Positions 1-64,000 of a stretch of 64,000 bases of DNA are shown piece after piece. This DNA comes from Mycolicibacterium xanthum (GTDB lineage Bacteria; Actinomycetota; Actinomycetes; Mycobacteriales; Mycobacteriaceae). The translations under genes were made by a program, and so were the position numbers. Within the stretch, counting starts at the first letter, position 1; each line of letters opens with the position of its first letter. The notes under the pieces are model-generated. The model saw only the letters and a program-made list of their open reading frames with translations. It searched no databases and was not told where the DNA came from. Where the stretch lies: contig NZ_JAIFZS010000006.1 in the NCBI RefSeq assembly GCF_019710635.1, forward strand, positions 62,001 through 126,000, in the 5' to 3' direction.

Positions 1-1
1 G

Positions 2-1138
2 GTCTACGAGTACGGAAGTCTGGGCTGCTCGGGCGATCTCGCGCCGCTGGCACACGTCGCAATGGCGATCATGGGTGAAGGGTCGGTGCGCGACGCCTCC
101 GGTGCGCTGCTGCCGACCGCGGACGCGCTGACCGCTCACGGTCTGTCGGCGGTGACATTCGCCGAGAAGGAAGGCCTCGCGCTGATCAACGGCACCGACG
201 GCATGCTCGGCATGCTGGTGCTCGCGCTCGCCGACCTGGACAACCTGTTCCGTGTCGCCGACATCGCCGCCGCGATGAGCGTCGAGGGTCAACTCGGTAC
301 CGACCGGGTGTTCGCCGAGGACCTGCAGCGCCTGCGTCCGCACCCCGGCCAGGCCGCATCGGCAGCGAATCTGCGTACGCTGCTGTCGGATTCGGCGATC
401 ATCGCCAGCCACCAGACCCCCGATTGTGCACGCGTGCAGGACGCCTACTCGCTGCGCTGCTCACCGCAGGTGGCCGGCGCGGCACGGGACACCGCCGACC
501 ATGCCCGTCTGGTTGCGGGGCGCGAACTGGCCAGCGTCATCGACAACCCTGTCGTCACCGACGACGGCCGCGTCGAGTCCAACGGCAACTTTCACGGGGC
601 GCCCGTCGCCTATGTGCTCGACTTCCTCGCCATCGCCGTGGCCGATCTGGCCAGCATCAGCGAACGGCGCACCGACCGGTTCCTCGACGTCGCCCGCAGC
701 CGCGGACTGTCCGCATTCCTGGCCGGCGACCCCGGTGTCGACAGTGGGCACATGATCGCCCAATACACCCAGGCGGGCGTCGTGTCCGAACTCAAACGCC
801 TGGCCGCGCCGGCGAGCGTCGACTCGATCCCGTCGTCGGCGATGCAGGAGGACCACGTCTCGATGGGCTGGTCGGCCGCCCGTAAGCTGCGTCGCGCCGT
901 CGACGGTCTGACCCGGGTGCTGGCGATCGAGGTGCTGACCGCGGCGCGCGGCATCGACATGCGCGCACCCCTGGCCCCCGCGCCGGGCACCGCTGCGGTG
1001 GTGTCGCTGGTGCGTTCGGCCGTCGAGGGCCCAGGGCCCGACCGTTATCTGGCGCCGGAGATCGCCGCTGTCGTCGATCTGGTCGCGTCGGGCGCGGTCG
1101 TCGCCGCCGCGGAGGGTGTGACCGGCCCGCTTGCCTGA
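2..1138 (+). CDS. hutH: Aromatic amino acid ammonia-lyase, histidine ammonia-lyase type (5' truncated by window edge)
   Basis: Histidine ammonia-lyase deaminates L-histidine to urocanate in the cytosol with an MIO prosthetic group cyclised from an Ala/Cys-Ser-Gly triad. The open frame runs in from outside the window; 378 residues are visible of about 510 usual, so roughly 130 N-terminal residues are missing. The first visible residues include GSLGCSGDLAPLAH, the MIO loop, here Cys-Ser-Gly instead of the common Ala-Ser-Gly. Further family marks are ESNGNFHGAP and QEDHVSMGW, which carry active-site Asn and Glu/His positions. Histidine is the likely substrate because of these motifs, but other aromatic amino acid lyases share them. 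No other hut gene is in the window. Confidence 0.85.
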   Translation, partial: VYEYGSLGCSGDLAPLAHVAMAIMGEGSVRDASGALLPTADALTAHGLSAVTFAEKEGLALINGTDGMLGMLVLALADLDNLFRVADIAAAMSVEGQLGTDRVFAEDLQRLRPHPGQAASAANLRTLLSDSAIIASHQTPDCARVQDAYSLRCSPQVAGAARDTADHARLVAGRELASVIDNPVVTDDGRVESNGNFHGAPVAYVLDFLAIAVADLASISERRTDRFLDVARSRGLSAFLAGDPGVDSGHMIAQYTQAGVVSELKRLAAPASVDSIPSSAMQEDHVSMGWSAARKLRRAVDGLTRVLAIEVLTAARGIDMRAPLAPAPGTAAVVSLVRSAVEGPGPDRYLAPEIAAVVDLVASGAVVAAAEGVTGPLA

Positions 1139-1218
1139 CCAGCATCGCCGACCGGCTCATAGCGGATTCACAGCGGACGCCTAATGTCCGCTGGGGATCG
1201 CGGCGAATGATCGTAGCC

Positions 1219-1698
1219 ATGAGCGAAGCAACGACGCCGCCGGCACCCGAAGATCCGTCAGAGCCCGCGACCGGTCCGGTCATGACCGGACCGCCCGCCG
1301 GGACCCTGCCTCCGCAGCCGGGACCCGTCCCACCACCGGTCCCCCCGATGCCGGCGCAGCCGGTCTATGCCACCGCGGAGTCCAATCGGCTGAACAAGGC
1401 CGCCGCGCTGGTGGGGATCATTGCGGGGTCGGTGATCATAGTGGCGGTGATCTTCGGCACCGGATTCTTCGTCGGCAAGCAGGTCGGACAGGGCCCCCGG
1501 GACGACCGCGGCCATCAGTTCGTTCTCCACCCGGCGCCGCCGATGTTCCCGATGGGTCCGCAGGGCGAGTTCGGGCGGGGTCCCGAGTTCCGGGGACCGT
1601 TCGGTTCCGACGGTCCGAGGATCGGGGTCCCGCAACCGCCGGGGAGCCAGGGCGGCTCGGGTGGGCAGGGCGGTCCGGCATCGCCGCAGCGCCCTTAG
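1219..1698 (+). CDS. Proline-rich single-pass membrane protein, unknown function
   Basis: About 159 residues. Residues 1-55 are Pro/Ala rich and probably disordered and cytosolic; one hydrophobic helix follows (AALVGIIAGSVIIVAVIFGTG), then a GKQVGQ stretch and a Gly/Pro/Phe-rich tail, presumably outside the membrane. This is the architecture of many small mycobacterial proline-rich membrane proteins; M. tuberculosis has a proline-rich gene in about this position (Rv3705A region, from memory). ATG 1219 is chosen because MSEA is a typical start; an in-frame ATG lies at 1207. No catalytic motif is visible. It is separated from hutH by 80 bp and from katA by an inverted repeat. Confidence 0.7.
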   Translation: MSEATTPPAPEDPSEPATGPVMTGPPAGTLPPQPGPVPPPVPPMPAQPVYATAESNRLNKAAALVGIIAGSVIIVAVIFGTGFFVGKQVGQGPRDDRGHQFVLHPAPPMFPMGPQGEFGRGPEFRGPFGSDGPRIGVPQPPGSQGGSGGQGGPASPQRP

Positions 1699-1708
1699 CG
1701 ACAGATCT

Positions 1709-1807
1709 CTCTTCTCCTCGGGTGGATCCCACGGCCGTGTGGGGTACTCCGCCGGATAGGACGTGACGGCGGACCGCCCGATGGGCCGCCGCACCCGAGG
1801 AGAAGAG
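1709..1807 (+). promoter_or_regulatory. 16-bp inverted repeat that can pair with the katA Shine-Dalgarno sequence
   Basis: CTCTTCTCCTCGGGTG at 1709-1724 is the exact reverse complement of CACCCGAGGAGAAGAG at 1792-1807. The right arm contains the purine-rich ribosome binding site just before katA ATG 1812. In an mRNA starting upstream of 1709 the two arms, 67 nt apart, would form a 16-bp duplex hiding the binding site. Whether it acts as an RNA switch, an operator or a terminator for the upstream gene (stop at 1696-1698) is not known. Confidence 0.55.
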
Positions 1808-1811
1808 GGAC

Positions 1812-3263
1812 ATGACTGACAAAGACGCCACGAAATTCGCAACCACCGACGGCGGCGCGCCGATCCCCAGCGTCGAGCACTCGCTGACCGTCGGCCCCGA
1901 CGGCCCCATCCTGCTGCAGGACCACTACCTGATCGAGCAGATGGCCAACTTCAACCGCGAACGCATCCCGGAGCGCCAGCCGCACGCCAAGGGCGGTGGT
2001 GCGTTCGGTGAGTTCGAGGTGACCCGGGACGTCAGCGCCTACACCAAGGCCGCGTTCCTGCAACCGGGCGCCAAGACCGAGCTGGTGGCCCGGTTCTCCA
2101 CCGTCGCCGGGGAGCGCGGCAGCCCAGACACCTGGCGGGACCCGCGCGGATTCGCGCTGAAGTTCTACACCGACGAGGGCAACTTCGACATGGTGGGCAA
2201 CAACACCCCGGTGTTCTTCGTTCGCGATCCGATGAAGTTCCAGAACTTCATCCGCAGCCAGAAGCGCATGCAGGCCACCAACCTGCGCGATCACCACATG
2301 CAGTGGGACTTCTGGACTCTGTCACCGGAGTCGGCGCACCAGGTGACCTGGCTGATGGGCGATCGGGGCATTCCGCAGACCTGGCGGCAGATGAACGGCT
2401 ACTCCAGCCACACCTACAGCTGGCTCAACGACAACGACGAGCTGTTCTGGGTGAAGTACCACTTCAAGACCGATCAGGGCATCGACTTCCTCACCCAGGA
2501 GGACGCCGACCGACTCGCCGGCGAGGACGGCGACTACCACCAGCGCGACCTCTACGACTCCATCGAGAGCGGCAACTTCCCGACCTGGACATTGCACGTG
2601 CAGATCATGCCGTTCGAGGACGCCAAGACCTACCGGTTCAACCCGTTCGACCTGACGAAGGTGTGGCCGCACGCCGACTACCCGTTGCAGGAGGTCGGCA
2701 GGATGACGCTGAATCGCAACGTGGTCGACTACCACGCGCAGATCGAGCAGGCCGCGTTCGAGCCGAACAACATCGTGCCCGGCACCGGGCTGAGCCCGGA
2801 CAAGATGCTGCTGGCCCGGGGGTTCTCCTACGCCGACGCACACCGGGCCCGGCTCGGCGTCAACTACAAGCAGATCCCGGTGAACGAGCCGCACACGGAG
2901 GTCCGCGCCTACAGCAAGGACGGCGCGATGCGGATCCGCAACGCGACCGATCCGGTCTACACGCCGAACTCGATGGGCGGGCCCGAGGCCGATCCGAAGC
3001 GTGCCGCCGAGGTGCACTGGGCCGCCGACAGCGAGATGGTGCGCAGCGCGTACGCGCTACGCGAAGACGACGACGACTTCGGTCAGGCCGGCACGATGGT
3101 CCGCGAGGTCCTCGATGACGACGCCCGGGACCGGTTGGCGCACAACATCATCGGTCATGTATCGAAGGGTGTGCGGGAGCCGGTGCTGTCGCGGGTCTTC
3201 GAGTACTGGAAGAACGTCGACCCCGACCTCGGCAAGAAGGTCGAGGAGGGCGTACGCGGGTGA
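1812..3263 (+). CDS. katA: Monofunctional heme catalase
   Basis: Dismutates hydrogen peroxide to water and oxygen in the cytosol; protoheme enzyme of the small-subunit clade (483 residues, usual about 480-500). Visible catalytic residues: distal His58 in RQPHAKGGG, distal Asn131 in [10 protein letters not shown], proximal heme ligand Tyr340 in [14 protein letters not shown]. The fold is intact throughout. Start ATG 1812 has a strong purine-rich binding site (GAGGAGAAGAGGG). That site lies in one arm of an upstream inverted repeat, suggesting control at translation. No furA-like regulator is adjacent. A strong hairpin begins on the stop codon. It is distinct from the bifunctional KatG family. 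Confidence 0.95.
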
Positions 3264-3310
3264 TTTCGGTGTGAATATCGCCGCTCAGCGGCGACATTCA
3301 CACCGAAATC
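3262..3310. terminator. Long hairpin at the katA stop codon; intergenic palindrome
   Basis: GATTTCGGTGTGAAT (3262-3276) pairs with ATTCACACCGAAATC (3296-3310); inside it TCGCCGC pairs with GCGGCGA around a TCA loop, with one A/C mismatch between the two stems. It overlaps the katA stop codon. There is no T-run, so it is either a mycobacterial-type factor-assisted terminator or a member of a dispersed palindromic repeat family. Confidence 0.7.
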
Positions 3311-3334
3311 CCCACCGCTGGCATGATCGAGGCC

Positions 3335-4006
3335 ATGAGCATCGGCATCTCGACCGGCGGCGGGCGGACGCGCGCCGCAGGTCTGGCCCTCGGTGCGGGC
3401 CTGGCGGTGCTGTCGGCGGCTCCGGCCGCGGCGACGCCGTCCGCTCCGGGGGTGGTCAACTACGCGGTGCTGCCCAAGGGGTCGGTCGGCAACATCGTCG
3501 GCGCCCGGATGGGCTTCGAGTGGACGTTCACCGCGCCGTTCCAGTCGTTCTGGGTGGACAACCCGGTGTGCAACAACTGGGCTGACATCGGGCTGCCCGA
3601 GGTCTACAACGATCCCGACCTGGCCGCGTTCAACGGGGCGACCACCCAGGAGTCACCCACCGATATGACGCACTTCGTCAAACAGGCCGTCGGCGTGTTC
3701 GCCAACCCCGACGCCGCGGGGCGGGCCTATCACCGGGTGGTCGACCGGACCGTCGGCTGCAACGGCCAGACCACGGCCATGCACCTGGATAACCTCACCA
3801 CCCAGGTGTGGACGTTCACCGGGGGCCCCGCGGAGGCCACGGAGGCCAACTGGGTCAAGCAGGAAGCGGGTACGGACCGCCGCTGTTTCGTGACCACCAG
3901 GCTGCGGGAGAACGTATTGCTGCAGGCCAAGGTGTGTCAGTCCGGCAACGGCGGGCCCGCGGTCGCCGTGCTGGCCGGCGCCATGCAGAACACGCTCGGT
4001 CAGTAG
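3335..4006 (+). CDS. Secreted PknH C-terminal-like sensor domain protein
   Basis: About 223 residues. Residues 1-34 form an export signal (Arg-rich start, hydrophobic LALGAGLAVLSAAPAAA, cleavage near ATPSA). The rest resembles the extracellular sensor domain of the kinase PknH: four cysteines (NPVCNNW, VGCNGQ, RRCFVT, AKVCQSG) suited to two disulfides and the VYNDPDLAAFNG / FANPDAAGRAYHRVVD segments of that family. No kinase domain is present, so it is a stand-alone extracytoplasmic or lipid-associated binding protein of unknown ligand. The position next to egtA matches Rv3705c of M. tuberculosis from memory. ATG 3335 is preferred to ATG 3323, which lies only 12 nt upstream. Confidence 0.8.
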   Translation: MSIGISTGGGRTRAAGLALGAGLAVLSAAPAAATPSAPGVVNYAVLPKGSVGNIVGARMGFEWTFTAPFQSFWVDNPVCNNWADIGLPEVYNDPDLAAFNGATTQESPTDMTHFVKQAVGVFANPDAAGRAYHRVVDRTVGCNGQTTAMHLDNLTTQVWTFTGGPAEATEANWVKQEAGTDRRCFVTTRLRENVLLQAKVCQSGNGGPAVAVLAGAMQNTLGQ

Positions 4007-4034
4007 CGGTCCGTAACGCCGGGCGGGTTCGGGT

Positions 4035-4051
4035 ACACGTCACCCACGTGT
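4035..4051. promoter_or_regulatory. Palindrome ACACGT-N5-ACGTGT upstream of egtA
   Basis: ACACGTCACCCACGTGT is a perfect 6-5-6 inverted repeat 84 bp before the egtA start and 31 bp after the end of the preceding gene. Its location fits an operator for the egt operon; the binding protein is unknown. Confidence 0.35.
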
Positions 4052-4135
4052 CACCCGCCAAACGCGGGACTTTGTCGGTGTGTTCTGGAAGATGGACACA
4101 AGGCAGCGATCGTTCCCGACCCGGAGGGGGTTGGT

Positions 4136-5410
4136 ATGGCCCGCACCATCGCATGTGATGCCGGCAGCGGCTGCACAGCAGACGAGCTGACCAGCGCCTC
4201 GGCAGCGGCCGGCCACGTTGTGCAGCGATGCCTGACCGACGGCCCGGTCGGCCGGGTGGGCCTGGAGGTCGAGGCCCACTGCTACGACCTGGGTGATCCG
4301 TCGCGGCGCCCGGGCTGGGACGAGCTGACCTCGGCGATCGCGGCTCTTCCGCCACTGCCAGGAGGCAGCGCCGTCACCGTCGAGCCGGGCGGCGCGGTCG
4401 AACTGTCCGGCCCGCCGCTGGTCGATGCCGCCGCGGCCATCTCGGCCATGGCGATGGATCGCGCGGTGCTGCGGGCGTCCTTCGCCCACGCCGGTTTCGG
4501 GCTGGTGCTGCTCGGCGCCGACCCGCTGCGCCCCGCCGCCCGGGTCAACCCGGGCGGCCGCTACCAGGCCATGGAACGGTTCTTCCGCGCCAGCGGGACC
4601 GGCACCGCGGGCGCGGCGATGATGACGTCGACGGCGTCGGTTCAGGTCAACATCGAGGCGGGACCGGCGTCGGGGTGGAGTGAGCGGGTCCGGCTCGCCC
4701 ATGCGCTCGGCCCGACGATGATCGCCATCACGGCGAACTCGCCGATGCTCGGTGGCCGGTTCACCGGGTGGCGTTCCACCCGGCAACGGGTGTGGAGCCA
4801 GCTCGACGCGGCCCGGTGCGGCCCGATCCTGGGCGCCAGCGGTGACGACCCGGCCAGCGACTGGGCCCGCTACGCGCTGCGCGCGCCGGTGATGCTGGTG
4901 CACCGCCCGGACCCGACACCGGTCGCCGGGTGGGTGCCCTTTGCGGACTGGGCCGACGGCCGGGTGTTACTGGGCAACCGCAGGCCGACCACCGCCGACC
5001 TGGACTACCACCTGACGACGTTGTTCCCGCCGGTACGCCCGCGCGGGTTCCTCGAGGTGCGCTACCTCGACAGCGTCTCGGACGCGATCTGGCCGTCGGT
5101 GGCGTTCACGCTGGCGACGCTGCTCGACGACCCCGGCGCGGCCGACCTCGCCGCCGAGGCGACCGAGTCGGTGGCCACCACGTGGGACCGGGCTGCCCGG
5201 GTCGGACTGCGTGACCGGCGGCTGCACCGGGCCGCCCGGCGGTGCGTGGCGGCCGCGGCCGAACGCGCGCCGGCTCACCTGCAGGAGTCGATGGAGCAAC
5301 TGACGCGTTCGGTCGAGCAGGGCCGCTGCCCGGCCGACGACTTCGCCGACCGGGTGGTGACCTACGGGGTGGGCGGTGCGGTGACCCAGCTGGCACAAGG
5401 GGAGTTGTGA
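4136..5410 (+). CDS. egtA: Ergothioneine biosynthesis glutamate-cysteine ligase EgtA
   Basis: Makes gamma-glutamylcysteine from glutamate, cysteine and ATP, the sulfur donor used by EgtB. 424 residues, normal for the mycobacterial family (about 430). GCS2-type features include [12 protein letters not shown] near residue 45, where the Glu residues bind metal, the MERFFRASG segment, and [13 protein letters not shown]. Start ATG 4136 is preceded by GGAGGGGG five bases upstream. First gene of a tightly packed operon; its TGA overlaps the GTG of egtB. It is unrelated in sequence to the GCS2-type protein at 22724-24214, which belongs to a different subgroup. Confidence 0.93.
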
Positions 5411-6795
5411 CGTCACGCGAGCTGCTCGCCACCGAGCTGACCAGGGCCCGCGACCGCACCCTGCGGCTCGTCGACTTCGACGACGCCGAGGTGCGCCGAC
5501 AGTACGACCCGCTGATGAGCCCGCTGGTCTGGGATCTGGCGCACATCGGTCAGCAGGAGGAGCTGTGGCTGTTGCGCGGCGGCGATCCCGACCGCCGGGG
5601 CCTGCTGTCGCCGCAGGTCGACCAGCTTTACGACGCCTTCGTGCACTCCAGGGCCAGCCGGGTCGACCTGCCGTTGCTGCCGCCCGCGGATGCCCGCGCG
5701 TACTGCGCGACCGTGCGCGGCCGGGCACTCGACGCGCTCGACGCACTGCCCGATGGGCACCCCGACGCGTTCACCTTCGCCATGGTGGTCAGCCACGAGA
5801 ACCAGCACGACGAGACGATGCTGCAGGCGTTGAGCCTGCGTCGCGGGGCGCCGCTGCTCGACCGCGGGGCGGCACTGCCCGGCGGGCGCGAGGGTGTGGC
5901 GGGGACCTCGGTGCTCGTCCCCGGCGGTGAGTTCGTATTGGGTGTGGATGCCGAGACGGAGCCGTTCTCGCTGGACAACGAGCGGCCCGCGCACGTCGTC
6001 GACGTCCCCGCCTTCCGGATCGGCCGCGTGCCGGTCACCAGCGGTGAGTGGCGGGCGTTCATCGCCGACGGCGGCTATCGCGAGCCCCGGTGGTGGTCAC
6101 CGGCGGGCTGGGAGCACCGGCAGCGGGCCGGGCTGACCGCTCCGCTGTTCTGGAACGCGGAAACCGGGACCCGAACCCGGTTCGGCCATGTCGAGGACAT
6201 CCCCGACGACGAGCCGGTCCAGCATGTGACGTTCTTCGAGGCGCAGGCCTACGCCGCATGGGCGGGCGCCCGGCTGCCCACCGAGGCGGAATGGGAGAAG
6301 GCGTGCGCATGGGATCCGCAGACCCGGACGCGACGGCGCTACCCGTGGGGATCGGCCGATCCCGGCCCGGCGCTGGCCAACCTGGGGGGTGATGCGCTGC
6401 GGCCGGCCCCGGTCGGCGCGTACCCGGAGGGTGCGTCGGCCTACGGGGTCGAGCAGATGATGGGCGATGTCTGGGAATGGACGACCTCGCCGCTGCGGCC
6501 GTGGCCGGGGTTCACCCCGATGGTGTACGAGCGTTACTCGGTGCCGTTCTTCGACGGCGCCGGTTCGGGTGACTACCGGGTGTTGCGCGGTGGGTCGTGG
6601 GCGGTCGCGCCCTCCATCCTGCGGCCGAGTTTCCGCAACTGGGACCACCCGGTCCGCAGGCAGATCTTCTCCGGTGTGCGGCTGGCCTGGGACGCCGATG
6701 AGCCGCTTGCGCGAAGAGCGACTGATGATGAGCCGCTTGCGCGAAGAGCGACTGATGATGAGCCGCTTGGGCGAAGAGCGACCGGCGATGTGTAG
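5407..6795 (+). CDS. egtB: Ergothioneine sulfoxide synthase EgtB
   Basis: Non-heme iron enzyme that oxidatively joins gamma-glutamylcysteine to hercynine. 462 residues: N-terminal DinB-like four-helix domain with iron ligands His46 ([11 protein letters not shown]), His130 and His134 (SHENQHDE), then an FGE-sulfatase C-type-lectin-like domain ([32 protein letters not shown]). Start GTG 5407 overlaps the egtA stop. The last about 33 residues consist of an in-frame 30-bp tandem repeat encoding [10 protein letters not shown], so the protein is longer than relatives (about 430) and the tail is probably unstructured. The stop overlaps the egtC start by 8 nt. Confidence 0.93.
6697..6786 (+). repeat. 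30-bp tandem repeat, three copies, at the egtB-egtC junction
   Basis: Copies at 6697-6726, 6727-6756 and 6757-6786; the first two are identical and the third differs at three positions near its end or middle. The unit begins GATGAGCCGCTTGCGCGAAG. The period is a multiple of three, so egtB stays open and gains [10 protein letters not shown] units. Each copy carries an ATG in the egtC frame, but the egtC protein must begin at ATG 6788 to expose its catalytic Cys2. Confidence 0.95.
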
Positions 6796-7492
6796 GCATC
6801 TGGGCTGGCTCGGCGATCCGGTGTCGGTGGCCGCGCTGATGCTGGACCCGCCGTCGGGGCTGCTGGTCCAGTCCTACGCGCCGCGCCGCCAGAAGCACGG
6901 GCTGATGAACGCAGACGGGTGGGGCGTGGGGTTTTACGCCGACACCGACGAAGCCGGTGTCGTGCCCCGGCGCTGGCGTAGCGCCGCGCCGCTGTGGGGT
7001 GACGTGTCCTTCGCCTCGGTGGCCCCGGTCCTGCGCAGCCGGTGCGTGGTGGCCGCTGTGCGCTCGGCCAGCGCAGGCATGCCGATCGAGGCATCGGCCA
7101 GTGCCCCGTTCACCGACGGCGCCTGGCTGCTGTCGCACAACGGTCTGGTCGACACTGCGGTGCTGCCGCCGGCGCGGCACGCCGAGTCGACCAACGACAG
7201 CGCGCTGCTGGCCGCCCTGATCTTCGACCGCGGCCTCGACGCGCTCGGCGCCACCATCGCCGCGGTCGCGGCCGACGACCCGAACGCGCGGCTGAACATC
7301 CTGGCCGCCAACGGTTCCCGGCTGCTCGCCACCACCTGGGGCGACACCCTTTCGTTGCTGCGCAGGCCCGACGGTGTCGTGCTGGCCAGCGAACCCTATG
7401 ACGACGATCCGGCCTGGCAGGAGATCCCGGACCGGCATCTGGTCGACGTCGTCGACATGCACGTGACGCTGACGCCGCTGAAAGGACCGTGA
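6788..7492 (+). CDS. egtC: Gamma-glutamyl-hercynylcysteine sulfoxide hydrolase EgtC
   Basis: Class-II glutamine amidotransferase-fold hydrolase that removes the gamma-glutamyl group from the EgtB product. 234 residues. It begins Met-Cys-Arg-His; the Cys must become N-terminal after Met removal to act as nucleophile, which fixes the start at 6788 despite upstream in-frame ATGs inside the repeat. Family marks: [33 protein letters not shown]. Its stop TGA overlaps the egtD ATG. Confidence 0.92.
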
Positions 7493-8472
7493 TGGCCTCT
7501 GAACCCGTGGACTTCTCGCTCGCCAACTACCTGGCCGCCGACGCCGCGGAGGAGGCCCTTCGCCGCGACGTCCGAGAGGGTCTGTCCAAGCACCCGAAGT
7601 CGTTGCCACCCAAGTGGTTCTATGATTCCGTGGGCAGTGACCTGTTCGATCAGATCACCCGGTTGCCCGAGTACTACCCGACCCGGGCAGAGGCGCAGAT
7701 CCTTTCCGCGCACGCTGGCGAGATCGCGGCGGCCGCCGGGGCGGACACGTTGGTCGAGTTGGGCAGCGGAACCTCGGAGAAGACCCGCAGGCTGCTCGAT
7801 GCGCTGCGCGATCGAGGTTCGCTGCGCCGGTTCATCCCGTTCGACGTCGACGCCGGTGTGCTGGAGTCGGCCGGAGTGGCCATCGGGAAGGAGTATCCGG
7901 GCATCGAGATCGACGCCGTGTGTGGCGATTTCGAGGAACACCTCGGCAAGATCCCGGGCATGGGCCGTCGGCTGGTCGCGTTCCTGGGGTCCACGATCGG
8001 CAACCTGACCCCTGGTCCGCGCGCGGAGTTCCTGGCCTCGGTGTCGGACATGATGGCGCCCGGCGACACGCTGCTGCTGGGCACCGATCTGGTCAAGGAT
8101 CCCGTCAGGCTGATCCGCGCCTACGACGACAGCGCCGGTGTCACGGCGCGGTTCAACCGCAACGTGCTCGCGGTGGTGAACCGCGAACTCGGGGCCGACT
8201 TCGACATCTCCGCGTTCGACCACGTCGCCCGGTGGAACGCCGCCGAGGAGCGCATCGAGATGTGGCTGCGGTCGATACGCGCCCAGCGGGTGCACGTCGG
8301 CGCGCTCGGCCTCGACGTGGACTTCGCCGACGGCGAGCAGATGCTGACCGAGGTGTCGTGCAAGTTCCGTCGCGACGGCGTGGACGCCGAGTTGGCAGCC
8401 GCCGGTCTGCGCCGCAAGCACTGGTGGACCGACGATGCGGGCGACTTCGCTCTGTCTCTGTCGGTGAAATGA
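7492..8472 (+). CDS. egtD: Histidine N-alpha-trimethyltransferase EgtD
   Basis: Transfers three methyl groups from S-adenosylmethionine to the alpha-amino group of histidine, giving hercynine, the first committed step of ergothioneine synthesis. 326 residues (M. smegmatis enzyme about 321). SAM-binding motif [16 protein letters not shown] near residues 84-99 and the family segment [18 protein letters not shown] are visible, as is [14 protein letters not shown] 7492 overlaps the egtC stop; a GTG at 7489 is also in frame. The 3' end lies inside an 18-bp tandem repeat shared with the start of egtE. Confidence 0.94.
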
Positions 8473-8510
8473 GCACTGTCGGTGAAATGAGCACTGTCGG
8501 TGAAGTGACG
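8458..8510 (+). repeat. 18-bp tandem repeat at the egtD-egtE junction
   Basis: CTGTCGGTGAAATGAGCA occurs at 8458-8475 and 8476-8493, with a third diverged partial copy ending near 8510 (GTGAAGTGACG). Each full copy contains ATGA, a start overlapping a stop. The first TGA ends egtD; the ATGs at 8469 and 8487 and the GTG at 8505 are all in the egtE frame, giving egtE three possible starts. Confidence 0.9.
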
Positions 8511-9584
8511 CTCGGCGAGCGCTGGCGGGCGGCACGGCCCGCCCCGGCGGGTGTCCACGTCGACAGCGCTGCCTGCTCACGGCAGAGCTTCGCGGTGATC
8601 GACGCGGCGGCGCGGCACGCCCGCCACGAAGCCGAGGTCGGGGGCTACGTGGCCGCCGAGGCCGCCGCGCCCGCGCTGGAGGCCGGTCGTGCCGCGGTGC
8701 GGGCGCTGACCGGGATGGCCGACGCCGACGTCTTCTTCACGACGGGATCCGGACACGCACTGGACATCCTGCTCGGCGACCGGCCGGGTGAGCGCCGACT
8801 GGCCTGCCTGCCCGGCGAGTTCGGGCCCAACCTGATCACCATGCAACGGCACGGCTTCGCGACGCTGCCGCTGCCGGTCGACGGCTCCGGGCGGCTCGAC
8901 GTCGACGCCGCGGCCGACGCACTCGCGCACGACCCGCCGGCACTGGTGCACTTCACGATCCTGGGCAGCCACAGTGGAATCGCCCAGCCCGCCCACGCGA
9001 TCGCCGAGATCTGCCGGGCCCACGGCATCCCGATCATCGTCGATGCTGCACAGGGGTTCGCCCATCTGGACTGCGCGGGGATCGGCGCCGACGCGCTGTA
9101 CTCGTCGTCGCGGAAATGGACCGCCGGGCCGCGTGGGGTCGGCATGCTGGCGACCCGGCCCGGGCTGCTGTCCGAACCGGCCGTGCTGCGGCTGGCCCAT
9201 GCAGAGGTGAACATCGGACTGCACGTGGCGCTTTCGGTGGCCCTGGGCGAGCACCTGGCCGCAGGGCCCGACGCCGTCCGGGCCCGGCTGCGCGACGTCG
9301 GGGCCGGCACCCGCACCGTGCTCGACGGCGCCGCGGGCTGGACCGTGGTCGAACCGGTCGGCGAACCCAGCGCCATCACCACGCTGCGCCCGCCGGACGG
9401 GGTGGACCCGATGACGGTGCGGTCCCGGCTGCTCGCCGAGCACGCGATCGTGACGACCTACCTCGGTCCCGAGCGCGCCCCACGGGAGATGACCCGCCCC
9501 GCGCTGCGGATCTCGCCGCACGTCGACGTCACCGACGCCGACCTGGCCGCGCTGGAGGCAGCGTTGATCGCCGTCACGCGCTGA
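8469..9584 (+). CDS. egtE: PLP-dependent C-S lyase EgtE
   Basis: Last enzyme of ergothioneine synthesis: cleaves hercynylcysteine sulfoxide to ergothioneine. About 371 residues from the first ATG; fold-type I aminotransferase class V family (cysteine desulfurase-like). PLP lysine in [15 protein letters not shown], cofactor Asp in [13 protein letters not shown], substrate-side [11 protein letters not shown]. The N-terminus [19 protein letters not shown] contains the repeat-derived STVGE unit, so the native start may be 8469, 8487 or 8505. A G-C hairpin follows the gene. Confidence 0.9.
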
Positions 9585-9597
9585 CCGCAGCCGAGGG

Positions 9598-9621
9598 CCA
9601 CCTGCCCGACCGGGTAGGTGG
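9598..9621 (+). terminator. Hairpin after egtE; overlaps a motif shared with the mftA upstream region
   Basis: CCACCTGCCC, loop GACC, GGGTAGGTGG: ten base pairs in RNA counting one G-U pair, 13 bp after the egtE stop. It is well placed to end the egt operon, but the right arm is also part of the GGGTAGGT...CTGCCCGGTCG motif seen before mftA, so it may instead or also be an operator. Confidence 0.5.
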
Positions 9622-9636
9622 GGCACTGCCCGGTCG
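9612..9636. promoter_or_regulatory. Candidate operator for mno: GGGTAGGT-N6-CTGCCCGGTCG
   Basis: The same two blocks occur upstream of mftA at 18126-18146 with a 2-nt spacer. This copy is about 130 bp before the mno start. Neighbouring TACGTT (about 9704-9709) fits a mycobacterial TANNNT -10 box. MnoR, encoded at 16543, is the obvious candidate regulator, but this is inference. Confidence 0.45.
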
Positions 9637-9763
9637 TGTGCAATTGCGCTGCCCGAGGATTCGGTCTTGCCCCCGAGCTGTTCCGTGGCTCACATTCCGG
9701 GGCCTACGTTGGTGGCCGACACCTCCTGCTGCATCGGAGCCGGCTACCAGAAAGGACCCGCAG

Positions 9764-11056
9764 ATGAAGGTCGAAGATCTACTCAAGCCCTTCCCCATCA
9801 AGGAATTCCACCCGTTCCCGCGCGCCATGATGGGCCCGGGCGCACACGAGATGGTCGGGCCCGAAGCCCTCAGGATGGGCTTCAAGCGCGTCCTGCTGAT
9901 GTCCTCGGGCCTGCGCGGCACCGACATCGTGCACAACATGGCCGAGTCGCTGAAATGGCACGGACTCGAGGTCGTCGTCTACGACAAGGTCGAGTCCAAC
10001 CCCAAGGACTACAACGTCATGGACTCGGTGAAGCTCTACCAGGAGAACGAGTGCGACAGCTTCGTCTCCATCGGCGGCGGCTCCACCCATGACGCCTGCA
10101 AGGGCGCACGCATCTCGATCGCCCACGACGGCCGCAACGTCAACGACTTCGAGGGTTTCAACAAGAGCGAGAACCCGAAGAACCCGCCGCACATCGCGAT
10201 CTCCACCACCGCGGGCACCGGCTCGGAGACCTCGTGGGCCTACGTCATCACCGACACCACCACCGATCCCGACAACCCGCACAAGTACGTCGCCTTCGAC
10301 GACGCCAGCGTGACCACGCTGGCCGTCGACGACCCGGTGCTGTACTACGAGTGCCCGGTCGACTACACCGCGCAGTGCGGGTTCGACGTGCTCGCCCACG
10401 CCTCGGAGCCCTACGTGTCGCGGCTGAACTTCGAGCCGTCGCTGGGCAACGCGATACGCGCCATCAAGCTGACCGCCGAGAACCTGCGCGAGGCCACCTG
10501 GAACGGCACCGACCTCAAGGGCCGCGAGGGCATGATGTATGCGCAGTACATCGCCGCTCAGGCGTTCAACTCCGGCGGGCTGGGCATCATCCACTCCATC
10601 TCGCACGCGGTCAGCGCGTTCTACGACACCCACCACGGGCTCAACAACGCGATCGCGCTGCCGCGCGTGTGGGCGTTCAACATGCCGGTGGCCTACAAGC
10701 GGTTCGCCGACATCGCCCAGGCGATGGGTGTGGACACCTACGGGATGACCGACGTGCAGGCCGCCGACGCGGCGCTGGCCGCGGCGATCCGGCTGCTGCG
10801 CGACGTGAACATCATCGAGAAGTTCACCGACGTCAAGCAGGACAGCTACTCGAAGAACCGGCTCGGCCAGGGGCCGACGAAGTTCTACGAGAACTCCCCG
10901 GTGATCAAGGGCGACAAGGCCGACGTGGACCGCATCACCAACCACGTGCTCGGCGACGCCTGCACCCCGGGCAACGCCAAGGAGTGCACGTTCGACACCG
11001 TCCGGCCGGTCGTCGACCACTGCATGAACGGCGATCTGGACGAGCTGCTGCCCTGA
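9764..11056 (+). CDS. mno: NDMA-dependent methanol dehydrogenase (methanol:NDMA oxidoreductase)
   Basis: Iron-type (group III) alcohol dehydrogenase, 430 residues, of the actinobacterial Mno/Mdo family that oxidises methanol and other short alcohols with tightly bound NADP and passes electrons to an artificial (NDMA) or physiological acceptor; mycofactocin is the proposed natural electron carrier. Visible: SIGGGSTHDACKG nucleotide loop near residues 105-117, STTAGTGSETS, and the metal-site histidines in HSISHAVSAFYDTHHG. ATG 9764 is preceded by AAAGGA. It overlaps the MoxR gene by one base, so the two are co-translated. The same neighbour order (egt genes, then mno) exists in M. smegmatis from memory. 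Confidence 0.9.
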   Translation: MKVEDLLKPFPIKEFHPFPRAMMGPGAHEMVGPEALRMGFKRVLLMSSGLRGTDIVHNMAESLKWHGLEVVVYDKVESNPKDYNVMDSVKLYQENECDSFVSIGGGSTHDACKGARISIAHDGRNVNDFEGFNKSENPKNPPHIAISTTAGTGSETSWAYVITDTTTDPDNPHKYVAFDDASVTTLAVDDPVLYYECPVDYTAQCGFDVLAHASEPYVSRLNFEPSLGNAIRAIKLTAENLREATWNGTDLKGREGMMYAQYIAAQAFNSGGLGIIHSISHAVSAFYDTHHGLNNAIALPRVWAFNMPVAYKRFADIAQAMGVDTYGMTDVQAADAALAAAIRLLRDVNIIEKFTDVKQDSYSKNRLGQGPTKFYENSPVIKGDKADVDRITNHVLGDACTPGNAKECTFDTVRPVVDHCMNGDLDELLP

Positions 11057-12222
11057 TGTTCGACTCCGTGGAGGAGGTGCGCGAGGCGCTCGCCGGCGAA
11101 GGCTATATCGCCGACGAGCGGCTCGCCACCACCGTGTTCCTGCAGACCCGGCTGGACAAGCCCCTGCTGATCGAGGGGCCGGCGGGTGTCGGGAAGACCG
11201 AACTGGCCAAGGTGCTGGCGGCCGCGACCGGCCGGCGGCTCCTTCGCCTGCAGTGTTACGAGGGCCAGGACGAGACCAAGGCGCTCTACGAGTGGGACTA
11301 CGGCAAGCAGCTGCTCTACACCCAGATCCTGCGCGAGAAGATCGGCCAGATCGTCGCGGATGCAACCGATCTCGGTGAGGCCGTCGAGCGCATCGGGGCC
11401 CAGGAGAGCGTGTTCTTCTCCGACCGGTTCCTGGCGCCGCGCCCGCTGCTGGAGGCGGTGCGCTCGGAGGAACCCGTCGTGCTGCTGGTCGACGAGATCG
11501 ACCGGGCCGACGAGGCGCTGGAGGCCGTGCTGCTGGAACTGCTCGGCGAATACCAGGTCTCGGTCCCCGAGATCGGGACGTTCGTCGCCCGGCACGCGCC
11601 GTACGTGATCCTCACGTCGAACAACACCAGAGATCTGGCGGCCGCGCTGAAACGTCGCTGCCTGCATCTGTTCCTCGACTATCCGGCCGCCGATCGGGAG
11701 CTGGAGATCGTCCGGTCGAAGAACACCGGTCTGTCCGACGCGCTGGCCGGCCAGCTCGTCGGCATCGTGCGGGGCCTGCGGGAGCTGGAACTGCGCAAGG
11801 CCCCCAGCATTTCGGAGACCATCGACTGGGCCCGCACGCTCGCGGTGCTCGGCGTCGACGAACTGTCCGGACAGGTGCTTTCCGACACGGTGTCGGTCGT
11901 GGTCAAGTACGACAAGGATGTGCGGAAAGCCCTCGACGCGCTGCCGCGGCTGGTGGACCCAAACGCGAAGGTGCCCGACTCGCTGCACCCACACGATCAC
12001 GGTCACTCGCACAACCATTCGCACGGCGGTCACGATCACGGCCCGGGCCACGATCACCCGCGCGGTGGCCACAACCACAGCCACGACGACGACGATCACG
12101 GCGCGGACGGTCGGGCGGCGCGGGCGGCCAAGGACAAGCCCGGCCGGTTCACCGACGGCTATTACGGCACCCCCAAGAAGGCCGGGCAGGCGGCGTCGCT
12201 GGGCCGGCGCCGGGCGCTGTAG
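11056..12222 (+). CDS. MoxR-family AAA+ ATPase with histidine-rich tail
   Basis: 388 residues. AAA+ core with Walker A GPAGVGKTELAK (about residues 39-50), Walker B VLLVDEIDRAD (about 142-152), sensor region LTSNNTRDL. MoxR ATPases work with VWA-domain partners in maturation or metal insertion; the next gene is such a partner. Residues about 311-349 contain 15 His in 39 positions plus Asp runs (HPHDHGHSHNHSHGG and similar), a pattern seen in nickel and zinc metallochaperones. Lying directly after a metal-dependent alcohol dehydrogenase, it is most simply read as a metal-loading or activation chaperone for Mno. That role is inference. ATG overlaps the mno stop (TGATG). Confidence 0.88.
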   Translation: MFDSVEEVREALAGEGYIADERLATTVFLQTRLDKPLLIEGPAGVGKTELAKVLAAATGRRLLRLQCYEGQDETKALYEWDYGKQLLYTQILREKIGQIVADATDLGEAVERIGAQESVFFSDRFLAPRPLLEAVRSEEPVVLLVDEIDRADEALEAVLLELLGEYQVSVPEIGTFVARHAPYVILTSNNTRDLAAALKRRCLHLFLDYPAADRELEIVRSKNTGLSDALAGQLVGIVRGLRELELRKAPSISETIDWARTLAVLGVDELSGQVLSDTVSVVVKYDKDVRKALDALPRLVDPNAKVPDSLHPHDHGHSHNHSHGGHDHGPGHDHPRGGHNHSHDDDDHGADGRAARAAKDKPGRFTDGYYGTPKKAGQAASLGRRRAL

Positions 12223-12231
12223 GAGCCACCG

Positions 12232-13764
12232 GTGGAGGCGACCCTGCACCGGTTCGTCCGGCTGCTGCGGCTGGCCGGCGTGCGCGTCTCGATCCCCGAG
12301 GCGCTGGACGCGATGCGGTGCGCTGGGCAGCCCGGTGTGTTGACTTCCCGGGCTGTCCTGCGCACCGCATTGCGCGTCGCGCTGGTCAAGGACCACCGCG
12401 ACGAACCGATCTTCGACGAGATCTTCGACGCGTTCTTCTCCCTCGTCCGGGTCGGCCCGGATGACGGAGCACAGGGCGGCCATTCCCACGCCCACGACGA
12501 CCTTGTCGACACCGGTGAGCTGGACTCGTTCACGCTGTCCGAGGAGCCCAGCGAAACCCCCGAGCCCGGGCACGAACACGGCAAGCCGGCGAGTATCCGG
12601 GACTACTTCAAGCAGGAGGACCTGGCGCAGCGCTACAACCTGCACCAGGAGGCGAACAAGATCGATCTCGCCGCGCTGACCGACGAGATCGCGTTCTCCA
12701 AGGACAGCCGCACCGGCGCCGACGACTCCTACCGCATCCAGCTGTCCACCGACCGGCTCAGCGGCGCCGGCGCTGCCGGCAGCCTGGCCACCTCCAGCGG
12801 CACCGCCGTGGACGCGGAGCTGTCCATCGCCGAGCAGGACGTGCTGCTGGGCTGGCTGGCCGACGAGCTGGGCCCCCTGGGTGACGAGACCGACATGCAG
12901 GCCGCGGCCGCGCTGCGCGCGCGGCTGGCCGGGGTGCTGGAGAACCTGCCGCAGGCGCTCAAGCGGCACCTGGAGGCGCTGCTGGCGCTGGAGACCAAGA
13001 TCATCGAGGACCGCGAGCAGCGCGCGGCGCAGGTGGAGCGCATCGGCGAAGGCGAGCGCGCCGAATTGGAGGACTCGCTGCGCCGGCTGGCCCGTACGCT
13101 GCACGGCGCGCTGACCCACCGCAGGCACATCGCCTCCGCGGGCCGGGTCGACCCGGGGCAGACGATGCGGCGCAACATGCGCTTCGACGGGGTGCCGTTC
13201 GTTCCGGTCACGGTGCGCCGGGCCGAGGACCGGCCCCGGCTGGTGGTGCTCGCCGACGTCAGCCTGTCGGTGCGGGCCACGTCGCGGTTCACCCTGAACC
13301 TGGTGCACGGCCTGCAGGACCTGTTCACCCAGGTGCGCTCGTTCGTGTTCGTCGCCGACCTGGCCGAGACCACCGAGCTGTTCCGCGACCACCCGAGCGA
13401 GCGCGCGCTGGGGCTGATCTTCGGTGGCGACGTGATCGACACGGCTGCGAACTCCGACTACGGCACCGTGTTCGGCGACTTCCTGGCCGAACACTCCTCG
13501 GCGATCACCCGCCGCACCACGCTGCTGGTGCTCGGCGACGGACGCAATAACGCCAAGGATCCCAACCTGGCCGCGTTCGAGGAGATCACCCGCCGCGCCC
13601 GCGAGACGGTGTGGCTGACCCCCGAGCCGCGCTACTCCTGGGGGCTGGGCAGCTGTGACCTGCCCGCCTACGGCGAGTTCTGCGACCGGATCCGGGTGGT
13701 GCAGGACCTGAGCGGGCTGGAGCGGGCGGCGCACGACTTCGCCGCCGAGGCCGTCGGGCGGTAG
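12232..13764 (+). CDS. VWA (CoxE-like) domain protein, partner of the MoxR ATPase
   Basis: 510 residues, GTG start 9 nt after the MoxR stop. The C-terminal half is a von Willebrand factor A domain of the CoxE type with the metal site DVSLS (LVVLADVSLSVRATSRF) and a later LGDGRNN loop. The N-terminal half is helical with a charged region (residues about 230-300). Two His clusters (GGHSHAHDD near residue 85, PGHEHGK near 110) echo the His-rich tail of the ATPase. CoxD/CoxE-like pairs insert metal or sulfur into dehydrogenases, so the pair probably matures Mno or the alcohol dehydrogenase that follows. Stop at 13764 is followed by a perfect 22-bp hairpin. Confidence 0.82.
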   Translation: MEATLHRFVRLLRLAGVRVSIPEALDAMRCAGQPGVLTSRAVLRTALRVALVKDHRDEPIFDEIFDAFFSLVRVGPDDGAQGGHSHAHDDLVDTGELDSFTLSEEPSETPEPGHEHGKPASIRDYFKQEDLAQRYNLHQEANKIDLAALTDEIAFSKDSRTGADDSYRIQLSTDRLSGAGAAGSLATSSGTAVDAELSIAEQDVLLGWLADELGPLGDETDMQAAAALRARLAGVLENLPQALKRHLEALLALETKIIEDREQRAAQVERIGEGERAELEDSLRRLARTLHGALTHRRHIASAGRVDPGQTMRRNMRFDGVPFVPVTVRRAEDRPRLVVLADVSLSVRATSRFTLNLVHGLQDLFTQVRSFVFVADLAETTELFRDHPSERALGLIFGGDVIDTAANSDYGTVFGDFLAEHSSAITRRTTLLVLGDGRNNAKDPNLAAFEEITRRARETVWLTPEPRYSWGLGSCDLPAYGEFCDRIRVVQDLSGLERAAHDFAAEAVGR

Positions 13765-13780
13765 GCGGCGATGGCACCCC

Positions 13781-13841
13781 GCCGAAATGGCATTCCAGCA
13801 GGAGAAAGTCGAGAGAGGGCCTGCTGGAATGCCATTTCGGC
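13781..13841. repeat. Palindromic intergenic element (22-bp stem), possible terminator
   Basis: GCCGAAATGGCATTCCAGCAGG (stem, given in part: GCCGAAATGGCATTCC) at 13781-13802 pairs perfectly with 13820-13841 around a 17-nt loop. The core GCCGAAATGGCATTCC recurs in the hairpin at 52547-52609, so this is a dispersed element, not only a local terminator. It separates the VWA gene from the second alcohol dehydrogenase. Confidence 0.8.
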
Positions 13842-13923
13842 AGAGGGGGGCCGTACGCTGGACCGCACGATGTTGTCCGGGTCACATTCGGTGCGCCCGG
13901 CGCGTGGCGGGCAAGGCGAGGCA

Positions 13924-15171
13924 GTGGCGAGAGCGGTCAGAAACACGTCGACGCGGACGCCGACGCGGGCGGGCTATCCCACGTCGATCCCCGAGCACGA
14001 CCACGGTTGTGCCGCGGCCGCGCCGCGGCTGCTGAAGTTCCACGCCCCGGAGATCGTGTTCGGGGTCGATTCCCTCGTGGAGGCCGCGCACGCCGCGATG
14101 CGGCACGGGGCGTTGCGCCCGATGCTGGTCACCGATCCCGGCCTGATCGAGGCGGGCTGGTCCGACGAGATGACCGGCCATCTCGAGGAACAGGGCGTCG
14201 ACGTGGTGGTGTGGAGTTCGGTCACGCCGAACCCGAAGGACCACGAGATCGCCGACGGTTTCCAGACCTACGCCGAACACGGGTGCGACGTGCTCGTGGC
14301 GGTGGGCGGGGGATCGGTCATCGACGCCGCCAAGGGGGTGGCGATCCTGGCCGCCAACGGCGGCGACATCCTCGACTACGAGGGCGTGGACAAGGCCCAG
14401 GTGCCGATTCCGCCGCTGGTGGTGGTGCCCTCGACGTCGGGCACCGGCGCCGACGTGTCGCAGTTCTGCATCGTCACCGACACCACCCGCAACACCAAGA
14501 TCACCATCCTCGGGCGGGCGCTGGTCCCCGACATCACCGTCATCGACCCGCGGCTGCTGACCACCATGCCGGACTGGCTCAACGCCGCCACCGGGCTGGA
14601 CGCGCTGACCCACGGCGTCGAGGCGTTCGTGTCGCTGGGCCACAACCAGCTCACCGACCACCACGCGCTGCGGGCCGTGCAGATGGTCACCGACAACCTG
14701 GTGCACACGATGGAGCGGCCCGCCGAGATGACCGCCAGGGCGCTGATGGCGCAGGCCGCGCTGGAGGCCGGGCTGGCCTTCACCAACGCCATCCTCGGCG
14801 CCGCCCACGCGATGAGCCATCAGGTCGGCGGGCTGCTCGACCTGCCGCACGGGGTGATCAACGGGGTGCTGCTGCCGCACGTCGTGCGGTTCAACGCCGA
14901 GGCCGACCCCGGACCGTATGCCACCATCGCGACCTGCCTGGGGGTATCGGATCCGCGCGCACCCGCGACCGAGGCCGCGCTGGCGCTGGCCGACCGCATC
15001 GAGCGGCTGGCCGGCGAGGTCGGGGTGCCGCGGGGCCTGGCCGCCCTCGGCGTGCGCCACGAGGACCTGCCGCGGCTGGCCAAGACCGCGCTGCAGGACG
15101 CCTGCATGAGCACCAACCCGCGCACCGCCGACGAGGCGCAGATGCTTGCGTTGTTCCGGGCGGCGATGTGA
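13924..15171 (+). CDS. Iron-containing alcohol dehydrogenase, 1,3-propanediol dehydrogenase-like
   Basis: About 415 residues, group III alcohol dehydrogenase. GGGSVIDAAKG nucleotide loop, STSGTGADVSQF, and metal ligands in the DALTHGVEAF, AHAMSHQVGG and LPHGVINGVLLPH segments are all present (Asp/His3 site). The M. smegmatis gene in the equivalent place is annotated as 1,3-propanediol dehydrogenase and is controlled by MnoSR. The start is uncertain: GTG 13924 follows AAGGCGAGG; ATG 13870 or GTG 13891 would add a basic, low-complexity extension. The frame is open back to 13771, but that part overlaps the palindromic element and is unlikely to be coding. Ten bases separate it from the kinase gene, so it probably heads the adh-mnoSR unit. 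Confidence 0.87.
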   Translation: MARAVRNTSTRTPTRAGYPTSIPEHDHGCAAAAPRLLKFHAPEIVFGVDSLVEAAHAAMRHGALRPMLVTDPGLIEAGWSDEMTGHLEEQGVDVVVWSSVTPNPKDHEIADGFQTYAEHGCDVLVAVGGGSVIDAAKGVAILAANGGDILDYEGVDKAQVPIPPLVVVPSTSGTGADVSQFCIVTDTTRNTKITILGRALVPDITVIDPRLLTTMPDWLNAATGLDALTHGVEAFVSLGHNQLTDHHALRAVQMVTDNLVHTMERPAEMTARALMAQAALEAGLAFTNAILGAAHAMSHQVGGLLDLPHGVINGVLLPHVVRFNAEADPGPYATIATCLGVSDPRAPATEAALALADRIERLAGEVGVPRGLAALGVRHEDLPRLAKTALQDACMSTNPRTADEAQMLALFRAAM

Positions 15172-15181
15172 GGGCCGCGTC

Positions 15182-16546
15182 GTGACCGAGCTGTCGCGGG
15201 CCAGCGAACGGCGCCGCCGGGTCAACGCCCCGGACCTGGCGCGGTTGACCGGTCTGCGGTCGGGCAAGGGGACGTTCTATCCCGAGCTGCGCGATATCGC
15301 CAAGCGACTGGACCGCGTCGTCGCCGCCTTCGACACCATCTCGGGCGCGCTGGTGCAGACGATCGAGGGCCCGGAGAACCTGGTCCGCTCCGTCGCCGAG
15401 GCGGCCCGGACCAACCTCGACGCCGACTGGGTGCTGCTGGCGCTGGCCGACGGCGCGCTGCCCGAGGCCAGTGTCCGGCATCTGATCCTGGACTCCGCCG
15501 GAGTGGTGTATGCGTTCGAAGGTCTCTCCGGCGCCAAGGATCCGGGGCCGTTCCTGCCCGACGCGGTACTCAACCGGCTCAACGACATCCTGCGCGGCCA
15601 GCTGGCCCAGTTCCGGCTGCCGGTGATCGAGAACCACCATGCGCACGTGCCGATCGAGCTCGACGGCGAGGTGATCGGAGCGTTCGCCGCCTGGACTCCG
15701 CCGCACCGCACCCTCGACGACACCGACGGCGTGGTGATGCGGATCCTGGCCAGCCAGACCGCGGTGGCGCTGCAGAACTCGGCGCTGTTCACCAAGTCGG
15801 TGACGTTGCTGGCGCAGTCCGAGGCGCACAACGCCGAGCTGCTGGCCACTCAGCGCGAACTCGGTGCGGCCCAACGTCATCAGGTGCTCAACTCCGAACG
15901 CCACCGGATCGCTCGCGAGCTGCACGACAGCGTCGCGCAGACGGTGCTCTCGGCCGGCATGCAGATCGAGGTGTGCCGCAGCGAGATCGACGGTAAGGCC
16001 GGCGGCAACGATCTGATCGACCGGCTCGATCTGGCCAAGGACCTGACCCGCTCGGCGACCGAGCAGCTGCGCTCGGCGATCTACGCGCTCAACCAGCCGG
16101 GGGATGCCTATCGGTCCAGCCTGAGCGAGATGCTGGCTCAGCTGGCGACCGTGCACATGCCCGAGGATCTTCGGGTCACGCTGCGCGTCAGCGGCACGCC
16201 GGCGGAACTGCCCAGCGAGGTCGAACACGCCCTGCTGCGCATCGCCGGTGAGGCGCTGTTCAACACGGCCATGCACGGTAACGCCACCCGGGCGATCGTG
16301 CGGCTGTCCTACGGCGAGCACGCCGTCAGCCTGTCGGTCGCCGATGACGGCACCGGTGACCCGGCCAAGCTGCGGTTGATGCTGCGGCTTTCCGAGGCGG
16401 CCGATGTCGACGGCCGCCACCGCGGACTGGCCAACATGCGGGCCCGGGCCACCGAACACGGCGGTACCTTCGACGTGTACCGGTCCCGGATCGGCGGTGT
16501 CCGCGTCGTCGCCCGCATTCCCCGCGTGGAAGGCCAGTCCTCATGA
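15182..16546 (+). CDS. mnoS: MnoS-like sensor histidine kinase (GAF + HisKA_3 + HATPase)
   Basis: 454 residues, no membrane helix, hence a cytosolic sensor. A GAF-like domain spans about residues 60-205, ending in FAAWTPPHRTLDDTD and RILASQTAVALQNS; the NarL-type dimerisation segment RHRIARELHDSVAQTVL carries the phospho-acceptor His248; the ATPase domain contains HALLRIAGEALFNTAMHG and HRGLANMRARATEHGG. GTG start 10 nt after the dehydrogenase stop; the 3' end overlaps the regulator by 4 nt. By position it matches MnoS of M. smegmatis (response to 1,3-propanediol and related alcohols), an assignment from recalled synteny. The signal is probably a cytosolic small metabolite. Confidence 0.85.
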   Translation: MTELSRASERRRRVNAPDLARLTGLRSGKGTFYPELRDIAKRLDRVVAAFDTISGALVQTIEGPENLVRSVAEAARTNLDADWVLLALADGALPEASVRHLILDSAGVVYAFEGLSGAKDPGPFLPDAVLNRLNDILRGQLAQFRLPVIENHHAHVPIELDGEVIGAFAAWTPPHRTLDDTDGVVMRILASQTAVALQNSALFTKSVTLLAQSEAHNAELLATQRELGAAQRHQVLNSERHRIARELHDSVAQTVLSAGMQIEVCRSEIDGKAGGNDLIDRLDLAKDLTRSATEQLRSAIYALNQPGDAYRSSLSEMLAQLATVHMPEDLRVTLRVSGTPAELPSEVEHALLRIAGEALFNTAMHGNATRAIVRLSYGEHAVSLSVADDGTGDPAKLRLMLRLSEAADVDGRHRGLANMRARATEHGGTFDVYRSRIGGVRVVARIPRVEGQSS

Positions 16547-17181
16547 AACCCATCCGGCTCGTCCTCGTCGACGATCACGCCATCCTGCGGCAGGGCCTGC
16601 GGTCGGTGCTGGAACGAGCCGAGGACCTCATCGTGGTCGGCGAGGCCGCCTCCGAGGCCGAGGCCGAGGCGATCGTGCGGGCCACCGACCCCGATGTGGT
16701 GCTGCTGGACCTGAAGCTGTCGGCCGGATCGGAGTTCGAGGGACTGGCGTTGTGCGCCAAGCTGTCCGAGTCCTACCCGGATCTCGGGCTGCTGGTGCTC
16801 ACGACGTTCCTCGACGAGGACCTGGTGGTGCGCGCGGTGCACGCCGGCGCCCGCGGCTACGTCGTCAAGGACGTCGACACCACCGAGTTGGTGCGTGCGA
16901 TCCGGGCGATCTCGGCGGGCGACAGTGCGTTCGACTCGCGCAGCGCCGCGGCGGTGGTGCGTTCGATGTCCGGGCGGGCCGAGCCGCGCCAGCAGCTCAC
17001 CGACCGGGAGATCGAGGTGTTGCGGTTGCTGGCGGCGGGCCTGTCCAACAACAAGATCGGCGAGAAGCTCTACATCTCGGCGACCACCGCGAAGTTCCAT
17101 GTCAGCAACATCATGCGCAAGCTCGAGGTGAGCAGGCGCGCCGAGGCGGTGTACGCCGCCAGCAAGCGCGGCCTCATCTAG
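16543..17181 (+). CDS. mnoR: MnoR-like response regulator, NarL/LuxR type
   Basis: 212 residues. Receiver domain 1-125 with acidic pocket (LVDDHAIL), phospho-Asp in VVLLDLKLS, switch Thr in LTTFLDED and Lys in GYVVKDVD; LuxR-type helix-turn-helix about 145-205 (LTDREIEVLRLLAAGLSNNKIGEKLYIS). ATGA overlap with mnoS shows co-translation. Likely targets are the mno and mft promoters, which share a motif (9612-9636 and 18126-18146). Its stop codon TAG and the mftM stop on the other strand share the palindrome CTAG at 17178-17181. Confidence 0.88.
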   Translation: MKPIRLVLVDDHAILRQGLRSVLERAEDLIVVGEAASEAEAEAIVRATDPDVVLLDLKLSAGSEFEGLALCAKLSESYPDLGLLVLTTFLDEDLVVRAVHAGARGYVVKDVDTTELVRAIRAISAGDSAFDSRSAAAVVRSMSGRAEPRQQLTDREIEVLRLLAAGLSNNKIGEKLYISATTAKFHVSNIMRKLEVSRRAEAVYAASKRGLI

Positions 17182-18053
17182 CGGTCCAGGATCAACCAGC
17201 CGCCGTGGAACTCGTAGGCGCGCGCCGAGATCGCGGGGTGGCGCCGGGTCAGCCGTTCGGCGGTGCGCTGCAGGGTGGTCAGGTCGAAACGCTGGATATG
17301 CCCGTAGCAGTCCCGCGGCTCGTCCTCGAACGGCACCCCGACCACGACGCGCCGCCGCGCCAGCCGGATCGCCTCGTCGAGCACCGCATCGACCGCGTCG
17401 GTGGGCAGATGCTCGATCAGATGCAGCGCGGTGACCGTGTCGGCGCAGCGATCGGGCAGCGGTACTTCGGCGGCGTCGCATGCCAGCGTGGTCAACGGCC
17501 GGCGCATGGCCGTGCTGATCTGGCGCAGCAGGTGCATCGTCGGAGCGCTGAGATCGGTGGCGAACACCTCGATTCCACGGCGCGCCATCCGCAGCGGGAA
17601 GAATCCGAAGCAGGACCCCAGGTCGATCAGCCGGTGTCCCCGCACCTCGCCGGCGGCCCACGCGTGGATCGGTGCGAACGCGGTGGTGCCGGCCTCGAGA
17701 CGGTCCACCGAGTTGCGGTAGAAGCGCAGCCAGGCCGACAGGCCGCCGTCGACGGTGGAGCGCACGATGCCGGTGAAGACCAGTTCGAACTCGCTCTGCC
17801 CGTGCAGGGCCCCTATGTCGACCAGCTCCTCGGCGAGCATCACGGCCAGCTCGTCGCACAGCTCGTCGGGCAGCAGGTTGTGCTCGACGGTCAGCAGGCG
17901 ACCGTGCCGCTGCACACAGAAGTGCGGCGTGCACACGGTCTCCCCACCGACGTGCGGGCGGTGCGGGCCACGCCGGCGGCGCACCCGGATGCCGTGGCCG
18001 CTCCACATGCCGCGCGGCGTGGGCGCCAGCGGATTGAGCACGGCGGCTTCCAT
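17178..18053 (-). CDS. mftM: Mycofactocin methyltransferase MftM (SAM-dependent)
   Basis: 291 residues. Class I methyltransferase: HRLIDLGSCFGFFPLRMARRG is the SAM-binding motif, followed by VFATDLSAPTMHLL and TALHLIEHLPTDAVD. An N-terminal domain with CTPHFCVQRHGR and an ELCDELAVMLAEELVDIG stretch precedes it. MftM methylates the oligoglucosyl chain of mycofactocin; in M. smegmatis the gene lies beside the mnoSR genes and away from the main mft locus (recalled). Here it is divergent from mftA with 164 bp between, strengthening the assignment. ATG 18053 chosen (MEAAVLNPLAP); longer frames run into the mft promoter region. Confidence 0.82.
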   Translation of the reverse strand: MEAAVLNPLAPTPRGMWSGHGIRVRRRRGPHRPHVGGETVCTPHFCVQRHGRLLTVEHNLLPDELCDELAVMLAEELVDIGALHGQSEFELVFTGIVRSTVDGGLSAWLRFYRNSVDRLEAGTTAFAPIHAWAAGEVRGHRLIDLGSCFGFFPLRMARRGIEVFATDLSAPTMHLLRQISTAMRRPLTTLACDAAEVPLPDRCADTVTALHLIEHLPTDAVDAVLDEAIRLARRRVVVGVPFEDEPRDCYGHIQRFDLTTLQRTAERLTRRHPAISARAYEFHGGWLILDR

Positions 18054-18125
18054 ACCCGAAACGCTATTGACCGGCGCGGGCGTCGCGCGCGCACCGAAAG
18101 GGCGCGATGTGCGACCCGTCCGGGT

Positions 18126-18146
18126 GGGTAGGTTCCTGCCCGGTCG
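18126..18146. promoter_or_regulatory. Candidate operator for mftA/mftM: GGGTAGGT-TC-CTGCCCGGTCG
   Basis: Both blocks match the mno upstream copy at 9612-9636. Here GGGTAGG and CCTGCCC form an inverted repeat with a 2-nt spacer (one mismatch, G-U in RNA). It lies between the divergent mftM and mftA genes, about 70 bp before each coding region. No mftR gene is nearby, so MnoR is the candidate binder. Confidence 0.45.
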
Positions 18147-18217
18147 GCGAGTTCCTTTAGTGCACCCAGTGCCATAGCTTCGGGTGCAGCACGTCACACG
18201 AAGCGGAGGAATGACGC

Positions 18218-18316
18218 ATGGACCACACCGAGAACACCCAGGACGACTCGGCCGAGCTGGTCGCCGAGACGCTCGTCGAGGAGGTCTCCATCGACGGCAT
18301 GTGCGGTGTCTACTGA
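18218..18316 (+). CDS. mftA: Mycofactocin precursor peptide MftA
   Basis: A 32-residue gene. The peptide starts [17 protein letters not shown], continues through an acidic leader, and ends in IDGMCGVY, the MftA C-terminus whose Val-Tyr pair becomes the redox-active part of mycofactocin. GGAGGA at 18205-18210 is spaced 7 nt from ATG 18218. One base separates its TGA from the mftB ATG. The C-terminal Val-Tyr is intact, so the gene should be functional. Confidence 0.95.
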
Positions 18317-18317
18317 C

Positions 18318-18587
18318 ATGTCCGGCACCTTCGACGTGGACGCGGGATGGCGGCTGCATCCGCAGGTCGCCCTGCGTCCGGAGCCGTTCGGCGCGCTGCT
18401 CTACCACTTCGGTACCAGGAAGCTGTCCTTCCTGAAGGACCGGACCGTGGTCGGCATCGTCCGTTCGCTGCCGGGGCACAGCAGCGCCCGCGACGCGCTG
18501 CGCGCCGCGGGCGTCGACGACACCGGGAGATACGCCGCAGCCCTCGGCGTGCTCGCCGAATCGCACATGCTGGAGCGCGCGTCGTGA
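18318..18587 (+). CDS. mftB: Mycofactocin chaperone MftB (RRE protein)
   Basis: 89 residues, PqqD-like RiPP recognition element that binds the MftA leader and delivers it to MftC. Visible PqqD-like segment: WRLHPQVALRPEPFGALLYHFGTRKLSFLKD, then a short winged helix ending in LGVLAESHMLERAS. ATG 18318 follows mftA closely; a GTG at 18306 would overlap mftA by 11 nt. It overlaps mftC by 4 nt. Confidence 0.93.
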   Translation: MSGTFDVDAGWRLHPQVALRPEPFGALLYHFGTRKLSFLKDRTVVGIVRSLPGHSSARDALRAAGVDDTGRYAAALGVLAESHMLERAS

Positions 18588-19759
18588 CCACCTTCCTGGA
18601 CCGCCCCAGCGGGGGCACGCTGGTCGACCAGTTCGAGCTCGGGCTCGACGCGCCCATCTGCCTGACCTGGGAGCTGACCTACGCGTGCAACCTGGCCTGC
18701 GTGCACTGCCTGTCCTCCTCGGGCCGGCGCGACCCCCGCGAGTTGAGCACCGAGCAGTGCAAGGCCGTCATCGACGAACTCGAGCGCATGCAGGTCTTCT
18801 ACGTCAATATCGGCGGTGGGGAACCGACCGTGCGCAGCGACTTCTGGGAACTGGTCGACTACGCGACCGCCCACCACGTCGGGGTCAAGTTCTCCACCAA
18901 CGGGGTTCGTATCACGCCCGCGGTCGCCCGGAAGCTGGCCGCCAGCGACTACGTCGACGTCCAGATATCGCTGGACGGGGCCACCGCCGAGGTCAACGAC
19001 GCGGTGCGCGGTGCGGGCTCCTATGACATGGCCGTTCGGGCGCTCGAGAACCTGCGGGCCGCAGGCTTTTCCGACGCGAAGATCTCGGTGGTGGTGACCC
19101 GGCACAATGTGGGCCAACTCGACGAGTTCAAGGCGCTGGCGGATCGCTTCGGGGCGACGCTGCGCATCACCCGGCTGCGGCCATCGGGCCGGGGAGCCGA
19201 CGTGTGGGACGAGTTGCATCCCATCGCGACCCAACAGCGGGCACTCTACGACTGGCTCGTCGCCCACGGTGACGGTGTGCTCACCGGGGATTCGTTCTTC
19301 CATCTCTCGGCCTACGGTCAGTCCCTGCCCGGGCTGAACCTGTGCGGCGCCGGACGGGTGGTCTGCCTGATCGACCCGGTCGGTGACGTCTACGCCTGCC
19401 CGTTCGCGATCCACGACGAGTTCCTGGCCGGAAACGTCACCGCGGATGGCGGATTCACCGAGGTCTGGCGGGGCTCGGAGTTGTTCACCGAGCTGCGCAC
19501 CCCCACCACCGGCGGCGCATGCGCGTCCTGCGCGCATTTCGACGCCTGCCGCGGCGGCTGCATGGCCGCCAAGTTCTTCACCGGCCTTCCGCTGGACGGC
19601 CCGGACCCCGAATGCGTGCAGGGGTACGGCGAATCCGCACTCGCCGGTGATCGTCAGGTACCCAAACCGGCGGTCGACCATTCCCGGTCGCTGCCGCTGA
19701 GAGTGGTCAACCGACCCCGCCGTGCCTGCGACGAGAATCCGTTGGCCGGACTGCAGTAA
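18584..19759 (+). CDS. mftC: Mycofactocin radical SAM maturase MftC
   Basis: 391 residues. Decarboxylates the C-terminal Tyr of MftA and makes the Val-Tyr carbon-carbon bond. Radical SAM cluster Cys35-x3-Cys39-x2-Cys42 (YACNLACVHCLSS) and GGGEPT at about residue 80; SPASM-type auxiliary cluster cysteines in LNLCGAGRVVCLID, YACPF and CASCAHFDACRGGC. GTG start overlapping mftB. Length and motifs are complete. Confidence 0.95.
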   Translation: MTTFLDRPSGGTLVDQFELGLDAPICLTWELTYACNLACVHCLSSSGRRDPRELSTEQCKAVIDELERMQVFYVNIGGGEPTVRSDFWELVDYATAHHVGVKFSTNGVRITPAVARKLAASDYVDVQISLDGATAEVNDAVRGAGSYDMAVRALENLRAAGFSDAKISVVVTRHNVGQLDEFKALADRFGATLRITRLRPSGRGADVWDELHPIATQQRALYDWLVAHGDGVLTGDSFFHLSAYGQSLPGLNLCGAGRVVCLIDPVGDVYACPFAIHDEFLAGNVTADGGFTEVWRGSELFTELRTPTTGGACASCAHFDACRGGCMAAKFFTGLPLDGPDPECVQGYGESALAGDRQVPKPAVDHSRSLPLRVVNRPRRACDENPLAGLQ

Positions 19760-19772
19760 AGGAGTACACATC

Positions 19773-20945
19773 ATGGCCAAGACCGGTTGGTTCGAGACCG
19801 TCGCCGAGGCTCAGCGGCGGGCCCAGAAACGGCTGCCGCCCAGCGTGTACAGCGCGCTGGTGGCGGGCTCGGAGAAGGGCATCACCGTCGGCGACAACCT
19901 GTCGGCGTTCGGCGAGCTCGGTTTCGCGCCGCACGTGGCCGGGCTGTCGGGCAAGCGCGACATGGCGACAACCGTGATGGGACAGTCTATCTCGTTGCCG
20001 GTGCTGATCTCGCCGACGGGCGTGCAGGCCGTGCACCCCGACGGCGAGGTGGCGGTGGCGCGCGCCGCCGCGGCCCGCGGGACCGCGATCGGACTGTCTT
20101 CGTTCGCGAGCAAGCCGATCGAGGAGGTCGCCGCGGCCAACCCGCAGACGTTCTTCCAGATGTACTGGACCGGCGGCCGGGACCGGCTGGTGGCCCGGAT
20201 GGAACGCGCGCGCAGGGCCGGTGCGGTCGGGCTGATCATCACCACGGACTGGTCGTTCTCCAGTGGGCGCGACTGGGGCAGCCCGGCGATCCCGGAGAAG
20301 ATGGACCTGCGGGCGATGCTGAAGTTCGCCCCGGAGGGCATCCGCCGGCCGCGCTGGCTGCTGGAATTCGCCAAGACCGGCAGGGTGCCCGACCTGACCG
20401 CGCCGAACCTCGCCGACGGTGGCGAGGCGCCGACGTTCTTCGGCGCCTACGGCGAGTGGATGCAGACCGACCTACCCACCTGGGAGGACATCGCCTGGCT
20501 GCGCGAACAGTGGGGCGGCCCGTTCATGCTCAAGGGCGTGATGCGCGTCGACGACGCCAAACGGGCGGTCGACGCCGGGGTCAGCGCGATCTCGGTGTCC
20601 AACCACGGTGGCAACAACCTCGACGGCACCCCCGCCCCGATCCGGGCGCTGCCCGCGATCGCCGAGGCGGTGGGCGGCGACATCGAGGTGGTGCTCGACG
20701 GCGGCATCCGCCGCGGCAGCGACGTCGTCAAGGCCGTCGCGCTGGGTGCGCGTGCGGTGATGATCGGCCGGGCCTACCTGTGGGGCCTGGCCGCCGGCGG
20801 ACAGGCCGGAGTCGAGAACGTGCTCGACGTCCTGCGTGGCGGAATCGATTCCGCGCTGCTCGGGCTGGGTCTGTCGTCGGTGCAGGAACTCACCCCGGCC
20901 GACCTGGTCATGCCGGACGGCTTTCGCCGCGACCTGGGCGTCTGA
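19773..20945 (+). CDS. mftD: Mycofactocin system FMN dehydrogenase/oxidase MftD
   Basis: 390 residues. FMN-dependent alpha-hydroxy-acid dehydrogenase family; MftD oxidatively deaminates the cyclised Val-Tyr unit (AHDP) to pre-mycofactocin (PMFT). Family marks: SNHGGNNLDGTPAPIRALP (active-site His), VVLDGGIRRGSDVVKA and GRAYLWGLAAGG. ATG 19773 is preceded by AAAGGAG. The next gene is on the opposite strand, so this locus ends after mftD: the peptidase mftE and glycosyltransferase mftF expected downstream are not here. Confidence 0.93.
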   Translation: MAKTGWFETVAEAQRRAQKRLPPSVYSALVAGSEKGITVGDNLSAFGELGFAPHVAGLSGKRDMATTVMGQSISLPVLISPTGVQAVHPDGEVAVARAAAARGTAIGLSSFASKPIEEVAAANPQTFFQMYWTGGRDRLVARMERARRAGAVGLIITTDWSFSSGRDWGSPAIPEKMDLRAMLKFAPEGIRRPRWLLEFAKTGRVPDLTAPNLADGGEAPTFFGAYGEWMQTDLPTWEDIAWLREQWGGPFMLKGVMRVDDAKRAVDAGVSAISVSNHGGNNLDGTPAPIRALPAIAEAVGGDIEVVLDGGIRRGSDVVKAVALGARAVMIGRAYLWGLAAGGQAGVENVLDVLRGGIDSALLGLGLSSVQELTPADLVMPDGFRRDLGV

Positions 20946-20951
20946 GCCCGG

Positions 20952-22010
20952 TCAGGACTCCGCGGCGAGCACCCGGGCGGCTTCGCGCACCGCGGCGACG
21001 TTGGCCTTGCCCTGCCGGGAACCGGCCAGCTTCGCCGCGATGTGCGCGCCGACGGTGATCGGCTCGTAGGCCAGGCCGGCGTCGTCGTCCAGGAAGCCGG
21101 GCGCGGTGCAGATCACCGCGTCGACGTTGCCGTCGTGGAAGAACGCGGCCGACCGGCGGCGCTTGACGGTGCCGTCGACGATGGGCGGCTTGACCCGGTG
21201 CAGCGTGGACATCCACCGGTCGTTGGTGATGCGGGCGGTCAGGTCGCCGAGGTTGACCAGCAGCGCGCCGTCCAATGGGGCGACATCGTGCCAGCGGGCG
21301 TCGGTGCCCAGCACCTGCAGTCCCGCCACCCGGTCGGCCCACAGCACCGTGACGATGCCGTAGTCGGTGTGCTCGCCCATCCCGGTGAGCTCACCGCCGG
21401 CCGTCATGGTGCCCTCCGGCAGGGCGTAGTTGTTCATCCGCAACACGTCGATCGAATGATCGGTCAACCGGGAGAAATAATCGGGCGCCAGGCCCAGCGC
21501 GGCGCAGAAGATGTCGGTCAGCACCCGGGCCACCCGGCCGGCCTCGGCGAAGTAGTCCAGCACGGCCGGCTGGAATCCGGGCGGCTCGGCGGGCCAGACG
21601 TTGATGCCGTAGTCGGCCTCGTCGAGGTCCAGGTGGGGGAACGAACGCGCCTCGACCCCGACGTTGAACGCCTCGAAGAAGTCGTTCATCCGGTTCGCCG
21701 ACTCCACCCCCAGCGACAGGCTCAGCGATTCGCTCCTGGGCGGGCTGTAGCCGCGGTTGGCGCCGCTCACCCGGTAGGTCCTCTTGGTCTGCTCGGGCAG
21801 GCCGAAGAACCCGTCGATCGCGCCGGCCAGCCCATCGAGGGTCGGCCGGGGGATGCCGTGGCCGAGGATCTGCATGAAACCCACACGGCTGCAGGCATCG
21901 TCGACCGCGCGGGCGACCGCGGCGCGGGCTTCGGCCGCGTAGGTTTCGTCGATGCCGCCGCTCACCCACGGGGTGATGTCGACCGCGGGCACCTCGAACG
22001 TCGCCGTCAT
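20952..22010 (-). CDS. 2-oxoglutarate/Fe(II) oxygenase, isopenicillin N synthase family
   Basis: 352 residues. DIOX_N domain (VPAVDITPW, VGFMQILGHGI) followed by the 2OG-Fe(II) core: iron ligands in GEHTDYG (His-x-Asp) and TLHRV (distal His), and 2OG-binding Arg-x-Ser in KRRRSAAFF. ATG overlaps the stop of the methyltransferase upstream (4 nt), so the two are co-translated. The substrate is unknown. Convergent with mftD, 6 bp apart. Confidence 0.85.
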   Translation of the reverse strand: MTATFEVPAVDITPWVSGGIDETYAAEARAAVARAVDDACSRVGFMQILGHGIPRPTLDGLAGAIDGFFGLPEQTKRTYRVSGANRGYSPPRSESLSLSLGVESANRMNDFFEAFNVGVEARSFPHLDLDEADYGINVWPAEPPGFQPAVLDYFAEAGRVARVLTDIFCAALGLAPDYFSRLTDHSIDVLRMNNYALPEGTMTAGGELTGMGEHTDYGIVTVLWADRVAGLQVLGTDARWHDVAPLDGALLVNLGDLTARITNDRWMSTLHRVKPPIVDGTVKRRRSAAFFHDGNVDAVICTAPGFLDDDAGLAYEPITVGAHIAAKLAGSRQGKANVAAVREAARVLAAES

Positions 22011-22693
22011 GGGCTCTTGTGCGCCGAGAGCAGGAACGCCGGGAACTTGAGCCGGCCCTTGTCGTCGCGCTCGTGCGGCGGAACCGGGAACGGCGACCCC
22101 GCGGCGGGCACGTTGGCGTGGATGAACGCCGGGCGGACGTCATCGATCTGCCAGTACCGGCCGACCACCGCCCGCAGCTCGGCCTCGTCGACCTCGTTGG
22201 GCTGGTGCGTGGCATCGGCGGCGAACGCCCCGCGCGCGAACACCAGGATGTAGTACGCGGCCCCGGGTGCCGCGGCGCGCAGCACCGAGCGCTGGTAGTC
22301 GTCGCGCGCCTCGACGGGCAGGGAATGGAACAGCGTGGAGTCGATGATGGTGTCGAAGCGTCCGTCGAAACCCGTGAACGTGGTGATGTCGTCCTGCACG
22401 AACGTCGCCGTGGTCAGGCCGCGTTCGGCCGCGGCCCGGCGGGCCGCGGCGACCGCCGTCGGGGTCAGCTCGATGCCGACCACGGGGTATCCGTCGGCGG
22501 CCAGCGCCAGCGACAATTCGGCGTACCCGCATCCGGCGTCGAGCACCTCGCCGCGCACGTTGCCTTCCCGGATCAGCGCGGCCAGCTCCGGCTGGGGCTC
22601 ACCGATGTTCCACGGCGGCGCTCCCTCGAAGCCGGCCTCCCCGCGGTAGGCATCGTCCCAGTCCATCGCGTCGAGATCGTCGGGGTCGCTCAT
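22007..22693 (-). CDS. Class I SAM-dependent methyltransferase (Rv3699-like)
   Basis: 228 residues. SAM motif GEVLDAGCGYAELSLALAADG near residues 48-68 and acidic second strand VVGIELTPTA, then DSTLFHSLP. In M. tuberculosis the similar gene Rv3699 sits next to egtE (recalled); here the mno-mft block lies between. Substrate unknown; grouping with the downstream oxygenase suggests a shared small-molecule pathway. Thirty bases separate it from the GCS2-type gene upstream. Confidence 0.8.
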   Translation of the reverse strand: MSDPDDLDAMDWDDAYRGEAGFEGAPPWNIGEPQPELAALIREGNVRGEVLDAGCGYAELSLALAADGYPVVGIELTPTAVAAARRAAAERGLTTATFVQDDITTFTGFDGRFDTIIDSTLFHSLPVEARDDYQRSVLRAAAPGAAYYILVFARGAFAADATHQPNEVDEAELRAVVGRYWQIDDVRPAFIHANVPAAGSPFPVPPHERDDKGRLKFPAFLLSAHKSP

Positions 22694-22723
22694 CCTCCCG
22701 ACGGTACGCCGGCCCGGCCTGCC

Positions 22724-24214
22724 TCAGCGCGGCAGTTCCCAGCTGTGCACCGGGGCGTTGGTGTGCATGCCTTCGCAGTAGCGCCGCAGCATCTCGGCCA
22801 GCGCGTCGGGCCGGCTCATGCCCCGGTCCTGCAGCGCCGACACGGTGGCCGCCTGCCACGCCGCGCCGTTGCGCCCGGTCTTGGCGCGGCCCTCGATGAC
22901 CCCCAGATAGCGGTCGCGGACCTCGGCGGCGACCTCCCAACGCCGCAGTCCCTCGTCGGCCAGCGGCAGCAGCTCGCGCAGCACCAACTCGTCGGGTGTG
23001 ACCTCGCCCAGACCGGGCCAATACAGCCGCGCGTCCATCCCGTGCCGGGCGGCATGCCGGAAATTCGCTTCCGCGGCAGCGAAACTCATCTTCGTCCACA
23101 GCGGGCGATCTTCTTCGGACAGGGCGCGCAGGGTGCCGTAGTAGAACGCCGAGTTGGCCATCATGTCCAGCACGGTCGGTCCGGCGGGCAGTACCCGGTT
23201 CTCCACCCGCAGGTGCGGCCGGCCGACCCCGTCCTGTTCCACGACGTCGTAGACCGGCCGGTTCCACCGGTAGATGGTGCCGTTGTGCAGGCGCAGCTCC
23301 GAGAGCAACGGGGTGCGCCCGTCGGCCAGCTCGGCGACCGGATCCTCGTCGGAGAGCTCGGGCAGCAGCGACGGGAAATAGCGGACGTTCTCCTCGAAGA
23401 GATCGAAGATCGACGTGATCCAGCGTTCGCCGAACCAGACCCGGGGCCGCACGCCCTGCGTCTTGAGTTCGTCGGGGCGGGTGTCGGTGGCCTGGGCGAA
23501 CAACTCGATGCGGGTCTCGGCCCACAGCTGGTGGCCGAGGAAGAACGGCGAGTTGGCGCCCAGCGCGAGCTGTGGGCCGGCCAGCACCTGCGCGGCATTC
23601 CAGTTGTTGGCGAAGTCGGCAGGCGACACCTGCAGATGCAATTGCATACTCGTGCAGGCGGATTCGGGTGCGATCGTGGCGGCCTGCAGGCTGAGGCGCT
23701 CCGGGCCGGTGATGTCGATCATGATGTCCTCGCCGCGGGCGGTGAAGATCGAGTCGTTGAGTGCCTGATAGCGGGTGGACTGGCTCATCCAGCTGCCCGA
23801 CAGGTGCTCGGGCATCAGCGTCGGCAGGATCCCGATCATCACGATGTGGGCGCCGTCGGTGCTCGCCTTGGCCTCGGCGGCGTTCAGGCTCGCGCGCACG
23901 TCGTCCTCGAGTTCCAGCGCCGCGCGGCCGGGCAGCCGTCGCGGCGGAACGTTGAATTCGATGTTGTAGGCGCCCAGTTCGGTCTGATACGCCGGATCGG
24001 CGATCGCTTCGAGGACCTCGGAGTTGTTCATCGCCGGCTGGTAGTCGGCGTCGACCAGGTTGCACTCGATCTCCATCCCGGTCAGCGGCTTCTCGAAATC
24101 GAAGCTGGACTGGGTCAGCATGGTCTCGAAGACATCGAGGCACAGCTGCACCTTGCGCCGGTAGTCGCGCCGTTGCGCGCGGCTGAACGTGGCTTGCTTG
24201 AGTTCCTCGCCCAC
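22724..24214 (-). CDS. Glutamate-cysteine ligase family (GCS2) protein, Rv3698-like
   Basis: About 496 residues from GTG 24214. ATP-grasp-like carboxylate-amine ligase family: LTGMEIECNLVDADYQP at the N-terminus corresponds to the metal/ATP-binding GxExE region, GAYNIEFNVPPR and LHLQVSP follow, and HAARHGMDARLYWPG lies near the C-terminus. Homologues are called glutamate-cysteine ligase but the activity of this actinobacterial subgroup is not established to my knowledge; EgtA already supplies gamma-glutamylcysteine. It heads a minus-strand run with two methyltransferases and an oxygenase. The frame extends 87 nt further upstream but without family sequence. Confidence 0.75.
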   Translation of the reverse strand: MGEELKQATFSRAQRRDYRRKVQLCLDVFETMLTQSSFDFEKPLTGMEIECNLVDADYQPAMNNSEVLEAIADPAYQTELGAYNIEFNVPPRRLPGRAALELEDDVRASLNAAEAKASTDGAHIVMIGILPTLMPEHLSGSWMSQSTRYQALNDSIFTARGEDIMIDITGPERLSLQAATIAPESACTSMQLHLQVSPADFANNWNAAQVLAGPQLALGANSPFFLGHQLWAETRIELFAQATDTRPDELKTQGVRPRVWFGERWITSIFDLFEENVRYFPSLLPELSDEDPVAELADGRTPLLSELRLHNGTIYRWNRPVYDVVEQDGVGRPHLRVENRVLPAGPTVLDMMANSAFYYGTLRALSEEDRPLWTKMSFAAAEANFRHAARHGMDARLYWPGLGEVTPDELVLRELLPLADEGLRRWEVAAEVRDRYLGVIEGRAKTGRNGAAWQAATVSALQDRGMSRPDALAEMLRRYCEGMHTNAPVHSWELPR

Positions 24215-24254
24215 ACCGTCATTGTGGCGGCAGAGGCGGCGATTCCGCGTCCGA

Positions 24255-25055
24255 TTACCCGTGCCGGCCGGCCACCGCGACCTGCGGGCCGAACAGTCCA
24301 CCGCTCAACCGCACCTCGATCGCCGGGTCGGCCGCGGCCGCCAGGGCGCGCAGCGCCGACGGGCTGTAGGCGCGCAACGAGCTGATCACCCCGTCGTGCA
24401 CGAACGGCACCACCGGGGCCAACGGCAGCACCGTGGCCAGCCGCAGCAGGTGCAGCGGTGCGGGCGGCCGCGGCAGGTCGATCACGAGCAGCTTGTCGGC
24501 GGCGCGGGTGCCCTCGGCGAGCACCCGGGCCGCCGCCACGGGCGGCAGGTGGTGCAACGACAGCGCGATCACCGCGAGGTCGAACTCACCGTCGGCGGCG
24601 TCGAGGTCGGTGGCGTCCATCCGCCGCACCTTGGCGCGCGGATGGCCACCGAGCTCGCCTGCGGCGATCGCGGCGACCGAGGACGGCTCGACATCGGTCA
24701 CCGTGACCCGGGCGCTCGGATGCCACTCCAGCAGCTTGGCCGACAGCTTGCCGTGCCCGGCGCCGAGTTCGAGGATCTTCGGGTCGGCGACGTCGGCGAC
24801 TTCGTCGAGGGCGAGTTTCGCGAACCGCTCATGGTTGCCGAACACCTCGCCGGTCCACTCCAGCGCGCGGATGACGCTGCGCTTGCGCGCCTCGAGGGCA
24901 GCGTCGCCGGTGGAGTCGCGATCGAGGTACTCGGTGAGCCCGGTCTGCAGCAGCCGGTCCAGACATGACGCGTCCGGCCCGCCGCGCGGCATCGCGGCGA
25001 TGCCGGTGCCGGCGTCGCCGGCGGTCATGTCGGTGTCGGTTGCCACGTGGTCCAT
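24255..25055 (-). CDS. Class I SAM-dependent methyltransferase
   Basis: About 266 residues. SAM motif [37 protein letters not shown], and [13 protein letters not shown]. The C-terminal part ([30 protein letters not shown]) is hydrophobic and may touch membrane or a lipid. Start uncertain: ATG 25058, 25055, GTG 25046 or ATG 25028; no clear binding site for any, suggesting leaderless expression. The first two place it within 10 bp of the divergent glpK start, so promoters of the two genes must overlap coding sequence. Confidence 0.72.
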
Positions 25056-25064
25056 CATGGACGA

Positions 25065-26585
25065 ATGCCGGCCGATTTCGTCGCAGCCATCGATCAGGGC
25101 ACCACCAGCACCCGGTGCATGATCTTCGACCACGACGGCGCCGAGGTCGGCCGTCACCAGCTCGAACACGAGCAGATCCTGCCCAGGGCGGGCTGGGTGG
25201 AGCACAACCCGGTCGAGATCTGGGAGCGCACCGTGTCGGCGGTCATGACGGCGCTGAACACCACCAGGCTCGGTGCCGGTGACCTCGCCGCACTGGGCAT
25301 CACCAACCAGCGCGAGACCACGCTGGTGTGGAACCGCCGCACCGGCCGGCCGTACTACAACGCCATCGTCTGGCAGGACACCCGCACCGACCGGATCGCC
25401 GCCGCACTGGACCGCGACGGTCGCGGCGACGTCATCCGGCACAAGGCGGGGCTGCCGCCGGCGACCTACTTCTCCGGCGGAAAGCTGCAGTGGCTGCTGG
25501 AGAACGTCGACGGGCTGCGGGCCGATGCGGAGCGCGGCGATGCGCTGTTCGGCACCGCCGACAGCTGGGTGGTGTGGAACCTCACCGGCGGTCCGCAGGG
25601 CGGCGTGCACGTCACCGACGTCACCAACGCCAGCCGCACCATGCTGATGAATCTCGAGACGCTGGACTGGGACGACGAGCTGCTGTCGTTCTTTTCGGTT
25701 CCGCGGGCGATGCTGCCCGAGATCAGGCCGTCGTCGTCGCCGGATCCGTACGGGTTGACCCACCCGGCGGGACCACTCGACCACGAGGTACCGCTGACCG
25801 GGATCGTCGGCGATCAGCAGGCCGCGATGATCGGCCAGGTCTGCCTGACCGCCGGCGAGGCCAAGAACACCTACGGCACCGGCAACTTCCTGCTGCTGAA
25901 CACCGGCGAGGACATCGTGCGCTCGCGCCACGGGCTGCTGACCACGGTGTGTTATCAGTTCGGTTCGGCCAAGCCGGTCTACGCGCTGGAGGGCTCGATC
26001 GCGGTGACCGGTTCGGCCGTGCAGTGGCTGCGCGACCAGCTCGGCATCATCAGCGGAGCCGCGCAGAGCGAGGCGCTGGCGCGTCAGGTCGACGACAACG
26101 GCGGGGTGTATTTCGTGCCCGCCTTCTCCGGGCTGTTCGCACCGTACTGGCGTTCCGACGCGCGCGGCGCGATCGTCGGGTTGTCCCGGTTCAACACCAA
26201 CGCGCACCTGGCCCGGGCGACGCTGGAGGCGATCTGCTATCAGAGCCGCGACGTCGTCGACGCGATGGAAGCCGATTCCGGTGTGCATCTCGAGGTGCTC
26301 AAGGTCGACGGCGGCATCACCGTCAACGATCTGTGCATGCAGATCCAGTCCGACGTGCTCGGCGTCGACGTGGTGCGTCCGGTGGTGGCCGAGACCACCG
26401 CGCTGGGCGCCGCCTACGCGGCCGGGCTCGGTGTCGGGTTCTGGGACGGCCCCGACGAGCTGCGGACCAACTGGCAGGAGGGCAAGCGCTGGACGCCGAA
26501 CTGGTCGCAGCAGCAGCGCACGGCCGGGTATGCGGGGTGGCAGAAGGCCGTGCAGCGCACGCTGGACTGGGTGGACGTCGAGTGA
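25065..26585 (+). CDS. glpK: Glycerol kinase
   Basis: 506 residues. Phosphorylates glycerol to glycerol 3-phosphate. FGGY kinase marks: [15 protein letters not shown] at the N-terminus, [19 protein letters not shown], and the C-terminal [22 protein letters not shown] and [16 protein letters not shown]. Its TGA overlaps the ATG of the lasso peptide B gene, so glpK and the lasso genes could share a transcript. The gene corresponds to Rv3696c by recalled synteny. Confidence 0.95.
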
Positions 26586-27313
26586 TGGCCTGGGTAGACC
26601 CGTCGCGGCACGGACCCGGCGAATCGGTGCTGGCGAAGCAGTGGTTCGTCAGTCCGCACGCCGCCACAGCGGTCGTCGAGGAGCATCTCGTGCTCCTCGA
26701 TTTGTGGGCCGGTGAGTACTCGGTGTTCGATCGGGTCGCCACACGTTTCTGGGTGCATTCGACCTCACCCTGGCCCAGCCGGATCTCCGCTGAAGAGCTG
26801 GCCGACCAGTTGGGCGCACCGCGCACGGTGATCGAGCAGGATGCGGCACTGTTCATCGCCGAGCAGATCCAGGCCGGTTGGCTGCAAGCCCGTCCGTCGC
26901 AGCCGGCGGCTGCGACCCCGGACACCGTGCCACGGTCCCGACCGTCGATTGCGGCGGCGTGGAAAGCGCGGCTACGCGCCGATCGGCTCCTCAAGCGCGG
27001 ATTCTGGCCGGCCTACGACGCGCTGGTCCGGCCCATCGCTGTGGAGGCATCCCCTCGTGTGCCGATCGATGTCGCTGTGGCCAAGTTTGCCGCGGCCGAG
27101 AATCTCTACCCGAGCCGTGATGCACCGATGGACTGCTTACCACGCTCGATGGCCCTCGCCCGATTTCTGCGATGCGCCGGATGGCCTGCGGAACACGTGC
27201 TGGGAGTTCGGCTCTATCCGTTCGAAGCTCACGCGTGGGTGGAACTGCAGCGAACTCCGATTCATGACCGTACCGACGTCGGCGGCGTGTACACGGTGAT
27301 CAACCGGCGATGA
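26585..27313 (+). CDS. Lasso peptide B protein: fused leader-binding (RRE) and leader peptidase
   Basis: 242 residues. Residues about 15-105 are a PqqD-like RiPP recognition domain (VVEEHLVLLDLWAGEYSVFD, then a winged helix up to AEQIQAGWL). Residues about 150-242 are the transglutaminase-like lasso peptidase with Cys184 (MDCLPRSMALARFLR), His216 (YPFEAHAWVEL) and Asp228 (IHD). Actinobacterial lasso loci usually split these into B1 and B2; here both are in one chain. The function is to bind the precursor leader and cut after Thr-Gly. The gene starts on the last base of glpK's stop codon and overlaps the cyclase gene by 4 nt. GC content falls visibly from about here. Confidence 0.9.
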   Translation: MAWVDPSRHGPGESVLAKQWFVSPHAATAVVEEHLVLLDLWAGEYSVFDRVATRFWVHSTSPWPSRISAEELADQLGAPRTVIEQDAALFIAEQIQAGWLQARPSQPAAATPDTVPRSRPSIAAAWKARLRADRLLKRGFWPAYDALVRPIAVEASPRVPIDVAVAKFAAAENLYPSRDAPMDCLPRSMALARFLRCAGWPAEHVLGVRLYPFEAHAWVELQRTPIHDRTDVGGVYTVINRR

Positions 27314-29067
27314 CGAACGGGCTGTCGCGGTTGAACGGTTTCCTGGTTTGGCGTCTCCCGTCAGAACGGGTGCGCGGGTGGCCGGAACCGGTGGAGGCCC
27401 ATGGACTGGCAGTGTGGTTTTACGGTTACCTTGCCGCGGAAGCCGGTCACCCGACCGGGTCGCACCGGTCGCGCCACTACGAGAACTGCGAACTGGTTGC
27501 CGCTGCGTACCGGCGATGGGGGACGGGCTTCGGTCAGCGCCTGCATGGCGAATACTGCGCGGTGATCGCGGACGGCCCGACAGTCGTCGCCGGCGGGGAC
27601 CGGATGGGCCTGCGTCCGCTCTATTTCTCCAACAGCGCTGACGTGATCGTCATATCGAGCGATCTAGGCGCGACAGCCCGCGAGCTGCGCGCCGACTCGA
27701 TCGATGAAATCTACATCGCTGACCTGCTCGCTCGTGGCAGGCACCTGGGAACTCGCACCCCGTACAGCGAGATCAGCCGTCTCGGAATCGGCCAGGCGGC
27801 GAAGTGGTCGGACGCCACTGGACCGAAGCTCTCGGTCGAGTGGCGGCCGACCATCGGCTGCGCAACAGGAGATCTCGAGGCGCAGAAGAACCGGCTGGTC
27901 CGCGCCGTCGATATCGCGGTCGGGAATTCGGCACCGGAAGGTGCCGTCGCGGTGCATCTCTCGGGAGGCCTTGACTCGAGCACGCTGCTCGCCTGTCTGC
28001 CCCCCGACCGCGACGCGCACGCGATCAGCACCGTGTTCACCGAACAGCCAACATGCGACGAACGTGAATGGATCGCGGCGGCGCTGCGAAACAACTCGGT
28101 TCCGTGGCATCCGATCGACGTCAGTCGATGCCTTCCGTTCTCGGCAGGGCCCGCCTTCGACCACTTCATCGCTGCACCGAGCTACGCGACGGTCACCTGG
28201 GCGCAAGACCTCGCCGAAGATGAGATCGCCCGAGAGGTAGGAGCCACCGCGATCCTCACCGGCGAAGGCGGGGATGAAGTGTTCTCCGCGGGCGCGCTCC
28301 CATGGCACATCGCAGATCTGCTGCGGACGGGAAACTGGTGGGCAGCATGGCGGCAGGCCCGTTGGTGGAGTTCGGACTCGCCTGCGCCCCGCCCCGCGAC
28401 GTATTGGCTGTCGCGCTCGGGATTTCGCGGGTGGATGAACTGGCGCCGCGGAACCGACCTCTTGATGCGCCCGACGGCGCCGGTGTCGATAAACGCGCCG
28501 TGGCTGGCGGCGGACTTTGTTCAATCCGAGAATGCCCGCGCAGGTGAATCGGCGCGAAGCGAACTGCGCGCACTTCGTGTCGACCAACAAGCGGTCTGGG
28601 AGGGGATCGTGCACGCGGCCGAAACAGTGCGCAGCAGCTATCCTTTCACCGCGCATCGGGTGGATACCAGACATCCGTTCCTGTCGCCCGAGATGGTGGA
28701 TGTGGCGTTGTCCACCCCGTGGCAAGCGGGTGTGGATCCCCGCATCGATCGCGCTGTCCAGCGCTACGCCTTCGCGGGTCGAGTCAGCGAAACCACACTG
28801 CGGCGACGTTCGAAGGCGACAACGGATCTCGCCATCTTCCGCGGTCTCGAGCAGGCATCCGACTGGATCGAACTGCTTTGGGAATCACCAGAGATCGCAA
28901 GACGGGGCTATGTGGATCTCGCTCGGTGGCGGGAATCCATCGATCGCTCGACAGTGGGCTGGCTGTATTCGGTGCACCATTTCAAGGCTGCGGTGCAAAT
29001 CGAACACTGGCTGTCTCAGCTGCATCGGATGGGACGTCCGCAGCTCCTGCGAGTGGCCCCGCCCTGA
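27310..29067 (+). CDS. Lasso peptide cyclase (C protein), asparagine synthetase-like
   Basis: 585 residues. An N-terminal glutaminase-like fold without a catalytic Cys2 (starts MTNGLSRLNGF), then the ATP-pyrophosphatase/synthetase domain with PP-loop SGGLDS at residues 218-223, GEGGDE at 318-323 and VDTRHPFLSPEMVDVAL. In lasso biosynthesis it adenylates the ring Asp and closes the macrolactam with Gly1. The lack of a glutaminase nucleophile and the B gene upstream separate it from a true AsnB. One 60-nt sample (28081-28140) is about 60% GC against about 78% for a sample in glpK (25381-25440), consistent with later acquisition. Confidence 0.9.
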   Translation: MTNGLSRLNGFLVWRLPSERVRGWPEPVEAHGLAVWFYGYLAAEAGHPTGSHRSRHYENCELVAAAYRRWGTGFGQRLHGEYCAVIADGPTVVAGGDRMGLRPLYFSNSADVIVISSDLGATARELRADSIDEIYIADLLARGRHLGTRTPYSEISRLGIGQAAKWSDATGPKLSVEWRPTIGCATGDLEAQKNRLVRAVDIAVGNSAPEGAVAVHLSGGLDSSTLLACLPPDRDAHAISTVFTEQPTCDEREWIAAALRNNSVPWHPIDVSRCLPFSAGPAFDHFIAAPSYATVTWAQDLAEDEIAREVGATAILTGEGGDEVFSAGALPWHIADLLRTGNWWAAWRQARWWSSDSPAPRPATYWLSRSGFRGWMNWRRGTDLLMRPTAPVSINAPWLAADFVQSENARAGESARSELRALRVDQQAVWEGIVHAAETVRSSYPFTAHRVDTRHPFLSPEMVDVALSTPWQAGVDPRIDRAVQRYAFAGRVSETTLRRRSKATTDLAIFRGLEQASDWIELLWESPEIARRGYVDLARWRESIDRSTVGWLYSVHHFKAAVQIEHWLSQLHRMGRPQLLRVAPP

Positions 29068-29208
29068 TCGTCCCCGCGCCGCGGTGGCTCTCGTTGGAGC
29101 GGCAAGTGCGGTAAATCTGCGTCAAATCCACGCCGTGGGAAGAGTTCCGCTGTAGCATCGGTCACGCACGTCGACCCAGATGGCGATCTATATAGGGGAG
29201 CATCTCCG

Positions 29209-29373
29209 ATGGAGCAGAAATACCGCCGGCCTCGTGTTCTTGCGACAGGCGATGTCCGTACATTGACCGGTGGACGCAAGCAGAACCGGATCAGCGATCC
29301 TCGTGGCGGAATGGGTCCGGAGGATTTCTACTCCGACTCAGTTTCAACCGTAGCGCCGCTGCCCGCGCGCTGA
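29209..29373 (+). CDS. Lasso peptide precursor A1
   Basis: 54 residues. Leader (1-21) contains Tyr5-x-x-Pro8 and GDVRTLTG, matching the lasso leader pattern Y-x-x-P ... G ... L-T-G with Thr at -2. Core starts at Gly22: GRKQNRISD places Asp9 for a nine-membered Gly1-Asp9 ring, followed by PRGG, a bulky FY pair at core 19-20, and a tail ending DSVSTVAPLPAR. The core is 33 residues, long for a lasso peptide. GGGGAG lies before ATG 29209; TATATA just upstream may be part of a promoter. A gap of 141 bp separates it from the cyclase gene. Confidence 0.87.
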   Translation: MEQKYRRPRVLATGDVRTLTGGRKQNRISDPRGGMGPEDFYSDSVSTVAPLPAR

Positions 29374-29404
29374 CGCTGAACGCCGGTTCAGGAGAGCGAT
29401 TTCG

Positions 29405-29566
29405 GTGAGCAAGGCGTACAGGCCTCCGCGCGTCGTTGCTCGTGGCGATGCACGCATTTTGACCGGCGGTAAGAAGGGTGGGCCGCTTAGCGATCCGCGA
29501 GGCGGCTACACGGAGAAGAATTTCGCTGACTCGGTGTCGTGCACGGCTCCGCTGCCGCAACGTTGA
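29405..29566 (+). CDS. Lasso peptide precursor A2
   Basis: 53 residues, GTG start with AGGAGAG eight bases upstream. Leader (1-21) has Tyr5-x-x-Pro8 and GDARILTG. Core begins Gly22: GKKGGPLSD again gives a Gly1-Asp9 ring, followed by PRGG, Phe19, and tail ADSVSCTAPLPQR. It is a clear paralogue of A1 with the same spacing to Asp9, the SDPRGG motif and the C-terminal block conserved while ring residues differ. A single Cys in the tail (core 25) could link to another molecule. Lies 31 bp after A1. Confidence 0.87.
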   Translation: MSKAYRPPRVVARGDARILTGGKKGGPLSDPRGGYTEKNFADSVSCTAPLPQR

Positions 29567-29617
29567 CCGTGTTTCCGTAGTCTCCAGAGTTGTGGGCCCT
29601 TGGTGATGCAGCCCGAC

Positions 29618-29713
29618 GGTGTGGTTGATGCCCAACTTGATTGCGCGCAGCAGCACGGCGAGCGCTTCATCGCGATCGCGTGGCGGACGGAACACACCGG
29701 CTATGACGCACAT
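29618..29713 (-). pseudogene. Possible fragment of an aldo/keto reductase gene
   Basis: Minus-strand frame reads PPRDRDEALAVLLRAIKLGINHT, close to the conserved aldo/keto reductase segment that precedes the catalytic Asp/Tyr region (typically ..EALAVLRRAVELGVNHIDTA). No start, no continuation after Asn-His, and an in-frame stop lies just upstream. If real, it is debris left where the lasso genes joined older DNA. The match is short. Confidence 0.35.
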
Positions 29714-29769
29714 CCGGCGCGGTTACGCGCCCTATTTGGGAAGAAACCGCCGCCGGACCCGCGATGGGA

Positions 29770-30507
29770 TCAGTCCTCTCCTAGGACGCCGTAGACCTCG
29801 CGACGGGCGTTGTTGAGGATCTCGACGATGCGTTCCTGCTGCTCGGTAGAGGCGGCGTAGGCCGACTGTGCGACCGCGCCCATCAGCTGGGTGACCGCAG
29901 TGCGCAGGTTTGCCTGTCCGGGCTCGACGTCCTCGGCCAGGCCGTCCCACGGCGGTGTCTGGACCTTCTCCGCGGCGGCCCGACCCTCGCCGGTCAGCTC
30001 GAAGAGCTTCTTGCTGCCCTCGGTCTCGGTGGCCTCGATCAGGCCTTCGTCGACGAGCAGCTGAAGGGTCGGGTACACCGAGCCGGGGCTGGGCTTCCAC
30101 ACGTTCTGGCTGCGTTCGGCGATCTCCTGGATCATCTCGTAGCCGTGCATGGCGCGTTCGGTCAGCAGCGACAGGATGGCGGCGCGGACGTCGCCGCGTT
30201 TGCCCCGCCGTCCGCCGCCCCGGCGGCCGCCGCGCGGGCCCGGGCCGAATCCGAACCCGCCGCGCGGGTCGAAGCCGAACTCGAAGCCGCCGCCGGGGCC
30301 GGGCGGGAACCGGTGGCCGCGGCCGGCCCGGGAACCGGGCCCGAAGCCCGTCCCCTCGCCGAATGCGTCCTGGCCGGCGTGTCCGTGCAGATTCTCGCGG
30401 AATTCCCGGCGTGCCTGGCGCCGCTGCTGGTGCAGCGCGCGCCGGTCGGCGGGGCCGAATCCGAACGGTCCGGGAGGTCCTGCGGGTGTGATGAATGGGT
30501 TGCTCAT
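29770..30507 (-). CDS. PadR-family transcriptional regulator with Gly/Phe-rich N-terminal extension
   Basis: 245 residues. Residues about 1-107 are low-complexity, rich in Gly, Phe, Pro and Arg (FGFGPADRR, GGFEFGFDPRGGFGFGPGPRGG, GGRRGKRG). Residues about 108-180 are the PadR winged helix (AILSLLTERAMHGYEMIQEI, PSPGSVYPTLQLLVDEGLI, KLFELTGEGR). The C-terminal helix (about 205-245) serves dimerisation. ATG 30507 chosen (MSNPFITPAG). Divergent from an NCS1 transporter, which it may control; the AT-rich inverted repeat at 30560-30581 is a candidate operator. The lasso genes lie on its other side, so it could also affect them. Confidence 0.87.
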   Translation of the reverse strand: MSNPFITPAGPPGPFGFGPADRRALHQQRRQARREFRENLHGHAGQDAFGEGTGFGPGSRAGRGHRFPPGPGGGFEFGFDPRGGFGFGPGPRGGRRGGGRRGKRGDVRAAILSLLTERAMHGYEMIQEIAERSQNVWKPSPGSVYPTLQLLVDEGLIEATETEGSKKLFELTGEGRAAAEKVQTPPWDGLAEDVEPGQANLRTAVTQLMGAVAQSAYAASTEQQERIVEILNNARREVYGVLGED

Positions 30508-30559
30508 GTCTGTAGGTCCTTTGTCGATGGGAAACGTCGACTGCGTTTCCGATAGCACA

Positions 30560-30581
30560 ACGATATATCGCAATCTATCGT
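30560..30581. promoter_or_regulatory. Candidate PadR operator ACGATA-N10-TATCGT
   Basis: ACGATA at 30560-30565 and TATCGT at 30576-30581 form an inverted repeat inside an AT-rich island (CGATATATCGCAATCTATCG) 53 bp upstream of padR ATG. AT-rich dyads are usual PadR targets. It lies within the padR/NCS1 divergent region. Confidence 0.45.
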
Positions 30582-30750
30582 CGATGCAACGTATGGGTCC
30601 AAGATTTTTGAATTTCGCATGTCACCGAAGGGAAATGCCGGACTTACACGGGAGAAACAGGGTCCTCGTAGCGTGTCGGGACAACGGCGCGTCGCTGTGA
30701 TGCGCCAGACGGAGGGCGGGCCGTCACGAGGTCCGGGAAAGGACCCGAGG

Positions 30751-32292
30751 ATGACCGAACCCAACTCCGAACCGGCGATCATCGCGTCGTCGCCATCGGC
30801 GGTCGTGGTGCAGGACGGCGATCAGGACTTCGTGATCGCCGGCGGCCACGCCAGCCTGCACAACGACGAACTGGCCCCGACGCCGCCCTCGCAGCGCAAG
30901 TGGGGTTGGTTCGAGATCTTCAACGTCTGGACCAACGACGTGCAGAGCCTGGCCGGCTACACGCTGGCGGCCAGCCTGTTCATCACCGCGGGGATCAACG
31001 GTTGGTTCGTCCTCGCGGCGATCATCCTGTCCGGCGCGCTGGTGATGATGTTCGTGAACTGGTCGGGGCAACCCAGCGTGAAGTACGGCGTGCCCTATCC
31101 GGTGGTCGCGCGTGCCTCGATGGGGGTGCGTGGCGCGATGTTCCCGGCCACCGTCCGCGGCATCGTGGCGATCTTCTGGTACGGCGCGCAGACCTACTTC
31201 GCCTCGACCGCGGTGGCGCTGGCCATCACCGCGATCATCGGAGCGTCGCCCACCGGGACCTTCCTGGGGATGACGTGGGTGGACTGGGTGTCCTACACGA
31301 TGGTGGCGGCGTTCCAGATCTTCCTGTTCGTGCGCGGTATCGACGGCATCGTGAAGTTCCTCAACTTCGCCGGTCCCGCGGTCTATGCGGTGATGGTGCT
31401 ACTGCTCATCGCGATCTGGTGGCAGGCGGGATCGGGGCTGCTGCGCTCGGTCGGCGAACTGTTCGCCGGCGAGAAGTCCGGCATGGCCGCGGTGAGCGCG
31501 TTCATCGGCGTGGTCGGCACGATGATCGCGTACTTCGCGGCCGTCATCATCAACTTCGGCGACTTCGCCCGCTTCACCCGCTCCGACAAGGAGATGAAGC
31601 GCGGCAACTTCCTCGGGCTGCCGGTCAGCCTGGCGTTCTTCACGTTCCTGTCGCTGTTCATCACCGCCGGCGCCTACATCGTCTTCCAGGACGGTCAGGG
31701 CGATCCGATGACCAACCCCGCCGACATCGTCGGCCAGGTCGGCAACCTGTGGTTGAGCATCCTGGCGGCGGTGACGTTCTTCGTCGCGACCGTCGGGATC
31801 AACCTGGTGGCCAACTTCATCCCGCCGGTGTACGACATCGTCAACCTCAAGCCCGACAAGCTCAACTTCCGGATCGCCGGATGCATCACCGCGGTGCTGG
31901 GTTTCATCATCGGAGCGTTGTGGGTGTCGGTGATCGGCAACGCCGGTCTGCCCAAGTTCGTCGACACGCTCGGTGCGGTGCTCGCACCGCTGTACGGCGT
32001 GATGGTCGCCGACTACTTCCTGATCCGGAAGAAGAACCTGGAGATCCAGCAGCTGTACTCGCTGGATCCGGGCGGCACCTACTACTACACCAAGGGCTGG
32101 AACGTGCGGGCGCTGTGGGCCTTCGGCATCGCGGCGGTGTTCGCGATCGCCGCGGTCTGGGTGCCTGCGTTGAGCGCGTTGTCCGGTTTCGCCTGGGTGT
32201 TCGGGGCGGCGCTGGGTGCGGCCGTGCACTGGTTGGTGATGCGCGGGCAGCCGCTGAGTTCGCCGGAGTCGCAGCGCACCGCGGTCGGCTGA
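30751..32292 (+). CDS. NCS1-family nucleobase/hydantoin:cation symporter
   Basis: About 513 residues with roughly twelve hydrophobic helices. Family marks: WGWFEIFNVWTNDVQSLAGYTLAASL at the first helix, KYGVPYPVVARASMGVRGAM (conserved in cytosine/allantoin/Mhp1 permeases), and NLVANFIPPVYDIVNL. It imports a nucleobase-like compound (cytosine, uracil, allantoin, hydantoin or thiamine precursor); no catabolic gene nearby narrows this down. ATG 30751 is preceded by AAAGGA and CCGAGG; the frame is open upstream to 30619 but without membrane-protein character. Confidence 0.85.
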   Translation: MTEPNSEPAIIASSPSAVVVQDGDQDFVIAGGHASLHNDELAPTPPSQRKWGWFEIFNVWTNDVQSLAGYTLAASLFITAGINGWFVLAAIILSGALVMMFVNWSGQPSVKYGVPYPVVARASMGVRGAMFPATVRGIVAIFWYGAQTYFASTAVALAITAIIGASPTGTFLGMTWVDWVSYTMVAAFQIFLFVRGIDGIVKFLNFAGPAVYAVMVLLLIAIWWQAGSGLLRSVGELFAGEKSGMAAVSAFIGVVGTMIAYFAAVIINFGDFARFTRSDKEMKRGNFLGLPVSLAFFTFLSLFITAGAYIVFQDGQGDPMTNPADIVGQVGNLWLSILAAVTFFVATVGINLVANFIPPVYDIVNLKPDKLNFRIAGCITAVLGFIIGALWVSVIGNAGLPKFVDTLGAVLAPLYGVMVADYFLIRKKNLEIQQLYSLDPGGTYYYTKGWNVRALWAFGIAAVFAIAAVWVPALSALSGFAWVFGAALGAAVHWLVMRGQPLSSPESQRTAVG

Positions 32293-32415
32293 TCCGTTCC
32301 GGGTCACGACCCGGTGCGGCCCTCTCTCGGCGGCCGGTGGCCAGAATCAAGCTGCCACAGCGTGTTCCGGATGGATTCCGGGGGATTTCGATCGGTGGCT
32401 GAGTAACCTCGGGCG

Positions 32416-33570
32416 GTGGGCGGAATCGGATTCGGCACGCTGACCCTGATCGTGGTCATCGGTCTGGCGGGTCCGCTGCTGGCGTCGGTCCGGCATCTCG
32501 GCATTCCGGTCGTCATCGGCGAACTCGCGGCGGGGATGGTGGTCGGCAGGACCGGATTCGGGATCGTCGACCACACCGATCCGACCTTCATCCTGGTGGC
32601 CGATGTCGGCTTCGCATTGGTGATGTTCGTGGCGGGGACGCACGTACCGGTGCGCGACGTCACGTTGCGCGCCTCCGTTCCGGGCGCGGCGATCCGGGCG
32701 CTCGTGGTCGGGGCGCTGGCCGCCGTGTTCGGGGTGGCGGCGGCGTATCTGTTCGGCACCGGACACGCCCTGCTGTACGCCGTGGTGATCGCGTCGTCGT
32801 CGGCCGCGCTGGCGCTTCCGGTGATGGACTCGCTCGGGCTGGCCGGTCCCGCGGTGCTGTCGGTGAAGGCCCAGATCGCCATCGCCGACACCGCGGCGAT
32901 CGTGTTGTTGCCGTTGGTGATCGATCCGCACCGGGCGGCCCGGGCCGCGGTGGGCTCGCTGGCCCTGGCGGCGGGCGCCGCCGCGGTGTACGCGTTCCTG
33001 CGCACCGCGGACCGGCGCGGATGGCGACGGCGCCTGCACCGGTATTCCCGACGGAACCGGATGGCGCTGGAACTCCGGGTGAGCCTGCTGTTGCTGTTCG
33101 CGCTGTGTGCGGTGGCCATCGCCAGCCGGGTGTCGATCATGCTGGCCGGTTTCGCGCTCGGCCTGGCGGTCGCGGCCGTCGGTGAGCCGCGCCGGCTGGC
33201 CCGGCAGCTGTTCGGGGTCACCGAGGGGTTCTTCGGCCCGTTGTTCTTCGTGTGGCTCGGCGCGTCGCTGAACGTGCGGGAGCTGGGGGTGAACCCGGCG
33301 CTGATCCTGCTCGGACTCGTGCTGGGCGGCGCCGCGCTGCTGGCCCACGCGGTGGGCCGGGTAGCGGGCCAGCCGGTGGCCCTCGCGGTGTTCGCGGGTG
33401 CGCAACTCGGCGTGCCGGTGGCCGCGGCGACCCTGGGCGCCGGCGAGAGCCTGCTGGCGCCCGGAGAGCCGGCGGCGCTGATCCTGGGCGCGTTGGTCAC
33501 CATCGCAGCGACATCGATCGCCGCCGCGGCGGTGGCGCGCCGTCAGCGCGCCGACAGTGCCCCGCCCTGA
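32416..33570 (+). CDS. CPA2-type cation/proton antiporter
   Basis: 384 residues, GTG start, about twelve hydrophobic segments, no C-terminal TrkA domain. Na+/H+ exchanger family features: GIPVVIGELAAGMVVGRTGFG in helix 2, VGFALVMFVAGTHVP, and KAQIAIADTAAIVLLPLVI, where the usual Asp-Asp pair of electrogenic antiporters is represented by a single Asp. Ion specificity cannot be read from sequence. It lies 123 bp after the NCS1 gene. Confidence 0.8.
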   Translation: MGGIGFGTLTLIVVIGLAGPLLASVRHLGIPVVIGELAAGMVVGRTGFGIVDHTDPTFILVADVGFALVMFVAGTHVPVRDVTLRASVPGAAIRALVVGALAAVFGVAAAYLFGTGHALLYAVVIASSSAALALPVMDSLGLAGPAVLSVKAQIAIADTAAIVLLPLVIDPHRAARAAVGSLALAAGAAAVYAFLRTADRRGWRRRLHRYSRRNRMALELRVSLLLLFALCAVAIASRVSIMLAGFALGLAVAAVGEPRRLARQLFGVTEGFFGPLFFVWLGASLNVRELGVNPALILLGLVLGGAALLAHAVGRVAGQPVALAVFAGAQLGVPVAAATLGAGESLLAPGEPAALILGALVTIAATSIAAAAVARRQRADSAPP

Positions 33571-33741
33571 CGTGCGTCGGAGGCGGTACCCGGCCGGGCT
33601 CACGCCGTAGACGCGCTCGGCCCGTCGGCGGCTGCGGACTGGCAGGCCTACCTGAGTTCGTGGGTCGCGTGGAACCACGTCCGGACGACGACGAGCCTGC
33701 TCGCCGCGGTGCTGCTGACGGTCGGATCGATCCGCCGCTGA
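33571..33741 (+). pseudogene. 3' remnant of a DUF1772 (anthrone oxygenase-like) membrane protein gene
   Basis: The frame directly after the antiporter stop, with no start codon of its own, reads ADWQAYLSSWVAWNHVRTTT followed by SLLAAVLLTVGSIRR and a stop. This W-x2-Y-x4-W-x2-WN-x-VRT pattern is the C-terminal end of DUF1772 proteins. The rest of the gene is missing, so this is a deletion scar. It is in the same reading frame as the antiporter. Confidence 0.5.
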
Positions 33742-33743
33742 GC

Positions 33744-34676
33744 TCAGGACGGTGGGGCGAACCCGTCGGTGGGCGGCGCGGCCGGGGGCGCAGCGGAGGT
33801 CTGCGGCGCGGCCGGCGCAGCACCGTAGCCCGGCGGCGCGGCCGGCGGAGGAACGTAGCCCGGCGGCGCGGGCGGGGGCGGTTGCGGGGGCCACCCGGCG
33901 GGTGCAGGCCGGCCGGTGGGTGCCTCTGGCCGCAGCCGTTCCAGTTCGCGCCGGTGGCGTTCGGCGAGTACGGCCGCCAGCAGCAGTGACGCGGGGGTGC
34001 CGGGTGGCGGTTGCGGCGAGATCCGCGACAGCACCTCGGCGGTGATCCGCCGGCCCATCTCGTCGCGCACCTGCGGATTCAACTGTGGTGCGCGCGAGAG
34101 GAACTGGCGGGCCAGCTCGGCCTGCTCGGGCTGCAGTCCGGACATCTGCAGGCTGGACGCCCACCACGCCAGCTGGGGCGGCATCATCGGGGTGGGCGCC
34201 AGCCGTGGGGCACGTTCGGTGATCACGATGGTGCCGGCGAAGATATCGCCGATCCGCTTGCCCTTCGGGGAGAGCAGGCTGCAGATCACTGCGGGGCCTC
34301 CGGTGAGCATCCAGATCTCGACCACGCCGGACAGTGCGCGAAACAGCGCCTGCCGGAATCGTTCCGGGCCACCGTCGTCGGAGACCACCCGAAGCCCCAT
34401 CGCGATCTTGCCCAACGACCTACCGCGGGTTGCGGTTTCGAAGATCACCGGATATCCGATCAGTGCCAGCACCGTGAAGATGATCAGTACGGCTGCGGAG
34501 AACGCGGAATCGAACTGTGCCAGGGTGGCCGCCCACAGGATCACCCCGACGAGGTAACTGACGAACACCACGATGATGTCGATCAGCGCGGACAGCGCGC
34601 GCACCGGTAGCTGCGCGATCTGGATGTCGAGCACCACGGCGTCACCGGTCACCACGTGCTCGTGCGAACCGACCAT
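33744..34676 (-). CDS. RDD-family membrane protein (Rv3695-like)
   Basis: 310 residues. RDD domain in the first half: LPVRALSALIDIIVVFVSYLVG (Arg/Asp in helix 1), GRSLGKIAMGLRVV, and GKRIGDIFAGTIVI (Asp). The C-terminal third is Pro/Ala-rich (PPPAPPGYVPPPAAPPGYG). Function unknown; RDD proteins are thought to transport ions or aid envelope stress tolerance. Divergent from the SpoIIM-like gene with 28 bp between coding regions. The pair belongs to a conserved mycobacterial cluster. Confidence 0.87.
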   Translation of the reverse strand: MVGSHEHVVTGDAVVLDIQIAQLPVRALSALIDIIVVFVSYLVGVILWAATLAQFDSAFSAAVLIIFTVLALIGYPVIFETATRGRSLGKIAMGLRVVSDDGGPERFRQALFRALSGVVEIWMLTGGPAVICSLLSPKGKRIGDIFAGTIVITERAPRLAPTPMMPPQLAWWASSLQMSGLQPEQAELARQFLSRAPQLNPQVRDEMGRRITAEVLSRISPQPPPGTPASLLLAAVLAERHRRELERLRPEAPTGRPAPAGWPPQPPPPAPPGYVPPPAAPPGYGAAPAAPQTSAAPPAAPPTDGFAPPS

Positions 34677-34704
34677 AGCCGACCACGCTACTAGGATTCA
34701 CGGC

Positions 34705-35697
34705 GTGGATGTGGATGCGTTCGTTCTGGCGAACCGAGCCTCGTGGGAGCGCCTCGACGATCTCGTGAAGAACCGCCGCAAGCTCAGCGGTGCGGAGGTC
34801 GACGAACTGGTCGAGCTCTACCAGCGGGTGTCCACCCACCTGTCGATGGTGCGTTCGGCCTCTTCGGACGCGGTTCTGGTGGGCAGGCTGTCCAGCCTGG
34901 TCGCGCGGGCGCGGTCGGTGGTCACCGGTGCCCATGCCCCGCTGTGGCGGGAACTGGTCCGGTTCTGGACAGTGTCCTTCCCGGTGACCGCCTACCGGGC
35001 GTGGCGCTGGTGGCTCGGGTCGGCGGTCGGATTTCTCGTGGTCGCGGTGGCTATCGCGGTATGGGTGGCGACCAATCCCGCGGTGCAGGCCGCCGTCGGC
35101 ACGCCCGAGGAGATCGCCCAGCTGGTGAACAACGACTTCGCCGAGTACTACAGCGAGCACCCGGCCGGCGCGTTCGCTCTTCAGGTGTGGGTCAACAACG
35201 CGTGGATCGCCGCGCAGTGCATCGGCTACTCCGTGCTGCTGGGCATTCCGATCCCGTATGTGCTGTTCAACAACGCGCTCAATCTGGGGCTCAATGCGGG
35301 CTTGATGTTCCAGGCGGGTAAAGGCGATGTGCTGCTCGGGCTGTTGGCGCCGCACGGGCTGATCGAGCTGACCTCGGTGTTCCTGGCCGCGGGCGCCGGG
35401 ATGCGGCTCGGCTGGTCGATCGTCTCGCCGGGCAACCGGCCACGCGGCCAGGTGCTCGCCGAGCAGGGACGCGCGGTGATCTCGGTGGCCGTCGGTCTGG
35501 TGGTGGTGCTGGCTGTGGCGGGCCTGATCGAGGGGTTCGTCACCCCGTCGCCGCTGCCCACCTTCATGCGGGTGGCGATCGGTGTCGCCGTCCTGGTGGC
35601 GTTCCTGGGCTACGTGTACTACTTCGGTCGCCGGGCCGCGCTGCTCGGCGAGACGGGCGACATCGAGGACGCGCCCGACGTCGTCCCGACCGGCTGA
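34705..35697 (+). CDS. Stage II sporulation protein M-like membrane protein (Rv3694c-like)
   Basis: 330 residues, GTG start (VDVDAFVLANRASWERLDDLV). A charged N-terminal helical region (1-85) is followed by a helix AVGFLVVAVAIAVWVATN, an extracytoplasmic loop, then several helices containing the SpoIIM signature NNAWIAAQCIGYSVLLGIP and FNNALNLGLNAGLM, HGLIELTSVFLAAGAGMRLGW. In non-spore-formers SpoIIM homologues are found with RDD, DUF58 and MoxR genes, as here, probably in an envelope maintenance complex. Length equals the M. tuberculosis homologue from memory. Confidence 0.88.
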   Translation: MDVDAFVLANRASWERLDDLVKNRRKLSGAEVDELVELYQRVSTHLSMVRSASSDAVLVGRLSSLVARARSVVTGAHAPLWRELVRFWTVSFPVTAYRAWRWWLGSAVGFLVVAVAIAVWVATNPAVQAAVGTPEEIAQLVNNDFAEYYSEHPAGAFALQVWVNNAWIAAQCIGYSVLLGIPIPYVLFNNALNLGLNAGLMFQAGKGDVLLGLLAPHGLIELTSVFLAAGAGMRLGWSIVSPGNRPRGQVLAEQGRAVISVAVGLVVVLAVAGLIEGFVTPSPLPTFMRVAIGVAVLVAFLGYVYYFGRRAALLGETGDIEDAPDVVPTG

Positions 35698-35716
35698 CTG
35701 CCCGCCGGGGAAAGGG

Positions 35717-37039
35717 TCAGAGCCGGCCCGCGGCCTTCATGGCCAGGTAGTGGTCGGCCAGGGCCGGGGCCAGGTCCTCGGGCGGTGCATCGACGACGTC
35801 GACCCCGCTTCGGCGCAGCCGGGACGCCACCGCTCGGCGGTCGTTGCGGGCGCGCTCTGCGGCGGCGGCGTCATAGACCGCAGCCGCGTCGGAGCGCCCG
35901 GCGGCCAGCGCGTCGACCCGAGGGTCGGACACCGCAGCCAGCAGCACCTGGTGTTTGTCGGTCAGCTGCGAGATGACCGTCAGCAGCCCCTCGTCGATCG
36001 CCGAGGCGTTCAGATCGGTCAGCAGGACCACCAGCGCCCGCCGGCGCACCCGCCGCTGCACCGCGGCGACCATCGTCCGGGCATCCGACTCGATCAGCGC
36101 CGGTTCCAGTGGCGCCATCGCGTCGACGAGCTGGGCCAGCAACTCGGTGCGCGAGGCGTTGACGACGGCCGCGCGGGTGACCCGGTCGTGGGCCAGGAAG
36201 TCGACGTGGTCGCCGGCCCGGGCGGCCAGGGCCGCCAGCAGCAGCGCCGCATCCATCGACCAGTCCAGCCGGGGCCAGCCGCCGGGGTCCGCCGCTGTGG
36301 GATCCACCCCCACCCGCCCGGCCGAGGTCCGGCCGGTGTCGAGCACGATCACCACCCGCCGGTCGCGCTCGGGGCGCCAGGTGCGCACCACCACATCGGC
36401 TCGCCGTGCCGTGGCACGCCAGTCGATGGAGCGGATGTCGTCGCCGACGACGTACTCGCGCAGCGAGTCGAACTCGGTGCCCTGACCCCGGATCAACACC
36501 GGTGTCATGCCCTCCAGCTCGCGCAGCCGGGCCAGCCGGGCGGGCAGGTGCTTGCGGGACAGGAACGGCGGCAGGATCCGGACCTGCCAGGGCACCCGAT
36601 GTGAGCACTGCCGCCCGGCCAGGCCGAGCGGCCCGACCGACCGCGCCGTCACCAGCGCCGACGTCTGGTCGCCGCGGCGTACCGGACGCAGCGTGGTCTC
36701 GATTTGAACCCGTTGGCCTGCAGCGAGATTCACGTCATGGGTACGTGGCTGCGCGCGGGCGCTGGGCGCCCACGCATCCCGGATGACCCCGCGGAAGCGC
36801 GAGCGCGCGGTGTTGTCGACCGAGAGCACGGCGGTCACCGGCTGGCCCAGCCGGGCCGAGGTCGGCCCGCTGCGATCCAGCCGCAGCGCACGCGGACTGC
36901 CCGCCAGCACGGTATCGACGATGACCGCCAGCACGAGCAGCGCCAGTGCGCCGGTGAACACCAGCGCAGGCCACGGGGACAGCGCGATCGGCACCGCACA
37001 CAGCAGTGCGATCAGGCCGGTTCGTCCCGTGATGACCAC
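35717..37039 (-). CDS. DUF58 domain protein, MoxR partner (Rv3693-like)
   Basis: 440 residues. Two N-terminal membrane helices (LIALLCAVPIALSPWPALVF and ALALLVLAVIVDTVLAG), an Ig-like region, then the DUF58 motif EFDSLREYVVGDDIRSIDWRATAR and a VWA-like domain (VVIVLDTGRTSAG). DUF58 proteins act with MoxR ATPases in envelope-associated chaperone-like complexes; the moxR gene lies 10 bp upstream on the same strand. Last gene of the minus-strand run 41026 to 35717. Confidence 0.9.
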   Translation of the reverse strand: MVITGRTGLIALLCAVPIALSPWPALVFTGALALLVLAVIVDTVLAGSPRALRLDRSGPTSARLGQPVTAVLSVDNTARSRFRGVIRDAWAPSARAQPRTHDVNLAAGQRVQIETTLRPVRRGDQTSALVTARSVGPLGLAGRQCSHRVPWQVRILPPFLSRKHLPARLARLRELEGMTPVLIRGQGTEFDSLREYVVGDDIRSIDWRATARRADVVVRTWRPERDRRVVIVLDTGRTSAGRVGVDPTAADPGGWPRLDWSMDAALLLAALAARAGDHVDFLAHDRVTRAAVVNASRTELLAQLVDAMAPLEPALIESDARTMVAAVQRRVRRRALVVLLTDLNASAIDEGLLTVISQLTDKHQVLLAAVSDPRVDALAAGRSDAAAVYDAAAAERARNDRRAVASRLRRSGVDVVDAPPEDLAPALADHYLAMKAAGRL

Positions 37040-37049
37040 TGGCGCGCGA

Positions 37050-38012
37050 CTATCGGGGCACCGGCACCGCGGCCAGGATGCCGTCGATCACCCCGTCGGC
37101 GTTGGCGCCTTCCAACTCGGCCTCCGGCCGCAGTGCCACCCGGTGCCGAAGCGTGGGCCTGGCCATCGCCTTGACGTCGTCGGGGGTGACGTAACCGCGG
37201 CCGGACAGCCACGCCCAGGTCCGGGCCGTGGACAGCAGCGCCGTCGCACCCCGTGGCGAGACCCCGAGCTGAAGCGCCGAGGAATGCCTTGTCGCACCTA
37301 CGATGTCGACGATGTAGCCGAGCACCTCATCGGCGACGAGCACCTGCCGCACGGCTTCCCGGCCCGCAGCCAGCTCGGCCGGGCCGGCGACCGGGGTGAC
37401 CGCCGACAGATCGCGCGGGTCGAAACCGCGGGCGTGCCGGTCCAGGATGGCGATCTCCTGGTCGCGCGGCGGCAGCGAGACGTTGAGCTTCAACAGGAAG
37501 CGGTCCAGCTGAGCCTCGGGCAGCTGATAGGTGCCCTCGTACTCGATCGGGTTCTGGGTGGCCGCCACGATGAACGGATCGGGCAGGGGGCGCGGCTGGC
37601 CGTCGACGCTGACCTGGCGCTCCTCCATCGCTTCCAGCAGAGCGGCCTGGGTCTTGGGCGGGGTTCGATTGATCTCGTCGGCCAGCATCAGGTTGGTGAA
37701 GACCGGGCCGGGACGGAACTTGAACTCCGCGGTCCGGGCGTCGTAGATCAGCGAACCGGTGACATCGCCCGGCATCAGGTCGGGGGTGAACTGCACCCGC
37801 TTGAAATCCAGTTGCAGCGCGGCGGCCAGCGTGCGGACCAGCAGGGTCTTCGCCACCCCCGGCACGCCCTCCAACAGCACGTGGCCGCGACACAGCAGGG
37901 CGATGACCAGACCGCTGACCACGGCGTCCTGACCGACGACGACCTTGGCGATCTCGGCGCGCAGCGCCATCAACGCGTTTCGGGCGCCGTCGTGGGTGAT
38001 GGGCTGTGTCAC
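37050..38012 (-). CDS. moxR: MoxR-family AAA+ ATPase (Rv3692-like)
   Basis: 320 residues from GTG 38012, overlapping the DUF4350 stop by 4 nt. Walker A LLEGVPGVAKTLLVR, Walker B LMLADEINRTPPKTQAALLEAMEE, FIVAATQNPIEYEGTYQLPEAQLDRF, sensor-2 region GVSPRGATALLSTAR. This is the classical MRP-type MoxR, shorter and without the His-rich tail of the protein at 11056-12222. It works with the adjacent DUF58 protein. Confidence 0.93.
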   Translation of the reverse strand: MTQPITHDGARNALMALRAEIAKVVVGQDAVVSGLVIALLCRGHVLLEGVPGVAKTLLVRTLAAALQLDFKRVQFTPDLMPGDVTGSLIYDARTAEFKFRPGPVFTNLMLADEINRTPPKTQAALLEAMEERQVSVDGQPRPLPDPFIVAATQNPIEYEGTYQLPEAQLDRFLLKLNVSLPPRDQEIAILDRHARGFDPRDLSAVTPVAGPAELAAGREAVRQVLVADEVLGYIVDIVGATRHSSALQLGVSPRGATALLSTARTWAWLSGRGYVTPDDVKAMARPTLRHRVALRPEAELEGANADGVIDGILAAVPVPR

Positions 38013-39163
38013 GACGAAGCGACCTGCCTTTCGATGTCGTCGAGTGAATGGGCGAGGCTCACCAGATCGGCATCGGTGGCCGGTGGCTGTCCGTAAAGAG
38101 TATGTGCGACCGACCGGGGGTCGAGACCGCACCGTTGTGCGACGGCCTCGACGACCGCCGTCGGCGGTGCGGCGGGGCCCAGGCCGATGCGCGGCAGCAT
38201 GCGCTGCAGCGTCGAGGTCCGCAGCGCGTCGGCCGCGCGGTCGCGGGCCCGTCGGGACCGGTACATCCGGCCGCGACCCTCCACGGTCTCCGAGGCCCGC
38301 ACCACCACCGGCATCCGCTCGGCCACCAGCGGGCCGATGCGGCGTCCCTTCCACACGGCCAACAGCGCCACCGTGAGGATCAGCTGCCAGACCAGCCACT
38401 TCACCTGGGTGGGGATCAGGTCGCCGATGCGGCCGCCGCCGCCGGTCTCCCCGCCCTGGCTGTGCTGGGGCGCATACCAGATCACCCTCGGCCGGTTTCC
38501 CGCCAGGTTCATCGCCAGCGCGGCGTTGCCCTCCTGCAGCAGTCCCTCGTTCATCAGGAAGTGGGCGTTGCCGACCGCGGTGACCGTGCGGCCGTCCTCG
38601 GTGTAGCGCGCCAGCACGCCGTCGTAGCACAGCGTGACCGGGGCATCGCCGACCGCTTCGTAGGAATCGGCGCCGTCGAATCGCACCGTCCCGGCCCGGT
38701 TGGCCTCGCGCAGGTCGCAGCCGGGGTCGATGCCGCCGTAGTCGGTCGGGTCGCCGCGCCGCAGCCGGGGGGCGAGTACCTCGCGGGTGGTTCCCAGTGG
38801 ATCGACCAGCAGCAGGTCACCGGGCAGGTCGGCCAGCCGCCGCATCAGGTCGTCACCGTAGAGGTCGTAGGTCTGCGCCGCCACCAGCAGGGTGTCCGGG
38901 CGGGCCTCGCGCTCCACGGTCTCGATGTCACCGGCCTCGATCACGGTGACACCTTGCTCACGGAGCAGGGTGACCAGCGCGTGGGTGCCGTCGGACGCCG
39001 TCGAGGCCGGATCCAGCGGTCCGCCCGGACGCGGCGCGGTCAGCCATGCGCTGAGCGTGGCCACCGCGACGACGACCACGACGGCCAGCAGCACCCAGCG
39101 CAAGCCCCGCCATCGGGATGCCAGACCGGGGCCGACGGCCGTCGAGGGGCTCGACGCCGTCAT
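38009..39163 (-). CDS. DUF4350 membrane protein (Rv3691-like)
   Basis: 384 residues. N-terminal helix (VLLAVVVVVAVATLSAWLTA), a periplasmic domain with LDPASTASDGTHALVTLLREQGVTV typical of DUF4350, a second helix about residue 255 (WLVWQLILTVALLAVWKG), and a cytosolic helical C-terminus. Co-translated with neighbours on both sides by 4-nt overlaps. The role in the MoxR/DUF58 complex is not known. Confidence 0.85.
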   Translation of the reverse strand: MTASSPSTAVGPGLASRWRGLRWVLLAVVVVVAVATLSAWLTAPRPGGPLDPASTASDGTHALVTLLREQGVTVIEAGDIETVEREARPDTLLVAAQTYDLYGDDLMRRLADLPGDLLLVDPLGTTREVLAPRLRRGDPTDYGGIDPGCDLREANRAGTVRFDGADSYEAVGDAPVTLCYDGVLARYTEDGRTVTAVGNAHFLMNEGLLQEGNAALAMNLAGNRPRVIWYAPQHSQGGETGGGGRIGDLIPTQVKWLVWQLILTVALLAVWKGRRIGPLVAERMPVVVRASETVEGRGRMYRSRRARDRAADALRTSTLQRMLPRIGLGPAAPPTAVVEAVAQRCGLDPRSVAHTLYGQPPATDADLVSLAHSLDDIERQVASS

Positions 39164-39810
39164 CGCACCTCGGCCCAGGTCTGTGCGACGGTGGTGACGG
39201 GGCCTTCCGGACCCGCGGTCCGTCGCTCGCCGAGCTTGTCGTCCAGCTCGGCGATCATCCGGTACTGCGACTCCAGGCCGGGGCGCTCACCGTAGGTGAC
39301 GTCGTTGAAAGCCTCTGCCGCAGAGGCAAGTTCGGCTGCGAGCCCGGGAATGGCCCGACCGGCGGCGCGGGCCAGCTCGGTCGCGGTGCGCCCGGGCACC
39401 GGGTTGAGCACCCCGGTCTCCTCGAGTCTTCGGGCGATCGCCCGAAGCCGGTGACGGATGGCCTGCGCCCACTCTCCGGACGCCGCAAAGCGTTCCGCTG
39501 CCGCACGATGCTCGGCGGCGCTGAGCTCGTGCCCACCGAACAGGGTCTCGGATTTTCCGCGGCTGGTCCGCATGGCCCGCCGCGCGACCCGTACCGCGAC
39601 AACGACCGCCACGGCCACCAGGATCAGCAGCACGGCCACGGTGAACCAGCCCCCCGGCACCGACGCACCCTTGGCCACCAGCCGGTAGATCAGATCCTCG
39701 ATCCAGGCGTAGATCTGTTCGGTCAGTGACGATTTGGGGTAGATGGGCTTGCCGAGCTCCTGTTGGGCGGCGTCGTGCGCGGCGTCGCGGTCGATGTCGA
39801 TCGTGGCCAC
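39160..39810 (-). CDS. DUF4129 membrane protein (Rv3690-like)
   Basis: 216 residues, GTG start. One central membrane helix (GGWFTVAVLLILVAVAVVVAVRVA) and a cytosolic DUF4129 domain with HRLRAIARRLEETGVLNPVPGRTATELARAAGR and FNDVTYGERP. DUF4129 proteins often accompany transglutaminase or MoxR/DUF58 genes. Starts one base after the upstream gene ends and overlaps DUF4350 by 4 nt. Confidence 0.85.
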   Translation of the reverse strand: MATIDIDRDAAHDAAQQELGKPIYPKSSLTEQIYAWIEDLIYRLVAKGASVPGGWFTVAVLLILVAVAVVVAVRVARRAMRTSRGKSETLFGGHELSAAEHRAAAERFAASGEWAQAIRHRLRAIARRLEETGVLNPVPGRTATELARAAGRAIPGLAAELASAAEAFNDVTYGERPGLESQYRMIAELDDKLGERRTAGPEGPVTTVAQTWAEVR

Positions 39811-39811
39811 C

Positions 39812-41026
39812 TCAGCGCTGGCCGGTCAGCCACAGGTCGTCGGTTGACTCCGGGGGGGCCGTCGGCCCGGCCGCGGCCCCGGTCTGCAGCACCATGTCGA
39901 ACGCCTCGGCGCGGATCCGCCGGTCGGTGTACTGCAGCACGATGACACCGGCGCTGAACGGGCCGGTGATGATCTGGCCGACGGCGCCGCCGACGGCGAA
40001 CAGTGCCAGCCCGATCATCGCCGCGGCCGTCGATGCCGACGCGGTCATCGCGATCTGGCCACCGAGGTTGAACGGGATGGACACTGCGCCGGCCACCAGC
40101 CCGGCCACCAGCCCGGCCAGCAGCCGAATCCCGAACACCCGCCAGAAGTCGGTTCTGATCAGCGCGAACGACCTCCGGATCGACGAAACGATGTCGCGGC
40201 GCTCCAGCACGATGACCGCGGGGGTGAAGGCCAGCATCGTGAACAGGTACACCGCGAGTGCCGCGGCGACGGCGAACAGCACTGCGCCCAGGGCCAATCC
40301 GGCCGCGCCGCTGCCGGCGGCCAGCGCGACGACGACGCCGATGGCGATCGGGATGCCGAGCAGCAGCACGAGGGCGACGGACTGCAGCGCCATGAAGCCG
40401 ATCAGCGGCCACAGGCGTGGGCGCAGCCGCCGCCAGGACTCGCCGATGGTGATACCCGCGCCGAACACCGCACGGCCGATGACCACCGTCAGCATCCCGC
40501 TGAGCAGGATCGTCGACAACCACGTCGTCGCATATCCGGCGACGCTGGCGGCGCCCCAGCTGATCAGCATCTCGACGTCGGCGGCGTTGCCGTCCAGCGC
40601 CTTGGCGATGTCGCCGGTGAACGCGAACGGCCACAACGACACCAGCACCGAGATGAGCTGGGCGGCCACCACCACGATGGTGGTGAGCCCCAGGGTGGCT
40701 TTGGGGTTCGCGCGTACGTACGCGACCGCGCCGTTGAACATGTCCGACAGCGTCAGTGGGCGCAGCGGCACCACGCCGGGCTTGAGCACCGCCGGCCCGT
40801 AGCCGGGTGGGGGACCGTAACCGGGGGGATATCCCGGTGGCGGCCCGTAGCCGGGTGGGGGGCCGTAGCCGGGTGGCGGCCCGTAGCCGGGTGGCGGGCC
40901 GTACCCCGGTGGAGGTCCGTAACCGGGTGCCGGGTAGCCGGGATATCCGGGCGGGGGATATGCGGTCGGCACGGCACCAGCCGGCGGTGGCGCCGCCGAG
41001 CCGTAGCCGCCGGCGTCGTGGGTCAT
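39812..41026 (-). CDS. Multi-pass membrane protein with PPPGYG repeat N-terminus (Rv3689-like)
   Basis: 404 residues. The first about 85 residues are a Pro/Gly/Tyr array with repeats of PPPGYG (coded by about 40795-40945), then about six hydrophobic helices resembling the membrane domain of glycerophosphodiester phosphodiesterases (GDPD_anch-like: TLSDMFNGAVAYVRANPKATLGLT; GESWRRLRPRLWPLIGFMAL). No catalytic domain. Probably the first gene of the moxR envelope operon. ATG 41026 (MTHDAGGYG) preferred; ATG 41035 is possible. Confidence 0.82.
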   Translation of the reverse strand: MTHDAGGYGSAAPPPAGAVPTAYPPPGYPGYPAPGYGPPPGYGPPPGYGPPPGYGPPPGYGPPPGYPPGYGPPPGYGPAVLKPGVVPLRPLTLSDMFNGAVAYVRANPKATLGLTTIVVVAAQLISVLVSLWPFAFTGDIAKALDGNAADVEMLISWGAASVAGYATTWLSTILLSGMLTVVIGRAVFGAGITIGESWRRLRPRLWPLIGFMALQSVALVLLLGIPIAIGVVVALAAGSGAAGLALGAVLFAVAAALAVYLFTMLAFTPAVIVLERRDIVSSIRRSFALIRTDFWRVFGIRLLAGLVAGLVAGAVSIPFNLGGQIAMTASASTAAAMIGLALFAVGGAVGQIITGPFSAGVIVLQYTDRRIRAEAFDMVLQTGAAAGPTAPPESTDDLWLTGQR

Positions 41027-41131
41027 GATCACCATCTTGTCGATCACCGCAGCGAATGACAACGGGCCGAGCTCAGCGCGGCATCCGGCGGTCCAGCAAT
41101 GCGCCGGCACGCGCGGCGCTACCGTGGCGCC

Positions 41132-41806
41132 ATGGCGATCGAGATCACGGTCCGAGGCTCGCACTCGGTGTTCACCGCCCCCGAACGCGCAGTCGTGCAC
41201 GCCACGCTGTCCTACGAGGGCCCCGAGATGCCACCGGTCTACGAGCGGATCGCCCGGGACCTGGAGTCGGTCAAGGCCTCCCTGACGCCGCTGACCGAAG
41301 GTCACCCGGCCGCCGTGGCGAGATGGTCGGCCGAGCAGCTGCGCACCTGGTCGCAACGCCCCTGGAACAAGGACGGCAAGCGGCTGCCGCTCGTACACCA
41401 CGCCAGCGTCGCGGTGACCGTCGAATTCAGCGACTTCGCCGCACTCTCGGCGTGGACCGGTGCCCACGTCGCGGGGACCGAGGGGTTCCGGGTGGCGCGG
41501 GTCAGCTGGGAGTTGACCGATGCCCGCCGCGACGAACTGCTCGGCGAGGTGCGCCATCTCGCCGTGCGCGACGCGGTCACGCGCGCCCAGCAGTATGCCG
41601 ACGCGCTGGACGTCGGCACCGTCCGTCCGCTGGCCGTCGCCGACCCGGGGATGCTCTCGGACACGTCGGGTCCCACCGCGGGCGGTCCGTCCGAGCATCC
41701 GGTCCGCGCGGCCGCTCACGCCGCCCCGGCACCCGATGTCGAGCTCGTCCCCCGAGACCTGGAGCTCTCGGCGACGGTGGACGCCCGATTCGCGGCCGGA
41801 CCCTGA
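41132..41806 (+). CDS. SIMPL domain (DUF541) protein (Rv3688c-like)
   Basis: 224 residues. SIMPL/DUF541 features: ITVRGSHSVFTAPERAVVHATLSYEG at the N-terminus, SVAVTVEFSDFAALSAW mid-chain and VRDAVTRAQQYADALDVGTVRPLAVAD. No signal peptide, so this member is cytosolic. Function unknown. ATG 41132. Divergent from the membrane gene at 41026 with 105 bp between. Confidence 0.85.
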   Translation: MAIEITVRGSHSVFTAPERAVVHATLSYEGPEMPPVYERIARDLESVKASLTPLTEGHPAAVARWSAEQLRTWSQRPWNKDGKRLPLVHHASVAVTVEFSDFAALSAWTGAHVAGTEGFRVARVSWELTDARRDELLGEVRHLAVRDAVTRAQQYADALDVGTVRPLAVADPGMLSDTSGPTAGGPSEHPVRAAAHAAPAPDVELVPRDLELSATVDARFAAGP

Positions 41807-41836
41807 CATGACCGTGGCCGGCGCCGGTCGGCCCGG

Positions 41837-42769
41837 TCAGCGGACGTCGACGCGGTCCCCGCTGCGCTTGCTCTCCAGCCGGTGCCATGTCCACCAGAAC
41901 AGCAGCGCGGCGACGATCGACCCGGCCGCCGCCAGCCACTGTGCGCCGAGAAACAGGTGCCACTCGACCGCCTTGTCGACGTGGCGGACCCGGGCGGCCT
42001 GCACCACGCCGAGCAGGCCCAGCATCAGGCTCGCCGCTCCGACCGCGGCGATCAGCACCACGAACACGGTGCGCAGCGTGTACCGCGCCGCCCCGGGAGA
42101 CACCACCGCCCGGATACGCCGGGTGCGGGCCAGGAACAGCGACGCCGCACAGGCCACGACGAGCGCGACCGCGTCGGCGGCCAGCGTGTCGGAGAGCCGG
42201 TGGGCCTTGATGATCACGGTGTAGGCGCCGATGCCCACCGCCCAGGTCAGCGTGAAGAACATCGCGACCCCGCGGAACCGGTAGGGCATCACGATCAGCG
42301 TGGCGAACAGCAGCGACATCGCCGCCGTGGTGTGCCCGCTGGGCAGGGTGTTCTCCGCGAAGGTCCCGTGCACCGAGGAGACCAGGTCCGGACGCGTCAG
42401 CAGGTAGTACTTGAGCACCTGGGTCACGGCCTGGCCGCCGAAGATCACCGACAGCCCCGCGACGGCAAGCCACACCTGCCGTCGCAGCAGCCCGATCAGC
42501 CCGACGATCGCCGCCGCAGCCAGCTGGGACGTCACCGTGATGGTCCCGAACTGATCGTGGGCGGCCCTGCGCACCTCCGGGTCGACCTGGTTCGCGCCGC
42601 GCAGCGCGGCGTCCTCGAGTATCTGGCCGATGGTGGTCTGCACGAACAGCAGGTAGACGGCGACGCCGAACAACAGGGCACCGATCAGCACGGCCGTCCA
42701 GCGGTGCCGCGCACGGCGCAGCCGGCCGGCGTCGTCGAGCACCCGGATCCGGTCGGTTCTCACCTCCAC
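41837..42769 (-). CDS. PAP2-family membrane phosphatase
   Basis: 310 residues from GTG 42769, chosen because GGAGGGA lies six bases upstream; longer in-frame starts (42808, 42943) have no such site. Five to seven helices. PAP2 motifs: KYYLLTRPD (motif 1), NTLPSGHTTAAMSL (motif 2, PSGH) and KAHRLSDTLAADAV (motif 3, Arg and Asp; the usual His is within AHRLSD). Such enzymes dephosphorylate lipid phosphates, e.g. polyprenyl or phosphatidyl phosphates, at the outer face of the membrane. Confidence 0.87.
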   Translation of the reverse strand: MEVRTDRIRVLDDAGRLRRARHRWTAVLIGALLFGVAVYLLFVQTTIGQILEDAALRGANQVDPEVRRAAHDQFGTITVTSQLAAAAIVGLIGLLRRQVWLAVAGLSVIFGGQAVTQVLKYYLLTRPDLVSSVHGTFAENTLPSGHTTAAMSLLFATLIVMPYRFRGVAMFFTLTWAVGIGAYTVIIKAHRLSDTLAADAVALVVACAASLFLARTRRIRAVVSPGAARYTLRTVFVVLIAAVGAASLMLGLLGVVQAARVRHVDKAVEWHLFLGAQWLAAAGSIVAALLFWWTWHRLESKRSGDRVDVR

Positions 42770-43191
42770 GCGAAATCCCTCCCTGATGGTCGCCCGGTGC
42801 GGCAGCATATCCTGCGCGGCGCCCCTGCGTGCACCGGCGCGACCGTGCGGCACCGACCCCGGCTGTCGGCGCAGCGCACCGGATCGATCCGAAAAGTACT
42901 GACTTGCAACGATATTGATGCACCCCGGGGTGGATCGCGACAACCTCGGGTCGAGGCGGCACCGGCGCTGGGAGGCCCGGATCGCGCCGCGAACCGGAAA
43001 CCCCCGGTGGTCTTCACCAGCGGGTTACCGAAAGCGTGCCGGGAGGCGGGTAGTACCGGACCCGCCGGCGAGGCCGCGGCCGAAGTGCCGGCAACCGTAT
43101 TCGACCGCGATGGTCGAGAACAAGCCGTTGCCGCGGTCGGAAGGCCCCGACCGGATTACCCGGCCAGAGCCCTTGCCGACGTCGACGTGAG
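42770..43191. other. Intergenic stretch of about 420 bp with no recognisable gene
   Basis: Between the PAP2 start and the tRNA 3' end. Open frames here lack codon bias, ribosome binding sites and family features. The part nearest the PAP2 gene must hold its promoter; I see no clear terminator, repeat or RNA motif. Confidence 0.6.
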
Positions 43192-43265
43192 TCGGGGTGG
43201 CGGGATTCGAACCCACGACCTCTTCGTCCCGAACGAAGCACGCTACCAAGCTGCGCCACACCCCG
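43192..43265 (-). tRNA. tRNA-Pro (anticodon CGG)
   Basis: Read on the minus strand the 74 nt fold as a cloverleaf: acceptor CGGGGTG/CACCCCG with discriminator A, D-arm GCGCAGCTTGGTAGCGTGC, anticodon stem CTTCG/CGAAG with loop TTCGGGA (anticodon CGG), and T-arm with GGTTCGAATCC. CCA is not encoded. TAGGCT at 43285-43280, about 15 bases upstream, fits a -10 box. Confidence 0.95.
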
Positions 43266-43406
43266 CGTGAAGCCTCGACAGCCTATCGCACGGACCGACG
43301 TTGAAGCCAAACGCGTTCTGCCGGGGCGACACGCCGCGGGATGGATCCGGGTTGTCGGTGGCGTTATGCACACTGAGCAACAGATGACGAAGAAACGGGG
43401 CGTGAC

Positions 43407-43610
43407 ATGACTGGCTTGGGTGCATCGATCTACCTGGGCTTTTTCGCGCTGGCCGCGTTGTGGCTGTTCCTGACGTCCGAAGGGCCGCTGACCCGGACCC
43501 GGGGGGCCGAGGATCACGGCCAGCGGCCGGACCTCTCGAACTCGGCCAGCACCTCGGCAGATGCCGAGGGATCCAGCCCGTGGCTGGTGAGCCACTCGTC
43601 ACAGAAATAG
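43407..43610 (+). CDS. Small membrane protein, hypothetical
   Basis: 67 residues. One clear hydrophobic helix near the N-terminus ([20 protein letters not shown]), then a polar tail. The last about 95 nt overlap the 3' end of the converging cysteine-synthase-like gene, which casts doubt on the tail but not on the helix. Weak ribosome binding site (ACGGGGCG). Not recognised. Confidence 0.4.
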
Positions 43611-44617
43611 GTTTCGGTGTAGCGGTCGCCGCTGTCGGCGAGCAGCGTGACCACCGAGCCGCTGCAGCCCTGGGCGACCATGTCGGCGAGCAGGCCGAAT
43701 GCTCCGCAGATGTTGGTTCCGGTGGAGGGACCCACCCGTCGGCCCAGTACCCGGCTGACGTGGTGGGCCGCCGCCACCGACGCCGAATCGGGCACGCAGA
43801 TCATCCGGTCCACCACGCCGGGCAGGAACGACGGCTCCACCCTGGGCCTGCCGATGCCCTCGATCCGCGACGACAGCCCGGTCACCACATCGGGGTCGTC
43901 TTCGGTGTAGGACGGGTAGAACGCGGAGTTCTCCGGATCCACCACGCACAACCGGGTGGGATAGCGGCGGTAGCGGATGTATCGCCCGATCGTCGCCGAG
44001 GTCCCCCCGGTGCCCGCGCCCACCACGATCCAGTCGGGTATCGGGTGCGTCTCCTGCCCCATCTGGTCGAAGATCGATTCGGCGATGTTGTTGTTGCCGC
44101 GCCAGTCGGTGGCCCGCTCGGCGTTGGTGAACTGGTCCAGGTAGTGGCCGCCGGTCTCGTCGGCCAGCCGCTGCGCCTCGGCATACACCTGCGCCGACTC
44201 AGTGACGAAATGGCAACGGCCACCCTGTGATTGGATCAGCGCCACCTTCGCGGCACTCGTCGAAGCGGGCATCACCGCGATGAACGGCAGCCCGAGCAGC
44301 GCCGCGAAATAGGCCTCGGACACCGCGGTCGACCCGGAGGACGCCTCGATGACGGTGGTGTCCTCCCCGATCCAGCCGTTACACAGTCCGTACAGGAACA
44401 GCGAGCGCGCCAACCGGTGCTTGAGGCTGCCGGTGATGTGCGTCGACTCGTCCTTGAGGTACAGGGCCACATCGGCATCGGAGCACCAGGCGGCGGGCAG
44501 CGGGTAGCGCAGCAGATGGGTGTCGGCGCTGCGCCGGGTGTCGGCCTCGATCAGCCGCACCGCGTTGTCCACCCAGGAACGTGACTGGTGGCAGGCCGAT
44601 GCGGCCGGCTGATTCAC
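43514..44617 (-). CDS. PLP-dependent cysteine synthase/cystathionine beta-synthase family enzyme (Rv3684-like)
   Basis: 367 residues, GTG start overlapping the metallophosphoesterase stop by 4 nt. Fold-type II PLP enzyme: [23 protein letters not shown] contains the PLP Lys, [23 protein letters not shown] the substrate loop, [18 protein letters not shown] the phosphate-binding glycine loop. It is longer than CysK/CysM (about 310) because of a C-terminal region with [13 protein letters not shown]. Substrate unproven: O-acetylserine sulfhydrylase-like, or a cysteine desulfhydrase. Confidence 0.85.
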
Positions 44618-45579
44618 CGCGCCGACACGGTCGGATATGACTGTCCCACATGGGTTTCGGCATCCGAACCCCCGGTGGGGGCGGCCACCAGGGTCAGCAG
44701 CGTGGCCTCGGGGCGGCAGCAGAATCGCAGTGGCGCAAACGGTGACGTGCCGATGCCGGCCGACACGTGCAGCTGGGTGTGGGCGCCCCACCGCGACGGA
44801 CCCTTGACCCGCGACCGGTCGAGTTCGCAGTTGGTGACGACGGCGCCGTAGAACGGCAGGCACAACTGGCCGCCGTGGGTGTGGCCGGCCATCACGAGTT
44901 GGTAGCCGTCGGCGGCGAACTCGTCCAGCACCCGCGGTTCGGGCGAGTGTGCCAGGCCCAGCGTCAGGTTCGCGGTCTGGCTGGCCGGCCCGGCGACGGT
45001 CGCGTAGCGGTCGCGGGACAGGTGCGGGTCGTCGACGCCGGCCGCCGCGACGTGCAGCCCGGCCACCTCGAACTCGCGTCGGGTGTGCGTCATGTCCAGC
45101 CAGCCGCGTTCGGTGAATGCGGCACGCAGATCCTGCCACGGCAGCGGCTCGCCGTGGATCCGGCGGCTCGGGTTGGTCACGTAGTTGGCCGGGTTCTTCA
45201 GCTTCGGGGCGAAATAGTCGTTGCTGCCGAACACGAACACCCCGGGCAGCGCCAGCAGATCGCCGAGGGCCTGCACCACGGCGGGCACCGCCTTGGGATG
45301 GGCCAGGTTGTCGCCGGTGTTGACCACCAGGTCGGGCTCCCAGCCGGCCAGTTCGCGCACCCACGCCTGCTTGCGGCGCTGGCTGGGGCGCATGTGGATG
45401 TCGCTGATGTGCAGCACCTTCAGCGGTGACGAACCCGGCGTGAGCACCGGCATCGTCGCCTCGCGCACCACGAACGCGTTGCGCTCGATCAACGAGGCGT
45501 ACCCGATCCCGGCCGCGAGCGTGCCCAGCGAGGCGACTGCGGTGGTCTTCAGGATCGATCCGGGTGAAGCATCAGGCAT
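44614..45579 (-). CDS. Calcineurin-like metallophosphoesterase (Rv3683-like)
   Basis: 321 residues. Metal-site motifs in order: LHISDIHM (D-x-H), NTGDNLAHP (GDN), FGSNDYFAP (GSND, the family's GNH/D) and [12 protein letters not shown] (GHTH). An N-terminal hydrophobic segment ([20 protein letters not shown]) suggests membrane anchoring or export. Resembles YaeI/YkuE-type phosphoesterases acting on lipid-linked substrates. It follows ponA2 on the same strand with a 56-bp gap. Confidence 0.88.
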
Positions 45580-45635
45580 GCAGGTGAGGATACTGCCCTC
45601 GGCTGTGCGGCACAGCGCTCACCGGCCCGACGGCG

Positions 45636-48095
45636 TCAGGGCGGTGGCGGCGCGGCCGGCGGCGGCGGCGGACCCAGCACCGGCACGGTGATCGGCGGCA
45701 GGCCGGGGATCTCGATGACCGTCTGGCCCACCGGCGGCGGCAGGCCAGGCGGCGGTGGGGCGCCCGGCGGGGGCGGCGGTGGCGCCGGCGGGATGCCGTT
45801 GGACACCTGGATCGTGATGATCGACCCCGGCACCGTCTGTCCGGTCGGCGAGGTGCCCACCACGGCGCCCTTCGGGGAGCCGCTGTTCACCGGGGTGGCC
45901 TCGTCGGCGACCTGGAAGCCGGCGTCGCGCAGCCGCTGCCGGGCGGTGTCCAGGCCCATGCCCGCGACGCTGGGCACCCGCGAGCCCGGCGCCCCGTCCA
46001 CGTAGCGCGGATCCGTCGGCGGGAGCACCACGTCGCCGAACATGGTGGCGATCGGGTTCATCGCGGTGAACCACGTCCGGGCGGGCTCGTTGCCGCCGAA
46101 CAGGTTGCCGCTGCCGCACTGCCGCAGCGGGAAGGAGCACAGGGCGCCGGGTGCGGTCGAGTCGTCGTAGATGTAGTTGGCCGCGGCGAGCTGGTTGGTG
46201 AAGCCCAGGAAGCCCGCCGAGCGGCTCGCCTCGGTGGTTCCGGTCTTGCCCGACATCGGCAGGCTCCACCCCACCGAACCGGCGGCGCCGGCTGCGGTAC
46301 CCGCACCGGTGTCGTCCTTGCTCATCGCGACGGCCAGCGTGTTGGCCAGGCCTTCGGGGACAACCTGCTCACAGGTCTCGGTGGTGACCGACACCTCGTC
46401 ACCGTTGCGATCGAACACGGCCTGGATGGGACTGGGCGGGCACCAGGTGCCGCCGGAGGCCAGCGTGGCGGCGACGTTGGACAGCTCCAGCGCGTTCACC
46501 TCGATCGGGCCCAGCGTGAACGAGCCCAGGTTCTGCCGTTTGACGAAGTCGGCCAGGCTCTCGTTGCTCTCGGGGTCGTAGTCGCGCGCGGTGCCGGGCA
46601 GCGCGTAGGAGCGCAGCCCCAGCTTGACCGCCATGTCCACGGTGCGCTGCACACCGACCTGCGCGATCAGCTTGGCGAACGCCGTGTTCGGCGAGGTCGC
46701 CAGCGCATCGGTGACGTTCATCGAACCGCGGTAGTTGCCCGCGTTCTGCACGCACCACGTCGCCGGCGGGCAGCCGCGCGCGCCGCCGGTGCCCAGACCC
46801 TTGGCCTCGAACCGGGACGGCGCCTCCAGCTGGGCGTTGATCCCCATGCCCATCTCCAGCGCCGCGGCGGTGGTGAACACCTTGAAGATCGAGCCCGCAC
46901 CATCACCGACCAGCGAGAACGGCTGTGGCTGCATGGTCTCGCCGGCATCGAGGTTCAGCCCGTAGGTGCGGTTGCTGGCCATCGCGAGCACCGGATGGGA
47001 TTCCTTGCCGGGCCGGATCACGCTCATCACGCTGGCGACGCCCGTGATGTCGGAGCTGGCGACGCTGTCGATCGCGGACTTCACCGAGGCCTGCACGTCG
47101 GGGTCCAGCGTCGTCCTGATCAGGTATCCGCCCTTGGCCACCTGGTCCTTGCTCAGCCCCGCCCGCGCGAGGTAGTCCAGCGCATAGTCGCAGAAGAACG
47201 CCCGGTCACCGGCCGCGATGCAACCCCGGGGCAGCTCGTTGGGCTGCGGCAGCACGCCCAGCGGCTGGTTTCTGGCCTCGCGCAGCTCGTCGGCGTACTC
47301 GGGCAGGTTCTCGATCATGGTGTCCAGCACCACGTTCCGCCGGGCCAGCGCACCGTCCGGGTTGGTATAGGGGTTCAGGGTGCTGGTCGACTGCACCATG
47401 CCGGCCAGCAGGGCCGCCTGCTGCCAGTTCAGCTCCGAGGCGTCGATCCCGAAGTAGGTCCGCGCGGCATCCTGGACGCCGAACGCACCGTTGCCGAAGG
47501 ACACCAGGTTCAGGTAGCGGGTCAGGATCTCCGGCTTGGTGAACGTCTTGTCCAGCGTCAGCGCCATCCTGATCTCGCGCAGCTTGCGCGCGGGGGTGGT
47601 CTCGATCGCGGCGCGCTTCTCGGCGTCGGTCTGGGCGATCACCAGCAGCTGGTAGTTCTTGACGTACTGCTGCTCGATGGTGGAGCCGCCGCGGGTGTCG
47701 AGGTTGCCCGAAAGATAGCCGGACAGGCCGGTCAGGGTGCCCTGCCAGTCGACACCGTTGTGTTCGGCAAACCTCTTGTCCTCGATGGAGACGATCGCCA
47801 GCTTCATCGTGTTGGCGATCTCGTCGCTGGGCACCTCGAAGCGGCGCTGGGTGTAGAGCCAGGCGATCGGGTTGCCCTTGGCGTCGACCATCGTGGACAC
47901 CTGGGGCACCTCGCCCTCGACGAGTTGGGCGGATCCGTTGGCGACCACGTCGGAGGCCCGGTTGGACATCAGCCCGATTCCGCCGACGACGGGGAACATC
48001 AACCCGGCGGCGATGACGCTGGCGAGCAGGCAGCACCAGGCGAGCTTGATGACCGTGACCGCGGTGGGCGGCTTGGTCGGGGGGTGCTCCGGCAT
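45636..48095 (-). CDS. ponA2: Bifunctional class A penicillin-binding protein PonA2 with PASTA domain
   Basis: 819 residues. Short cytosolic N-terminus, one membrane helix (about 15-45), glycosyltransferase GT51 domain (AIVSIEDKRFAEHNGVDWQG; RGGSTIEQQYVKN), transpeptidase domain with Ser402-x-x-Lys405 (GAGSIFKVF), SPNTAF (SxN) and SGKTGTTEASRSAGF (KTG), then one PASTA domain (RVPSVAGMGLDTARQRLRDA) and a Pro-rich tail. It polymerises and cross-links peptidoglycan; in mycobacteria it matters for stress survival. Divergent from whiB4 as in M. tuberculosis (Rv3682/Rv3681c, recalled). Confidence 0.95.
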   Translation of the reverse strand: MPEHPPTKPPTAVTVIKLAWCCLLASVIAAGLMFPVVGGIGLMSNRASDVVANGSAQLVEGEVPQVSTMVDAKGNPIAWLYTQRRFEVPSDEIANTMKLAIVSIEDKRFAEHNGVDWQGTLTGLSGYLSGNLDTRGGSTIEQQYVKNYQLLVIAQTDAEKRAAIETTPARKLREIRMALTLDKTFTKPEILTRYLNLVSFGNGAFGVQDAARTYFGIDASELNWQQAALLAGMVQSTSTLNPYTNPDGALARRNVVLDTMIENLPEYADELREARNQPLGVLPQPNELPRGCIAAGDRAFFCDYALDYLARAGLSKDQVAKGGYLIRTTLDPDVQASVKSAIDSVASSDITGVASVMSVIRPGKESHPVLAMASNRTYGLNLDAGETMQPQPFSLVGDGAGSIFKVFTTAAALEMGMGINAQLEAPSRFEAKGLGTGGARGCPPATWCVQNAGNYRGSMNVTDALATSPNTAFAKLIAQVGVQRTVDMAVKLGLRSYALPGTARDYDPESNESLADFVKRQNLGSFTLGPIEVNALELSNVAATLASGGTWCPPSPIQAVFDRNGDEVSVTTETCEQVVPEGLANTLAVAMSKDDTGAGTAAGAAGSVGWSLPMSGKTGTTEASRSAGFLGFTNQLAAANYIYDDSTAPGALCSFPLRQCGSGNLFGGNEPARTWFTAMNPIATMFGDVVLPPTDPRYVDGAPGSRVPSVAGMGLDTARQRLRDAGFQVADEATPVNSGSPKGAVVGTSPTGQTVPGSIITIQVSNGIPPAPPPPPPGAPPPPGLPPPVGQTVIEIPGLPPITVPVLGPPPPPAAPPPP

Positions 48096-48405
48096 GGGTA
48101 CAGACTAGCTACCGATTAGCTGTGCCCCAGCGCGCCCATTCTCCCGGCAGCCCGGGATCACCGGGCGCGGCCAGCGCGGAAACCGCGAAAACGTCGATCA
48201 GGCGGTGCTGACGGCACGGTCGTCCCAAAAAAGTGGTCACAGATGTATTGCGCCGAACCGCCCTGACCACCTAAGTTAGGCACACAGTGCGATGCAGGTC
48301 ACACCTGCACCATGCTGTGTGGCGTAGATCGCATTCTGCGACCGGCGTCAGGAGGGAACAGCCGTCTGCGTTGTCGGGGCGCGGCCAGAACGAAGGGGAT
48401 CGCTG
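48096..48405. promoter_or_regulatory. Divergent ponA2/whiB4 control region with palindrome GCAGGT-CAC-ACCTGC
   Basis: No gene in these 310 bp. A perfect 6-3-6 palindrome occupies 48294-48308, about 100 bp before whiB4, and AAGTTAGGCAC is nearby at about 48273. The region must contain promoters for both genes. No terminator is seen. Confidence 0.4.
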
Positions 48406-48762
48406 GTGTCCGGTATCAAGCCCGTCGCACGCAAGACCACCGTCAGTCCGTCCGCCCAGTCCATTCTGCACGGTGCGGAGGCAGAAGCCCGTATTGCGTG
48501 GGTTTCGCAGGCCAGATGTCGCCAGACCGATCCGGACGAACTCTTCGTCCGCGGTGCCGCACAGCGCAAAGCCGCGGTGATCTGCCGTCATTGCCCGGTG
48601 ATCGCGGAGTGCGGCGCCGATGCCCTGGACAACCGCGTCGAGTTCGGCGTGTGGGGCGGAATGACGGAGCGTCAGCGGCGCGCTCTGCTCAAGCAGCATC
48701 CCGAGGTAATTTCCTGGGCCGACTTCTTCGCGGCTCAGCGCAAACACCGCACCGCCGGCTGA
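48406..48762 (+). CDS. whiB4: Iron-sulfur redox regulator WhiB4
   Basis: 118 residues, GTG start. Four cluster cysteines Cys38-x21-Cys60-x2-Cys63-x5-Cys69 (ARCRQTDPDELF, ICRHCPVIAEC), the WhiB turn GVWGGMTERQRRALL, and a C-terminal basic/aromatic region. WhiB4 senses oxygen and NO through its 4Fe-4S cluster and controls antioxidant genes. Position beside ponA2 and the two ATPase genes identifies it as WhiB4 among the Wbl family. Confidence 0.94.
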   Translation: MSGIKPVARKTTVSPSAQSILHGAEAEARIAWVSQARCRQTDPDELFVRGAAQRKAAVICRHCPVIAECGADALDNRVEFGVWGGMTERQRRALLKQHPEVISWADFFAAQRKHRTAG

Positions 48763-48785
48763 CCGGCTCATTCACAGGCGGTTGA

Positions 48786-49916
48786 TCAAGCCGCCGGAGC
48801 TTCGCCGGTTATCTGGTCGGCGATGGCCTGCAACGCATCGAGGTCGGACACGTCGAACGGCAGGGACGGCACCCCGACGATCGCGACATGCGGGTTGGCT
48901 CCGGTGAACCGCGACAACAGCCGTATCTCCCGTCGTGCCGTCGAGGCGCGGTCGGCGTGGATCTGCAGGGCCGCGGCCGCCACCGAGCCCGGATCCGTCT
49001 TCTGTAGTTCGGCCGCCGCCTCGGCCGCCTTGTCGGCGTGCAGCTCGCACAGCGTCGGATGCGTGCGATTGAGGATCAGCCCGGCCAGCGGCATGTGCTC
49101 GGTGGAGAGCCGCTCGACGAAGAACGATGCCTCCCGCAGCGCGTCGGGTTCGGCCGCCGACACCACCACGAACTGGGTGCCCCGGCGCTTGAGCAACTCG
49201 TAGGTGCGGTCGGCCTTCTCCCGGAACCCGCCGAACGTCGCGTCCAGCGACTGCACGAACTCCGCGGCGTCCGAGAGCATCTGCGAGCCCAAGATCGTCG
49301 ACATGGCCTTCATGGCCAATCCGACCGCACCGGTGACCAGGCGCCCGATGCCGCGGCCCGGGGCCAGCAGCAGCCGCCACAACCGGCTGTCCATGAAACT
49401 ACCCAGCCGCTTCGGGGCGTCGAGGAAGTCCAGCGCGTTTCGCGACGGCGGGGTGTCGACCACGACCAGGTCCCACTTGTCCTCGGCGAGCAGCTGGCCC
49501 AGTTTCTCCATGGCCATGTATTCCTGCGTGCCGGCCAGCGAGGTCGCCACCGTTTGGTAGAACTGGTTCTCCAGGATCGCGTCGGCCCGGTCGTCCCCGG
49601 AGTACTGCACCACCATCTCGTCGAACGTGCGCCGCATGTCGAGCATCATCGCGTGCAACTCGCCGGACACCTCCGGCGCCAGCGGCACCCGCTGCGGTGA
49701 GTTGCCCAGGTCGCGGATGCCCAGCGCCTGAGCGAGCCGCTTGGCCGGGTCGATCGTCAGGACCACCACGGTGCGTCCGTACTCGGCGGCCCGCAGCGCC
49801 ATCGCGGCTGCCGTCGTGGTCTTGCCGACGCCGCCCGCGCCGCAGCAGACGATCACCCGGTTCGACGTGTCACGCAGGATCGCGGCCATGTCCAGCGCAG
49901 GCGGGGTTGTGCTCAT
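48786..49916 (-). CDS. ArsA/Get3-like anion-transporting ATPase, second subunit (Rv3680-like)
   Basis: 376 residues. P-loop [21 protein letters not shown] near residue 25, switch [14 protein letters not shown], switch [17 protein letters not shown]. ArsA-type deviant Walker ATPase that works as a dimer with the neighbouring gene product; the M. tuberculosis pair is reported to protect against glycerol and nitric oxide toxicity. The glpK gene in this window is of interest in that light, but no direct link is visible. Thirteen bases follow the upstream partner. Confidence 0.9.
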
Positions 49917-49929
49917 CGGTTTCCTCCGA

Positions 49930-50955
49930 TCACCGCACGCCCTGATGAGCGAGCGCTTCGGCCAATTCGTACAGGCTTCCGAGGTCGACACCGTCGGGCA
50001 GGGTGGGCAGCTCCAGCCGTGGAACGTCGATCTCGACGAGCTGTTCGGCGCTCTCGGCACGGGCGGCGATCCGGGTCGCGTGTTGGATCGTCTCGGTGAG
50101 CAGGCCGGCGAAGTCGGCGTCCGACAACGTGATACCGACGCTGGTCAGCCCAGCTCGCACCGCGTCGGCGTCGATGTCGCCCTCGGCGGCCTTGGCGAGG
50201 GCGTCGGGTGACAGGTGGGCCGGAATGGTGCGGTTGACGATGACGCTGCCGATCGGCAGCTCTATCTGCCGCAGTTCGTCGATCGCCTCGACGGTCTCTT
50301 GGATCGGCAGCGACTCCAGCAGCGTGACCAGGTGAATCGCGGTCAGGTCGGAGTGCAGCAGCTGCACCACGCCCTCGGCCTGTGAATGCACCGGCCCGCC
50401 CTTGGCGAGGTCGGAGACGGCCTTGGTGACGTCGAGGAACCGCGCGATACGGCCGGTCGGCGGGGAGTCGACGACGATGGCGTCGTAGCAGGCCTGCTTG
50501 CCCCGCTCGCCGGGCGAGCGGGTGACGATCTCCTTGATCTTGCCGGTCAGTAGCACGTCCCGGAGGCCGGGCGCGATCGTCGTCGCGAACTCGATGGCGC
50601 CGATTCGGCGCATCGCCCGGCCGGCCAACCCCAGGTTGTAGAACATGTCGAGGTATTCCAGGAACGCCGCCTCGGTGTCGATGGCCAGCGCGTTGACCTG
50701 ACCGCCGCCGTCGGCGGTCGCGATCTTGACCTCTTCGTAGGGCAACGGCGGCACGTCGAACAACTGCGCAATCCCCTGGCGCCCTTCGACTTCGACCAGC
50801 AACACCTTGCGGCCGCCGGCCGCCAGCGCCAGGGCCAGGGAGGCCGCGACCGTCGATTTGCCGGTACCGCCTTTGCCGGTGACGAAATGAAGGCGCGCCT
50901 TGGTCAGTCGGGACGGCCAACCGATCGTCTTCGATCCGTTTGGTGTGGTAGCCAC
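49930..50955 (-). CDS. ArsA/Get3-like anion-transporting ATPase, first subunit (Rv3679-like)
   Basis: 341 residues. P-loop [22 protein letters not shown] near residue 27 (signature Lys present), [17 protein letters not shown] in place of the usual switch I, and switch [20 protein letters not shown]. Forms a two-gene operon with the Rv3680-like gene. ATG 50955. Divergent from the small DUF4177 gene with 48 bp between. Confidence 0.9.
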
Positions 50956-51003
50956 GAGTGCATGCTAACCAAGGGGAGTGGCCGGCCGGATAAGCTCACC
51001 GGC

Positions 51004-51165
51004 ATGAGTGAACCGACCCGTTGGGAGTATGCGACCGTTCCCCTGCTGACGCACGCCACCAAGCAGATCCTCGACCAGTGGGGCGAGGACGGATGGGAGC
51101 TGGTTTCGGTGCTTCCGGGGCCGACCGGTGAGCAGCACGTCGCCTACCTGAAGCGACCGAAGTGA
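51004..51165 (+). CDS. DUF4177 small protein (Rv3678A-like)
   Basis: 53 residues: MSEPTRWEYATVPLLTHA, then KQILDQWGEDGWELVSVLPG, the DUF4177 signature (W-G-x-D-G-W-E-L-V). Probably binds a partner or ligand; function unknown. Its TGA overlaps the GTG of the RidA gene (GTGA). Confidence 0.88.
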   Translation: MSEPTRWEYATVPLLTHATKQILDQWGEDGWELVSVLPGPTGEQHVAYLKRPK

Positions 51166-51617
51166 CCGCCTCGGCACGGCTGGCGGAGTTGGGGATCGCG
51201 CTGCCGGAGGTGGTCGCTCCGGTGGCCGCCTACCTGCCCGCCGTGCAGACGGGGAACCTCGTTTTCACCGCCGGTCAGCTGCCGATGGTGGAGGGGAAGC
51301 TTCCGCTCGCCGGCAAGGTCGGCGGCGAGGTGTCCGCCGACGATGCCAAGAAGCTGGCCCGGCAGTGCGCGCTCAACGCGCTGGCGGCGGTCGACGCGCT
51401 GGTCGGGATCGATTCGGTGGTGCGGGTGGTCAAGGTCGTCGGGTTCGTCGCCTCGGCGCCCGGCTTCGGCGGCCAGCCGGCCGTGGTGAACGGGGCCTCG
51501 GAGCTGTTCGGTGAGGTGTTCGGTGAAGCGGGCCGGCACGCCCGGTCGGCGGTCGGGGTGTCCGAGCTGCCGCTCGACGCGCCGGTGGAGGTCGAAGCGA
51601 TTTTCGAGGTCGGGTGA
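51162..51617 (+). CDS. RidA/YjgF/UK114-family protein (Rv3678c-like)
   Basis: 151 residues, GTG start. YjgF fold: LVFTAGQLPMVEGKLPLAGKVGGEV, NALAAVDALVGIDSVVRVVKVVGFV, HARSAVGVSELPLDAPVEVEAIFE, where the Arg of the imine deaminase site corresponds to HARSAVG. RidA proteins hydrolyse reactive enamine/imine intermediates. The stop codon lies in the first copy of a 26-bp tandem repeat. Confidence 0.88.
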   Translation: MTASARLAELGIALPEVVAPVAAYLPAVQTGNLVFTAGQLPMVEGKLPLAGKVGGEVSADDAKKLARQCALNALAAVDALVGIDSVVRVVKVVGFVASAPGFGGQPAVVNGASELFGEVFGEAGRHARSAVGVSELPLDAPVEVEAIFEVG

Positions 51618-51724
51618 GCGACGATCGGACAGAGGTCGCGTGAGCGACGATCGGACAGAGGTCGGGTGAGCGACGATCAGACAGAGGTCGCGTGAGCGAC
51701 GATCAGACAGAGGTCGGGTGAGCG
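51606..51724 (+). repeat. 26-bp tandem repeat, four full copies plus a partial, at the ridA-hydrolase junction
   Basis: Copies start at 51606, 51632, 51658, 51684 and 51710 (partial). Unit starts GAGGTCGGGTGAGCGACGAT and ends CGGACA or CAGACA; odd and even copies alternate GGG/GCG before TGAG. Every copy holds GTGAG. The first TGA ends ridA; the last GTG (51718) starts the hydrolase. Because 26 is not a multiple of three, internal GTGs run into stops, so 51718 is the only usable start. Confidence 0.95.
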
Positions 51725-52533
51725 GACTCGAGCATCCCGCCTACGGCCTGCTGAGGCCGGTGACCGAGTCCGCCTCGGTGCTGCTGTGCGACAACCCGGG
51801 CCTGATGACGCTGGAGGGCACCAACACCTGGGTGTTGCGGGGCGCGGGTAGCGACGAGATGGTCGTCGTCGACCCGGGGCCCGACGACCCGGCCGGCGTT
51901 GCGGACGAGCACATCGAGCGGCTGGCCGCGCTCGGCCCGATCCCGCTGGTGCTGATCAGCCACCGGCACAGCGACCACACCGGCGGCATCGACCGGATCG
52001 TCGAGCTGACCGGTGCGGTGGTGCGGTCGGTGGGCAGCGGGTTCCTCCGTGGCCTCGGCGGGCCGCTGTCCGACGGCGAGGTGATCGATGCGGCCGGGCT
52101 GCGGATCACCGTGCTGGCCACCCCCGGCCACACCGCCGACTCGGTGTCGTTTCTCGTCGACGACGCCCGCGCCGAGGAGCCGGGGGCGGTGCTGACCGCC
52201 GACACCATCCTGGGCCGTGGGACCACCGTGATCGACCGCGAGGACGGCGATCTCGGCGACTACCTGGAGTCGCTGCGCCGACTGCGTGGACTTGGGCACC
52301 GCCGGGTGCTGCCCGGCCACGGTCCCGAACTCGACGACATGGTGGCGGTCAGCGACGGCTACCTGGCCCACCGTGAGAAACGCCTGGATCAGGTCCGCGG
52401 CGCGCTACGGGAGCTGGGCGAGGGTGCGAGCACCCGCGAGGTGGTCGAGCACGTCTACACCGACGTCGACGAGAAACTGTGGGATGTCGCCGAATGGTCG
52501 GTACAGGCCCAGTTGGACTACCTGCGCCGCTGA
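51718..52533 (+). CDS. Metallo-beta-lactamase-fold hydrolase, LACTB2/GloB type (Rv3677c-like)
   Basis: 271 residues. Zinc ligands: HRHSDHTGG (H-x-H-x-D-H), TPGHTADS, and a later VLPGHGPE; EGTNTWVL near the N-terminus is typical of the LACTB2-like group. C-terminal winged-helix-like region (STREVVEHVYTDV...EWSVQAQLDYL). Likely a hydrolase of thioesters or RNA; substrate unproven. Start fixed by the repeat array at 51718. Confidence 0.9.
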   Translation: MSGLEHPAYGLLRPVTESASVLLCDNPGLMTLEGTNTWVLRGAGSDEMVVVDPGPDDPAGVADEHIERLAALGPIPLVLISHRHSDHTGGIDRIVELTGAVVRSVGSGFLRGLGGPLSDGEVIDAAGLRITVLATPGHTADSVSFLVDDARAEEPGAVLTADTILGRGTTVIDREDGDLGDYLESLRRLRGLGHRRVLPGHGPELDDMVAVSDGYLAHREKRLDQVRGALRELGEGASTREVVEHVYTDVDEKLWDVAEWSVQAQLDYLRR

Positions 52534-52546
52534 AGCCGCTGATTTG

Positions 52547-52609
52547 CGCCGAACTGGCATTCCGGCAGGCTGCTACTCGAACTTCCGCAGCCGGAATGCC
52601 ATTTCGGCG
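52547..52609. repeat. Palindromic intergenic element between converging genes; likely bidirectional terminator
   Basis: CGCCGAACTGGCATTCCGGC (52547-52566) pairs with GCCGGAATGCCATTTCGGCG (52590-52609), one mismatch in 20, loop 23 nt. The right arm contains the complement of GCCGAAATGGCATTCC, the core of the element at 13781-13841. It sits between the convergent hydrolase and crp genes. Confidence 0.8.
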
Positions 52610-52660
52610 GAACTCACGGGCGGAACTTGGCTGGCGGGCCCGGTGCAGGATGCTCGCTCG

Positions 52661-53335
52661 TTACCTCGCGCGGCGTGCCAACCGCTCGGAATCGCTGATC
52701 AGCACGCTCTTGCCCTCGAGACGAATCCAGCCGCGGTGGGCGAAATCGGCGAGCGCCTTGTTGACGGTCTCGCGCGAGGCGCCGACGAGTTGCGCGATCT
52801 CTTCCTGGGTGAGGTCGTGGGTGACCCGCAGCGCGCCGCCCTCCTGGGTGCCGAAGCGTTGCGCGAGTTGCAGCAGTTGCTTGGCCACCCGGCCGGGCAC
52901 ATCGGTGAAGATCAGATCGGCCAGGTTGTTGTTGGTGCGGCGCAGGCGGCGGGCCAACACCCGCAGCAACTGTTCGGCGATCTCGGGGCGGTCGGCGATC
53001 CAGGCCTTCAACGCCTCGCGGTCCATCGAGACGGCACGCACCTCGGTGATCGTGGTGGCGCTGGACGTGCGCGGTCCGGGATCGAAGATCGACAGCTCAC
53101 CGAACATGTCCGACGGACCCATGATCGTGAGCAGGTTCTCCCGGCCGTCGGGTGACCGCCGGCCGATCTTCACCTTCCCCGAGATGATGATGTACAGCCG
53201 GTCGCCGGGCTCGCCCTCGGCGAACACGGTGTGCCCGCGGGGAAAGTCGACGGGTTGCAGTTGCTTGGTCAGCGCGGAAACGGCGCTGGGTTCGACCCCC
53301 TGGAAGATTCCGGCCCTGGCCAGGATCTCGTCCAC
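52661..53335 (-). CDS. crp: cAMP receptor protein-type regulator Crp
   Basis: 224 residues. Cyclic-nucleotide-binding domain (about 10-125) with [18 protein letters not shown], the cAMP-binding phosphate cassette, a long dimerisation helix, and a helix-turn-helix near 170-200 ([29 protein letters not shown]). Global regulator recognising TGTGA-N6-TCACA-like sites; one such site lies at 62866-62881 in this window. Corresponds to Rv3676. Confidence 0.95.
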
Positions 53336-53437
53336 GTTGCCCCTCTTAAAGCTGTTAGGTGATCAGACATGCGCACAATGACCTCGAGATGGATCGTGCG
53401 ATCAGTCTAGAGGCATGCCCTTCGTGACCAGCCCACG

Positions 53438-53737
53438 CTACACACGATCGGCATGTCGGGTCTGCTGAAACTCGGTTTTCGGCCGGTGATGAATGTATCC
53501 GCGGGTGGGCAAATCCGGCCGGGGGTTGTCGCCGGTGAGTTCGGCGGCTCCGGCGGGCATCGTGTCCGTACCGACCCCGGCGAGCGTGTCGATGTCGCGG
53601 ACCGTGGCTTGCTGGAGGAACTCGGCCACCTCGGCGGCCGAGATGGTGTCGCGGTCCAGGCTCGCCTCGACACGGTCGAGCCCGAAGGTGACGAGCATCA
53701 GCATCCCGGGGATCAGCGCGACGAGCAACGACGACAC
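53438..53737 (-). CDS. Small single-helix membrane protein (Rv3675-like)
   Basis: 99 residues, GTG start. An N-terminal hydrophobic helix (SLLVALIPGMLMLVTFGL) precedes DRVEASLDRDTISAAEVAEFLQQA and an acidic-Pro tail. Position between crp and nth matches Rv3675 of M. tuberculosis (recalled). Function unknown. The start lies 104 bp before nth on the opposite strand. Confidence 0.75.
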   Translation of the reverse strand: MSSLLVALIPGMLMLVTFGLDRVEASLDRDTISAAEVAEFLQQATVRDIDTLAGVGTDTMPAGAAELTGDNPRPDLPTRGYIHHRPKTEFQQTRHADRV

Positions 53738-53841
53738 AAGGGTGAAGTAAACACGGCACAGATCTCAGCGCGATCACGATTGGCCGACGGTGGGAACCGG
53801 TCCGCGACCCGCGCCGTCGGCCCGCTCAGTAGGCTGTTCTG

Positions 53842-54597
53842 GTGAGCGTGGCGCGCAAGTCGGACCGCAAGTGGGAGCGCGAAACCCGGCTCGGACTGAT
53901 CCGGCGGGCCCGGCGGATGAACCGCACACTGGCACAGGCGTTCCCGCACGTCTACTGCGAACTGGACTTCACCGACCCGCTCGAGCTGACGGTCGCGACC
54001 ATCCTGTCCGCCCAGAGCACCGACAAACGGGTCAACCTGACCACTCCCGCGTTGTTCGCCAGGTACCGCACCGCGCTGGACTACGCGCGCGCCGACCGCG
54101 CCGGGCTCGAGGAGCTGATCCGGCCCACCGGGTTCTACCGCAACAAGGCCAACTCGCTGATCCGGCTGGGCCAGGAGCTGGTCGAGCGATTCGACGGCCA
54201 GGTGCCCGGCACGCTCGACGAACTGGTCACGCTGCCCGGAGTGGGCCGCAAGACCGCGAACGTGATCCTGGGTAACGCGTTCGGCGTCCCGGGCATCACC
54301 GTCGACACCCACTTCGGCCGGCTGGTTCGCCGCTGGCGCTGGACGGCGGAGGAGGATCCCGTCAAGGTCGAGTTCGCGGTCGGTGAGCTCATCGAGCGCA
54401 GCCAGTGGACCCTGCTCAGCCACCGGGTGATCTTCCACGGCCGCCGGGTGTGTCATGCCCGCAAACCGGCCTGCGGGGTGTGTGTCCTGGCCAGGGACTG
54501 CCCGTCGTTCGGGACCGGTCCGACCGATCCGTTGATCGCCGCACCGCTGGTCAAGGGGCCCGAAACCGAGCACCTGCTCGCGCTGGCCGGGCTGTAG
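53842..54597 (+). CDS. nth: Endonuclease III, base-excision DNA glycosylase/AP lyase
   Basis: 251 residues. Helix-hairpin-helix [18 protein letters not shown] with catalytic Lys, catalytic Asp in [10 protein letters not shown], and the 4Fe-4S loop Cys-x6-Cys-x2-Cys-x5-Cys ([17 protein letters not shown]). Removes oxidised pyrimidines. GTG 53842 or GTG 53848 as start. Begins a plus-strand run nth, TlpA-like, NUDIX, marP. Confidence 0.95.
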
Positions 54598-54606
54598 ACC
54601 CGGTTG

Positions 54607-55260
54607 ATGAGTGTCTCGGCCCGCTGGACCATCGCGGTGACGGTGGTGCTCATCGCGCTGGTGGCCGCGTTGTGGTCGGAGCTCGGCGACGATCCCGCCG
54701 CCACCGGGCCGACCTCGCTGCCGGGCAGCCCGAGCATGCGCGACCGGCGCGACAGCGACACCGCCGAAGCCCTGGCGGCACCCCGCGCCCGCGCCGACCT
54801 CGACCCGTGTCCCGGAGCCGGCGAGGGCCCCGGACCCGAGCGGCTTCGCGGCATCGTGCTCGAGTGTGCCGGTGACGGAACCCGGGTCGACGTCGCCCGG
54901 GCGCTGGCCGGCAAGCCGGTCGTGCTGAACCTGTGGGCCCACTGGTGTGGCCCGTGTGCCGACGAGCTGCCCGCAATGGCCGAGTACCAGCGCCGGGTCG
55001 GGCACGACGTCATGGTGGTGACGGTGCACCAGGACGAGAACGAGGCCGCGGCGTTGCTGCGCTTGGCGGAGCTGGGGGTGCACCTGCCCACCTTGCAGGA
55101 CGGCCGCAGGCTGATCGCCGCAGCGCTGCGCGTACCCAACGTCATGCCGGCCACGGTGGTGCTCCGTGCGGACGGTAGCGTTGCCGAGATCCTGCCGCGG
55201 TCGTTCGCGACTGCCGACGACATCGCCGCCGCGGTCGATCCCGAGATCGGAGCGACGTGA
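54607..55260 (+). CDS. Membrane-anchored TlpA/ResA-like thiol-disulfide protein (Rv3673c-like)
   Basis: 217 residues. N-terminal membrane anchor (ARWTIAVTVVLIALVAALWSEL), an extracytoplasmic linker with two further cysteines (LDPCPGAG, LECAGDG), and a thioredoxin domain with active site WAHWCGPCADELPAM and cis-Pro region NVMPATVVLR. Reduces or transfers disulfides outside the membrane. Start ATG 54607; TTG 54604 precedes it. Its TGA overlaps the NUDIX start. Confidence 0.9.
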   Translation: MSVSARWTIAVTVVLIALVAALWSELGDDPAATGPTSLPGSPSMRDRRDSDTAEALAAPRARADLDPCPGAGEGPGPERLRGIVLECAGDGTRVDVARALAGKPVVLNLWAHWCGPCADELPAMAEYQRRVGHDVMVVTVHQDENEAAALLRLAELGVHLPTLQDGRRLIAAALRVPNVMPATVVLRADGSVAEILPRSFATADDIAAAVDPEIGAT

Positions 55261-56054
55261 TGGGTGGCGAGCCGGGCTGGGAGGATCGGGTCGGTGACTT
55301 GACGCCCGATGCCGCCCCGCCGTGGCTGGTACCCCTGATCGGGCGCCCGGACGCGGTGAAGAACGCCTACCGCCGGCGGGTCCCCGCCGAGGTGCTCGCG
55401 GTGTTGACCGCCGCCAACACGTCGGCGGCGCTGGCGGGATCGCGGCGCGACGCCGCCGTGCTGGTGCTGTTCTCCGGGCCGTCCGGGGGCGTCGCAGGCA
55501 CGCTGCCGCCGGATGCCGACCTGCTCGTCACCGTGCGCTCGGCCACGCTGCGCCACCACGCCGGTCAGGCCGCCTTTCCCGGCGGCGCGGCCGATCCGGG
55601 CGATCGGGACCCCGTCCACACCGCGCTGCGGGAGGCCAACGAGGAGACCGGGATCGAGACCGGCCGGCTGCAGCCCCTGGCCACGCTGGAGCGCATGTTC
55701 ATCCCGCCGTCGGGCTTCCACGTCGTGCCGGTGCTCGCCTACTCGCCGGATCCCGGACCGGTGGCCGTGGTCGACGAATCGGAGACCGCGCACGTCGCGC
55801 GCGTTCCGGTGCGTGCGTTCGTCAACCCGGAGAACCGGATCATGGTGTACCGCCGCCAGAACACCCGCCGCACCGCGGGCCCGGCGTTCCTGCTCAACGA
55901 GATGCTGGTCTGGGGGTTCACCGGTCAGGTGATCGCGGCGATGCTGGACGTGGCCGGCTGGTCGACCTCCTGGGACACCGACCACGTGATGGAACTCGAC
56001 GACGCAATGGCGCTGCTCGACGGCCAGGGCAGCTACGGTGAAGCGCAACGATGA
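55260..56054 (+). CDS. NUDIX hydrolase, CoA pyrophosphatase-like (Rv3672c-like)
   Basis: 264 residues. Nudix box region HHAGQAAFPGGAADPGDRD then PVHTALREANEETGIETG, with REANEETG matching the RE-x2-EE-x-G core; the preceding FPGG and following LQPLATLERMFIPPSGFHVVPVL resemble CoA diphosphatases (UPF0035). N-terminal 100 residues form an extra helical part. Overlaps TlpA-like upstream and marP downstream by a few bases. Confidence 0.88.
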   Translation: MGGEPGWEDRVGDLTPDAAPPWLVPLIGRPDAVKNAYRRRVPAEVLAVLTAANTSAALAGSRRDAAVLVLFSGPSGGVAGTLPPDADLLVTVRSATLRHHAGQAAFPGGAADPGDRDPVHTALREANEETGIETGRLQPLATLERMFIPPSGFHVVPVLAYSPDPGPVAVVDESETAHVARVPVRAFVNPENRIMVYRRQNTRRTAGPAFLLNEMLVWGFTGQVIAAMLDVAGWSTSWDTDHVMELDDAMALLDGQGSYGEAQR

Positions 56055-57241
56055 CATCGTCACAGTGGCTGGACATAGCAATCCTCGGTGTGGCGCTGGT
56101 CGCTGCCGTCTCGGGCTGGCGATCGGGGGCACCGGGTTCCCTGCTGGCTCTGGTCGGCGTCGCGCTGGGAGCCGTCGCCGGTGTGCTGCTGGCCCCGCAC
56201 GTGGTCACTCACCTCAGCGGACCCCGCACAAAGCTGTTCATCACCTTGTTCCTGATCCTGGTGTTGGTGGTGGTCGGCGAGATCGCCGGTGTGGTGCTCG
56301 GCCGGGCGGTACGCGGGGCGATTCGTAACCCGGCGTTGCGGGTGGTCGACTCCGTCATCGGCGTGGCCTTGCAGCTGGTCCTGGTCCTCACCGCCGCATG
56401 GCTGCTGGGCACGGCGTTGAGTTCTTCGCCGCAACCCACGCTGGCCGCTGCGGTGCGTGATTCGAAGGTGATCGCCGAGGTCGATGCCGTCGCGCCGAGC
56501 TGGATGCGTACGGTGCCCAACCGGTTGTCGGCGCTGTGGGACAACGCCGGGCTGCACGACGTCCTCAAGCCGTTCGGCCCGACCCAGGTCGCCGCCGTCG
56601 ACGTCCCGGACGCCTCGCTGGCCACGTTGGCGGTCGTCGACGCGACCCGCCCCAGCGTGGTGAAGGTCCGAGGTGTCGCGTCGAGCTGCCAGAAGGTGCT
56701 GGAGGGCAGCGGCTTCGTGGTCGCGCCGAACCGGGTGATGTCCAACGCGCACGTCGTCGCCGGCTCGGAGAGCGTCACCGTCGAGGTCGACGGCCAGGAA
56801 TACCAGGCCGGGGTGGTCAGCTACGACCCCGACGCCGACATCTCGATCCTCGACGTGCCCAACCTGCCGTCGGCGCCGCTGCAGTTCGCCGACGGCGAGG
56901 CGCCGCCGGGTACCGACGGCATCGTCATGGGATATCCCGGCGGGGGAGTGTTCACCCCCACCCCGGCGCGGGTGCGCGAGGTCATCGAGCTCAACGGACC
57001 CGACATCTACCGCACGACCACGGTCACCCGCGAGGTGTACACCATCCGGGGCAGCGTGAAGCAGGGCAATTCGGGCGGCCCGATGATCAACCGCAACGGC
57101 AAGGTGCTCGGCGTGGTGTTCGGTGCCGCCGTCGACGACCCGGACACCGGGTTCGTGCTGACCGCCGAAGAGGTGGCCAGGCAGATGGCCAAGGTGGGCA
57201 ACGTCGACCGCGTCCCCACCGGCACCTGCATCAATCAGTGA
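56051..57241 (+). CDS. marP: Membrane serine protease MarP (acid resistance)
   Basis: 396 residues. Four N-terminal helices of the CvpA/colicin V production type (about 5-120), then a chymotrypsin-like periplasmic protease with triad His234 (SNAHVVAG), Asp263 (DPDADISIL) and Ser341 (KQGNSGGPM). Cys in ASSCQKVLEG and GTCINQ can form the regulatory disulfide known for the M. tuberculosis enzyme. MarP is needed for pH homeostasis in acid. Its 3' end overlaps the converging ephE gene by 11 bp. Confidence 0.95.
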   Translation: MTSSQWLDIAILGVALVAAVSGWRSGAPGSLLALVGVALGAVAGVLLAPHVVTHLSGPRTKLFITLFLILVLVVVGEIAGVVLGRAVRGAIRNPALRVVDSVIGVALQLVLVLTAAWLLGTALSSSPQPTLAAAVRDSKVIAEVDAVAPSWMRTVPNRLSALWDNAGLHDVLKPFGPTQVAAVDVPDASLATLAVVDATRPSVVKVRGVASSCQKVLEGSGFVVAPNRVMSNAHVVAGSESVTVEVDGQEYQAGVVSYDPDADISILDVPNLPSAPLQFADGEAPPGTDGIVMGYPGGGVFTPTPARVREVIELNGPDIYRTTTVTREVYTIRGSVKQGNSGGPMINRNGKVLGVVFGAAVDDPDTGFVLTAEEVARQMAKVGNVDRVPTGTCINQ

Positions 57242-58211
57242 CGGGGCGGTGGCGCGGGTAGACCTGCTGGAGGAAGCGCATCAGCTGTGCGTTGACCGTG
57301 TCCGGCGCCTCTTCGTGCCCGTAGTGCCCGGCCCCGTCGATCGACACGTAGCGGCCGTGCGGGGCGTAGTTCTGGGTCCGGTACACCGGGTCGGCGAGCA
57401 CGTATGGGTCGGCGTCGCCACGCAGATGCAGCACGGGTACCGACAGCGGCCGTTTCATCGATCGCATGAACCGGCGGCCCTCGCCGCGCAGCTGGCTGCG
57501 AACCGCCCAGCGCTGGTACTCCAGCGCCGAATGCGCCGCGGACGGGATCTGGATGGCCCGTCGCAGGTGCGGGATCGTCTCGGCGAAATCCGCACTGGCC
57601 TGCCATGCGCGGCCGGCACGGCTGCGCACCAGCCGTTCGAGCTCCTCGCCGTTGTGGTGGGTCAGGGCCCGTTCCGGCCACATCGGCAGCTGGTATCCCA
57701 GCATCGACGGCAACAGTGCCCGGCCCTGGTCCCGGCGGCGCAGCGCCGAGGCCCGCAGCGCGGCCGGGTGCGGTGAGCTGACCACCGCGATCGCGTTGAC
57801 CATCCGGGGGTGCAGCACCGAGGTGGCCCAGCAGACCAGACCGCCGTCGGCGTGGCCGACCAGCGTTGCGGTGTTGTGCCCGAGCGCCCGCACCAGCCCG
57901 GCGGTGTCCCCGGCCAGCGTCCAGCCGTCGTAGCCTCGGGGCGGCTTGTCGCTGGCTCCGTAGCCGCGCAGGTCGACGGCCACCACCCGGGCCCCGCTCA
58001 GACCCCTGAGCTGATGGCGCCAGGACCACCAGAACGACCCGAATCCGTGCAGCAGGATGACCAGCGGCCGGTCGGTGAGCGGTCTGGACCGGTCGTCGGC
58101 GCCCGTCCGGCGGTCGGCTTCGACGACGTGAAAGCGGATACCGTTGGCGTGCACATCGAGATGGCGCCACGGCCCGTCGATGCGCACGACCGACGGATCG
58201 GGTCGGGCCAT
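57231..58211 (-). CDS. ephE: Alpha/beta hydrolase, epoxide hydrolase EphE-like (Rv3670-like)
   Basis: 326 residues. Oxyanion HGFGSFWWSW, LRGYGASDKPPRGYDGW, nucleophile Asp in LVGHADGGLVCW, catalytic His in DGAGHYGHEEAPD; Asp as nucleophile separates it from serine esterases. Converts epoxides to diols; natural substrate unknown. Start ATG 58211 overlaps the stop of the upstream membrane gene. Convergent with marP. Confidence 0.88.
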   Translation of the reverse strand: MARPDPSVVRIDGPWRHLDVHANGIRFHVVEADRRTGADDRSRPLTDRPLVILLHGFGSFWWSWRHQLRGLSGARVVAVDLRGYGASDKPPRGYDGWTLAGDTAGLVRALGHNTATLVGHADGGLVCWATSVLHPRMVNAIAVVSSPHPAALRASALRRRDQGRALLPSMLGYQLPMWPERALTHHNGEELERLVRSRAGRAWQASADFAETIPHLRRAIQIPSAAHSALEYQRWAVRSQLRGEGRRFMRSMKRPLSVPVLHLRGDADPYVLADPVYRTQNYAPHGRYVSIDGAGHYGHEEAPDTVNAQLMRFLQQVYPRHRPVTD

Positions 58212-58768
58212 TACCAGCCGGACGGGTCGGCAGTCGCCTGCTTGGTGTCGGTCGTCGCGACGGCCCTGGACTTGGCGGCGGCCTTGTCGGCGCCGGCGGT
58301 GAAGGCCTCGGGGATCTCCTTGACCGACTCGATCGTCTGCTGCGGCCCGCGGATGCGGCGCACCTTCAGATAGCCGAACAACGCGAACACCGCGGTGACC
58401 ACGACCATGATCCCGAAAACGATCAGGAACGCGGCCCACCGCCACAGCCAGGTGTCGAGCAGCTCGGCGAGGAAGAAGAAGAAGAAAAACGTCGAGTAGA
58501 ACAGCACCACCAGCGCGAGGATGAAGAAGACGCTGCCGGTCAGGCCCTTCTTGACGTCACGGGTGATCTCGGCCTTGGCGAGTTCCACCTCTGCGCGCAC
58601 CAGCGTGGACACCTGGGTGGTGGCGTCCCTGACCAGATCCCCGATGGATGGATCCGGCTTCGGCGCGTGGGGATCCACCAGCGGTATCGAGGTCACGGTG
58701 GTCGGCACGCCGTTTCTGCGATCGCTCACGCCAAGCTTCCTTTTCGCCTCGGTGTCGGTCGCGTTCAT
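58211..58768 (-). CDS. Phage holin superfamily (DUF1469) membrane protein (Rv3669-like)
   Basis: 185 residues. Two helices around a Phe run (GSVFFILALVVLFYSTFFFFFF and AAFLIVFGIMVVVTAVFALFGYL) preceded by the DUF1469 segment VSTLVRAEVELAKAEITRDVKKG. Despite the family name it is a chromosomal actinobacterial envelope protein, not a phage gene. Co-translated with ephE. Confidence 0.85.
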   Translation of the reverse strand: MNATDTEAKRKLGVSDRRNGVPTTVTSIPLVDPHAPKPDPSIGDLVRDATTQVSTLVRAEVELAKAEITRDVKKGLTGSVFFILALVVLFYSTFFFFFFLAELLDTWLWRWAAFLIVFGIMVVVTAVFALFGYLKVRRIRGPQQTIESVKEIPEAFTAGADKAAAKSRAVATTDTKQATADPSGW

Positions 58769-58866
58769 GTTGCCACGTGGCGTCCCACGAAACGATTCCG
58801 GCCGACGATAGACTGTCGGGGTTTGTCGGGTAAGACGGGTCGGGCGCCTCGATTGGGGATTGACAC

Positions 58867-59571
58867 TTGAGGATCAGCGTGTGCCGCCCGATTCTTCGCG
58901 CCCTCGTCACGGCACTGACCGTTGTGTTCGTCGCGCCGGCGCTGCCCGCGAACGCACAGTACGCGGTGACGCTCGGCGGCGGCTCCGGACTCGTGATCGA
59001 TGGCGACACGCTGTGCACGTTGACCGCCATCGGCACCGACAGGCAGGGCAATCTGATCGGTTTCACCTCGGCGCACTGCGGCGGACCGGGGGCCCAGGTC
59101 GCCTCCGAGGCGGAGGAGAACGCCGGCGTGGTCGGCACCATGGTGGCCGGTAACGACTCGCTGGACTACGCGGTGATCCAGTTCGACCGCGGCAAGGTCC
59201 GGCCGGTCAACACCGTCGACGGTTTCCGCATCGACGGGCTCGGGCCCGACCCGAAGTTCGGCGACGTGGCGTGCAAGCTGGGCCGCACCACGGGCTACTC
59301 GTGTGGCGTCACCTGGGGGCCCGGTGAGGAGCCCGGCACCATCCTCAACCAGGTGTGCGGCGGGCCCGGCGACTCCGGCGCTCCGGTCACGGTGAACAAC
59401 CGCCTCATCGGGATGATCCACGGAGCGTTCTCCGAGAACCTGCCGACGTGCATCGTCAAGTTCATCCCGCTGCACACGCCGGCCGTCACGATGTCGATCA
59501 ACACACAGCTGGCGGATATCGCGGCCAAGGGCCGGCCCGGCAGCGGCTTCGTCCCGGTCGGCGCCGGCTGA
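58867..59571 (+). CDS. Secreted trypsin-like serine protease (Rv3668c-like)
   Basis: About 234 residues. Signal peptide ILRALVTALTVVFVAPALPANAQ, then an S1 domain with His in TSAHCGGPG, Asp in DSLDYAVIQFD, Ser in GPGDSGAPVTV; cysteines suggest disulfides (CTLTA/AHCGG, ACKLG/GYSCG). Start TTG 58867 or GTG 58879; no clear ribosome binding site. Its stop touches the first copy of a 26-bp repeat. Confidence 0.87.
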   Translation: MRISVCRPILRALVTALTVVFVAPALPANAQYAVTLGGGSGLVIDGDTLCTLTAIGTDRQGNLIGFTSAHCGGPGAQVASEAEENAGVVGTMVAGNDSLDYAVIQFDRGKVRPVNTVDGFRIDGLGPDPKFGDVACKLGRTTGYSCGVTWGPGEEPGTILNQVCGGPGDSGAPVTVNNRLIGMIHGAFSENLPTCIVKFIPLHTPAVTMSINTQLADIAAKGRPGSGFVPVGAG

Positions 59572-59629
59572 CCCGGCCGGCTGAGCCGGCGATCGGACCC
59601 GGCCGGCTGAGCCGGCGATCGGACCCGGC

Positions 59630-59630
<1 letters not shown>
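59571..59630. repeat. 26-bp tandem repeat, two copies plus 8 bp, between protease and acs 3' ends
   Basis: ACCCGGCCGGCTGAGCCGGCGATCGG (26 bp; first 20 shown: ACCCGGCCGGCTGAGCCGGC) at 59571-59596 and 59597-59622, with ACCCGGCC continuing to 59630. The unit contains the palindrome GCCGGCTGAGCCGGC, able to form hairpins and so to act as a terminator between these convergent genes. Confidence 0.92.
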
Positions 59631-61594
<1,964 letters not shown>

Positions 61595-61708
61595 GACTGT
61601 GAGGGTAGTCACCCAACGTTGCATTGAGGTTGGCAACTCACAACTGAGGCTGCGGGCGGCGCCAGATCCGCGACGAGCGGTGCCCGCCGGTCGGCTAGCG
61701 TGTCCGGC

Positions 61709-62491
61709 GTGACGGGCAGCAGGGCCGGCGACGCGGCGAATCGGGATCCGCTGGCCCCTTTGATGGCACTGGCCGGCGTCCAGCAGGCCGCCGACGATGC
61801 GCGCGAGGCGTTGGGCCGGGCGCACCGGCACCGCACCAACCTGCGCGGCTGGCCGAAGACGGCCGCCGAGGCCGCGGTGCGGGCGGCGCGGGCGTCCTCG
61901 GTGCTCGAGGGCGGCGGCCTGCAGTTCCCGCCCGCGGGCCCCGATGGCGACGGCGCCGATCCGGTGCTGGCGGGTGCGCTGCGGGTGGCCGACGCTCTCG
62001 AGGGTGGGGAAGGGGCGCTGGTCGGGGTGTGGCGGCGGGCGCCGCTGCAGGCGATCGCGCGGCTGCATGCGTTGGCCGCCGCAGACTTGGTGGCCGGCGA
62101 CGCGCTGGGCCGCCCGCGCGGGGACGTCGACACCGGCCGCAGGCTGGAATTGCTCGCCGATCTCGTCACCGGTGGCACCCGGGTACCGGCGCCGGTGCTG
62201 GCCGCGGTCGCGCACGGGGAGCTGCTGACGTTGCAGCCGTTCGGCACCGCCGACGGCGTGGTGGCCCGCGCGGTGTCGCGGTTGGTCACCATCGCCGGCG
62301 GTCTGGACCCGCACGGGCTCGGGGTCCCCGAGGTGCACTGGATGCGCCGCTCCGGCGACTATCGGGCGGCGGCGCAAGGCTTTGCCTCGGGCACTCCCGA
62401 CGGATTGGCGGCGTGGCTGGTGCTCAGCAGTGAAGCGCTGCACGCAGGCGCGCGGGAGGCCCTGGCCATCGCGCAGGCGATGTCGTCGTGA
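61709..62491 (+). CDS. Fic-fold-like protein with degenerate motif (Rv3662c-like)
   Basis: About 260 residues. The central part (LAAVAHGELLTLQPFGTADG then VVARAVSRLVTIAGGLDPHGLGVPEV) aligns by eye with the Fic catalytic region, but the canonical HPFxxGNGRxxR reads LQPFGTADGVVARA: His, Asn and first Arg are lost. It is therefore unlikely to AMPylate. An inhibitory-helix-like segment SSVLEGGGL precedes it. TAGCGT at 61696-61701, 7 bp before GTG 61709, fits a -10 box of a leaderless transcript and argues for this start over GTG 61700. Confidence 0.7.
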   Translation: MTGSRAGDAANRDPLAPLMALAGVQQAADDAREALGRAHRHRTNLRGWPKTAAEAAVRAARASSVLEGGGLQFPPAGPDGDGADPVLAGALRVADALEGGEGALVGVWRRAPLQAIARLHALAAADLVAGDALGRPRGDVDTGRRLELLADLVTGGTRVPAPVLAAVAHGELLTLQPFGTADGVVARAVSRLVTIAGGLDPHGLGVPEVHWMRRSGDYRAAAQGFASGTPDGLAAWLVLSSEALHAGAREALAIAQAMSS

Positions 62492-62557
62492 GGATCGCTG
62501 GGCGCGTCGCACAGCAACGCAAAGCGGGCGACGATCCGATGTGGTCTCAAGAACTGT

Positions 62558-62858
62558 TCCCAGCTGTTGAAACCGGCTCGGCTCGCCGCCCGCCAGCACG
62601 GATCTCCGGTTACCATGCGTGCATTCGGGGTTGCGTGGGTGGCCTCGGCGTCCTTACGAACCGTTACGTCTGAGACCCCACCCAAGAGGTCGTCATGTAC
62701 GTCCGGTTTTCGCAACTACGCAGGCCCGCAACGCTTCTGCCTATTCCGCGGCATGTGCTCCGCGTGGGTTCCGGGACCCGTGCCGGGGAGCCGAGGTCGG
62801 GAGAACGAACCTTCTCTTCCGGTTCGGCCTTGGCCTCACCCGGCTTCCGTGCTTCCTT
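62558..62858 (-). ncRNA. ms1: Ms1/MTS2823-type 6S-like small RNA (approximate ends)
   Basis: This interval between the Rv3662c-like and Rv3661-like genes has no credible protein gene, and in M. tuberculosis and M. smegmatis the same interval encodes the roughly 300-nt RNA MTS2823/Ms1, which binds core RNA polymerase in stationary phase. On the minus strand a Crp-type site and TAGTAC hexamer (62865-62860) mark a promoter; sequence near the start (GGGTGAGGCC) can pair with GGCCACCC near 62640, giving a closed rod, and CGGAAGAGAAGGTTCG/GTTCTCCCG forms an internal hairpin. Ends are estimates. Confidence 0.6.
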
Positions 62859-62865
62859 TGTACTA

Positions 62866-62881
62866 CGTGACCCCGATCACA
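62866..62881 (-). promoter_or_regulatory. Crp-type site TGTGA-N6-TCACG at the small RNA promoter
   Basis: Minus strand reads TGTGATCGGGGTCACG, matching the mycobacterial Crp consensus (TGTGA-N6-TCACA/G). It ends one base before the TAGTAC hexamer, so a bound protein would overlap the -35 region and probably repress or modulate the RNA promoter. crp is at 52661-53335. Confidence 0.6.
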
Positions 62882-62962
62882 GCAAGGGCTAAACGCGCTC
62901 CCGGCGTCGTTCCGAACCCGGATCGTTATCGACGCGCCTCAGCTACTGCCGGGTAGCTCGGG

Positions 62963-63820
62963 TCAGAACGCGAATCGGCGCAGTAGGGAGTAGGTGAGCG
63001 CACCCGCCGCCAAGGCGCTCACCCCGACCGCCGCCGAGGTGGCGACCGCAGCCGTCGACGGCGCAGGCAGCCGGTCGCGGAGCGACACCGGCTTGGAGAA
63101 CGTGCGCACCGGCCATCCGCGGGCGCCGGCCTCCTTGCGCAGCGCGCGGTCGGGGTTCACCACCGTCGGATGGCCCACGCTCAGCAGCATCGGTAGATCG
63201 GTGATCGAATCGGAGTAGGCGTAGCAATGCTCCAGCGCGTAACCCTCGCGGGCCGCCAGCGCCCGGATCGCCTCGGCCTTGCCCTCGCCGTAGCAGTAGA
63301 ACGCGATGTCGCCGGTGTACTTCCCGTTCTCGACGACCATCCGGGTCGCCATCGCGTGGGTGGCCCCCAGCGCACGGGCGATCGGCGCGACGATCTCCTC
63401 GCCGGAGGCCGATACCACGACGACGTCGCGGCCGCACAGTTTGTGATCGGCGATCAGTTCGGCGGCCTCCGCGAAGACCAGAGGGTTGACGATCTCGTGC
63501 AGGGTCTCACCGACGATCGACTTGACCTGTTCGACGTCCCACCCCGCGCACATGTTGGTGATGTACGAGCGCATCCGGTCCATCTGGTCGTGATCGGCAC
63601 CGGACATCAAGAACAGGAATTGCGCATAGCTCGACTTGAGAACTGCACGCCGATTGATTAGCCCCTGACTGAAGAAGGGTTTGCTGAAAGCCAATGTGCT
63701 GGATTTCGCGATCACGGTCTTGTCGAGATCGAAGAACGCAGCGGTGCGAATGGGACTGGCGACTGAATCGGGACCGTCGGCGGTGTGGCGAACCGCAGCC
63801 GCCGGGTCGGATGTGGTCAC
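62963..63820 (-). CDS. HAD-superfamily IB phosphatase, SerB-like (Rv3661-like)
   Basis: 285 residues, GTG 63820. Motif I FFDLDKTVIAKS (nucleophile Asp), motif II VVVSASGEE, motif III Lys in YGEGKAEAIRAL, motif IV YSDSITDLPML. The C-terminus has a hydrophobic segment (VATSAAVGVSALAAGALTYSLL), suggesting membrane association. Such proteins dephosphorylate phosphoserine or lysophosphatidic acid-like lipids. It converges on the small RNA region and is probably divergent from ssd outside the window. Confidence 0.87.
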   Translation of the reverse strand: MTTSDPAAAVRHTADGPDSVASPIRTAAFFDLDKTVIAKSSTLAFSKPFFSQGLINRRAVLKSSYAQFLFLMSGADHDQMDRMRSYITNMCAGWDVEQVKSIVGETLHEIVNPLVFAEAAELIADHKLCGRDVVVVSASGEEIVAPIARALGATHAMATRMVVENGKYTGDIAFYCYGEGKAEAIRALAAREGYALEHCYAYSDSITDLPMLLSVGHPTVVNPDRALRKEAGARGWPVRTFSKPVSLRDRLPAPSTAAVATSAAVGVSALAAGALTYSLLRRFAF

Positions 63821-63980
63821 CGCCCCAGCATAGAGCGACACCGCGTGACAAATTGCGACAGATCGTACAAATTGGCAGTTCACGCCACGTGTCGGTGACT
63901 GCAGCCTTTCCAGGTCGTGGCCGACTTGTTGCCGTCGTGGTACTTGCGCCGGCACTGTCTTGCGTGTGTATAGTGGGCAT

Positions 63981-64000
63981 CACTCGGCTTATGCCGAGTG
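63981..64000. promoter_or_regulatory. Palindrome CACTCGGC-TTAT-GCCGAGTG at window end
   Basis: A perfect 8-4-8 inverted repeat at the extreme right end, just after GTGTATAGTGG, whose TATAGT fits a -10 box for a gene outside the window. It could be an operator or 5' leader hairpin of that gene. Confidence 0.5.

Follow-up and report, generated by a model that had tools for sequence, protein, structure and literature searches.

A mycobacterial family of predicted lasso peptides with long cores and a conserved C-terminal tail block

Lasso peptides are well known, and so are long lasso tails. The longest tail in a 2026 review is that of pandonodin, 18 residues within a 33-residue core (PMC13352647). 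Pandonodin belongs to class IV, which carries a tail-tail disulfide, and the literature that we searched describes no conserved tail block in it of the kind reported below. With regard to processing, TbiA/TbiB1 and fusilassin (TfuB1) combine an RRE fold, a leader with Thr at position -2, a B2 peptidase and an asparagine-synthetase-like C protein. Lasso antibiotics often have mycobacteria as their targets. The literature searched yielded no characterised lasso peptide of mycobacterial origin.

Here we analysed a stretch of 64,000 nt (the window) from Mycolicibacterium xanthum, a member of a mycobacterial genus with a genome of 5.55 Mb. A lasso cluster spans window positions 26585-29566 on the plus strand and consists of the genes B (242 aa) and C (585 aa), followed by two precursor genes, A1 and A2. 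Its parts are as follows.

26585-27313, plus strand: B, an RRE (residues about 17-100) fused to a B2 transglutaminase-like leader peptidase, 242 aa, from profile matches
27310-29067, plus strand: C, asparagine-synthetase-like macrolactam cyclase, 585 aa, from Pfam Asn_synthase
29209-29373, plus strand: A1, predicted lasso precursor gene, 54 aa, from its YxxP leader, Thr at -2, core with Gly1 and Asp9, and orthologue in Mycobacterium sp. PO1
29209-29271, plus strand: A1 leader, 21 aa, KYRRP...GDVRTLTG, Thr at -2
29272-29298, plus strand: A1 predicted ring G1-D9 (GRKQNRISD), with Asp9 counted from the N-terminus predicted after leader removal
29335-29370, plus strand: A1 conserved tail block, DSVSTVAPLPAR, from homologue alignment, selection analysis and motif scans
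29405-29566, plus strand: A2, second predicted lasso precursor gene, 53 aa, GTG start, 58% identical to A1
29468-29494, plus strand: A2 predicted ring G1-D9 (GKKGGPLSD), from homologue alignment
29528-29563, plus strand: A2 conserved tail block, DSVSCTAPLPQR, carrying the only Cys, from homologue alignment and motif scan

The B protein was assigned as a B2 leader peptidase by the NCBIfam model NF033537 (lasso_biosyn_B2; 58.4 bits, cut-off 33) and matched Pfam Transglut_core3 with an e-value of 3.6e-17. Its N-terminal part matched the lasso RRE TbiB1 (PDB 5v1u; 5.1e-8) and thus qualifies as B1, while the match to Pfam PqqD stayed below the cut-off. The best fold matches of the predicted B structure (pLDDT 71) were TbiB1 and TfuB1, with a probability of 1.00 and an e-value of only 3e-3. 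Among homologues, Cys184 and His216 of B are invariant. C was recognised as a cyclase of the asparagine synthetase type by Pfam PF00733 (Asn_synthase; 99.5 bits, 4e-28). Its best NCBIfam models are lasso and albusnodin macrolactam cyclases, which it matched below their cut-offs (NF033535, 103 versus 525; NF033561, 111 versus 300), and its SGGLD and TGEGGD motifs are invariant across the clade. An AlphaFold model of C was set aside as too poor (pLDDT 48). Upstream, the stop codon of a glycerol kinase gene, glpK (25047-26585), overlaps the B start codon by one base (TGATG, window 26583-26587), an arrangement that suggests translational coupling of the lasso genes to glpK in the window. In PO1, glpK is not located upstream of B.

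A1 is composed of the leader MEQKYRRPRVLATGDVRTLTG and the core GRKQNRISDPRGGMGPEDFYSDSVSTVAPLPAR (33 residues), and A2, which starts 31 bp after A1, of the leader MSKAYRPPRVVARGDARILTG and the core GKKGGPLSDPRGGYTEKNFADSVSCTAPLPQR (32 residues). These core lengths agree with those in the initial annotation. Both leaders are of the YxxP type, with KYRRP or AYRPP followed by TLTG or ILTG before Gly1, an arrangement kept in the homologues. Thr at -2 is an invariant hallmark of lasso leaders (PMC10885120), and it is present in both precursors together with Gly1, Asp9 and Phe19. The predicted acceptor, in lasso peptides an Asp or Glu at position 7 to 9, is Asp9 in A1 and A2 and Asp8 in PO1 and Mycolicibacter. 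The leaders, cores and B and C genes fit lasso biosynthesis, and A1 and A2 are predicted lasso precursors by these sequence features. The tail pattern D-S-V-S-x-x-A-P-L-P-x-R and Phe19, described before as shared by the two cores, were found in both, and a tail Cys occurs in A2 only of this pair. The motif SDPRGG is common to A1 and A2 as claimed, but it does not stand just after the ring: S8 and the presumed acceptor D9 lie within the ring, and only PRGG follows it. Because A1 and A2 are paralogues, 58% identical, the pair by itself is weak evidence; conservation between them was therefore rejected as proof, and homologues were needed.

The cores resemble pandonodin in length, since the 32-36 residues found across the family match or exceed its 33. 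They differ from class IV (pandonodin, LP2006), which has two tail Cys, in possessing none (A1) or one (A2). The only Cys in the M. engbaekii homologue is core residue 23, within the hinge described below. Compared with TbiA/TbiB1 and fusilassin, the window cluster has B1 and B2 fused, the gene order B-C-A, a C protein remote from the curated models and a core of 32-36 residues. Outside mycobacteria, the nearest C that we found (28.7% identity over 95%) is encoded, also next to a fused B, on the Pedobacter sp. ANT_H27B plasmid pA27BH1 (NZ_MN657144.1). That cluster differs in its order A-B-C and in a predicted core of about 20 residues (GSRDSVDDDPGTSGYKYTKT) lacking the tail block. The cluster (L132 5367-8216) adjoins a Tn3-family transposase gene, and the existing annotation of its 61-aa precursor goes no further than "hypothetical protein". 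Another genus of Mycobacteriaceae, the same family, contains a lasso-like cluster with an asparagine-synthetase-like C (G396, L129); here, C is distant (E 2e-32), an ABC transporter gene lies nearby, and the short precursor candidate ends in GVSGRRRKL, without the tail block.

We searched 396 genomes of the genus for C and found its clade in the window genome and in 9 of the 395 other sampled species. In scans of genus, family and class, this clade was seen in mycobacteria only, the family and class scans yielded no other close C, and no members were added when more relatives and more genomes of the genus were sampled. A separate contig scan used two short patterns that favour close relatives; its outcome holds among the matches listed, and intermediate homologues may escape. 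The precursor sample comprises about ten sequences, all belonging to a single genus as GTDB defines it. Mycobacterium sp. PO1 is nearest, with a C 66-67% and an A protein 83% identical to the window C and A1, respectively. In the eight other genomes (Mycolicibacter species, the genome G016 and one matching Mycolicibacterium iranicum), C is 42-45% identical. A phylogenetic tree of C joined the window sequence to that of PO1 and gathered all other members in a second clade. A long path lies between the two clades, and the Pedobacter plasmid C falls outside both; the long branches of the tree are themselves unsure. The PO1 cluster shares several neighbouring genes with that of the window, and the Mycolicibacter cluster is located elsewhere. 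Every cluster examined has the order B-C-A with a fused B and A downstream, and B, C and A are the only genes conserved among the clusters. No copies of A were found on plasmids or phages, and for C the distant Pedobacter gene was the only such find. Weak A-like matches in four genomes (G146, G349, G144, G012) were dismissed as chance, as these genomes have no lasso B2.

In the M. iranicum relative, the precursor (L045 9849-10030; also L032) is frameshifted between leader and core, with B and C open; either the gene is disrupted or there is an error in the assembly. The tail there, in a different frame from the leader, reads DTPDTVAALPPR. Such a frameshift shows that decay occurs in the family and would be expected if the reading frames were chance ORFs or parts of a decayed cluster. 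We consider this scarcely credible for A1 and A2, as orthologous open frames are under purifying selection in several genomes and B and C are intact with their catalytic motifs.

Homologues were then compared along the core, as the initial annotation had proposed. All intact homologues contain a gap-free block of 12 residues, D-[ST]-[VP]-[SDE]-x-[VAT]-A-P-L-P-x-[RK], even where C is only ~43% identical and ring and loop sequences differ, and this block keeps its length across the two deeply separated C clades. The PO1 core reads GKQNRIADPRGGMGPKDFYS-DTVSNVAPLPER and the Mycolicibacter core GSGNYLSDSSTGYGYMGWY-xRxx-DTPDT(V/A)APLPPR, with one residue more in some. A homologue with the same B and C lacking the tail block, the observation that would speak against a tail function, did not turn up in either of two overlapping draws from the genus (396 and 212 genomes). 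Written as degenerate DNA, the tail motif matched the window twice (29335, 29528) and 100 shuffled sequences not once; in 142 fetched loci, every match traced falls in these A genes. Between the clades, full cores can be aligned (A1 versus algericus, 0 of 20,000 shuffles as good; A2, p 0.004), and the alignment is much weaker without the tail (score 29 versus 56, p 0.003). Identity between clades is 48% in the leader, 50% in the ring, 25% in loop and plug and 57% in the tail, where the first D and the residues A, P, L and P are invariant. The column-permutation test of tail against ring plus loop between clades gave a marginal p = 0.086, in part because chemistry fixes Gly1 and the acceptor Asp.

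Selection analysis allowed us to ask whether the tail is kept by shared ancestry only and trimmed by host carboxypeptidases. All homologues do share ancestry, and truncated lasso products arising from endogenous carboxypeptidases are known (PMC13352647). However, the tails of window A1 and PO1 differ at 8.0 of 10.8 synonymous sites, close to saturation, and at 3.0 of 25.2 nonsynonymous sites, and the block persists where the C genes fall to about 43% identity, which makes this explanation very unlikely. Since synonymous sites changed freely while residues were kept, purifying selection on the protein maintaining the last 12 residues is well supported by the sequences. The earlier suggestion that conservation this far from the ring points to a function is thereby strengthened: the tail was selected while the knot diverged, and it probably serves a function of its own.

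Within Mycolicibacter, the core can be divided into three parts: ring, loop and plug, which do not vary; a variable hinge of four residues; and, after it, the conserved tail. Ring and loop show no amino-acid change (pN/pS 0, pS 0.38-0.52), and pN/pS is 0.65 in the hinge (positions 20-23), 0.26 in the tail and 0.20 in the leader. A variable hinge flanked by two constrained parts suggests two modules and indicates that the Mycolicibacter tail is a unit apart from the knot. The hinge could also be the linker beside a cut, if the tail were a follower that is removed after recognition; cores without the tail would have 20-23 residues, leaving a lasso of about that size, which is normal. We regard a removable follower as improbable, given that no additional peptidase common to the clusters examined is available for its removal, the hinge contains no conserved cleavage motif, and no lasso system with a natural follower was found in the literature searched.

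A further explanation, unlikely yet deserving serious weight, is that the tail stays in the product as a biosynthetic recognition element bound by B or C, perhaps preorganising or threading the core. It is conserved about as strongly as the leader, a known recognition element (pN/pS 0.26 versus 0.20), and occurs with this B/C clade only. Against this, other lasso systems tolerate tail changes, truncations and fusions (PMC13003496; PMC8498205), and between clades the tail is more conserved than the enzymes (57% versus about 43%).

The roles initially suggested for the tail, recognition by a target or an exporter or removal as a follower, are not told apart by these data, but the exporter is weakened. 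The clusters share no transporter gene; no ABC gene was found beside B, C and A in the window or PO1, and the dedicated ABC exporter (D gene) of lasso clusters is thus missing there. Mycolicibacter genomes carry, convergent to the precursor gene, a conserved ABC exporter-like gene (626 aa; L019 7830-9707, minus strand; orthologues in L020-L025). It was rejected as an obligate partner because neither the window nor PO1 has it next to the cluster, and because a 64% identical orthologue occurs in a cluster-free genome (G020), in which we found neither such a C nor a remnant lasso cluster beside the transporter gene. In the M. iranicum relative, B is immediately preceded, on its own strand, by a gene for an SbmA/BacA-like ABC transporter (L130 9773-11683, minus strand). 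Mycolicibacter nonchromogenicus (L025 4550-4972) and the M. iranicum relative (L130 6413-7135) both have a gene for a small DUF6636 protein in the vicinity of the cluster.

We tentatively favour the explanation that A1 and A2 represent a mycobacterial long-tailed lasso subfamily whose retained tail docks to a conserved mycobacterial partner encoded outside the cluster. By analogy with the family, the RRE of B would bind the leader, B2 would cut after the residue following Thr-2, and C would join Gly1 to Asp9. Aromatic residues at positions 18-20 may lock the thread (Phe19 or Phe19-Tyr20 here, Trp18-Tyr19 in Mycolicibacter). The tail would then begin just beneath these lock candidates, with about 12-16 residues left below the lock, and would stay in the mature peptide as a docking segment, joined to the knot by the variable hinge in Mycolicibacter. 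Ring and loop would be the part that varies between lineages. Pandonodin still matures with tail truncations of up to 9 residues and with long C-terminal extensions (PMC13003496), so a tail need not be conserved for the sake of maturation alone, and docking after maturation appears the likeliest reason for conservation. Because no transporter, and no peptidase beyond B, is common to the clusters, any partner would be a general cellular one or encoded elsewhere. More speculatively, and on balance doubtful, the APLPxR tail could be a second recognition module, with a conserved mycobacterial partner reading it as a C-terminal address or as a natural follower; the peptides would then carry a variable knot on a constant handle.

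Neither a mycobacterial long-tailed family nor a conserved lasso tail block was described in the open papers searched, subscription journals lying mostly outside this search, and the novelty of the family is provisional. A long-tailed family with a selected tail would make it possible to ask directly whether the tail of a lasso peptide can act as a functional module in its own right. Such a tail would also be a natural precedent for placing cargo or addresses on lasso C-termini, so far mostly a matter of engineering.
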